The notes beneath the pieces are model-generated. The model did not search any database. It saw only the letters and a program-made list of their open reading frames with translations, and was not told the DNA's origin. 36,709 nucleotides of DNA from Nitrospirota bacterium (GTDB lineage: Bacteria; Nitrospirota; Thermodesulfovibrionia; Thermodesulfovibrionales; UBA6898): the NCBI GenBank assembly GCA_016215155.1, contig JACRLQ010000074.1, positions 1 to 36,709 on the forward strand, in the 5' to 3' direction. Position numbers and translations under genes: made by a program. Each line of letters starts with the position of its first letter. The first letter of the stretch is position 1. Positions 1 through 36,709 of the stretch are shown here, in pieces.

Positions 1-2
1 TT

Positions 3-341
3 GTCGTTGCGCACAGGCCCGGCTCGCCCTGCGGACTGCCTTTCAGGGTGATCAGGCAGTCCCCAATGTACGTATCGGCTATGAAAAAGCTCCGCAAGCC
101 CAAATGTGATAAAGGGTACGTACTTCTGAAAGACTCGGAGGGCAAATATACCAGATGCTCTGCAAAAGAGAGCAATGAAGAATTTTTCTGCATCTGTAAC
201 GGCCTCCTTAGTTCCGCCGGATACAACACTGACGTGGAAGAGCCGCTATACACCGTAGGCACGAACGCCTCAAGAATTGACGCTATTGTGTCGGTCAAGA
301 CCCTCATGGATGAACTGACCGGCAAACCCGCCTCCGCCTGA
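3..341 (+). CDS. C-terminal part of a nitronate monooxygenase / NPD-type flavin oxidoreductase (cut by window edge)
   Basis: The frame is open from base 3 to the stop at 339-341 with no start needed, so the gene enters from the left. The visible 112 residues match the C-terminal end of the 2-nitropropane dioxygenase (nitronate monooxygenase) family: an early SPCGLPFRV segment, then CDKGY, then the CICNGLLSSAG signature followed by EPLYTVG. Members are FMN-dependent TIM barrels; the superfamily also includes FabK and PfaD enoyl reductases. It lies 65 bp upstream of the lipid gene set on the same strand, so it may supply an enoyl-reduction step, but that is inference. An internal GTG at 48 could be mistaken for the start. 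The FMN-binding part is outside the window, so the exact subfamily is open. Confidence 0.75.
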   Translation, partial: VVAHRPGSPCGLPFRVIRQSPMYVSAMKKLRKPKCDKGYVLLKDSEGKYTRCSAKESNEEFFCICNGLLSSAGYNTDVEEPLYTVGTNASRIDAIVSVKTLMDELTGKPASA

Positions 342-378
342 ACAAATTCCCCGGCAGGACCCTCAGTATATACTTAAG

Positions 379-408
379 ATGAGCATTTATATTATTATAA
401 CTGCTCAT
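379..408 (+). promoter_or_regulatory. Inverted repeat and -10-like box over the start of the lipid operon
   Basis: Arms atgagca (379-385) and tgctcat (402-408) are perfect 7-bp complements around an AT-only spacer. A -10-like TATAAC lies at 396-401, six bases before the ATG at 407, and there is no Shine-Dalgarno. A transcript starting at or near A407 would be leaderless, and the palindrome would sit on the start site like an operator. The -35 region (ttaaga near 374) is weak. The inverted repeat is read directly; the regulatory role is inferred. Confidence 0.4.
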
Positions 409-1186
409 GGAAAAAGCTCACTTTAAAGATAAAGTCGCTTTAATAACAGGGAGTTCCAGAGGTATCGGGGCCTCGATTGCCCGTACCCTCGCCGCGGCTG
501 GGGCCGACGTCGCCCTGAACTACAGAAGGTCCGGCGGCTCATCGGAGGACCATGGCAATAAACTCTGTGAAGAAATACGGTCGCTTGGAAGAAAGGCCCT
601 GCTCATCCAGGCCGATATATCCGAGAAGGAGTCCGTCCGGAAACTCGTGGGTTCGGTAACTGAATATTTCGGGAGACTCGATTTTCTCGTGCTCAATGCG
701 GCCAGGACGCCTTTTAAACCTCTTGAGAAGCTGATGGAGCGTGAACTAAGGCAGCTCGTTGACACAAATTATATAGGGAACATATTCTGCATCCAGGAGT
801 CTGTCCAGGAGCTCGCGAAATCGGAAGGCAGGATTGTTTTTGTATCGAGCCTCGGAAGCCGTTTTTATAACCCCTCTTACCCGCTGGGCAGCATGAAGGC
901 CGCTATGGAATCCGTCGTCAGGGACTGCGCGGAGGGCTTAAGGGGCAAGAACATTTCGGTAAACGCGGTCTGCGGGGGCATCGTGAAAACAGATTCATTC
1001 AAGGTCCTCCGGCAGCTCTGGGAAGAGATCGAATATATCCCCGAGTATCTGTTTGTCGAACCGCGGGAGATCGCGGAGGTCGTGGAATTTCTTCTGAGCC
1101 CGGCAAGCAGGGCGGTCCGCGGCCAGACGATAGTGGTGGACCACGGGTTCAGCAACAGGCTCTATCAGCCGATGGTGAAGAAATAA
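407..1186 (+). CDS. FabL/FabG-like short-chain dehydrogenase/reductase
   Basis: A 259-residue Rossmann-fold SDR acting on acyl-ACP by context. TGSSRGIG (14-21) is the NADP(H) motif, GRLDFLVLNAA (89-99) replaces the usual NNAG strand, and SSLGS (147-151) carries the catalytic Ser. The end, RGQTIVVDHG, is typical. Overall it resembles B. subtilis FabL (enoyl-ACP reductase III), especially VSSLGS and the VNAV.GG segment. The catalytic spacing is odd: Tyr158 and Lys164 are five residues apart (Y-X5-K), whereas ketoreductases have Y-X3-K and FabL has Y-X6-K. No Shine-Dalgarno precedes the ATG, but that Met is the only sensible start just before the Rossmann fold. It heads the ACP-KS operon. It could be the enoyl or ketoacyl reductase; I favour enoyl because a standard FabG lies at 10876. 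Confidence 0.85.
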   Translation: MEKAHFKDKVALITGSSRGIGASIARTLAAAGADVALNYRRSGGSSEDHGNKLCEEIRSLGRKALLIQADISEKESVRKLVGSVTEYFGRLDFLVLNAARTPFKPLEKLMERELRQLVDTNYIGNIFCIQESVQELAKSEGRIVFVSSLGSRFYNPSYPLGSMKAAMESVVRDCAEGLRGKNISVNAVCGGIVKTDSFKVLRQLWEEIEYIPEYLFVEPREIAEVVEFLLSPASRAVRGQTIVVDHGFSNRLYQPMVKK

Positions 1187-1203
1187 ATTCGAAGGAGTTT
1201 TAA

Positions 1204-1767
1204 ATGGCACAGAACATTGTCACGGAAGAAAAAGTCATCGAGGAGGTAAAAAAGGCGGTTGCCGAGACCTTAAGCAGCGACCCGTCCGGGATTGAGGCCG
1301 ACAACTCAATGATAAAGGACCTTGGCGCGGAATCTCTGGATTTCCTCGACATCAATTACAGGCTGGAGCAGACCTTCGGCATCAAGATGGCCAGGCATTT
1401 CATCCTTGAGCATATCGAAGACATGTTCGGAGAGGGCGCTGCCATCGATGAAAACGGCCAGCTTACGGAAAAGGCCGTACTGTTTCTTAAGGCCAGGTAC
1501 GGGGACAAATTCCCCGGCTTCAGTGCGGGCATGGATATGGATGAGGTCCCCTCCCTGTTCACGATAAGGACCATGGCGGGCGGTGTCATGGACATATTGG
1601 AAACTCTGCCGGAGAAGTGCGGGAAATGCGGGAGCGCCTCATGGAAGGCCGACGGAGGGGTCAAGGTAGGCTGCGGCTCCTGCGGTGAGGCCGCGGTTTA
1701 TACGACAGGGGATGACCTGATCAAACAGTGGCTCTCAAAAATACAGGAAGAAAACAAGAGCTGCTGA
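1204..1767 (+). CDS. Acyl carrier protein with C-terminal zinc-ribbon extension
   Basis: Residues 1-80 form an acyl carrier protein: helix I, then DLGAESLDFLDI, where Ser44 in the E-S-L version of the DSL motif is the expected 4'-phosphopantetheine site. Ordinary ACPs end near residue 80; this one has 187. The extension holds a linker and two CxxC knuckles, Cys139/Cys142 and Cys157/Cys160, a likely structural zinc ribbon, then a charged helix. The start has a good ribosome site (aaggag at 1192-1197). It sits 17 bp after the reductase and 18 bp before a ketosynthase, and AcpS at 11631 could activate it. It probably carries the growing chain for this cluster, with the ribbon as a docking surface; the docking idea is inference. 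I do not recognise a named family for the fusion. Confidence 0.85.
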   Translation: MAQNIVTEEKVIEEVKKAVAETLSSDPSGIEADNSMIKDLGAESLDFLDINYRLEQTFGIKMARHFILEHIEDMFGEGAAIDENGQLTEKAVLFLKARYGDKFPGFSAGMDMDEVPSLFTIRTMAGGVMDILETLPEKCGKCGSASWKADGGVKVGCGSCGEAAVYTTGDDLIKQWLSKIQEENKSC

Positions 1768-1785
1768 CCTCCTCCGGGATTAAAA

Positions 1786-3084
1786 ATGGAGATGCCCGAC
1801 CCTATGTCTGAGCGACGAGTTGTAGTTACCGGCTATGGCATGATCACCCCCCTGGGCAGGAATGCCTCAGAGACCTTCGATAAGGCATCCGCAGGCCGCT
1901 CGGGCATCGACTATATCACGTCCTTCGAGACAAAAGGCCTCCCCTGCGGCATAGGCGGCGAAATCCGGGATGAATGGATCTCCGAGCTGCAGGAAGACCG
2001 CCTGAGGCGTCTGAACATATTTTCTTCCCGTGGACTGCGGATGATGATGATAGCAACCGCCGAGGCGGCCCGGCAGGCCGGGCTCGCCGATATCATCGAC
2101 CGCGGGCGGATCGGGGTGGCGCTCGGATCTCACGGTGACAACCCTGATATTAAAGACGTCCAGCACCTGCACCGTTTTTATGACGGCCATGGCGGCTGGG
2201 ACATCAAAGGCCTGATCGGGTCCGGAGGTTATTCATACCTGAATTTTTTCAGAAGGAAACCGGACGCCGCCACTGCGCTGCTGTCGATGCTCTTTGACTG
2301 CAAGGGGCCGAATCTCTCTTTCGTGTCGGCCTGCGCGGCCGGCGCGCAGGCGGTCGGAGAGGCATACCGTCTGATAAAAGAGGACGGCGCGGACGTGATG
2401 GTCGCGGGCGGATGTGAGGCCACTCTCAATTTTACCGGTTTCATCGGCTTCGTCCTCATCAAGGCCCTTGTCGAAAAATACTCCGAGCCCGGAAAGGCCT
2501 CCAGGCCCTTTGACAGAAAAAGAAACGGCTTCGTCATGTCGGAGGGCGCGGGGAGCCTGGTCCTTGAGGACCTCGGGCACGCGCGGAAAAGGGGCGCGAC
2601 CATTCTGGGGGAAATCCTGGGATATGGCGATTCAGCCGACGCGTACAGGATCACGGACACCCACCCCAAGGGTGACGGGGCCGCGCTGGCGATGAAGGGG
2701 GCCATGCTTGACGCCGGCCTCGGGACGGACGAGATCGATTATATAAATGCCCACGGCACATCGACAATACAGAATGACCTTACCGAGACACGGGCCATAA
2801 AGGCTGTTTTTGGTGACAGGGCGTCACAGGTGCCTGTCAGCTCGAACAAATCCATGCTGGGGCATACCATAGCCGCGGCGGGGGCCATAGAATGTATCCT
2901 TACCCTGATCGGGATGGACAGGTCCATAATCCTGCCGACCATCAACCACGAATTCGCCGACCCCAAATGCGACCTCGATTATGTGCCTAATGAGGCAAGA
3001 AAACAGCCTTACAGCCGGGCGCTTTCGAACTCCTTCGGCTTCGGAGGCCAAAACGCCTGCCTCTGCTTAGGCAAGTATGAGTAA
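1786..3084 (+). CDS. Beta-ketoacyl-ACP synthase, FabF type (active triad intact)
   Basis: A condensing enzyme of the FabF/KAS II type, 432 residues against about 412 for FabF. The catalytic residues are visible: Cys183 in VSACAAGAQ, His323 in NAHGTST and His360 in NKSMLGH, with Lys355. The C-terminal NSFGFGGQN is also typical. It should catalyse decarboxylative Claisen condensation of malonyl-ACP onto an acyl chain. It resembles the ketosynthase at 9574 closely, including the shared LDYVPN and ALSNSFGFGGQNA stretches, which suggests duplication inside the cluster. Met7 (1804), just before the conserved start of the fold, is an alternative start; neither has a strong ribosome site. A terminator follows, so this closes the first transcription unit. 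Confidence 0.93.
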   Translation: MEMPDPMSERRVVVTGYGMITPLGRNASETFDKASAGRSGIDYITSFETKGLPCGIGGEIRDEWISELQEDRLRRLNIFSSRGLRMMMIATAEAARQAGLADIIDRGRIGVALGSHGDNPDIKDVQHLHRFYDGHGGWDIKGLIGSGGYSYLNFFRRKPDAATALLSMLFDCKGPNLSFVSACAAGAQAVGEAYRLIKEDGADVMVAGGCEATLNFTGFIGFVLIKALVEKYSEPGKASRPFDRKRNGFVMSEGAGSLVLEDLGHARKRGATILGEILGYGDSADAYRITDTHPKGDGAALAMKGAMLDAGLGTDEIDYINAHGTSTIQNDLTETRAIKAVFGDRASQVPVSSNKSMLGHTIAAAGAIECILTLIGMDRSIILPTINHEFADPKCDLDYVPNEARKQPYSRALSNSFGFGGQNACLCLGKYE

Positions 3085-3090
3085 ATTTTA

Positions 3091-3128
3091 AGGGCATAAA
3101 GACCTTTTGGCCCTTATGCCCCTTTTTT
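3091..3128 (+). terminator. Rho-independent terminator after the first ketosynthase
   Basis: Arms gggcataa (3092-3099) and ttatgccc (3114-3121) form a perfect 8-bp stem, followed after one C by six T (3123-3128). It lies 8 bp past the ketosynthase stop. On the minus strand the stem is followed by ttaaaattt, so it may also serve the opposing secreted-protein gene ending at 3217. Confidence 0.85.
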
Positions 3129-3210
3129 ATCCTTTTGTTCCCATCTGTTACTTAAATACTCTACCCTTTTAGGCCAGGTTATTGCACTGACCTGATGGGT
3201 GTCAGATACT

Positions 3211-4020
3211 GCCTGCTCAACTGCGCGTCACCACACAGGGGTTTGACGTCCGCCAGCCGCTTGAGACATAGCCCGTCTTGGTCGCCTTTACACGATAGAT
3301 ATAGCTGCCGTTTGACAGGCCGGTAATGCTCTTTGAGAGCGCTGTTCCCGTATAGACATTGGTAAACGTTGCACCGCCGTTTGCGCTTACTTCAAGAACA
3401 TATGTTGCGCCTGCGTTGCCTCCCCCCCAGCTCACTACAAAGCTGCCGGTGCTGCTCGTCGGAGGCACATAAATAGTCGGTGTGTTCAAGGCCAGCGTCA
3501 CCACGCAGGGGGAAGACGTCCGCCAGCCGGTTGAGACATATCCCGTCTTTGTCGCCTTCACACGGTAGATATAGCTTCCGTTTGACAGGCCGGTAATGGC
3601 CTTCAAAAGCGCTGTTCCTGTATAGACATTGGTAAACGTTGCACCGCCGTTTGCGCTTACCTCAAGCACATATGTTGCGCCTACGTTGTTTCCGCCCCAG
3701 CTTACTACAAAGCTGCCGGTGCTGCTCGTCGGAGGCACATAAATAGTCGGCGTGTTCAAGGCCAGCGTCACCACGCAGGGGGAAGACGTCCGCCAGCCGC
3801 TTTCGGCATAACCCGTCTTTGTCGCCTTTACTCGATAGATATAACTGCCGTTTGACAGACCGGCAATGCTCTTTGAGAGCGCAGTCCCGGTATAGACATT
3901 GGTAAACGCACCGCCGTTTGCGCTTACTTCACGAACGTATGTTGCACCGCTTACGCTGCCTCCGCCCCAGCTCACTACAAAACTGCCTGTGCTGTTCGTC
4001 GGAGGCACGGAAATGGTCGG
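3211..4020. repeat. Three tandem 270-bp repeats inside the secreted-protein gene
   Basis: Near-identical blocks occur at about 3211-3480, 3481-3750 and 3751-4020; for example gttcaaggccagcgtcacca recurs exactly 270 bp apart at 3484 and 3754. Each block encodes one 90-residue FN3-like repeat of the minus-strand protein. The copy at 3751-4020 is the most diverged. Such arrays can expand or contract by recombination. Confidence 0.9.
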
Positions 4021-6306
4021 CGCGCTCAAAGGCGAGTTGATCGTATATGTCGCCGTCTTCACCGTCTCGCTGTTATTTGCATTATCTTTTGAATAGAACC
4101 TTAAGGTCGTTGAGTTTGAGACGCTTATGGCGCCGTTATACACTGTCGTCGGGTTGCAGCCTGAACCTGTGCAGTAATATGTGCTTGCGCAGCCTGAGCC
4201 TGCACCGTCGTTACAGCCCAAGGTCACTAATTGTGTTGAACCGTAAGTTCCGCCGGAGGGTGAGGCGGTGGTTGTAGGGGGAGTCGTATCAGAAGGAAGA
4301 ACCGACGACACGCCGCCGCGGACGCAGCGGACATAGTTGCTGACACCCTTGTTGCCGTCACCATTAAGCAGGCTATAGCCCTGATATACGCCTCCGTATG
4401 CAAAATTTGTCCACCAAGCCTCAGAGGCAGCCCCTGCATGAGTGGTGGAGGACCAATATACGACCCATTGCCCGGTATGAACATCTGGGAAAATGGGGTC
4501 GATTGCCGGGTTGAGCCTCGTATTATCGACAAGAGATTTAAGTTCCTTTATATTAGGAAGCCTCCAGTTTGTATAACCTCCTAATGTTGAACTCTCACAG
4601 TAATTCAGGGCCGCTTCCCAATTCATGGCCCCCCCCTCTCCTTGCTGCCACATCAGGCCTGAACTTGTGTCGCTTACAGTCCCGTCACCATTATCGATAA
4701 AGTTACCGGATGGCAACTGCCCGCCCCATACACACCTTGTATACCATGGATAAGAATTATCTCCCTGACCGATACCACCTGGCGATCCGGGACTAAAAGA
4801 AACGTACCATGGATAGTAAGGCGCCACTGGCGAAGTGTTTGAGATCCAATAGCCTGAAAGTTTTGTATCAGGAAAATATGTTGCATTAATAGGAGGTGAT
4901 ACCTGGCTGTAATCAACAATACTCATAAGCTCCATGTCTGTCGGCAATCTCCAGCCAGTCTTGTCGCCAAGGTTGAGCCCGCTACAGTACGGCCCCGCGG
5001 CATCCCATGCGCGTGTTGTCCCGTCGTCCTGCTTCTGCCAGAGCAGACCCGTTACATTGTCCGTGATCGTCCCGTTGCCGTTGTCCGTAAATGACGGCGG
5101 GTTGATCGTGTAATCATGGTCTTCTCCAAAGGTGCCCGTGTATGATGACGTCTGCCCGGTGTCAGGAAGTTTGAAAATACCGGCGTTGGTCGCGTATCTG
5201 ATATACGCAGCGTTCGGATCGACAGGATCGGATTTGAAATAGCTCACATGCGCATAATTGTTTGAATCCACTGCTATTGAAGAATAAGGGCCCAGCCAGC
5301 CCGTGACTTCTATCGTGGACTTGACCCATGGACCTGAGGCGTTAGTCGCATATTTAAGGGAAGAGTCGGAACTCTCCCCATAGCTGAGATGGGCCTTGAG
5401 GTCCGAATCCACCGCAATGGAAACGTAGCGCTTGATCGTCCCCGCGCCGTCGACAGTGGTTGTGACCCAGGCGCCGGAGGCGTTCGTAGCATATTTGATC
5501 GTTTCATTAGAGCTGCCGAAGGCGCTGATGAAGGCGATATGGACTTTGCCGTCATTGTCTATCGCTAGGGCTGATGAAGCCATAGCAACGCCCCCTGTGG
5601 ATTCAACGGTAGTCGAAACCCACGTCCCGGTTGCGTTCGTGGCGTACTTGAGGGCCGCGCCGGCCTGCTCATGATAGCTGATATGGAGCCTGTCGCCGGA
5701 ATCAATAGCCAAAGACAAATTGACCCCCACGTTCCCGGAGTTGTCGACAGTTGCAATGTCCCACGCGCCCGCGCCATTTTTTGCGGCGCATTTCAGCGAA
5801 GACTCCTTCGGATAGCAAATGTGAGGCTTGCCGGTCGAGTCAACTGCTATGGAGCTAAAGCCCGGCAGGGGATTCCCCGATAAGCCCGAATCCACTATCG
5901 AAGGCGCGCTCCACGAGCCCGACGCCTTAGTCGTGTATTTGATCGTCCCGGCGTCGGCTGTATCAAAATAGCTGAGGTGAGGCTTGTCGGCTGAGTCGAC
6001 GGCTATGGAGCTATATGGGCCGACGCTGTCGGTATTGCTGATCGATGTAGGGGACCATGTTCCCGAGGCATTGATTGCGTAAAGGTGGACGTTGGTCGGC
6101 GGCGGGCCGCCGGTATTCCAATAGCTGATATGGGCCTTGTTGGTGGAGTCGAGGGCCAGGGAAGTAAAACCTCCGCCGGGAAAGATCGTATCGACATCAG
6201 TTATATTCCATGCAAAAACCAGCGCAGGCAATGCCGCTAACAAATAGGCAGTGAACATAAAAATGCCAAAGGTTTTCAGTTTCCAGTTTTCACCTGTTTT
6301 CTTCAT
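3217..6306 (-). CDS. Large secreted protein: seven propeller-like repeats, two Lcl (DUF1566) domains, FN3-like tandem repeats
   Basis: I start it at ATG 6306 (1029 residues): a ribosome site (gggagga) precedes this Met, and the residues that follow are a basic N-terminus and hydrophobic signal segment (about 10-32), ending near VFAW. Residues 30-390 hold seven repeats of the type SSIAVDS..KPHLSYF followed by a KYATNASG.W strand, suggesting a seven-bladed beta-propeller. Two Lcl/DUF1566 domains follow (about 405-540 and 535-665), each with DNG.GT..D..TGL.WQ and WRLP. A Ser/Thr-rich chitobiase-C-terminal-like segment comes next (675-755), then three 90-residue FN3-like repeats (762-1029). No catalytic motif or membrane anchor is visible beyond the signal. 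A surface or secreted binding/adhesion role is inference. It lies opposite to and between lipid-cluster genes, so it looks like an insertion. Confidence 0.88.
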   Translation of the reverse strand: MKKTGENWKLKTFGIFMFTAYLLAALPALVFAWNITDVDTIFPGGGFTSLALDSTNKAHISYWNTGGPPPTNVHLYAINASGTWSPTSISNTDSVGPYSSIAVDSADKPHLSYFDTADAGTIKYTTKASGSWSAPSIVDSGLSGNPLPGFSSIAVDSTGKPHICYPKESSLKCAAKNGAGAWDIATVDNSGNVGVNLSLAIDSGDRLHISYHEQAGAALKYATNATGTWVSTTVESTGGVAMASSALAIDNDGKVHIAFISAFGSSNETIKYATNASGAWVTTTVDGAGTIKRYVSIAVDSDLKAHLSYGESSDSSLKYATNASGPWVKSTIEVTGWLGPYSSIAVDSNNYAHVSYFKSDPVDPNAAYIRYATNAGIFKLPDTGQTSSYTGTFGEDHDYTINPPSFTDNGNGTITDNVTGLLWQKQDDGTTRAWDAAGPYCSGLNLGDKTGWRLPTDMELMSIVDYSQVSPPINATYFPDTKLSGYWISNTSPVAPYYPWYVSFSPGSPGGIGQGDNSYPWYTRCVWGGQLPSGNFIDNGDGTVSDTSSGLMWQQGEGGAMNWEAALNYCESSTLGGYTNWRLPNIKELKSLVDNTRLNPAIDPIFPDVHTGQWVVYWSSTTHAGAASEAWWTNFAYGGVYQGYSLLNGDGNKGVSNYVRCVRGGVSSVLPSDTTPPTTTASPSGGTYGSTQLVTLGCNDGAGSGCASTYYCTGSGCNPTTVYNGAISVSNSTTLRFYSKDNANNSETVKTATYTINSPLSAPTISVPPTNSTGSFVVSWGGGSVSGATYVREVSANGGAFTNVYTGTALSKSIAGLSNGSYIYRVKATKTGYAESGWRTSSPCVVTLALNTPTIYVPPTSSTGSFVVSWGGNNVGATYVLEVSANGGATFTNVYTGTALLKAITGLSNGSYIYRVKATKTGYVSTGWRTSSPCVVTLALNTPTIYVPPTSSTGSFVVSWGGGNAGATYVLEVSANGGATFTNVYTGTALSKSITGLSNGSYIYRVKATKTGYVSSGWRTSNPCVVTRS

Positions 6307-6384
6307 TTCAAAATCCTCCCTCTGAAATATAGCTTCAAGTTTGGTGCTTCGTTGAACTCGTAAAAAGTCCCAAAACATATTGTT

Positions 6385-6409
6385 GTCATTCCGGACAAGC
6401 CGGAATGAC
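6385..6409. repeat. Dispersed palindromic element, copy 1
   Basis: Arms gtcattccgg (6385-6394) and ccggaatgac (6400-6409) are perfect 10-bp complements around a 5-base loop. It belongs to the same gtcattcc-type palindrome class as the elements at 9034-9063 and 35413-35488, all between genes, and resembles REP-like intergenic repeats known from many bacterial genomes. Confidence 0.75.
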
Positions 6410-6837
6410 GACTTTTCACGAATGCATCAGTTTTGGCTCCTGTTTTTAGTTTTATTATCAACGGATGCGCCAGTCTGTACGCGGCACGCGCCATAAACCG
6501 CGCTGTATATCGACGTTTGATCGTGGATTGTCTGCTGCAGGAAATCATATAATTTACACCGCTGTGATTTTGCTATGGACTGTGAGAGCAAAAACCTTTT
6601 ACGGTTTAGGTCTGTTTGTCTGTTTGTCTGTTTGTCTCTGCAATCCATATGTCACGCGCTTCCCCTTGAATATGCCATTACAACGGCAACATCAAGATGT
6701 TATCACAGCGCTCAAGGAAAGAGTTATTAATTATTTTAATAGATCTATTGTCAAGTAATGAAAACTTTCATCCATCGGCCTTCTGATAAAAGACAGAAGC
6801 ATCTCTTGCATTGGCGGCACTTTCACCTTAATAACTG
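6410..6837. other. Intergenic stretch without a recognised gene
   Basis: This lies between the secreted-protein gene and vapBC. A plus-strand frame of 97 codons (6465-6758) has no ribosome site and a low-complexity protein, so I do not call it. The one clear structure is a tandem octanucleotide, tctgtttg repeated three times at 6611-6634. No tRNA, transposase remnant or riboswitch was recognised. Confidence 0.6.
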
Positions 6838-6894
6838 AAATGAACCGGTTCATTTTAAGTCCATGACAATAATTTATTCGTTATCTGCTAAAAT
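6838..6894 (+). promoter_or_regulatory. Putative vapBC operator and extended -10
   Basis: A perfect 18-bp palindrome, aaatgaaccggttcattt, spans 6838-6855. Downstream is an extended -10-like TGCTAAAAT (6886-6894) about 30 bp before the antitoxin ATG. AbrB-type antitoxins commonly repress their own promoter through palindromes, so this is a candidate operator. No clear -35 is visible. Confidence 0.5.
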
Positions 6895-6925
6895 ACTCTT
6901 ATGTAATTCCATTAAGGGGTGCGAT

Positions 6926-7177
6926 ATGTTAAAGGCAAAACTGAGCGATGAAGTATCTCTTACTCTGCCTCCCGGTCTCGCAAAGAAACTTGCGCTTAAA
7001 GAAGGTGACACAGTAAAAGTCCTGGTTGAAAAGGGAAGACTCGTTTTCCTGGATAAAAAAGATAAGGGTTCAAATATTATGCAATATGCAGGAATATGGC
7101 AGGAGGAAAACGTCGATAAGATTTTCCTTGAAATGCGCAAAAGCTGGAACAAATGGCAAAAGAACCTCTCTGCTTAG
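6926..7177 (+). CDS. vapB: AbrB/SpoVT-type antitoxin (VapB-like)
   Basis: An 83-residue protein with an N-terminal swapped-hairpin AbrB/SpoVT/MazE DNA-binding domain: a beta strand, then PPGLAKKLALKEGDTVKVLVE and a second strand. The C-terminal half (about 50-83) is the usual variable toxin-binding tail. An in-frame ATG at 6863 exists, but I chose 6926 because aaggggt lies just upstream and the family begins there. The last 25 bp overlap the PIN-domain toxin gene, as in coupled toxin-antitoxin pairs. It should neutralise the toxin and autoregulate, probably through the palindrome at 6838. MazE is the alternative name; the PIN partner favours VapB. Confidence 0.85.
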   Translation: MLKAKLSDEVSLTLPPGLAKKLALKEGDTVKVLVEKGRLVFLDKKDKGSNIMQYAGIWQEENVDKIFLEMRKSWNKWQKNLSA

Positions 7178-7545
7178 ACACGGATATATGCGTAGATTTC
7201 CTCAGGAAAAAAGGACCCGGCTTTAAACTTCTCATAAAAACCTTTGTAGAATTTGCTCCTTGCATCACAGTAATTACTGCATTTGAGCTTTGTCTTGGCC
7301 ACATAAAAATGAAAAGGAAAGACAGTATAGACGGGTTTATTGCTCAATTCGACGTTCTCCCGTTTGACTTCCCCGCATCAAAGACGGCGGCAAAAATACA
7401 GGCGGAATTGGATGAAAAGGGTAGTGGCATCGGTATCCCGGATGTTCTTATTGCCGGCATCTGCGTCATCAATAAGGTTCCCCTTCTGACCTTAAATACA
7501 AAGCATTTCTCAAGAGTTAAAGGTCTAAACCTCATCCAACCCTGA
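7153..7545 (+). CDS. vapC: PIN-domain ribonuclease toxin (VapC-like)
   Basis: A 130-residue PIN-domain protein, the usual VapC length. The acidic metal-binding residues are visible: Asp9 in the opening LCLDTD strand, Glu45 in ITAFEL and Asp97 in GIPDVLIA. In the last motif, where many VapCs have T-N-N/D-x-x-x-F, this has TLNTKHF with Asn115. VapC toxins cut tRNA or rRNA with Mg2+; the target here is unknown. It overlaps the antitoxin by 25 bp, with the start at ATG 7153 inside the antitoxin tail. The DTD opening, rather than the common DTN, is a small variation. The pair separates the secreted-protein gene from the rest of the lipid cluster. Confidence 0.88.
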   Translation: MAKEPLCLDTDICVDFLRKKGPGFKLLIKTFVEFAPCITVITAFELCLGHIKMKRKDSIDGFIAQFDVLPFDFPASKTAAKIQAELDEKGSGIGIPDVLIAGICVINKVPLLTLNTKHFSRVKGLNLIQP

Positions 7546-7549
7546 GCCT

Positions 7550-7660
7550 GTGAAGATCGAATACAGCAAAAGTGTCGATGGCCTGTACATGCGTCCGAGA
7601 AAAGCCGGAATTGTGGACACCAGGGATATAGAAAAGGGTGTGTCAAATGATGGACGATAA
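7550..7660 (+). pseudogene. Truncated DUF2283-like remnant
   Basis: A GTG at 7550 opens a 36-codon frame ending at TAA 7660. Its residues MKIEYSKSVDGLYMR, then GIVDTRDIEKGV, match the first two-thirds of the small DUF2283 family, which usually continues into a D.DG.VVGIEIL strand. Here the frame stops right after DGR, so the last strand is missing, and its end overlaps the first codons of the next ketosynthase in another frame. DUF2283 proteins often accompany toxin-like genes. I read it as a decayed passenger of the vapBC insertion; a functional short peptide cannot be excluded. Confidence 0.5.
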
Positions 7661-8930
7661 CATAGTTATAACAGGAAGGGGGATTGTCTGTTCCCTTGGG
7701 ACTACTCCGGATGACATCTGGAATTCGCTGCTGTCGTCCGAAAGCGGCATTAGACCCTTAGGCGGCCTTAATACCGAAGGGTTTAGCTGCCAGGCGGCCG
7801 CCTTGGCCCCTTCCCTCGATCTCTCAGCCATCGGCGTTCCGAAACGGGATTCACGGATAATGGGGAAGCATTCATGCATGCTTATAAAAGGGGCGCGCGA
7901 CGCATACCAGTCGGCAGGTATCGGAGAGACGGCAATATCGGGAGAGGATGTAGGGTTTTTTGCCGGCATGGGCATGGTCGACTATGAAATAGAAAGCCTC
8001 CTTGCCTCCGTCGTCAGGTCCCTCGATGACCAGGGCAACCTTGACTATGACAGATTTTACAGTTCGGGCTATCGCGAGATTTACCCCCTCTGGCCTCTTT
8101 CGATGCTCAACAACATTTCGTTTTGTCAGGCTGCAATAGGCCTGGACATCCGGGGTGAAAACACAGTCTTTTCCCCGCATGCTGACTCCGGCGCGCAGGC
8201 CATTGCCGAAGGGGTGAGGACCGTCCTCGAAAAAAAGGCCCGTGTGGTCATCGCAGGCGGAGTAAGCGAAGTGGTGTCGCCGTTGAGCCTGGCCAGGGCC
8301 GGGGTCTTCAGTGTGCTTAACGAAGCGGCGGGTAAAGGCGGGCTGTCTTTGAGGCCCTTCGGCACGGACAGAAGCGGCACGCTCCTGGGTGAAGGCTGCG
8401 CGATGGTATGTCTTGAGTCAAGGTCTTCCGCCGATACCCGTGGCGTTTCCTATAGCACGATGGTCATCGGGTTCGGATTTGCATGTGAGCCTGAAGCCAA
8501 CGGTCCGGCTCCAACTATCGATGCAATGTCCCAGGCGATGAAGGCTGGTATTGAGAGCGCCGGTCTGAGACCTGAAGATATAGACCTTATAATCGCCCAT
8601 GGCGACGGCACGATAAAGGGCGACGGTAACGAGGCCGAAGCCATTCGAAACGTTTTTCATGCTTGTCCGGACAAAATAATCGTTTATTCGTCCAAGGCGG
8701 CCCTAGGGAACCTTCTTGCAGCCGGGCCCGCGGCGGATGTTATAATCGGTTCGTGCATAATCGAGCACGGAGTGGTCCCGGCAATAGCGGGGCTTGCGGA
8801 ATCAGGCACCACTTCGGGTCTCAGGGTTGTTGTGGGTAACCCTCTGCGCGCAAGACCCAAAAGGATCATGATAAACGCCTTCAGTTATGAGGGCCAGTGC
8901 GCATCCCTTGTGATTGAGGCTGCAAAATAG
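7647..8930 (+). CDS. Ketosynthase-fold protein lacking the catalytic Cys (chain-length-factor-like)
   Basis: The thiolase/ketosynthase fold is recognisable from ITGRGIVCSLG at the start through AGGVSE, GEGCAMVCLE and IIAHGDGT to NAFSYEGQ near the end. I start at ATG 7647, where aaggg gives a ribosome site; ATG 7650 and a GTG at 7638 are alternatives. In this numbering the nucleophile loop reads SPHADSGAQ with Ala179 at the Cys position. His318 is kept, but the second catalytic His (GH in active enzymes) is Asn355, after Lys350. It should not condense chains alone. Chain-length factors of type II polyketide and aryl polyene systems are similar pseudo-ketosynthases that pair with an active partner, so that is the likely role. 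Partners could be the enzymes at 1786 or 9574. Confidence 0.85.
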   Translation: MMDDNIVITGRGIVCSLGTTPDDIWNSLLSSESGIRPLGGLNTEGFSCQAAALAPSLDLSAIGVPKRDSRIMGKHSCMLIKGARDAYQSAGIGETAISGEDVGFFAGMGMVDYEIESLLASVVRSLDDQGNLDYDRFYSSGYREIYPLWPLSMLNNISFCQAAIGLDIRGENTVFSPHADSGAQAIAEGVRTVLEKKARVVIAGGVSEVVSPLSLARAGVFSVLNEAAGKGGLSLRPFGTDRSGTLLGEGCAMVCLESRSSADTRGVSYSTMVIGFGFACEPEANGPAPTIDAMSQAMKAGIESAGLRPEDIDLIIAHGDGTIKGDGNEAEAIRNVFHACPDKIIVYSSKAALGNLLAAGPAADVIIGSCIIEHGVVPAIAGLAESGTTSGLRVVVGNPLRARPKRIMINAFSYEGQCASLVIEAAK

Positions 8931-8960
8931 AAATGTGTATGGCACTAAGTTGTCATCCTC

Positions 8961-9063
8961 GGGCCCTGGTCGCCTGCGGCGCCGCCAGAGGCGGGTAAAC
9001 TTGACCCGGGGATCCGGACAATATTGAAAAGAGTGGATTCCCGTCTGCACGGGAATGACGGAC
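8961..9063. repeat. Intergenic palindromic elements, copy 2 and a split element
   Basis: A 30-bp segment at 9034-9063, with arms attcccgt and acgggaat around ctgc (9037-9056), is exactly the reverse complement of 35413-35442. Just before it, gtcatcctcgggcc (8961 onward) and ttgacccggggatcc (9001 onward) look like two halves of another palindromic repeat separated by about 35 bp of GC-rich sequence. The 174-bp gap otherwise holds only the ribosome site for the dehydratase. Confidence 0.7.
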
Positions 9064-9104
9064 ATAAACCGAGGAGGCGAAAAAGCCTTTAGGATGGAGA
9101 TTCG

Positions 9105-9572
9105 ATGAGATTTTTATTTTACGACAGTGTAGTCGAGATCGACAAAGGCAGATACATAAAAGGGAAAAAGTCCTTCGCCCTCTCGGAGGAATTTCTGAGG
9201 AGGCACTTCACAAAAAAAGCGGTCGTGCCCGGCGTCATACATATAGAGGCGATGGCCCAGCTCCTCGGCTGGCTCGTCATCTATTCTCATGACTTCAGGG
9301 TCTCGGCGGTCATGTCGCTGATCCAGGGGGTGACCGTTCATCCCCGGCTGAAGCCGGGCGTCACCGTAGAGATACACGGCGAGATCATATCCACATCCAG
9401 ACGGGATTCTCTCGGAAAGGCATGGGTAACTCTTGACGGGCATACGATAGCGTCGCTCGAGCGCATCATCTACAGCCATGTCGAGAAGGTCGATCCGCAG
9501 GCCCTGATAGAGAGGTTCTGCTACTATAGCGGCATGGACAGGGCCGATGTGCTGAAGCAGGCGGAAATCTGA
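9105..9572 (+). CDS. FabZ-like 3-hydroxyacyl-ACP dehydratase (hotdog), first copy
   Basis: A 155-residue hotdog-fold protein of FabZ type. The catalytic pair is visible: His34 in the RRHF segment and Glu48 in PGVIHIEAMAQ, at the spacing seen in FabZ. It should remove water from 3-hydroxyacyl-ACP to give the 2-enoyl chain after FabG reduction. The C-terminal tail (130-155) is longer than in housekeeping FabZ. ggatggag provides a ribosome site. One base separates its stop from the GTG of the next ketosynthase, so the two are translationally coupled. It is a paralogue of the protein at 12075, sharing the start pattern, the His/Glu pair and the Q-L-x-G-W after the catalytic helix. Confidence 0.85.
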   Translation: MRFLFYDSVVEIDKGRYIKGKKSFALSEEFLRRHFTKKAVVPGVIHIEAMAQLLGWLVIYSHDFRVSAVMSLIQGVTVHPRLKPGVTVEIHGEIISTSRRDSLGKAWVTLDGHTIASLERIIYSHVEKVDPQALIERFCYYSGMDRADVLKQAEI

Positions 9573-9573
9573 C

Positions 9574-10863
9574 GTGGGCCGGACTCAAAACCGCCGCGTC
9601 GTAGTCACGGGTCTCGGGCTTGCCACCTCGCTTGGACTCGATCTCGGGACAAACTGGGAAAGGGCCCTGTCGGGAGTATCCGGGGTGCGTAGGATAACCT
9701 ATCCTTATTCCGCTAAATCGCCCGTTCAGGCCGTCGCGGAGATAAGCGGGTCCGACTGGTCCAGGATAAAAAGCGAGTTCGGGGATGAGGCCGAAGGTGA
9801 AGGAGAAAGAAGGACCCTTTTTGCGCTGTGGGCGGCCCGGTCGGCGCTTGCCGATTCCGGCGTCCTCGCCTCCGGTACAAGCGGAAAAAGGTTTGGGGTG
9901 AGCCTCGCCGCCGGGCTCGGCATAAACAGGCTTGAAGATATACACCGCCGGCTTGCCGGGGACATGACGTTTGATTATAAAGGCTTCGGCAGGGAATATT
10001 TAAAAGCGCATAAGGAATCGATCATCAGGAACAATTCTAACCGTCCGGCGGCGCTGATAGCGAAAAAGTTCGGGCTCACGGGATCCAACTGCACGATCAC
10101 TACCGCTTGCGCCTCGGCAACCCAGGCGATTGGGGCCGGATTCAGGGCGATACAGCGGGGAGACGCCGATCTTGTCGTCGCGGGCGGTGCCGACTCGATG
10201 ATCAACCCGGTCGGCCTGATATTTTTTGTGCTCCTGAAGGCGGCGGCAACGGGCTCTGACAGTCCCGAGACGCTCTGCCGGCCATTCGACAGAAAAAGGT
10301 CAGGACTTGTGATGGGTGAAGGCGCGGGCGTTGCCGTTTTGGAGGAAGAATCTCACGCAGTCCGAAGGGGCGCCGCCATCTATGCCGAGGTCGCGGGATA
10401 CGGCTCGACAATTGACGCTTACCAGGTAACGGCCCCTCATCCTGACGGCGTCGGGGCTTCGGGCTCGATGAGACGCGCGCTTACTGACGCAGGGATGGGC
10501 CCCTCTGAAATAGACTACATAAACGCGCACGGCACCAGCACAAAACTAAACGATGCCGCCGAGACGGCGGCAATAAAGCAGGTCTTCGGGGAACATGCCT
10601 CTGGTCTCGCCATAAGCTCAAGCAAGTCGCTGATCGGGCACCTGCTTGCGGCCTCCGGAGGTCCGGAGTTCGTTTTTACCTCGATGAGCGTCAGAGACGA
10701 CCTGGTCCATCCGACCATTAACCTCAATAACCCTGATGTTAAATGCGATCTCGACTATGTGCCGAACAAAAAAAGAATAAAAAAAGTGCGAGCGGCACTG
10801 TCAAACTCTTTTGGGTTCGGCGGTCAGAACGCATCGATAATTCTGAAAAAATACGCGGGATAA
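9574..10863 (+). CDS. Beta-ketoacyl-ACP synthase, FabF type (second active copy)
   Basis: A 429-residue condensing enzyme with the intact triad: Cys179 in TTACASATQA, His319 in NAHGTST and His356 in SKSLIGH, with Lys351. GEGAG and NSFGFGGQN are also present. The GTG start at 9574 follows the dehydratase stop by one base; the conserved VVVTGLGLAT begins at residue 9, which supports it. It is the closest relative in the window of the enzyme at 1786. It lies in a tight dehydratase-KS-FabG-AcpS run and probably does the main chain elongation, possibly as a heterodimer with one of the degenerate ketosynthases at 7647 or 12528. The substrate cannot be read from sequence. Confidence 0.93.
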   Translation: MGRTQNRRVVVTGLGLATSLGLDLGTNWERALSGVSGVRRITYPYSAKSPVQAVAEISGSDWSRIKSEFGDEAEGEGERRTLFALWAARSALADSGVLASGTSGKRFGVSLAAGLGINRLEDIHRRLAGDMTFDYKGFGREYLKAHKESIIRNNSNRPAALIAKKFGLTGSNCTITTACASATQAIGAGFRAIQRGDADLVVAGGADSMINPVGLIFFVLLKAAATGSDSPETLCRPFDRKRSGLVMGEGAGVAVLEEESHAVRRGAAIYAEVAGYGSTIDAYQVTAPHPDGVGASGSMRRALTDAGMGPSEIDYINAHGTSTKLNDAAETAAIKQVFGEHASGLAISSSKSLIGHLLAASGGPEFVFTSMSVRDDLVHPTINLNNPDVKCDLDYVPNKKRIKKVRAALSNSFGFGGQNASIILKKYAG

Positions 10864-10875
10864 GGAGCATCTGAT

Positions 10876-11634
10876 ATGGGCGTAACCATAGATCTTTCCG
10901 GCAAGACGGCCCTGGTGACCGGGGGCGCCAAGGGAATAGGCAAGGAATGCAGCATGACCCTCGCAAGGGCCGGGGCCTTTGTTATCGTTAACCACAGCAG
11001 GTCTGAAAATGAGGCCGCGTCCCTGGTCGCCGAGATATCGGAATGCGGAGGCACGGCGGAGGCCTTCCAGGCGGACATTTCACAGCCCGAGCAGGTCCAG
11101 GCAATGTTCGATCATATTAAGAAAAAACACGGACGGATCGACATCCTCATAAATAACGCCGGGATAATAAAGGACAAGCTGCTGCTCGCCATGGAACTCT
11201 CCGACTGGGACCGGGTCCACGACATAAACCTGAGGGGCGCGTTCCTCTGCACGCGTCTCGCCGCCGAAATGATGATGCACAGCCATTCCGGCAAGATCGT
11301 CAATATGTCATCGATCATCGCGGTCCGCGCTTCCCGCGGACAGACAAACTACGCCTCATCTAAAGGCGGTCTGATCTCCTTTACCAGGGCCTGCGCGGTT
11401 GAACTCTCCGGCAAGGGGATACAGGTCAATGCGGTACTGCCGGGAGTAATCGTCACCAGGATGACCAATCGGGTCAGAAAAGTGGCAGGCACGGACATGC
11501 TTAAAGTCATACCGGCGGCCCGTTTCGGGGAGCCTTCAGAAGTGGCCAGTCTGGTCCTTTTTCTCTCTTCAGGCCTGTCCGATTACATTACAGGACAGGC
11601 AATCTCTGTTGACGGCGGAATGAGCGTTTCGTGA
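10876..11634 (+). CDS. fabG: 3-oxoacyl-ACP reductase
   Basis: A 252-residue classical SDR of FabG type. TGGAKGIG (15-22) binds NADP(H), NNAG is at 93-96, and the catalytic tetrad Asn118, Ser146, Tyr159 and Lys163 is complete with Y-X3-K spacing. SVDGG near the end is typical. It reduces 3-ketoacyl-ACP to the 3-hydroxy form, the step between the ketosynthases and the FabZ-like dehydratases around it. It starts 12 bp after the ketosynthase with aaggag upstream, and its stop overlaps the AcpS start by 4 bp. It is likely the dedicated ketoreductase of this cluster rather than the housekeeping FabG, because no fabD, fabH or plsX is next to it. Confidence 0.93.
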   Translation: MGVTIDLSGKTALVTGGAKGIGKECSMTLARAGAFVIVNHSRSENEAASLVAEISECGGTAEAFQADISQPEQVQAMFDHIKKKHGRIDILINNAGIIKDKLLLAMELSDWDRVHDINLRGAFLCTRLAAEMMMHSHSGKIVNMSSIIAVRASRGQTNYASSKGGLISFTRACAVELSGKGIQVNAVLPGVIVTRMTNRVRKVAGTDMLKVIPAARFGEPSEVASLVLFLSSGLSDYITGQAISVDGGMSVS

Positions 11635-12026
11635 TAAGCGTATATCAGGGGATCGATATTGTTGAGGTCCCGGGAATAATGAAGGTGATCCAGAAAAACA
11701 AGGGCTTCGTTGAGTCCGTATTCACGGAAAGAGAACTCGAATACTGCATGGCGCATAAAAACCGTTACCAGCACTTCGCGGGGCGTTTCGCGGCGAAAGA
11801 GGCCTGCCTGAAGGCCCTCGGGAGGGGACTCTCCGCTGCCGGCATCGACAATGCGCTTAAGGAGATAGAGGTGATAAACCTCGCCTCGGGCAGGCCTGAC
11901 CTCCAGGTGAAGGGATGGGTGGCCGCCGCCTGCCGCGGGAAGGGCATTTACCAGCAGACCGTCTCGATCTCTCATACGGGGCAATACGCCGTCGCGTCGG
12001 TAGTTATGCTCGGCAAAATGTTATAA
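11631..12026 (+). CDS. acpS: Holo-ACP synthase (4'-phosphopantetheinyl transferase)
   Basis: A 131-residue AcpS-type phosphopantetheinyl transferase. Asp9 in GIDIVEV and Glu57 in GRFAAKEACLKAL are the Mg2+ ligands, Lys61 follows, and ISHTGQYA near the C-terminus completes the family pattern. It transfers phosphopantetheine from CoA to the ACP serine, most likely Ser44 of the carrier protein at 1204. Translation starts at GTG 11631, overlapping the fabG stop by 4 bp. A PPTase inside the operon is common in secondary lipid and polyketide clusters and supports a self-contained system, although it could also be the cell's only AcpS. Confidence 0.92.
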   Translation: MISVYQGIDIVEVPGIMKVIQKNKGFVESVFTERELEYCMAHKNRYQHFAGRFAAKEACLKALGRGLSAAGIDNALKEIEVINLASGRPDLQVKGWVAAACRGKGIYQQTVSISHTGQYAVASVVMLGKML

Positions 12027-12074
12027 TTTCTGGTCGTACTCGATGAAGCTCTCAGGAGGTCAATTTTATAACAG

Positions 12075-12527
12075 ATGCGTTATTTACTGATCGATCATAT
12101 AGCGGAGTGGAAGTCCGGCGAAATGATCCGGGGGACGAAAAACGTCGCGATGAGCGAAGATTTCCTCGAATTCCATTTCCCGAAAAATCCGATAATGCCG
12201 GGCGTCATGCTGCTTGAGGCGATCACGCAGCTTACCGGCTGGCTGGAGGCCGCCTCCTCGGATTTCACGAGGTGGTTCCTCATCGCGAGCGTCAAAAAAT
12301 GTAATTTTTACGGTTTTGCCTTCCCGGGTGACCAGGTCGAGCTCACCGTCGAATTCCTCTCGATATCCGGAGACGACAAAAAGACGTTCCGGGGGACGGG
12401 GACGGTAAAGGGGAAAAAGAAGATAACCGTGGAGTTCGAAGGTGACATCATCTCCCTGGAAGAGTTCGAGGACCCAAGGGAGCAGAGAAAGTTTTTCGAT
12501 GTCCTTACCAGGGGCATGGCCGTATAA
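12075..12527 (+). CDS. FabZ-like 3-hydroxyacyl-ACP dehydratase (hotdog), second copy
   Basis: A 150-residue hotdog protein with the FabZ catalytic pair His34 (EFHFP) and Glu48 (PGVMLLEAITQ). It is a paralogue of the protein at 9105 and closer to standard FabZ in the HFPKNPIMPG stretch. The ribosome site is unusual: AGGAGG at 12054-12059 lies 15 bases from the ATG, and a stop in the same frame at 12069-12071 rules out an earlier start. Its stop directly abuts the ATG of the next ketosynthase-like protein. Two dehydratases in one cluster suggest they serve different chain lengths or double-bond geometries, as proposed for polyene systems; that is inference. Confidence 0.85.
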   Translation: MRYLLIDHIAEWKSGEMIRGTKNVAMSEDFLEFHFPKNPIMPGVMLLEAITQLTGWLEAASSDFTRWFLIASVKKCNFYGFAFPGDQVELTVEFLSISGDDKKTFRGTGTVKGKKKITVEFEGDIISLEEFEDPREQRKFFDVLTRGMAV

Positions 12528-13817
12528 ATGGACGGACGGGACGTGGTCATCACCGGCATGGGGCTAATATCCCCGCTTGGCGGCACCGTTGCCGAGAACT
12601 GGGAGAATATGAAGGCCCTTAGAACCGGGATCGGTTATTATCCCAGGGAGAATGCGCCCGGGTATCTTCAATATTTGGGTAAGATACAGGCGGCACAGGC
12701 GCCGGCGGACATCCCGGCAAAAATAGCCGGACAGATGAAATTCCTGAACCGGGGGGCGATGCTCGGTCTTATCTCGGCTGAGGAAGCTCTGGGCGGTCTT
12801 GGGCCCTCCCTGGCGGATGTCCCTCCTTCGAGGCGGTCTCTGTACGTGGCGTCAGGAGACTTTTCGAAAGTAGGCTATGATTTCCTTTACCCGGCGATCA
12901 AAGACGCCTCGGGTGATGACTGGCGTGAACTCGACCATGAAAAACTCAATGACTCCGCCCTTTCCAAGGTAAACCCTTTTTTTCTTCTTGAGTCGCTCTC
13001 GAACAACCTCTTCAGTTTCATGTCCGCGTATCTTGAGTCGATGGGGCCTGGAACAAGTCTGGCCAGTCTCTCTCCGTGCGGGGGCAACGCCATCGAACTG
13101 GCCTTCAGGTCCATACGCCATAACAGGGCGGACATCGCGTTTGCCGTCGGTTACTGCAACTGGACCTCCGATGTGCCTCTTTATGAGGTCGATGGCCTTG
13201 GGATACTGTCTAAATGCCGGGAAGGGGCCTCTTCTTTCAGGCCGTTTGACAGGCGGAGGGACGGTTTCATAGCCGGCGAAGGCGGGGCAACTCTGGTCCT
13301 TGAGTCGGCGGAGTCGGCCCGGAAAAGGGGCGCGTCCATAACGGGAAGGCTCAGGGGCAGCGGAAACTGCATAGAGTTTACCTCGGGCTCCGGGCTGAGG
13401 GTCCCCCGGATGGTAAGCAAAAGGTCCATGGAATTAGCTATGGCGGACGCGGGCTGCGGGCCTCATGACCTTGCGTTCATATCCCCCCACGGTAGCGGAA
13501 CGCTAAAAGGGGACGCCTCTGAACTTATGTCCATTGCTGAGCTGTTCCAAAAACAAGGCGTGATGCCGCCGGTAAGCGGTATGAAGGGTTACACGGGACA
13601 TCTCGGCGCCGCAAGCGATATTGCCGAGGTGATCATGGGTATCTCGGCGGTCAGGGAAAACATCGTGCCGGCCACCCTGAATTTTTCAGAACCGGACCGG
13701 TCGTTTGCCGCCCTGAAAGTTTCCGGGGACCACCAGACGTCCGGCAAGAAATGCTTCCTCTCTACAAGTTACGGCGTAGGCGGTCAGTCGTCCTCGGTTA
13801 TAGCGGAAGTTTATTAG
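12528..13817 (+). CDS. Ketosynthase-fold protein with altered nucleophile loop (possible partner subunit)
   Basis: A 429-residue protein with clear ketosynthase ends (VVITGMGLISPLGG, and YGVGGQSS near the C-terminus), PHGSGT with His321 and MKGYTGH with Lys353 and His358. The nucleophile loop reads LASLSPCGGNAIELAFR. Aligned without gaps on the following helix, Ser182 falls on the usual Cys and Cys184 is two residues late; with a 2-residue deletion Cys184 could be the nucleophile. So it is either an active but rearranged enzyme or a second chain-length-factor-like partner. It starts immediately after the dehydratase stop. GEGGATLVLES and FRPFDRRRDGF show it is otherwise well conserved. Confidence 0.85.
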   Translation: MDGRDVVITGMGLISPLGGTVAENWENMKALRTGIGYYPRENAPGYLQYLGKIQAAQAPADIPAKIAGQMKFLNRGAMLGLISAEEALGGLGPSLADVPPSRRSLYVASGDFSKVGYDFLYPAIKDASGDDWRELDHEKLNDSALSKVNPFFLLESLSNNLFSFMSAYLESMGPGTSLASLSPCGGNAIELAFRSIRHNRADIAFAVGYCNWTSDVPLYEVDGLGILSKCREGASSFRPFDRRRDGFIAGEGGATLVLESAESARKRGASITGRLRGSGNCIEFTSGSGLRVPRMVSKRSMELAMADAGCGPHDLAFISPHGSGTLKGDASELMSIAELFQKQGVMPPVSGMKGYTGHLGAASDIAEVIMGISAVRENIVPATLNFSEPDRSFAALKVSGDHQTSGKKCFLSTSYGVGGQSSSVIAEVY

Positions 13818-13851
13818 GGAAATCGTCATTTTATGAATAAAACCCTCCGTC

Positions 13852-14793
13852 ATGTCTGAGAAGTCCGGTAAAAGCGAATTCCTCCAGATAGCGGAATATA
13901 TAGCGGCATACATTTTCATAACCCTGTTCAGGGCGGTCCCTTTCAGGGTCACATACATTATTTCAGGCTTCCTGGGTAACATCCTGTATCTGGTCCTCAA
14001 GCGCCGGAGGGGCGTCGCCATCGAAAATATCGGCAGGGCTTTCGCGGGCCGGATCAGCGGGAAAGAGGTCAAAAGACTTGCCAGAGAAAGCTGCAAATCC
14101 CTTGTTCTTACCGCTTTTGAAGTCATGAAATCCGAAAGCCTCTTCAGGGCCCCGGATGTGAAGGTCAGGATAAACAATACCGGTGACAACGTGGAGGAAC
14201 TGTTCCGGAAGGCAAAGGCCTTACATGACGAATCAGGCGGCTGCATATTCGTTACCCCTCATATCGGAAACTGGGAGATCCTTCCCGCCGTAAGCGGCGT
14301 CGTCGGAATTCCGCTTGTCATCGTCGCCAGGCCGCTGGACAATAAGTACCTCGAAAGACTCTTTTACGATAAGCGGTCCGAAAGCGGCCAGCTCATCATC
14401 CCCAAGAAAAACGCGATGTTCGTGCTACAGAGGACACTTCATCAGGGCAGGTCGATCGGCATGCTGACCGATCAGAGCACCGCCAGGGGTCTGCCCGTTG
14501 ACTTCTTTGGGAGAAAGGCCCTCACCACCCCGGTGCCTGCCGTGCTTGCGATAACAAAGAACCGGCCTATAGTCGTCGTCGCCTGCTGCAGAACGGCCGA
14601 TTTCAAATTTGAGGGGTTTGTGTCCGACCCTATCCGGCCGCGTGAACATGACAATGAAAAAGAGGAGCTACTGAGGCTCACCAGGGCGATGAACCTGGAG
14701 ATGGAGAAGATTATAAGGAAATATCCGGAGCAGTATTTATGGATGCATAACAGATGGAAGACCTACCCCGGGGCCAAAGAAGTGATGACTTAG
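13852..14793 (+). CDS. LpxL/HtrB-family lysophospholipid-type acyltransferase
   Basis: A 313-residue member of the bacterial lipid A late-acyltransferase family (about 300 residues). The N-terminal segment (about 15-50) is hydrophobic, as expected for inner-membrane attachment. The catalytic H-X4-E is His137 to Glu142 in TPHIGNWE, followed by the usual SIGMLTDQ..GLPVDFFGR pattern (about 205-225). Family members move acyl chains from acyl-ACP to lipid A or related glycolipids. As last gene of the cluster, 34 bp after the ketosynthase-like gene, it is the natural exit step: transferring the specialised chain to a membrane lipid. It could instead be the housekeeping LpxL. There is no strong ribosome site. 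Its stop overlaps the opposing cysK stop by 4 bp. Confidence 0.85.
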   Translation: MSEKSGKSEFLQIAEYIAAYIFITLFRAVPFRVTYIISGFLGNILYLVLKRRRGVAIENIGRAFAGRISGKEVKRLARESCKSLVLTAFEVMKSESLFRAPDVKVRINNTGDNVEELFRKAKALHDESGGCIFVTPHIGNWEILPAVSGVVGIPLVIVARPLDNKYLERLFYDKRSESGQLIIPKKNAMFVLQRTLHQGRSIGMLTDQSTARGLPVDFFGRKALTTPVPAVLAITKNRPIVVVACCRTADFKFEGFVSDPIRPREHDNEKEELLRLTRAMNLEMEKIIRKYPEQYLWMHNRWKTYPGAKEVMT

Positions 14794-15728
14794 GGGCACG
14801 GCGCGCCCTGCCTGCTGAATACACCGGTGCTGAGGTACCTGTCCCCTCTGTCCGGAAATATGACAACCACCTTTTTCCCTGTTCCCAGTCTTTGAGCTAT
14901 CGCCCGTGAGGCCCACATCGCCGCCCCTGAGGAGACACCTGCCAGGACCCCCTCCGTAACGGCAAGCCGGCGCGCGGTCTCTTCAGCGTCGTCATCGGTC
15001 ACTGTAACCACCTCATCATAAATCTTCGTATTTAAAATGCCGGGCATAAACCCCGCCCCTATGCCCGCGATCCTGTGCCTCCCCGGACTGCCTCCCGAGA
15101 GGATCGGGGAACCCGCGGGTTCGACCGCTACGATCAGTATTCCGGGGTTACTCCCCCTTAAAACCTCGCCGGTGCCCGTGATGGTCCCGCCTGTGCCGAC
15201 CCCTGCGACGAGCGCGTCCGGCGCCCCCTGGAGGTCGCGCAGTATCTCAGAAGCGGTCGTCTTTCTGTGGGCCTCCGGGTTCGCCGGGTTTTCGAACTGA
15301 AGAGGCATGAAATATCCGGGGTTGCGTCTTCTTATCTCCTCCGCCTTGTCCCACGCGCCGAGCATGCCCTTTTCAGCGGGTGTGATGACAAGTTCAGCGC
15401 CATAGGCCTGAAGCAGCAGCCTCCGTTCCATTGACATGGCCTCGGACATGGTAAGTATGAGTCTGTAGCCCCTGGCGGCGCAGACGAGGGCGAGGCCTAT
15501 CCCGGTATTGCCGCTCGTAGGCTCGACGATAGTCCCACCCGGCGTCAGGGCGCCGTCCCTCTCGGCAGCCTCGACCATATAAAGCGCTATCCTGTCTTTC
15601 ACCGAACCGCCAGGATTAAGACCCTCCAGCTTCGCCCATATTTGAGCGCCGCCGTGCGGAGACATCCGGTTTATTCTCACCAGAGGGGTATTGCCGATCA
15701 AACCCAGTATGTTTTTATTGAGTGCCAT
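14790..15728 (-). CDS. cysK: Cysteine synthase (O-acetylserine sulfhydrylase)
   Basis: A 312-residue fold-type II PLP enzyme. Lys44 in PGGSVKDR is the PLP lysine, TSGNTG (71-76) binds the substrate carboxylate, and GVGTGGTITG grips the cofactor phosphate. The ILTM.EAMS.ERR segment is typical of CysK. It makes cysteine from O-acetylserine and sulfide in the cytoplasm. It is about ten residues shorter than many CysK proteins but complete. It is convergent with the acyltransferase (4-bp overlap) and has no obvious partner gene. CysM is the alternative; the IGNTPLVRI start and the ERR loop fit CysK better. Confidence 0.92.
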   Translation of the reverse strand: MALNKNILGLIGNTPLVRINRMSPHGGAQIWAKLEGLNPGGSVKDRIALYMVEAAERDGALTPGGTIVEPTSGNTGIGLALVCAARGYRLILTMSEAMSMERRLLLQAYGAELVITPAEKGMLGAWDKAEEIRRRNPGYFMPLQFENPANPEAHRKTTASEILRDLQGAPDALVAGVGTGGTITGTGEVLRGSNPGILIVAVEPAGSPILSGGSPGRHRIAGIGAGFMPGILNTKIYDEVVTVTDDDAEETARRLAVTEGVLAGVSSGAAMWASRAIAQRLGTGKKVVVIFPDRGDRYLSTGVFSRQGAPCP

Positions 15729-15773
15729 CTGATTAACGTATCAATTATAAATTATTTATCCTGTGCGCAGCGA

Positions 15774-15829
15774 TAAAAAAAAGCGCCCTGCCCTGTTATC
15801 GCCGTCACGCGAATAACGGACAAGGGCGC
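15774..15829 (-). terminator. Rho-independent terminator of the small acidic protein gene
   Basis: A GC-rich stem with outer arms gcgccc (15783-15788) and gggcgc (15824-15829), extended imperfectly inward, is followed on the minus strand by a run of T (opposite the A run at 15775-15782). It lies about 52 bp past the stop of the gene at 15882-16238, so that gene is probably monocistronic. Confidence 0.8.
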
Positions 15830-15881
15830 CAGAGGGGAGACCAATCTTTTTTCCAGCGTCCCGAATAATAATTATAAGGGC

Positions 15882-16238
15882 CTAGGCCGCCGTCAGGACC
15901 GCGTCACTTTCATTAAACGCGGCCTCAACCGTCTCTTCCACCGCGAGGAAGAGACCTAGATGGCCTTTATCGTCATAGTCAAAGAAGATCCGGTCCCTGA
16001 CAAGCACCGAAACCGTATATGCCAGGTCCTCGAGCTTGCCTTTGAGACCACCGGCGGTATAGTCGTCGAGGTCGTAGATCTCCAGGATGTCGACGATCTC
16101 GGCAATATCACCGGTATTGTATGATTCGAGAATTACCGTGCCCGAAGCGTCCTGACCGCCCGCCATCCTTTTTTTTGCGTTTGAGATCTGGAACCTGACC
16201 CGCTGCAGACATACGTTGTAAATTTTGGCTTCATCCAT
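15882..16238 (-). CDS. Small acidic protein of unknown function under a sigma-54 promoter
   Basis: A 118-residue protein that I do not recognise. It is strongly acidic in the middle and C-terminal parts (DIAEIVDILEIYDLDDY, then FFDYDDKGH), with a basic patch near residues 13-26. No signal peptide, membrane span or metal motif is evident; Cys10 is the only cysteine. The start has a good ribosome site (aaggaga, 7 bases before ATG). A -24/-12 sigma-54 promoter lies just upstream, a terminator follows, and a sigma-54 activator is encoded divergently 167 bp away. So it is probably the target of that activator. The codons and ribosome site suggest a real, well-translated gene. Function is open. Confidence 0.8.
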   Translation of the reverse strand: MDEAKIYNVCLQRVRFQISNAKKRMAGGQDASGTVILESYNTGDIAEIVDILEIYDLDDYTAGGLKGKLEDLAYTVSVLVRDRIFFDYDDKGHLGLFLAVEETVEAAFNESDAVLTAA

Positions 16239-16280
16239 TTTATCGTCTCCTTGTCCGGAATTATACTTTTACCCTATTAT

Positions 16281-16296
16281 TGCAATAGCCATGCCA
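16281..16296 (-). promoter_or_regulatory. Sigma-54 (-24/-12) promoter
   Basis: The minus strand reads tggcatggctattgca, matching the RpoN consensus TGGCAC-N5-TTGCW with GG and GC separated by exactly 10 bases. Only one core base differs (T for C). The predicted start is near 16270, leaving about a 32-base leader with the ribosome site of the 118-residue gene. This is the only good sigma-54 site I found in the window. Confidence 0.8.
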
Positions 16297-16343
16297 CCTT
16301 CAATTACCCGTTATCAAGGCTTTTTTCTCCAGGCCCAAAATAT

Positions 16344-16390
16344 ATTGGCTATTTTATGACCAATGTGGTTATAATTTATATACAGCCAAT
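16344..16390. promoter_or_regulatory. Candidate enhancer site for the divergent activator
   Basis: attggct (16344-16350) and agccaat (16384-16390) are inverted copies, with ccaat at 16360-16364 between them. They lie 48-110 bp upstream of the sigma-54 promoter and just before the activator gene, where an upstream activating sequence is expected. Binding is inferred only from position and symmetry. Confidence 0.4.
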
Positions 16391-16405
16391 CTTCGAGGTG
16401 ACCAA

Positions 16406-17752
16406 ATGGAAAAACTCATTCTCCTGACAAAAGACGATGCCCTCAGGGCGGAACTTTCAGCCGTTCTGCCGAAAAACTGCAAGGTCCTCGTCAACTCTCC
16501 GGCAGGCAAGGGAGAGTTCGTCTTTTTCGATATCGACACCATAAAGCCCGGCCTGATCCGGGAGCTAAGTGAAGATAATTTTGTGGTCGCGGTCACCAGG
16601 CAGAAATGGACGGCCCCCGTCATGGAGGCCGCGACCTTCGGGGCGTATGAGGTAATTCATCGCCCTCTCGCCAAAGGGACGGTGCAATCTATTTTGGATG
16701 AGCTCGGCGCCTTCAGGGAGGAACTGAAAAATCATGTCGCGCTTTCCGGCCTGCCCCCCACGCCGACCTGCGCCATAGTCGGCCAATCGCCGATCATAAT
16801 GGATGTCTGTAAAAAACTTGCCCGGCTGTCGCAGGTCGACACGCCGGTACTGATCACGGGTGAAACGGGCACGGGGAAGGAACTCATCGCCGAATCTATA
16901 GCCCAGCTCTCCTCCCGCTTCGGCAAGCCTTTCGTCGTCGTAAACTGCGCGGCAGTGCCCGAGAACCTGCTCGAATCAGAACTCTTCGGTTTCGAGAAGG
17001 GGTCTTTTACCGGCGCCTTTGCCTCAAAGGAAGGGATTCTGAAGATAGCGGATGAAGGGTCGGTATTTTTCGATGAGGTGGGAGAACTGCCTCTGGCGCT
17101 CCAGGGGAAACTGCTTCGCTTCCTTCAGACCCAGACCTTCTACCCGATCGGAAGCACACGCGAGCTGCAGGTAAACGTGCGTGTCATATCCGCTACCAAC
17201 AGGGACCTGGGGGCCATGGTCAGGGCCGGGAAATTCAGGGACGACCTTTATCACCGGCTCAGCGTCACCTCCATCCATATACCCCCGCTTCGCGAAAGAA
17301 AAAAAGATATACTGCCCCTGGTCACTTTTTTTGTCGGCAAATACAAGCATACCGCGCCGCGTCCCATAAAGGGGGTCACTAAGGCGTTCCTCAGGAAACT
17401 GGATTCCCATGACTGGCCCGGCAATATACGCGAACTCGAAAACAGCATACGCTCGGCCCTTGCCCTGTCGAAGACCCATTACCTTACGACCTATGAACTA
17501 AGGGAACTGGGCGATGACCTGCCGGCCGGGAGGGGTCCATCACACGGGGACAGCTTTTCTTCCGTCATCGTGCCGTACTTAAAGGAAAAAATAGAAAACA
17601 AGGAAAAAAATATCTACGACATGGTCCACAACGAAGTGGACAGAACGGTCCTCGATTATGTCATGTCATATACGAAGGACAACCAGTCCGAGGCCGCGAA
17701 GCTGCTCGGCATCAACCGCCTGACCCTCAGAAAGAAACTGGGCGCCCGCTGA
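16406..17752 (+). CDS. Sigma-54-dependent transcriptional activator (NtrC/Fis type)
   Basis: A 448-residue bacterial enhancer-binding protein. Residues 1-110 look like a degenerate receiver: FFDID near 40 and HRPLAKG near 85 recall a receiver, but a full phosphoacceptor pocket is not clear. The AAA+ domain (about 122-360) has Walker A GETGTGKE (152-159), the sigma-54-contacting loop GSFTGA (199-204) and Walker B FFDE (221-224), plus an arginine-rich LRERKKDI stretch. A Fis-type helix-turn-helix ends the protein (about 420-445, QSEAAKLLGINRLTLRKKL). It opens sigma-54 promoters using ATP. gaggtg is its ribosome site. The adjacent divergent sigma-54 promoter makes the 118-residue gene its likely target. 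No sensor kinase is nearby. Confidence 0.93.
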   Translation: MEKLILLTKDDALRAELSAVLPKNCKVLVNSPAGKGEFVFFDIDTIKPGLIRELSEDNFVVAVTRQKWTAPVMEAATFGAYEVIHRPLAKGTVQSILDELGAFREELKNHVALSGLPPTPTCAIVGQSPIIMDVCKKLARLSQVDTPVLITGETGTGKELIAESIAQLSSRFGKPFVVVNCAAVPENLLESELFGFEKGSFTGAFASKEGILKIADEGSVFFDEVGELPLALQGKLLRFLQTQTFYPIGSTRELQVNVRVISATNRDLGAMVRAGKFRDDLYHRLSVTSIHIPPLRERKKDILPLVTFFVGKYKHTAPRPIKGVTKAFLRKLDSHDWPGNIRELENSIRSALALSKTHYLTTYELRELGDDLPAGRGPSHGDSFSSVIVPYLKEKIENKEKNIYDMVHNEVDRTVLDYVMSYTKDNQSEAAKLLGINRLTLRKKLGAR

Positions 17753-17772
17753 AGCGGGGCCCCCGGCCTCTG

Positions 17773-18228
17773 TTATTTTTTAGACCTCTTTTTCGGGGCC
17801 GGTTTTTCTACCGCCTCCAGGGCCCCGGGACCTTTTTTCTCCAGCTCCGACGGCGCCTTTTTCTGAAGGTCCGAGGAGGCCTTTTTCTGGAGGGCCGTAT
17901 TGCTGCCGGCGGTTTCGTCCTCAATTATCCCCAGTACATTCTGCTCCCTCACCATAAGCACCTTCTGTCCGTCTACCTCGAATTCGCTGGACATATACTT
18001 TTCGAACAAGACCTTCTGTCCGGCCCTGACCTCGGTCGGGACAAACTTTTTTTCTTCCTTTTTGTCCTTACCCTTTTTTGTCTCGGTCCTTCCGGGGCCG
18101 GCGGCCTCGACAAGGCCCCACTGGGGCTTCTGCTTGGCGACCTCAGGGATATAAAGGCCCCCCGCCGTGCGTTCCTCCGCATCAACCAGCTTTATCAATA
18201 CCCAGTCGTTTAACGGTCTTATCTTCAT
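17773..18228 (-). CDS. GroES-like co-chaperonin with Lys-rich insertion and tail
   Basis: I start at ATG 18228 (aggagg upstream), giving 151 residues against about 95 for GroES. MKIRPLNDWVLIK and the GGLYIPE loop are the GroES N-terminus and mobile-loop region, and VLFEKYMSSEFEVDGQKVLMVREQNVLGII is its C-terminal half. Two additions stand out: a KKGKDKKEEKK insertion around residue 50 and a tail (about 105-151) with three approximate repeats of the type LQKKA, ending in KKRSKK. No groEL follows, so it is probably a paralogue or standalone co-chaperonin rather than the operon copy. A TATAAT on the minus strand at 18262-18267 is a likely -10. No CIRCE repeat is visible. Confidence 0.82.
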   Translation of the reverse strand: MKIRPLNDWVLIKLVDAEERTAGGLYIPEVAKQKPQWGLVEAAGPGRTETKKGKDKKEEKKFVPTEVRAGQKVLFEKYMSSEFEVDGQKVLMVREQNVLGIIEDETAGSNTALQKKASSDLQKKAPSELEKKGPGALEAVEKPAPKKRSKK

Positions 18229-18363
18229 GATCAAAATCCTCCTGTAATTAGAATCCGGTATATTATATAAAAAATCAGCTCCTAAGAGTAATCCCTGACG
18301 CTGCCTTGCAACAGGCGGAGTTCTATTGATGGCCCTGCTGCATCTGTCCGTAAGCCTGCAACT

Positions 18364-19689
18364 ATGGTACACTATTTTCTGCTAATGTATAACCTTATCA
18401 GCTTTTCCGGGATATTCATCATCATGGCGTCGGCCTGGGTCCTTTCTTCGGACAGAAAGGTAATCAACTGGCGCGTTATATTCTGGGGTACCGTCCTTCA
18501 GCTGGTCTTTGCGCTATTCATCTTTGTCGTACCGGCAGGCTCAAAAGTATTCCTTATAGTCAATGACGCAGTAGTCAAGGTTTTGGACAGTGCTACGGCC
18601 GGAACAAGGTTTTTGTTCGGAAGACTGGCGCTGCCCCCCGGTACAAAAAATGAGGCTGGCGAGGAATCACTCGGGTTTATCCTGGCTTTTCAGGCCCTCC
18701 CGACGATAATCTTCTTTGCGAGTCTGATGGCAGGACTCTATTACCTTGGGATCATGCCCAGACTGATAAAGTTATTCTCGAAGGCCTTTACCAAACTTAT
18801 GCGGATAAGCGGGGCCGAATCGCTCAGCGTATCGAGCAATATCTTCGTCGGCGTCGAGGCCAACATGACGGTGCTGCCGTATCTTAAGACCATGACCAGG
18901 TCCGAGCTCTGCACAATACTGGCCGCGGGCATGTCCACTACCGCCTCCAGCGTGCTGGCGTTATACGTTTTTCTGCTTCGTGATAAGTTCCCGACTATTG
19001 CGGGGCATCTCGTTTCGGCTTCCGTCATATCCGCGATTGCCGCCATAGTGCTGTCGAAGATCATCCTGCCTGAGACCGGCAGCCCGCTGACACTCGGGCT
19101 TGACGTAGAGCCTCACTACGAAAAAGAATCGTCTCTCATGGAGGCGGTCATAAACGGCGCAAACGAAGGGGTAAAGATGCTGGTTGGGATAGTCGCGCTT
19201 CTGCTTTCATTCCTGGGAATCGTGGCCCTAGCGGATTATCTCCTTTCCGGGGCCGGAACAACGCTGAACGGCCTTGCCGGTATTAATATGGACTGGTCCC
19301 TGAAGGGCCTTCTCGGATATCTTTTCTATCCGTTAACGCTGATAATAGGCGTGCCCCCGGCTGATGCCTTCGAGGTATCGAAACTGATAGGCGAACGCGC
19401 GGTGCTTACGGAGGTAAAGGCATACCAGGACCTCGCCGTGCTTATCTCAACCGGTGCGCTCAAGCATCCACGGTCCGCAGTGCTGGCCGCGTACGCCCTC
19501 TGCGGCTTTGCCCATGTCGCGTCACTCGCGATCTTCGTCGGCGGCACGGCCGCGCTGGCGCCTTCCCGGACAAAGGACCTCTCGGAGGTAGGTCTTCGGG
19601 CACTGATCGCGGCCACCCTCGCCTGCCTCATGACGGCCGCGGTGGCAGGGACCTTCTTTATAGAGGGTTCGATCCTGATCGGGAAATAA
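18364..19689 (+). CDS. nupC: Concentrative nucleoside transporter (CNT/NupC family)
   Basis: A 441-residue inner-membrane protein with about ten hydrophobic helices. Family hallmarks are the FVGVEANMTVLPYLKTMTRSEL segment (about 160-182, where many CNTs have G.TEAP), AGMSTTASSVLALY, the ASVISAIAAIVLSKIILPET stretch, and the NGANEGVKMLVGIVALLL Nucleos_tra2 core. It imports nucleosides with Na+ or H+. The GVEANMT variant differs from the common TEAP binding motif, so specificity may differ. There is no clear ribosome site before ATG 18364; Met8 (18385) is an alternative. It stands alone between convergent and divergent neighbours and ends 7 bp before the opposing peroxidase stop. Confidence 0.88.
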   Translation: MVHYFLLMYNLISFSGIFIIMASAWVLSSDRKVINWRVIFWGTVLQLVFALFIFVVPAGSKVFLIVNDAVVKVLDSATAGTRFLFGRLALPPGTKNEAGEESLGFILAFQALPTIIFFASLMAGLYYLGIMPRLIKLFSKAFTKLMRISGAESLSVSSNIFVGVEANMTVLPYLKTMTRSELCTILAAGMSTTASSVLALYVFLLRDKFPTIAGHLVSASVISAIAAIVLSKIILPETGSPLTLGLDVEPHYEKESSLMEAVINGANEGVKMLVGIVALLLSFLGIVALADYLLSGAGTTLNGLAGINMDWSLKGLLGYLFYPLTLIIGVPPADAFEVSKLIGERAVLTEVKAYQDLAVLISTGALKHPRSAVLAAYALCGFAHVASLAIFVGGTAALAPSRTKDLSEVGLRALIAATLACLMTAAVAGTFFIEGSILIGK

Positions 19690-19695
19690 GCCCGT

Positions 19696-20769
19696 TTAAG
19701 GCACGACCGGATATTTAAAGGGCCTATCTTCTCCGGAGAGAGCCTCCACCATAAATACCTTAAGCAGCCTTTTTTCCTCATCAGTAAGCCCGAGGGGTTT
19801 CAGGACCGTATTGTTCTGTCCCCCTCCCCTGTCAAAGAAGTCTATAGTCTCTTCGAGCGTGGCGTATATACCGTTATGCATATAGGGGGCCGTCTTTGCG
19901 ATATCTAACAGGGGCGGCGTCCTGAAGGCCTTCCAGTCCTTCCTGTCCATGGTTATGAGATATCTTCCGGGGTCCTCTTTAAGGGTCCGGTAGTCAGTGA
20001 AGTGCCAGCCCTTGGCAACAAAGCGCATCGTCGCGATATACCGCGGATCATCTCTGTATGCCGGGTTCTCGGGAACATTCAGCGCATGGAACCGGTCGTC
20101 GGCCAGCGCGGGTCCGTAATGACATTCTATGCATTTCGCCTTGCCTGAAAAAATATCCATCCCTTTTTTCGCGTCCGCGGAAAGCGCCTTTTCATCCCCC
20201 AGCAGATATCTCTCCAGAGGGGTATTTTCGGATATGAGCGTCCTTTCGAACGCGGCGATGGCTATTGCCATGTGCTCCTTCGTGGTGTCGCCGTCCCCGA
20301 AAACTTTTTTGAACTCCTCGACATAGGCCGGGACTGAGCGGATCTCCTCCTCCAGATAGTCGAGGTTCTGGTTCATCTCGAAGGCGGACATCATCGGGAA
20401 AAGCGCCTGGTCTTCCAGGCTTTGGGCCCTGCCGTCATGGAAAAGGTATTTCTGATGCCCGATGTTAAGAAGGGTGGGAGAGTTCCTCCAGTTTCTGGTG
20501 CTGGGGTAACTCTGGGATATGTCCTGGCCGTCGGAGTAGCCCTGTTCGGGGTTATGGCATGTCGCGCAGCTTGTGGTGCCGTCGCCCGAGAGTCTCCGGT
20601 CAAAAAACAGTTTCTTCCCGAGTTCCGTCATCGCCGGCGTCTGGACCTTATGCCTCGGCATGGGGGAAAATATGAAAGGCTCAAGGTGGATCGCGTACGA
20701 TATTGATGAGAGGGCCAATGAGACGACGACGCAGGCCCCGGCAGTTTTAAGAAAACTATTTACCCGCAT
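19696..20769 (-). CDS. MauG/CcpA-type dihaem cytochrome c peroxidase
   Basis: A 357-residue periplasmic protein with a signal peptide (1-26, ending SISYA) and two c-haem sites, CATCH (68-72) and CIECH (213-217), at the spacing of bacterial dihaem peroxidases. RNSPTLLNI, LFHDGRA.SLEDQA and FRTPPLLDIAKTAPYMHNG are family hallmarks. It reduces H2O2 using cytochrome electrons or, for MauG-like members, oxidises a protein substrate. gaggag lies 7 bases before ATG 20769, and its first 14 bases overlap the end of the DsbA-like gene, so the two form an operon. This pairing suggests linked periplasmic redox work. Confidence 0.93.
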   Translation of the reverse strand: MRVNSFLKTAGACVVVSLALSSISYAIHLEPFIFSPMPRHKVQTPAMTELGKKLFFDRRLSGDGTTSCATCHNPEQGYSDGQDISQSYPSTRNWRNSPTLLNIGHQKYLFHDGRAQSLEDQALFPMMSAFEMNQNLDYLEEEIRSVPAYVEEFKKVFGDGDTTKEHMAIAIAAFERTLISENTPLERYLLGDEKALSADAKKGMDIFSGKAKCIECHYGPALADDRFHALNVPENPAYRDDPRYIATMRFVAKGWHFTDYRTLKEDPGRYLITMDRKDWKAFRTPPLLDIAKTAPYMHNGIYATLEETIDFFDRGGGQNNTVLKPLGLTDEEKRLLKVFMVEALSGEDRPFKYPVVP

Positions 20770-21349
20770 TTTTCAGCTCCTCGTCGATGATCTTTTTAAG
20801 CACCTCAAACGGGCGGTTTCCGACCACCTGCCGTCCGTTTATGTAATAGGTGGGGGTATTGAAAAGGTCCAGCTCGGCGGCAAGTTTAAGGTCGGCCTCG
20901 ATCAGCGCGTCATGCTTTTTTGCATCGAGCGAGGCGGTGAACCTGCCGATATCAAGGCCCGCCTCCTTCGCGTACCTGATCAGGCTTGCGCGGTCAAGTT
21001 TGGGAGAATTCTTAAGCAGGATATCGTGCATCTCCCAGTATTTGCCCTGGTCCGCGGCCGCCAGAGAGGCCTCGGCCGCGAGGCGGGAGTGGTCCCTGTA
21101 CTTGTAGGGGTAGTTTTTTATCACGAGACGGACCTTGTTTTTGTAGACATCCAGGACCTTTTTGACGGTCGGACCGGCCGCCATGCAGTGGGGTCACTGA
21201 AAGTCGATAAATTCGATGATCGTGACCGGGGCGTCCTTTGGGCCCCTCGATGGTGAGTCGCCGACCGGTACTGCAAAACGCTTTTCAGCCGCCGCGGCCG
21301 TGGAACAGATCAGAAGAACACACATACATGCCATTAATATCTTTTTCAT
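20756..21349 (-). CDS. DsbA-like periplasmic oxidoreductase with selenocysteine (UGA) in the active site
   Basis: Read through one in-frame UGA, this is a complete 197-residue protein. It starts at ATG 21349 with gaggaggt 7 bases upstream, has a signal peptide (1-21, ending TAAAA), then APVTIIEFIDFQ. The UGA codon (21196-21194, residue 52) is followed by PHC, where relatives have DFQCPYC: the first Cys of CxxC is replaced by Sec, giving U-x-x-C with Cys55. The thioredoxin fold continues intact, including the cis-Pro loop NTPTYYINGR (Pro166), to the stop at 20756. A SECIS-like hairpin sits right after UGA. Standard gene callers would start at Met56 and lose the active site. DsbA-like selenoproteins are known in anaerobic proteobacteria. 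A simple nonsense mutation is the alternative. Confidence 0.85.
21163..21193 (-). promoter_or_regulatory. Bacterial SECIS-like hairpin after the UGA codon
   Basis: Counting from the base after UGA (21193 as +1), ggcgg at +12 to +16 pairs with ccgtc at +26 to +30 (one G-U), extendable by a U-A pair. The 9-base loop ccggtccga contains GGTC at +19 to +22. The E. coli fdhF SECIS also presents GGUC in its apical loop at a similar distance. Pairing was judged by eye, not folded by program. Confidence 0.65.
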
Positions 21350-21527
21350 CGAAGACCTCCTCATGATAATGGTCTAACTATATCACAAAGTGACCGGCAT
21401 GGAAATGTCCTGGCCGGGACGAGGTCCTGCGTTCTTCCCCCATGGCCGGGGTCGTGGCGGAGCAGGCTTGATTTAAATGGATGTATTATGGTAAAAAATA
21501 TGACTACTTTTTCAGGAGGAAATCAAC

Positions 21528-21821
21528 TTGGCAGCAAAAGCACCGGTAAAGAAAAACCTTTCAGCCATAAAGAAGACAAGGCAGTCAGAGAAAAAAAATG
21601 AGCGTAACAGGACTGTTCGTTCAAAGATTAAAAACGTCATAAAGGCCGTTGAAACAGCCGCAAGAGGGTCGAATATGGACGAGTCCGTCAAAGCGCTTCG
21701 TCAGGCCGAAAAGGTGATCAGCAGCGCCTCCTCAAAGGGCATTCTCCACAAGAACAATGCCTCCAGAAAGATCTCCAGACTTACCAAAAGGGTCAACGCC
21801 TCGAAATCTGTAACAGCCTAG
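21528..21821 (+). CDS. rpsT: 30S ribosomal protein S20
   Basis: A 97-residue, very Lys/Arg-rich helical protein with the S20 pattern: NLSAIKKTRQSEKKNERNR..RSKIKN, then LRQAEKVISSASSKGILHKNNASRKISRL. S20 binds 16S rRNA in the body of the 30S subunit. The start is TTG 21528, with aggagga (21514-21520) 7 bases upstream; no ATG lies at the right place. The 3' end overlaps the convergent holA by 29 bp, so the two stops are encoded inside each other. Confidence 0.96.
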   Translation: MAAKAPVKKNLSAIKKTRQSEKKNERNRTVRSKIKNVIKAVETAARGSNMDESVKALRQAEKVISSASSKGILHKNNASRKISRLTKRVNASKSVTA

Positions 21822-22695
21822 ACAATAATAATTCCATAGGATAAGGGCTGCCGGAGCTTTTGATCTCTCTGTCAGCCCTGTTTAGTTCCCTGAATACCTC
21901 GCAATAGTACCGCCTGTCCGCGGAGGTCGTCTTGTCGGCAACGAACCTGCTGTACTGCCAGTTAAGGGCCCCCAACAGGCCGTATGGTTCCTCGGTCTGC
22001 TGTAATATCCTGTATATCCTGAAGACCTTGTCCCTGTCCTTCTGACGGATCGCGTCGATGAGGGCAAAGGCATTATAGGTCCTCCTGCCCTCTATAATCT
22101 CCGAGATATCACTGTCCGTGATCTCGGGTTTCCCTATGAGAGAACATTTCTCAAGTTCGGCCGCAAGAAGACCGAGGTCGGTCCCTATCGTGCCGATCAG
22201 GTATTCTACGGCCTTGCCCGACAGCCTGACCCCTGCCTCGGCAGCCCTGGATTTCAGCCATAAAGGGACCTCACTTTCGTTTATGTCCAGGGATATCGCC
22301 TTTATTTTTTTGAACTGGTCTTTAGTTTCTTTTTTTAACGGACCGGCATGCAGCATGATAAGGGTCGAGGTCTGGGACGGGTCCTCAAGATATGGCTCAA
22401 GTTTCTTAAGGTCTTTTTTGATCAGTTTGTTGGAGTTGCAGATGACGACAAACTTTCTGCCGCTGAAAAACGGCACGGTATTGAGTTCGTCCAGTATGCG
22501 GTCAAAGGTAAGGGCGCCCTCTTTGAGGTCAAGGAGATCGAATACCTGGAGGTTGAACCCGATCTCATCGGGAGGCACCAGCCTCCGGATCCCGGATATG
22601 GCCTCCGCGTGCAAAAAGGGGTCGGATGAGGCAAAGATATAGTTTCTCTCCGGCAGGCCCTTTTTCAGTTCGTCGGCGAAGGCCTTGAAACTCAT
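21793..22695 (-). CDS. holA: DNA polymerase III delta subunit
   Basis: A 300-residue clamp-loader delta subunit. The N-terminal part has the RNYIFASSDPFLHAEAI pattern that opens HolA proteins, followed by the AAA+-like core, with ILDELNTVPFFSGRKFVVICN in place of a Walker B and no ATPase motifs, as expected for delta. The C-terminal collar contains NAFALIDAI, then LLGALNWQYSRF. It opens the beta clamp during loading. The start overlaps lptE by 4 bp and the stop lies inside the convergent rpsT. The length is slightly short of the 340 residues common in proteobacteria but the domains are complete. Confidence 0.92.
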   Translation of the reverse strand: MSFKAFADELKKGLPERNYIFASSDPFLHAEAISGIRRLVPPDEIGFNLQVFDLLDLKEGALTFDRILDELNTVPFFSGRKFVVICNSNKLIKKDLKKLEPYLEDPSQTSTLIMLHAGPLKKETKDQFKKIKAISLDINESEVPLWLKSRAAEAGVRLSGKAVEYLIGTIGTDLGLLAAELEKCSLIGKPEITDSDISEIIEGRRTYNAFALIDAIRQKDRDKVFRIYRILQQTEEPYGLLGALNWQYSRFVADKTTSADRRYYCEVFRELNRADREIKSSGSPYPMELLLSRLLQISRR

Positions 22696-23189
22696 TTATA
22701 TATCAGGGCCCCGACGAGGCGGGCCGACAGGTCCCTCAAGACCCTGTCGGTAGCGGCCGCTTTCGAGGCCAGCAGGCCGCCGAAGTCGTCCGAAGCGGCA
22801 AAGGGCACTATAAAGGGTGAGCTGAAATTACGCATATCCACCGTCTTTCCGGCCTCATCAGTGAGTCTGAAGTCCGCATCGATGAGGACCCTGTATTCCC
22901 TGGTAATTCCGTCCTTTTCAGACAGGGACGGGATTTCGAAACGTTTTACGACACCTGAGAGTTTAAGCCCTGAAGCGCGACTGACGCCGACGCCCTGCTT
23001 CGATAATTCTTCTACCAATGCGCGATGGAGCACGTCTTCCAGGCCGGGCTCATCAGTCCTGTTTTCGATCGCCCCGACCCAGACTTCTTTAAAAGGCAGT
23101 GACGCCTGGCCATGCAGCGAGTAACCGCAGCCCTGAAGGACTAAAGCGGAAACCAGCAGCATCAAAATCCGGGCATTGAATTTTTTCAT
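22692..23189 (-). CDS. lptE: LPS-assembly lipoprotein LptE
   Basis: A 165-residue lipoprotein. The signal ends in the lipobox LQGC with Cys21, directly followed by GYSLHG, the classic LptE opening. WVGAIENRTDEPGLEDVLHRALVEEL is the conserved core. LptE plugs the outer-membrane LptD barrel that inserts LPS. Its position between leuS and holA is the usual one in many Gram-negative lineages. It starts 1 bp from the leuS stop and overlaps holA by 4 bp. Its presence shows that the host has an LPS outer membrane, relevant to the LpxL-like acyltransferase at 13852. Confidence 0.92.
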   Translation of the reverse strand: MKKFNARILMLLVSALVLQGCGYSLHGQASLPFKEVWVGAIENRTDEPGLEDVLHRALVEELSKQGVGVSRASGLKLSGVVKRFEIPSLSEKDGITREYRVLIDADFRLTDEAGKTVDMRNFSSPFIVPFAASDDFGGLLASKAAATDRVLRDLSARLVGALIYK

Positions 23190-25694
23190 TTACTGGCCTG
23201 CCACGATATTGACGAGTCTGCCTTTTACGACGATCACCTTTTTTATATTCATGCCGCCACTGAGCATCTTTTTTATCTCGGGGCTTGCGAGCGCGCGGTC
23301 CCTAAGCAGATCGTCGGCAAGCCCCGCCGGGACCAATACCTTGCCCCTCAGCTTCCCGTTGACCTGTATAACCAGTTCCACCTCGTCCTCCCTGGAGAGG
23401 TCCTCGTCCCAAAGAGGCCACGCCTCCTCCGATATGCACAGTCGCCCTTTATTCAGTCCCGCGGCGCCCCAGAGTTCTTCAGCTATATGAGGGGTAAAAG
23501 GCGCCAGAAGCAGCAGGACACTCTTGAGAGAGAAGCAGTAAACATCGAGGTCGGCCTTATCTTCGGGCTCATATGAGGCCATTTCGTTCGAGAGCTCCAT
23601 CAGCGCTGCAATAGCAGTGTTAAAATGGAACTCCCGTTCGATATCGGAGGTCACTTTTTTTATCGTCTGATGGGTCTTCCTGAGAAGTTCCCGCCCTGCC
23701 CTGGAGGTCTCCTCCGGCCTGATCACGGGCCCTCCCGAGGCGGAAATCCCCCTGACGGCGTCCACGCGTTTGTGGGCAAGGGCCCATATCCTGGTCAGGA
23801 ACCTGAAGGCCCCCTCGACCCCCTTGTCGGACCATTCGAGGTCCTTTTCAGGAGGGGCCGCAAACAGTGAAAAAAGCCTCGAGGTGTCGGCCCCGTATCT
23901 TTCTATAAGGTAGTTGGGGTCAACGACATTGCCCTTCGACTTGGACATCTTCGCGCCGTCCCTTATAACCATGCCCTGTGTCAGGAGGTTCTTAAAAGGC
24001 TCGCTCTGCTCAATTATCCCGAGGTCCCGCACGACCCTCGTAAAAAACCTGGAATATAGCAGGTGGAGCACGGCGTGCTCGACGCCTCCGACATACTGGT
24101 CCACGGGCATCCAGTGCCGAAGCTCCGGAGCGGCATGCCCCGCCTCGAACTTAAGGTCCTTAAGCCCCATGCAGTAGGCGATGTAGTACCATGAGGAATC
24201 GAAAAAAGTGTCCATCGTATCGGTCTCGCGCCTGGCCTGGCCTCCGCAGGACGGGCAGGAGGCATTCAAAAAGGAGGGGGAATCAAGCAGGGGCGATCCC
24301 CCCGTCCCCGTGAACTTTACGTCCTCGGGAAGTATCACCGGCAGGTCGCTTTCCCGGACGGCAACCGGACCGCACAGGTCGCAATATACGACCGGTATCG
24401 GGGTGCCCCAGTATCTCTGCCTGGAGATGCCCCAGTCGCGGAGCTTGTAGTTAATGACCTTTTTGCCGAGCCCTTTTTTCTCGATCAGCTCAGAGATCCG
24501 GGCTTTGCCGTCCTCACTGCCGAGACCCGTGAATTCACCGGAGTTTACAAGGGTCCCTTCGTCTTCATATGCCTCTTGCAGGGGCAATCCTTGTGATCGC
24601 CCGTTTTTTTGAGCGGAATCATGCCCGGCACCCAAAGGTTCTATTACCACCCTGACAGGCAGATCGTATTGTTTTGCGAAATCAAAGTCCCTCTGGTCGT
24701 GCGCGGGAACGGACATGATGGCGCCGGTGCCGTATTCCATCAGAACGAAGTTCGCGACATATATGGGGACCCTCTCGTCGTTGACGGGGTTTATGCAGTA
24801 GTGCCCGGTAAACAGGCCCATCTTCTCGTCGGCCTTTCCATAATGGGCCGTGATTTTTTCGAGCGCGACCTTGTCCGCCACAAGTTTTTTTGCAAGGGGG
24901 TGCGGCGGAGACAGGCATATGAACATCGCCCCAAACAGTGTGTCGGGCCTTGTGGTGATTATCCTTATTACATCCTCAGTACCGGCGACCCTGAAATCGA
25001 CCTCAAGCCCCTGGCTCCTGCCTATCCAGTTTTTCTGCATGAGGACGACCTTCTCGGGCCATCCGGCAAGATCATCGCAGGCCTTGAGGAGTTCCTCCGC
25101 GTAAGCGGTTATCTTGAGGAACCACTGAAAGAGTTCCTTCTGTACAACGCCGCTGTCGCACCGCCAGCATTGAGAGTCTATGACCTGCTCGTTGGCCAGC
25201 ACCGTCTCGCACGAAGGGCACCAGTTTACGTATGACGATTTGCGGTATGCAAGGCCTTTTTCGAGCATCTTGATAAAAAACCACTGGTTCCAGCGGTAAT
25301 ATTCAGGGCTGCATGTCGTGACCTCGCGGGACCAGTCGTAGCTCAGCCCGAGCCTGCCGAGCTGCTTTTTCATATAATCGATATTTTCGTAGGTCCATTT
25401 CGAAGGGTGGACGCCGTGTTTTATGGCGGCATTTTCAGCCGGCATCCCGAAGGAGTCCCATCCCATGGGGTGAAGGACATTGAACCCCTTCATCCTCTTA
25501 TATCTGGCGATCACATCGCCAATTGCATAATTCCTGACGTGGCCCATATGAATCCTGCCTGAGGGATAGGGAAACATTTCGAGACAGTAATATTTCTGAC
25601 GCGGGTCATCCTCCCCGCATCTGAAGATCTCCCTTTCAGCCCAGAAGGACTGCCACAGGGGTTCTATCTTTTGGGGATCATATCTTTCGTCCAA
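23190..25694 (-). CDS. leuS: Leucyl-tRNA synthetase
   Basis: An 834-residue class I synthetase, normal for bacterial LeuRS. The HIGH motif is HMGH (49-52) in [14 protein letters not shown], and KMSKS is at 582-586 in [24 protein letters not shown] and the paired CxxC elements are the zinc-binding segment; the CP1 editing domain (about 220-400) includes [12 protein letters not shown]. The anticodon-binding domain and C-terminal [12 protein letters not shown] complete it. Translation begins at TTG 25694 with ggaggt 8 bases upstream. It leads the leuS-lptE-holA operon; an 82-bp gap separates it from ccdA, so an internal promoter is possible. Confidence 0.97.
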
Positions 25695-25776
25695 CGTCTC
25701 TTACCTCCGAAAATATTTAAGGACACGGCATCCATCGATCGACACAGACCGGATATTATACCACGGAAGAGGCCGG

Positions 25777-26517
25777 CTACTTAAGCTTGATCAGCGACTC
25801 CGGATTGATGTCCGGGAAGAGCCCCGTGAGCTGGCGGACGTTGTTTGTGAGCATGAGCAGCCCGAAAATTATAAGCACCAGGCCGCTTAAGAGCATTATG
25901 TACTTCATGTATTTTCTGATCACGCCCGAATAGCTCAGGAAGGAGTTGAACATAAGAGACGACAGGAAGAAAGGAACGGCCAGCCCCAGGGAATAGACCC
26001 CCAGGAGCTTGAACCCGTATGACGCGGACCCCTGAGCACTCGCGTAAAGGAGGATAGTCCCTAAAATAGGGCCGATGCATGGCGTCCACGCCGCGGCAAA
26101 GGTCATGCCTACAAGAAATGACCCGGCATACCCCATGGGCCTTCCGCTCACATGGAATTTCACCTCCCTGGTAAGGAAATCGAGCTTCAGCACCCCCGAG
26201 ACGGAAAGGCCGAAGAAAATAACGAGGATACCTCCGCCCGTCCTTATCCAGTCCTGATACTGAAAAAGAAAATTCCCTATCGCGGACGATGAGGCCCCCA
26301 GGGCAAGGAATATTGTAGAAAACCCGGCTATGAAGGCGAGTGAATTGGTGATCGTAAGATAGCGGATCTTTTTTTTGTCGGCCCCGCTTTTTAAGTCTTC
26401 AAACGAAACACCCGTGATAAACGAAATGTAAGAAGGCATCAGCGGCAGGACGCAGGGAGACAGGAACGAAAGCAGTCCGGCGAAAAAGGCCAGGGGGAAA
26501 GAGATCTGGCCTATCAT
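25777..26517 (-). CDS. ccdA: Cytochrome c biogenesis / thiol-transfer protein CcdA
   Basis: A 246-residue inner-membrane protein with six hydrophobic helices. The two redox cysteines of the DsbD/CcdA family are visible: Cys22 in LSFLSPCVLPLMPSY and Cys147 in AAAWTPCIGPILG. It passes electrons from cytoplasmic thioredoxin to periplasmic thiol proteins, for haem ligation or disulfide reduction. The haem proteins and the Sec DsbA-like protein in this window are plausible recipients. It overlaps mogA by 4 bp. It has only the CcdA core, without the DsbD periplasmic domains. Confidence 0.92.
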   Translation of the reverse strand: MIGQISFPLAFFAGLLSFLSPCVLPLMPSYISFITGVSFEDLKSGADKKKIRYLTITNSLAFIAGFSTIFLALGASSSAIGNFLFQYQDWIRTGGGILVIFFGLSVSGVLKLDFLTREVKFHVSGRPMGYAGSFLVGMTFAAAWTPCIGPILGTILLYASAQGSASYGFKLLGVYSLGLAVPFFLSSLMFNSFLSYSGVIRKYMKYIMLLSGLVLIIFGLLMLTNNVRQLTGLFPDINPESLIKLK

Positions 26518-27011
26518 CGCGTTATTTCTCCATTACCGCAGTCCGCGGCGCATCCTTTGATCTTTTCGACCGCGTGGGGTATGACCTCGAGGATTACCTC
26601 CAGGCACTCCCTTATGGCCTTCGGACTACCCGGCATATTGATGATAAGCGCATTGCCCCTGACCCCCGCGACAGCCCTCGAAAGCATGGACCTCGGCGTC
26701 TTTTTCATGCCGCCCGCCCTCATGGCCTCGCCGATGCCGGGAATTTCCCTGTCGATGACCTCGAGTGTCGCATCGGGGGTAACATCGCGGGGGGAAAGGC
26801 CCGTGCCGCCGGTCGTAAGGACCAGGTCCGCCAGAAGCGAATACTCGATAAGTTTTTCCTTGATCAGTTCTTTTTCATCAGGAATGACTTCATAAAAATC
26901 CACTCGCGCGCCGATCCCCTTTACGATCTCTTTTATGGCAGGTCCGCTTAAGTCCTCGCGCTCTCCGCGCGAACCTTTATCGCTCATCGTTATCACGGCC
27001 GCCCTGATCAC
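26514..27011 (-). CDS. mogA: Molybdopterin adenylyltransferase (MogA/MoaB)
   Basis: A 165-residue MoCF-domain protein. TMSDKGSRGEREDLSGP opens it, TTGGTGLSPRDVTPDAT is the conserved nucleotide/molybdopterin loop, and NMPGSPKA is the second signature. It adenylates molybdopterin before Mo or W insertion. It overlaps both neighbours by 4 bp (MOSC protein upstream, ccdA downstream), a tight operon. In related bacteria MOSC and MogA occur as fused proteins, consistent with this order. It implies molybdenum or tungsten enzymes elsewhere in the genome. Confidence 0.93.
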   Translation of the reverse strand: MIRAAVITMSDKGSRGEREDLSGPAIKEIVKGIGARVDFYEVIPDEKELIKEKLIEYSLLADLVLTTGGTGLSPRDVTPDATLEVIDREIPGIGEAMRAGGMKKTPRSMLSRAVAGVRGNALIINMPGSPKAIRECLEVILEVIPHAVEKIKGCAADCGNGEITR

Positions 27012-27451
27012 TGCTTTACCGTGTCTATGACGTCACCCGGCCTTACTTTGCCGCCCTTGAGGACCTTTATGAAGATGCCCTCCGTCGGCATCACACAGTC
27101 CCCGGCCTGGTAGTAGATCGAACATCGGGTGTGGCATTCCTTGCCGATCTGGCTCACTTCCCCGACTACATCATCGCCTATCGATAATCCCGTGCCAAGC
27201 GGCAGAGAAAGCAGATCAATCCCCTCGGTCGTTATATTTTCAGCGAAATCGCCGGGCTTGACATCCAGCCCCTTTTCCCGCATCTTCCTTATACTCTCCA
27301 GGGCGAGCAGACTGACCTGCCGGTGCCACTCAGAAGACGCATGCGCGTCGCCTTCAATCCCATAGTCCGCATTGACCGATATTTCAGGCACGGGCTTTTT
27401 TCGCACGCCTTTTTTTTCGCTGGTATTTACGGAAATTACAGTGCCGGACAT
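27008..27451 (-). CDS. MOSC-domain protein
   Basis: A 147-residue stand-alone MOSC domain, related to the C-terminal domain of molybdenum-cofactor sulfurase. YGIEGDAHAS (30-39), then HRQVSLLALESI, and the Cys-rich KECHTRCSIYYQAGDCVMPTEGIF (104-127) hold Cys106, Cys110 and Cys119; Cys119 sits in the position typical of the reactive Cys. It probably handles cofactor sulfuration or trafficking with MogA, which starts within its last 4 bp. No ribosome site precedes ATG 27451. Only 36 bp separates it from the divergent synthetase-like gene, so their promoters must overlap. Confidence 0.88.
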   Translation of the reverse strand: MSGTVISVNTSEKKGVRKKPVPEISVNADYGIEGDAHASSEWHRQVSLLALESIRKMREKGLDVKPGDFAENITTEGIDLLSLPLGTGLSIGDDVVGEVSQIGKECHTRCSIYYQAGDCVMPTEGIFIKVLKGGKVRPGDVIDTVKQ

Positions 27452-27487
27452 GGTTTAAACTAACACAAAATCGGGTAAAATATCATT

Positions 27488-28705
27488 ATGCTGAGGCTTT
27501 TCAACTCCATGGGAAGACGCGTCGAGATATTCCGTCCGGTCTCGAAAAAAGCGGTCACCGTCTTCACCTGCGGCCCTTCCGTGTATCAGAGGTCCCATAT
27601 CGGGAATTTCAGGACTTTTCTGTTTGAGGACGTGCTGGTGCGCTACCTCGAATACTCCGGCTACGCTGTAATACGCGGTATGAATTTCACGGACCTCGAG
27701 GACAAGGCGATACGCGAGGCCCTAACTAAAAAAGTGACGATGAGGGACCTCACGAGGGCGAATATGAGGTCCTTTCTCTCCGAGATGAAACTTCTTCGGA
27801 TGAAGGTCCCCGACTATCTGCCCGTGGCGTCGGAGCATGTCGCGGAAATGGCCCTTATCATCGGACAGCTGGTCAGAGAGGGCCATGCTTACTGGTATAA
27901 GGGGAATGTCTATTATGATCCGCTGACCTTCGAGGGGTTCGGAAAGCTCTATGGCCTCAATATGACGTCATGGCCTAAAAACAAAAGACGGTTTCATCGG
28001 GACACATACCCCGGCACGCAATGGAACATGGGCGATTTCATCCTCTGGCACGGGCACAGGCCCGGCGACCCTTTTTTCAGGGAGACGCCGATCGGCGCCG
28101 GAAGACCCTCATGGAATGTCCAGGACCCCGCGCTCGTCGGACTGTATTTCGATGAAACGCTTTCGATCTACTGCGGCGGCATAGATAACCTCGTCAGACA
28201 TCATGATTATTCGATCTCGATCCTGGAGGCCGTAAAACCCTATCCCATGGCGCGGTTCTGGCTGCACTGCCATCACGTTGTGGTGAAGGGGCGGAAGATG
28301 TCCAAAAGCAGGGGAAACATCCATTACACGGATACTCTTTCAGACCTCGGATATACTCCCGAGGAGATAAGGTTCTTCCTGATCTACGGCCATTACCGCA
28401 AACAGTTGAGCTATTCGGACAGGGCGATGCGGCAGACCGCGCAAAGGCTGAGAGCTTTGAAAATAATCCTCAATAAGATCAAAAAGAAGGCAGGCAGGGC
28501 CGACGGGGAAGCCGGCGCGGTTTCGAAAGCGCTGCTTGGTATTTTTGCGCGGCATATGGACGATGACCTCGACGTTAGGGCCGCCTTCGACGGACTGCAT
28601 AAGCGGCTTTCGGATATTGATATCGACCCGATGACAAAAGAAGAGGCCTCAGGGATAATTGACGCCCTTAAGAAAATAGACATGGTGCTTCAGGTGTTGT
28701 TTTAA
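27488..28705 (+). CDS. Cysteinyl-tRNA-synthetase-like protein with altered zinc site
   Basis: A 405-residue class I synthetase-fold protein related to CysRS (about 460) and to MshC (about 410). Opening FTCGPSVYQRSHIGNFR, MNFTDLEDKAI and KMSKS (270-274) show the family. Key differences: HIGH is HIGN (37-40). Of the four CysRS zinc ligands, Cys28 is kept; the second Cys is Asp213 (GRPSWNVQD in place of GRPGWHIEC), His238 is kept, and the Glu is Ser242 (HHDYS for HHENE). CysRS selects cysteine through that zinc, so this protein may activate another amino acid or act as a non-tRNA ligase. It lacks much of the anticodon domain. No ribosome site is visible; a TAAAAT lies 7 bases before the ATG. Confidence 0.85.
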   Translation: MLRLFNSMGRRVEIFRPVSKKAVTVFTCGPSVYQRSHIGNFRTFLFEDVLVRYLEYSGYAVIRGMNFTDLEDKAIREALTKKVTMRDLTRANMRSFLSEMKLLRMKVPDYLPVASEHVAEMALIIGQLVREGHAYWYKGNVYYDPLTFEGFGKLYGLNMTSWPKNKRRFHRDTYPGTQWNMGDFILWHGHRPGDPFFRETPIGAGRPSWNVQDPALVGLYFDETLSIYCGGIDNLVRHHDYSISILEAVKPYPMARFWLHCHHVVVKGRKMSKSRGNIHYTDTLSDLGYTPEEIRFFLIYGHYRKQLSYSDRAMRQTAQRLRALKIILNKIKKKAGRADGEAGAVSKALLGIFARHMDDDLDVRAAFDGLHKRLSDIDIDPMTKEEASGIIDALKKIDMVLQVLF

Positions 28706-28718
28706 GGTCTCGGGCGTT

Positions 28719-28790
28719 GCCGCTTTGGCGTCAGGAGGACTAAGCCGCTTTCAGATGCCGAAGCCAAAAGCGGGACTACTTAAAAGCGGC
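28719..28790. repeat. Nested inverted repeats downstream of the synthetase-like gene
   Basis: gccgcttt occurs at 28719-28726 and 28744-28751, and its complement aaagcgg at 28767-28773 and, extended to aaagcggc, at 28783-28790. The outer arms pair over 8 bp and the inner over 7 bp; the crossed pairing is also possible. No T run follows, so a standard terminator is unlikely. Confidence 0.55.
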
Positions 28791-28883
28791 CGCGGCAGTA
28801 TGTAAAACCGGACCCGGGTGAGACTGCCGGGCCCGCCTGTAACGCATATTGAGAAATCCCTTTTGCCGTGTTATTCTTCCTTT

Positions 28884-29861
28884 ATGCCGAGAAAACTTTA
28901 TCCTCTATATATATGTCTGACTCTATGCTCTGTTTTAGCCGTCTCGGGCTGTGAAAAAAAACAGGCCGGTCATTATAGCGGATACGCGGAAGGTGAATTC
29001 GTGCTGGTTGCGGCCCCCGCCGCCGGACGCCTTGAGAAAAGATGGGTGCAGCGCGGACAGGAGGTGAAGGCAGGAGCGCCGCTTTTTATACTTGAGCAGG
29101 AAAATGAAAAGGCGTCGCGGCGCGAGGCTGAGGCCCGTTTGCGCACGGCCGATGCAAGACTGTCTAACCTGACCCGCGGACGCCGGCCTTCGGAAATCGA
29201 TGCCCTTATTGCCGGCGCGGCCCAGGCGGATGCCGCGAAAAAACTCTCTCTGACCCAGCTTGAGCGTTTTGAAAAGCTCTTCGCCTCAGGCTACATATCG
29301 AGGGAACAGCTGGACGAGGCCAGGACCGCGAACGCCACGAATACCGCGCGCGTGGCGGAAGCGGAGGCCCGGCTTCGGTCTGCCAGGGAGTCTCTGGGAC
29401 GCGACAAGGAGATAGAGGGCGCCCGCACTGAGGTTGAGGCCGCATCGGCGGCCCTTGCCCAGAGCAACTGGCGCCTCTCGCAGCGGGCGGCGCATGCCCC
29501 CTCCGCCGCCCTGGTGTATGATACTTTTTATTCTGAGGGCGAGTGGGTCCCCGCGGGAAGTCCCGTGGTGAGTCTGCTGCCTCCGGGGAACCTCAAGTTT
29601 CGTTTTTATGTGCCTGAGACCGTGGCAGGCTCCATAAAACCCGGTCAGACTGTCCAGGCCTCCTGTGACGGGTGCGGAAAACCGATGACGGCCCTGGTAA
29701 GCTATATATCCCGGCAACCCGAATATACCCCTCCCGTCATCTATAGCCGGGACCAGAGGACACGGCTGGTATTTCTTGTCGAGGCCATCCCCGGTCCGGA
29801 ATACGCGGGCCGGGTCAATCCGGGTCAGCCGGTGGATATCTGGCTTAAGTGGACCCCTTGA
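28884..29861 (+). CDS. HlyD-family periplasmic adaptor lipoprotein
   Basis: I start at ATG 28884 (325 residues) because it is followed by a lipoprotein signal ending LAVSGC (Cys23); an upstream GTG (28818) would bury it. Next comes the adaptor core: a biotinyl-lipoyl half (VLVAAPAAGRLEKRWVQRGQEVKAGAPLFIL, about 37-70), a long Ala/Arg/Glu coiled coil (about 75-195), and a beta-barrel with EGEWVPAGSPVVSLLPPG. It links an inner-membrane transporter to an outer-membrane channel. It overlaps the ABC ATPase start by one base (TGATG). The organisation resembles E. coli ybhG-ybhF-ybhS/R. No ribosome site is evident at the ATG. Confidence 0.88.
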   Translation: MPRKLYPLYICLTLCSVLAVSGCEKKQAGHYSGYAEGEFVLVAAPAAGRLEKRWVQRGQEVKAGAPLFILEQENEKASRREAEARLRTADARLSNLTRGRRPSEIDALIAGAAQADAAKKLSLTQLERFEKLFASGYISREQLDEARTANATNTARVAEAEARLRSARESLGRDKEIEGARTEVEAASAALAQSNWRLSQRAAHAPSAALVYDTFYSEGEWVPAGSPVVSLLPPGNLKFRFYVPETVAGSIKPGQTVQASCDGCGKPMTALVSYISRQPEYTPPVIYSRDQRTRLVFLVEAIPGPEYAGRVNPGQPVDIWLKWTP

Positions 29862-30787
29862 TGGACCCCGGACCAGCCGTCGACGTCAGGGGCCTGAATA
29901 AATATTTCGGCAAAAAGCATGTGGTGCGGGACCTGTCCCTTCAGGTCAGGCGGGGCGAGATATTCGGTTTCCTCGGACCAAACGGCAGCGGGAAGACGAC
30001 GTCCATCAGGCTTTTATGCGGTCTTCTGACCCCTGATTCCGGCAGCGGGACCTGTCTGGGCTTTGATATCGCGCGTGAAACAGCGGCCATCAAACGTGAA
30101 GTAGGCTATATGACCCAGCGGTTTTCGCTCTGGGAGGACCTGACGATCCGGGAGAACCTTGAGTTCGTTTCGAGGATGTACGGCATGAAAAACCGTAGTC
30201 GGGCCGTCTCGGAGGCCCTTGAGAACCTCGGGCTTTCCTCCCGCCAGGGGCAGCTTGCGGGCACGCTCTCCGGCGGATGGAAACAGAGGCTTTCTCTTGC
30301 GTCATGTATGCTCCACAATCCTCATCTGCTCCTTCTGGACGAACCTACCGCGGGCGTCGATCCGAGGGCGCGGAGAGATTTCTGGGACCATATCAACGAG
30401 CTTGCCGGAAGCGGCATCACGGTCCTGGTTTCCACTCACTATATGGACGAGGCCGAGCGTTGCCACCGTCTGGCGTATATCGCGTACGGCCGTCTGCTCG
30501 TCTCGGGCACCTCGGAAGAGGTGATAGGCTCGCAGGCCCTCGCCGGTTATGAGGTGACGGGTCCTGATCTGCCGCGCTATGCGGCGCTGCTCCGGGGGCT
30601 GCCGTTTCCGGTGCAGGTGACCGCCTTCGGGGCCACTCTGCACGTGGTGGGCAGCGACTCCACGGCTCTGAATGATCTCGCTCAGCGGATGAAAAAGGAG
30701 GATTCCCATGATTGGAAGCCCATCAGTCCGGGTCTTGAGGACGTCTTCATCAGTCTGATGGAAAAGGCGGAGGAGGACATTACGTGA
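29861..30787 (+). CDS. ABC transporter ATPase (YbhF/ABC-2 type)
   Basis: A 308-residue ATPase starting at ATG 29861 inside TGATG; GTG 29849 is an alternative. Walker A GPNGSGKTT, Q-loop YMTQRFSLWEDLT, signature LSGGW, Walker B LLLLDEPTAGVD and the switch His in STHYMDEAERC are all present. The signature is LSGGWKQR rather than LSGGQ, as in many YbhF/CcmA-like drug or lipid exporters. Only one nucleotide-binding domain is present, where YbhF has two. The C-terminal 80 residues form the usual extension. It drives the permease 10 bp downstream with the HlyD adaptor; the substrate is unknown. Confidence 0.92.
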   Translation: MDPGPAVDVRGLNKYFGKKHVVRDLSLQVRRGEIFGFLGPNGSGKTTSIRLLCGLLTPDSGSGTCLGFDIARETAAIKREVGYMTQRFSLWEDLTIRENLEFVSRMYGMKNRSRAVSEALENLGLSSRQGQLAGTLSGGWKQRLSLASCMLHNPHLLLLDEPTAGVDPRARRDFWDHINELAGSGITVLVSTHYMDEAERCHRLAYIAYGRLLVSGTSEEVIGSQALAGYEVTGPDLPRYAALLRGLPFPVQVTAFGATLHVVGSDSTALNDLAQRMKKEDSHDWKPISPGLEDVFISLMEKAEEDIT

Positions 30788-30797
30788 GGCGGGCCCG

Positions 30798-31934
30798 ATG
30801 ATATCAGGGTTTTCATGGCTCAGGTGGTCGGGCATAATTTTTAAGGAGTTTATCCAGTTAAAGAGGGACCGTCTGACGTTCGCAATGGTCGTCGGGATCC
30901 CTATAATGCAGCTTACCCTCTTTGGGTATGCCATAAACTCGGACCCCAAAAATCTTCCCTCCGCCGCCCTCATCGCCGATCACGGCCCCTTTGGAAGGGC
31001 GGTCCTTCAGGGGCTTGACAATAGCGACTATTTCCGGATCGTCAGGGAGATATCGGATGCGGCCGACGCGGACAGGCTGCTAGCGGAAGGAGATGTGCAG
31101 TTCGTCGTTACCATTCCCGGGGATTTCGACAGAAAACTGGCACGGGGGGAGAGACCGGCGCTTTTTATAGAAGCCGACGCGACGGACCCCAGCGCCACGG
31201 GCAACGCTCTCGCGGCGGTAGCCGGTATTGTCCGCGCGTCTTTGGCGCGCGATCTCCAGGGGACACTGGGAAGGCTGGCGCCACTTTCCGATCCCGTGGA
31301 TATACGCGTGCACCGCAGGTATAACCCGGAAGGCGTCACGTCCTTCAACATCGTGCCGGGCCTGATAGGGACGATCCTCACGATGACCATGATCCTGCTG
31401 ACGGGTCTTGCGATGACGCGGGAGAGGGAGCGCGGGACGTTCGAGAACCTGCTTGCGACGCCGGCGCTCCCGATAGAGGTCATGACCGGCAAGATAGTCC
31501 CTTACATACTGATCGGCCTTATTCAGGTCTCCCTGCTGATCGCCGCCGCTTATTTCATCTTCAACGTCCCTATGGTGGGCAGCCTGGCGCTGCTTTATCT
31601 GTCCGTGCTGATCTTCATCGCGGCAAACCTTACTCTCGGTATCACCTTTTCGTCCATAGCCCGCAACCAACTCCAGGCGATGCAGATGACTTTTTTCTTT
31701 TTCCTGCCGTCGATCCTTCTTTCGGGCTTCATGTTCCCGTTCCGGGGGATGCCCCAGTGGGCGCAGTGGGTAGGGTCGATTTTTCCGCTGACGCATTTCC
31801 TCCGGATAGTGCGCGGGATCATGCTGAAGGGCAACACCTTCGCCGAACTATGGCCGAACCTGTGGCCGATCCTCGCCTTTATTTCGGTGGTCATAGCCCT
31901 GGGCCTCCTTGTTTACAGGAAGACCCTCGATTGA
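30798..31934 (+). CDS. ABC-2 type permease (YbhR/YbhS-like)
   Basis: A 378-residue membrane protein: a first helix (about 25-47) after FKEFIQLKRDRLTFAM, a large periplasmic domain (about 50-175), then five helices. ERERGTFENLLATPA before a helix, and FPFRGMPQWAQWVGSIFPLTHFLRIVRGIMLKG near the end, are hallmarks of ABC-2 permeases of the YbhR/YhhJ group. It dimerises and works with the ATPase just upstream and the HlyD adaptor. E. coli has two permeases (YbhS and YbhR); here there is one, so it may act as a homodimer. No outer-membrane partner (TolC) is in the window. Confidence 0.92.
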   Translation: MISGFSWLRWSGIIFKEFIQLKRDRLTFAMVVGIPIMQLTLFGYAINSDPKNLPSAALIADHGPFGRAVLQGLDNSDYFRIVREISDAADADRLLAEGDVQFVVTIPGDFDRKLARGERPALFIEADATDPSATGNALAAVAGIVRASLARDLQGTLGRLAPLSDPVDIRVHRRYNPEGVTSFNIVPGLIGTILTMTMILLTGLAMTRERERGTFENLLATPALPIEVMTGKIVPYILIGLIQVSLLIAAAYFIFNVPMVGSLALLYLSVLIFIAANLTLGITFSSIARNQLQAMQMTFFFFLPSILLSGFMFPFRGMPQWAQWVGSIFPLTHFLRIVRGIMLKGNTFAELWPNLWPILAFISVVIALGLLVYRKTLD

Positions 31935-32007
31935 GCCGGACCGTCCATTCCGCGGCTTCCGCATGACACCTCATTAAGATTCCTGATAGGCATATAAGCC
32001 GGGGCCT

Positions 32008-32064
32008 AAAATTATAATTTTAAGTTGACAACCTGTTCCACCTTGATGCTATCCTTAATAGCAT
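32008..32064 (+). promoter_or_regulatory. Promoter with palindromic operator upstream of the monohaem protein gene
   Basis: A perfect AT palindrome, aaaattataatttt (32008-32021), precedes a consensus -35 TTGACA (32025-32030). A -10-like tatcct lies at 32050-32055 (19-bp spacing, slightly long). Over it sits a perfect inverted repeat, atgctat-N5-atagcat (32046-32064). This suggests a regulated promoter with a repressor site over the -10. It is about 140 bp upstream of the ATG, so the leader is long. Confidence 0.5.
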
Positions 32065-32200
32065 GATGCCCATAATCCATGGTCGAATATTGCGGGGACA
32101 CAAGGGGGGTGATTAACAACAGGTAATCTGCGCAGTCAAGCAGTCCGGCATTAACCGTAAACCGACAAAAAAACTACAAATAACGTAAGGGGAGAACATA

Positions 32201-33358
32201 ATGAAGAAGATTTTGTTTATTGCCTTGATTGTCTCGCTGGCTTTCGGCGGGTTCCTTGCCTACACAGCTATTGATTCAAAGACCTCGATTGTTACCGCCG
32301 CTAAGGCCAAAGTTTATGAAGCCACCGTATATGTCGCCGGTCACGGCGGACATTTCGCGAAGGCGGACGTATCCATCGACCCGAACAATGCCGACGACCC
32401 TATAAAGGTAAAGGCCCTCGATAAGGTCGATATCGGAGACACCAAGACCCATAAGACCCACGACGCGCGTATTGACTCCAATGACAGCACCGTCATGTTC
32501 TGGTCAACCTACCAGCTCGACCCCAACGGCAAACAGCATGTCGGCAAATCCGACTTGAAGACCGGGAAGGTCCTCCTCGATATCGCCATGGACCCCGACA
32601 AGCGCTCCACGGGCGGCGAGAAGAAGATGCCGATCTACTGCGCCTCCGGCCAGTCCAAGGACTTTTATATGCCTGTGTTCATGGGCTCGGAAGGATACGT
32701 CGATGTGCTCGACAAAAAGGACCTCAAGCTCAAGCACCGCGTATTCATCAGCGACCTCGGTTATAAGCCCGGAACGTACCAGTTCGTTCATGGCGTCAAC
32801 AGCAACAAGATGGACAAGTTCCTGTTGAACATCACCATGAAGGGCGAAGACGGCAAGATGAACGGCAAGGTCGATTTTGTCGCGGTCGATATGAAGGAAC
32901 TGGAGAAGGGTAAATTCAAACAGGTTGCGAAGGCAACCCATGCCGGCGAGCCCGGCAAGACGATCTCCTTCAGGATGTATTACAGCAAAGACGACAAGCT
33001 TATCTTCCAGTCGGCGGGCGACAGGTTCTGGCTGCTCGACGGCGGCACACTCGCCATGGTTGACCATAAGATGAGCGCCGGCGGCGAAAACCACGACGCA
33101 ATGCCGACGCCTGATGACAAATATGCGCTTCTGACCGTCAGGGACGGCAAGACTGAGGCCTGCGACGCCGAAGGAAAGCCGATCATGAAGGACGGCAAGA
33201 ACGTCAACATCACTGACGGCAAGCTCCATCTTTATGACGTTGACGCCAAGAAGATCGTTGGCAAGACGGTTTCGACATGCTTCTCGTGCCACAAGGCAAT
33301 GGGCCTGGGCGACAAGACCGCCATCCTCTGCGGCCTCGACGCGGTCTACAAGAAATAG
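32201..33358 (+). CDS. Periplasmic monohaem protein of unknown function
   Basis: A 385-residue exported protein with an N-terminal hydrophobic segment (about 4-22). One c-type haem site, CFSCH (360-364), sits near the C-terminus, with Met367 close by. The body has repeated D-rich strand patterns (SIDPNNADD, YVDVLDKKDLKLKHRVFI, TPDDKYALLTVRDG, LYDVDAKKIVG) that resemble a YVTN-like beta-propeller, and a His-rich stretch GHGGHF and KTHKTH (about 47-87). I do not recognise a named family. It has a very strong ribosome site (ggggag) and its own regulated-looking promoter, so it is probably abundant. It may be a redox or metal-responsive periplasmic protein; that is inference. A terminator follows. 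Confidence 0.85.
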   Translation: MKKILFIALIVSLAFGGFLAYTAIDSKTSIVTAAKAKVYEATVYVAGHGGHFAKADVSIDPNNADDPIKVKALDKVDIGDTKTHKTHDARIDSNDSTVMFWSTYQLDPNGKQHVGKSDLKTGKVLLDIAMDPDKRSTGGEKKMPIYCASGQSKDFYMPVFMGSEGYVDVLDKKDLKLKHRVFISDLGYKPGTYQFVHGVNSNKMDKFLLNITMKGEDGKMNGKVDFVAVDMKELEKGKFKQVAKATHAGEPGKTISFRMYYSKDDKLIFQSAGDRFWLLDGGTLAMVDHKMSAGGENHDAMPTPDDKYALLTVRDGKTEACDAEGKPIMKDGKNVNITDGKLHLYDVDAKKIVGKTVSTCFSCHKAMGLGDKTAILCGLDAVYKK

Positions 33359-33372
33359 TTTCCTCCTTCTTT

Positions 33373-33415
33373 TTCTTTCTATGCGGCCGCAAGGCCGCAT
33401 AGAAAGAATCTTTCT
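33373..33415 (+). terminator. Strong hairpin terminator after the monohaem gene
   Basis: A perfect 16-bp stem, 33373-33388 with 33393-33408, is closed by the tetraloop gcaa and followed by tctttct. It begins 15 bp after the monohaem stop. The T run is short, so termination efficiency is uncertain, but the stem is the strongest in the window. Confidence 0.75.
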
Positions 33416-33440
33416 GAATCCTTTATAATAGACCCCAACC

Positions 33441-34637
33441 ATGACAAAATCGTTTACCCTTTTTTCATTCGCGACCAGGAACCTCAAGAGAAAGCCTTTG
33501 AGGACCGCCGTGCTCGTCCTTTCGATCGCGCTTCTCGTTTCCGCCCTGGTCTTCATCCTGTCCTTTGTAAGGCGGGTCGATACGGTCGTCCGCACTGCCT
33601 CGGACCGGTTGGGGGCCGACGTAATCATCGTCCCTGCCGGCTCGCGGGGCGCCGCGGATGACATTCTCCTCGAAAACACGGTCAAGACATTCTATATGGA
33701 TAAAGGGCTTGTCGAAAAAGTAGGCAGAATAAAAGGGGTCGATTCCCTGACCTACCAGACTTACCTTGCCAGCATCACCGGTGAATGCTGCGATGTTCCC
33801 GAGACGATCGTTGTCGCATTCAACCAGGACACGGACTTCATTATCAAGCCGTGGCTCGACAAGGCCATGACAGGCAGGCTTAAAAAGGGGGAGGCGATCG
33901 TCGGCAGTGAATCCGCGATGAATATCAGCCTGGGCCTCACCGAGGTCGACAGTCATCTTTTCGGCAATTTATTCAAGATGGTGGGCACGCTCGAAAAGAC
34001 CGGGACCGGGCTCGATACCGCAATCTTCATCGATGAATCGAATATAGAGGACATCCTGATAAAGGGGAAGTCAGGGCTGAAGCCGGGCCAGATTTCCATA
34101 ATATTCGCGCGGGTCAAAAAGGGCGAGGACCCCAGCAAGGTCGCGGGTGATATTCAGGACTCGTCCGTCGAGGTGAACGCGGTCGCGAGGAAGGACATCG
34201 GCAGGAATATTCTCAGTACCCTCAAGGACCTTAACCGGGTCTTTTTTGTGACGGTAATGCTGGTGTCGGTCCTCTCCGTATTTCTTGTATGGGCCGTTTT
34301 TTCGGCCATCGCCAATGAGCGCGCCTGGGAGATCGGGATCATGAGGGCCATCGGCGCGCGCGAGGGCCACGTAAGCGGTCTTTTTCTTGTCGAGGTGCTG
34401 TTTATAGGTATGACGGGGAGCATCCTGGGCATTGTGGCGGGTACGACGATCTCTGTTTTTCTGGCAAAAAATTTCATGCTTCTAAAAAATGTCTCCGCCG
34501 GCCTGGGTTTGGCCGAACGTCTGGTCATAGCCTTGCTCAGTCTGACCGCGGGCGTCGGGATCTGCGTCGCCGGCGCGATGTCCCCGATCAGAAGGTTAAA
34601 GAAAATGGAACCGCTTCTTGCCATAAGGAAGGAATAA
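33441..34637 (+). CDS. FtsX/MacB-family ABC permease
   Basis: A 398-residue inner-membrane protein of the LolC/MacB/FtsX type. TM1 is about residues 22-44, a large periplasmic domain follows (about 45-260), and three further helices lie at about 265-290, 315-345 and 360-385. Hallmarks are NLKRKPLRTAVLVLSIALL at the start and AIANERAWEIGIMRAIGAREGHV before TM3. Such permeases usually act as mechanotransmitters on periplasmic lipoproteins, lipids or peptides. A TATAAT lies 12 bases before the ATG with no ribosome site, so the transcript may be nearly leaderless. It is 1 bp from the ATPase gene. No MacA-like adaptor is adjacent; the monohaem protein upstream is a possible periplasmic partner. 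Confidence 0.9.
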   Translation: MTKSFTLFSFATRNLKRKPLRTAVLVLSIALLVSALVFILSFVRRVDTVVRTASDRLGADVIIVPAGSRGAADDILLENTVKTFYMDKGLVEKVGRIKGVDSLTYQTYLASITGECCDVPETIVVAFNQDTDFIIKPWLDKAMTGRLKKGEAIVGSESAMNISLGLTEVDSHLFGNLFKMVGTLEKTGTGLDTAIFIDESNIEDILIKGKSGLKPGQISIIFARVKKGEDPSKVAGDIQDSSVEVNAVARKDIGRNILSTLKDLNRVFFVTVMLVSVLSVFLVWAVFSAIANERAWEIGIMRAIGAREGHVSGLFLVEVLFIGMTGSILGIVAGTTISVFLAKNFMLLKNVSAGLGLAERLVIALLSLTAGVGICVAGAMSPIRRLKKMEPLLAIRKE

Positions 34638-34638
34638 T

Positions 34639-35313
34639 ATGCCCCAGATAGAGCTCAAAGACATATCCAAGATCTATACGGTCGGCGGCCAGACGATAAA
34701 GGCCATTGATTCAGTGTCCCTCAAAATCGCCAGGGGTGATTTTCTTTCGGTCGTCGGACACTCCGGGTCCGGCAAGACTACCCTGCTTTCGATCATCGGC
34801 GGCATCATACGGCCGACCTCGGGGAATATGCTGTTTGAAGGGGGCGATATATCAAACCTCGATGACGACGCGCTGTCGGGCTACCGTAATGAGAAGGTTG
34901 GGTTCATGTTCCAGTTCGCGAGCCTGCTGCCCGTTCTGACCTCTGTTGAAAACGTCATGCTTCCCGGGTTGTTCAGCTCCGCCGACAGGTCCGACGATTA
35001 CAGGAAGGCCGCGGAGTATCTGGACATCGTTGGGATCGGGGACAAGATAAACTCGTATCCGTCCCAGCTCTCCGGAGGACAGCAAAGGAGGGTCGCGATA
35101 GCGCGGGCGCTGCTGAACGACCCTGACGTGATACTTGCCGATGAGCCCACGGGAGACCTCGACGAGGAGACCGAGGCCGATATCATGGCCCTGTTTAAGA
35201 GGCTGAACCATGAAAAGAAGATCACTTTTATACTCATCACCCATAACCTACATCTGGCGGCCCAGGCGTCCCGCCGGTTGAGGATGACCCGCGGCGCGCT
35301 TGAGGAATTCTAA
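34639..35313 (+). CDS. LolD/MacB-type ABC transporter ATPase
   Basis: A 224-residue stand-alone ATPase, the normal size for LolD/FtsE-like proteins. Walker [11 protein letters not shown]-loop [13 protein letters not shown], signature LSGGQQRR, Walker [13 protein letters not shown] and the switch His in ITHNLHLA are all present. The [11 protein letters not shown] wording is typical of the LolD/MacB subgroup. It follows the FtsX-type permease by 1 bp and must power it. The pair resembles LolCD or a split MacB; the substrate is not readable. Confidence 0.93.
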
Positions 35314-35319
35314 ATAAGC

Positions 35320-35539
35320 CCCTCACCCTGACCCTCTCCTGCCTGGACGCCTGCCGTCGGCTTCAGGGGCGGGGGGAAACACTTGGAGTCCGCCTGGAAA
35401 TTCTATCCGTAAGTCCGTCATTCCCGTGCAGACGGGAATCCATTGTTTTTAAGGAGTTTGGATACCCGCCTTCGCGAGTATGACGGCTTTAACTGACAAA
35501 ACAAGAGTTTTTCAACAGCCTGCTAGTAGCCCCCTCCTT
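35320..35539. repeat. Repeat-rich spacer with palindromic elements, copies 3 and 4
   Basis: Most of the 326-bp gap between the ABC genes and the second toxin-antitoxin pair is repeat-like. cccctcaccctgaccctctcc (from 35319) resembles a common bacterial intergenic repeat. The 30 bp at 35413-35442 are the exact reverse complement of 9034-9063 (arms attcccgt and acgggaat). An imperfect relative lies at 35461-35488 (atacccgc with gcgagtat), followed by gagtttttcaacagcctgct. No gene is seen here. Confidence 0.7.
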
Positions 35540-35571
35540 TTTTGTATGTCGGAGATCCTTAAGGGGTCGTA

Positions 35572-35637
35572 TTGACTAACTAAAGCGTTATAGTTAAACT
35601 GATAATAGTTGGTTTAACTTAAGCTAGGAGGTTTAAC
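35572..35637 (+). promoter_or_regulatory. Promoter and operator of the second vapBC pair
   Basis: TTGACT (35572-35577) and TAAACT (35595-35600) are 17 bp apart, a near-consensus sigma-70 promoter. Inverted arms agttaaac (35592-35599) and gtttaact (35612-35619) overlap the -10, and a third gtttaac lies at 35631-35637 next to the ribosome site. This fits autorepression by the antitoxin. Confidence 0.65.
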
Positions 35638-35639
35638 GA

Positions 35640-35891
35640 ATGGCCATTCTTACAACTTCGTCGAAGGGACAGGTAGTAATTCCCAAGAAAGAAAGGGATA
35701 AGATCGGGATAGCGCCGGGGGCCAAGGTCCTGGTAGAGGCGGTCGGCGACCACATCGAAATACGGCCTCTGCCCGAAAATCCCATAGATTATCTTTGCGG
35801 TATTTTCAGCGACTACCCGGGCTCACTTACGGAGGCCTTGCTGAAGGAACGCAGGGAGGAGCGCAAACGTGAAGAAAAGAAGTTTGCTTGA
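35640..35891 (+). CDS. vapB: AbrB/SpoVT-type antitoxin (second VapB-like)
   Basis: An 83-residue protein beginning TTSSKGQVVIPKKERDKIGIAPGAKV, the canonical AbrB/SpoVT-type DNA-binding hairpin, with a charged helical tail (about 50-83, rich in Glu, Arg and Lys) that should bind the toxin. aggagg lies 9 bases before ATG 35640. The gene overlaps the PIN toxin by 23 bp. The promoter carries inverted repeats suitable for autoregulation. It is not a close duplicate of the antitoxin at 6926, so the two modules were probably acquired independently. Confidence 0.9.
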   Translation: MAILTTSSKGQVVIPKKERDKIGIAPGAKVLVEAVGDHIEIRPLPENPIDYLCGIFSDYPGSLTEALLKERREERKREEKKFA

Positions 35892-36270
35892 TTCATATGC
35901 GGTAATCGCCTATCTGAAAAAGGAGAAGAATTTTCAGGTCGTCGTCGAAAGGTTGAAAGAAGCGGAGTCAGGCAAGAGGCTTCTGTATATGAACCAGATC
36001 AATGCGGGCGAAGTCTATTATCAGGTGAGAAAGAAAAACCTGACGCGGGATTTCAATAAATTCTGGGAGACCTTTTTATTGCTGCCGGTTGAATTCATAG
36101 CAAACGATTTTGAGCTGGTCACAGAGGCCGCAAAAATTAAAAGCCGCCATTCCCTTTCCTTCGCCGATTGCTTCGCCGCCGCCACCGCCGTCAGGGAAAA
36201 GGCCGCCATCATTACAGGAGACCCGGAGTTTAAACAACTTGAAAAAGAGGTCGAGATAGAGTGGATATAG
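35869..36270 (+). CDS. vapC: PIN-domain ribonuclease toxin (second VapC-like)
   Basis: A 133-residue PIN-domain protein starting at GTG 35869 within the antitoxin tail. All four acidic residues are visible: Asp8 in LLDSYAVIAYL, Glu48 in NAGEVYYQV, Asp100 in LSFADCFAAA and Asp118 in IITGDPEF. This is the complete VapC metal site, unlike the toxin at 7153, which has Asn in the last motif. VapC toxins cleave tRNA or rRNA; the target is unknown. It ends 439 bp before the window edge. Confidence 0.92.
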   Translation: MKKRSLLDSYAVIAYLKKEKNFQVVVERLKEAESGKRLLYMNQINAGEVYYQVRKKNLTRDFNKFWETFLLLPVEFIANDFELVTEAAKIKSRHSLSFADCFAAATAVREKAAIITGDPEFKQLEKEVEIEWI

Positions 36271-36447
36271 GGGTTACCCGATAGGGCAAAAAACATGGCT
36301 CAATAAACATGTTTTCCGTTTACCGTGAGGATAATAAAAAGGTTGTTTTGCCGGTAATCGAAATGAGCGAGCACCGAGTCATTTTTATATTGACGCCGGA
36401 AGAACCGGATTGATATAGTACCGAAAGTTCTTTTTGGAGGTCGTGGA
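36271..36447. other. Intergenic sequence, no gene seen
   Basis: Neither strand shows a convincing frame between the second vapC and the small frame at 36448. A minus-strand frame of 74 codons over 36300-36524 has no ribosome site and no family resemblance. No hairpin with a T run follows vapC closely. Confidence 0.5.
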
Positions 36448-36612
36448 GTGAACGGGGAAGTTGGAAGGGTTTTCAAAGTCGAAGGCGACAGAGGGATTTT
36501 TTTGTCCTCTGCCTGTCTCGCCATTAATCCGCGGTCTTTTTTCGATAACCGTCAAAAATTGCCCTGTTATATTGCCGGGAAGATCAATATTAAATCAGAG
36601 AGTTGCGAATGA
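36448..36612 (+). CDS. Possible small protein of 54 residues, unknown
   Basis: A GTG at 36448 is preceded by ggaggt (36436-36441) at ideal spacing and opens a 54-codon frame (start VNGEVGRVFKVEG, end KINIKSESCE). I recognise no family. The ribosome site is the only positive evidence; the frame is short and follows vapBC in a repeat-poor region. It could be a remnant of a larger gene. After it, about 97 bp lead to an ATG at 36702 preceded by aggtga, possibly a gene that leaves the window. Confidence 0.3.
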   Translation: MNGEVGRVFKVEGDRGIFLSSACLAINPRSFFDNRQKLPCYIAGKINIKSESCE

Positions 36613-36709
36613 CGCAGGCTGTCTGCCGGCATGATGGAAATGGTATTTTGCCGGGGGCAGCGGATTAATGCTTAATAACTGCTTGAATTCAGGTGACTAA
36701 CATGAGAAA

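Follow-up and report, generated by a model that had tools for sequence, protein, structure and literature searches.

CysRS chooses cysteine by means of zinc. The CysRS paralog MshC is an example of how an important small thiol can be made by a derivative of this enzyme.

In MshC, zinc is bound by C43, C231, and H256 together with the substrate thiol, and the amino group is held by T46, T83, and G44 (PMC9736012). Another paralog, CysRS*, lacks the anticodon-binding domain (ABD) (PMC7609411, PMC9437257) and charges the selC* tRNA-Cys (PMC7609411). Additionally, CysRS paralogs with retained zinc residues are known in proteobacterial Zur regulons (PMC2770081). Here, these systems are compared with a CysRS-like protein of 405 aa encoded in the genome of a Nitrospirota bacterium (assembly GCA_016215155.1). 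The analyzed DNA, hereinafter the window, comprises positions 1–36,709 (forward strand) of contig JACRLQ010000074.1, and the protein together with its close relatives is referred to as the clade. No description of this clade was found in the open-access literature.

CysRS-Like Protein and Predicted Structure

The protein scored 229.5 bits against the CysRS catalytic domain (Pfam: PF01406), 285.8 bits against TIGR00435 (cysS; cut-off 340), and 168.9 bits against the MshC model TIGR03447, far under the curated cut-off of 485.1. It is a member of the CysRS family, yet falls under the curated cut-offs of the cysS and MshC models alike. The class I CysRS catalytic fold with the HIG[HN] and KMSKS motifs is present. 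For the AlphaFold model (mean pLDDT 87), CysRS ranks first among the structural matches with MshC close behind, and VIA-align gave Z-scores of 44.8 to 8qhp and 40.3 to MshC (3c8z). The C-terminal anticodon-binding domain is absent, since the model superposes on E. coli CysRS (1u0b) over residues 1–395 of 461 alone. Thus, the preliminary description, made from the sequence alone, was right in reporting a short C-terminal region as well as a kept KMSKS motif and catalytic fold, the latter two being confirmed by alignment to E. coli CysRS, by PF01406, and by the predicted structure. Coordinates of all features are given in Table 1.

Table 1. Features of the ligase gene and its neighborhood (positions in the window).
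Feature	Position	Strand	Basis
CysRS-like ligase, 405 aa, ATG start, without anticodon-binding domain	27488..28705	+	ORF, domain models, predicted structure
Cys28, kept metal-ligand position (E. coli C28, MshC C43)	27569..27571	+	Alignment; MshC ligands from PMC9736012
HIGN variant of the HIGH motif, also frequent among ordinary CysRS	27596..27607	+	28/38 CysRS with N
Asp213 in place of zinc ligand Cys209 (MshC C231), clade-invariant	28124..28126	+	D in 25/25
His238, kept metal-ligand position (E. coli H234, MshC H256)	28199..28201	+	Alignment
Ser242 at the position of zinc ligand Glu238; clade members have S/T/N here, three MshC have S/S/G	28211..28213	+	Alignment
KMSKS motif, kept	28295..28309	+	Alignment
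Divergent gene with a MOSC domain, separated from the ligase gene by 36 bp; arrangement kept in two congeners	27008..27451	-	Pfam, locus comparison
MogA/MoaB-type molybdopterin-binding protein	26514..27011	-	Pfam
CcdA/DsbD transmembrane protein	25777..26517	-	Pfam
Export genes for HlyD, an ABC ATPase, and an ABC-2 permease, 112 bp downstream of the ligase gene	28818..31934	+	Pfam, locus comparison

Predicted Metal Site and Selection

Relative to E. coli CysRS, the protein retains C28, T68, W205, D229, H234, and KMSKS, and the same residues together with the fold and HIG[HN] are common to CysRS and the clade. The four-ligand zinc set (Cys, Cys, His, and Glu), in contrast, is not present, because C209 is replaced by D213 and E238 by S242. 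Both replacements, already pointed out in the preliminary description, are clade-wide: Asp occupies the C209 position in all 25 aligned members, and Ser, Thr, or Asn occupies the E238 position in 24 of them. Further changes separating the clade from CysRS are H206 to N, E208 to Q, H224 to Y/F/W, and P233 to R. Residues Q212, D213, C229, R237, D240, and Y241 are invariant in the 25 members. C229 was left out of the ligand set because 9 of 38 ordinary CysRS share it.

Two other statements on these residues had to be modified. HIGN is indeed the form of the motif found here, but it was rejected as a mark of divergence and is uninformative, since 28 of the 38 sampled CysRS with a complete zinc site carry it. 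The zinc site had been called dismantled; the replacements are real, but "rebuilt" fits better, because C28, D213, and H238, at the three metal positions of the MshC type, remain potential ligands. These three residues are predicted to bind a metal. Loss of canonical metal-site residues could alternatively be a sign of a decaying pseudo-enzyme. This reading is extremely improbable, as the replacements are fixed throughout the clade and dN/dS is ~0.12–0.17 in non-saturated clade pairs, which indicates that the protein is under purifying selection.

Distribution of the Clade and of Canonical CysRS

A profile built from 15 clade members was searched against 396 genomes of the phylum. Full-length clade members scored ~639–722 bits and ordinary CysRS at most 287 bits. 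Clade members were found in 26 of these genomes, all belonging, by group codes, to the order of the window, in which their distribution is patchy. The few outliers elsewhere belong to records whose titles name Deltaproteobacteria, Desulfobacterales, and Anaerolineaceae. No relative of the clade was found in viral contigs. All phage and plasmid matches had less than 60% identity, and those among them that were listed resemble ordinary CysRS or MshC.

The window's genome additionally encodes a canonical CysRS, which forms the C-terminal part of a 707-aa fusion protein with a serine acetyltransferase-like domain in front (CysE by sequence reading; L002, 829–2952). In a search with a permissive threshold, a canonical CysRS was found in 20 of the 22 carriers checked. 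The check for a normal cysS thus upheld the view of the 405-aa protein as a CysRS paralog, and the coexistence of both proteins in one genome further distinguishes the clade from CysRS. Long CysE-CysRS-like frames recur across the family. In one carrier, a third CysRS-like frame was observed (G411:C1:1709146-1710360, L320; 773 aa open frame, 30% identity).

A paralog of this kind could serve as a backup CysRS under zinc limitation or other stress, still charging tRNA-Cys, much as the paralogs in proteobacterial Zur regulons might suggest (PMC2770081). Two carriers agree with such a role, G026 and G409 (2.6 Mb), both draft genomes in which the permissive search found no canonical CysRS. The clade nevertheless lacks the anticodon domain, the Zur-linked paralogs retain their zinc residues (PMC2770081), zinc-uptake genes were not noticed among the neighbors read, and most carriers have the canonical enzyme. 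A backup role is therefore improbable.

Genomic Context

The position of the gene, divergent from MOSC, MogA, and CcdA genes, was as first described and is supported by Pfam. The neighbor conserved within the window's genus is the MOSC gene, which lies 36 bp away in divergent orientation. The HlyD, ABC ATPase, and ABC-2 permease genes are not claimed as a part of the system because they are not conserved beside the ligase gene in the congeners.

In total, 32 clade loci had a readable upstream neighbor, and in 18 of them the immediate co-directional upstream gene encodes a MATE transporter (PF01554). The spacing is usually within ~100 bp, and the outer neighbors often differ. No match to the clade-linked MATE was found in the window's genome (G000), and in the congeners G001 and G004 the MATE gene is present and a clade member was not found. 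MATE was accordingly rejected as an obligate partner for this genus. Single groups elsewhere have an ammonium-transporter-like/P-II context or a phosphoglucomutase-like neighbor, as judged from sequence. In one genus (L117, L118, L123, and L124), an MFS-like transporter follows the ligase gene, and ammonium-transporter-like genes precede it where readable. No acceptor or pathway genes conserved beside the ligase gene were found.

Relation to MshC and to Short CysRS-Like Proteins of Methanoperedens

A quick tree recovered the clade as monophyletic (100) and joined it most closely to a short Methanoperedens CysRS-like protein (92, not starred), with MshC placed on the other side. Forcing the clade and MshC together cost 39.65 log units with a p-AU of 0.06, so this grouping is disfavored, short of rejection.

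Proteins of the clade resemble MshC in length (~405–415 aa), in having neither an anticodon domain nor a Glu as the fourth ligand, a position at which MshC has Ser or Gly, and in the amino-group contacts. The three protein ligands of MshC (Cys, Cys, and His) are not all found in the 405-aa protein, in which the second Cys, equivalent to C231, is Asp. Because MshC also lacks the Glu ligand and the anticodon domain, it is the Cys-to-Asp change at C209 alone that separates the metal site and architecture of the clade from those of MshC; the low score with the MshC model and the position in the best tree set the two further apart.

These data bear on whether the clade is a true MshC homolog making a mycothiol-like thiol. 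Its size is the same, its HH[DE]YS motif resembles the HHEYS of MshC, and the AU test of the joint grouping stops at 0.06. Nonetheless, the TIGR03447 score is far under the cut-off, the best tree places MshC elsewhere, and MshC keeps the second Cys ligand, which makes such homology very unlikely. The proposal that the protein diverged in the way MshC has thus holds for anatomy, truncation and loss of E238 being found in both, but not for ancestry as drawn in the best tree. Since that tree joins the clade to the Methanoperedens protein, the likeness to MshC is interpreted as a parallel rather than membership, although the joint grouping was not firmly rejected.

The Methanoperedens protein is encoded at seven loci (L020, L028, L037, L041, L042, L044, and L058) and has no anticodon domain. 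Like the clade, it is short (402–421 aa as called here), has T31 replaced by Ser, has lost E238, and is encoded co-directionally behind export genes in several genomes. Unlike the clade, it is archaeal, keeps C209, and has Val at the E238 position, and its upstream exporter is ABC-2 rather than MATE; in five loci the gene directly follows an ABC-2 permease gene. SepRS, which serves Cys-tRNA formation, was found in all seven Methanoperedens genomes.

Possible tRNA and Macromolecular Acceptors

A tRNA substrate is not ruled out by the absence of the anticodon domain alone, because the published ABD-less CysRS* (PMC7609411, PMC9437257) charges a special tRNA (PMC7609411). As in the clade, CysRS* of Desulfobacterales is a CysRS paralog without this domain and with a normal CysRS alongside. 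The clade could thus be a CysRS variant that has lost the ABD and is reserved for an unusual tRNA, and the window's genome does contain an extra tRNA-Cys(GCA) with a tRNA-Sec-like architecture (G000:C79:23364-23453; L130, L168). As judged from sequence, genes beside this tRNA are related to sulfur metabolism and resemble those for cysteine synthase, TusA, and DsrE.

A covariance model was built from eight selC*-like tRNAs and searched against the 396 genomes. Matches of 64 bits or more were accepted, because tRNA-Sec matches score ~55–61 bits. Counted as covariance-model matches, a part of which was checked by ARAGORN, selC*-like tRNAs were found in ~63 genomes, of which 12 are among the 26 clade carriers and ~51 have no clade member. 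The 14 carriers without such a match include G023, a 100% complete genome in 20 contigs. Additionally, no tRNA genes were found at the clade loci examined. A dedicated selC*-like tRNA partner was rejected on these counts. Judging from the published description of CysRS*, the clade also differs from it in having no selB or selC genes beside it. Since C209D and E238S/T/N moreover change the cysteine pocket, dedication to an unusual tRNA is considered unlikely.

The acceptor could also be a macromolecule other than the tRNA 3′ end, e.g., a base within a tRNA, a carrier protein, or a translation factor. GluQ-RS and EpmA aminoacylate acceptors of this kind, and loss of the anticodon domain is typical of such paralogs. 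Conserved changes specific to the clade, e.g., the RRFHxDTYPG..WN region, could accommodate a new acceptor. Beside the ligase gene, neither a gene for a carrier protein nor one for a modification was seen, and no positive evidence for a macromolecular acceptor was found; this explanation is improbable.

Proposed Function

The best explanation, with just under an even chance of being correct, is that CysRS gave rise to a tRNA-independent amino-acid ligase that works like MshC but has a side-chain pocket of its own. The absence of the anticodon part, the rebuilt metal pocket, and the normal copy in the genome indicate that the amino acid is probably joined to some molecule other than tRNA. In the proposed mechanism, a small amino acid and ATP would form an aminoacyl-adenylate via HIGN and KMSKS and the kept amino-group contacts S31, T68, and G29. 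The aminoacyl group would then pass to a small amine or similar acceptor, not to canonical tRNA-Cys. The rebuilt three-ligand metal site (C28, D213, and H238) would form the side-chain pocket. Such a pocket could still accept a thiol, either cysteine or a closely similar compound; with the harder Asp ligand, it could instead bind an O- or N-bearing side chain. The product or a related compound may, in many lineages, leave the cell via the co-directional MATE transporter.

As a whole, the clade may tentatively be regarded as a family, as yet without a name, of amino-acid ligases that arose from CysRS, carry a Cys/Asp/His metal site, and make an aminoacylated metabolite that is possibly exported, a related short form being present in Methanoperedens archaea. 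With one Cys ligand consistently changed to Asp and the Glu consistently lost, this conserved clade offers a natural test of how the pocket determines substrate choice. The existence of a second such group in uncultured bacteria, and of a related short form in Methanoperedens, points to a hitherto undescribed product.
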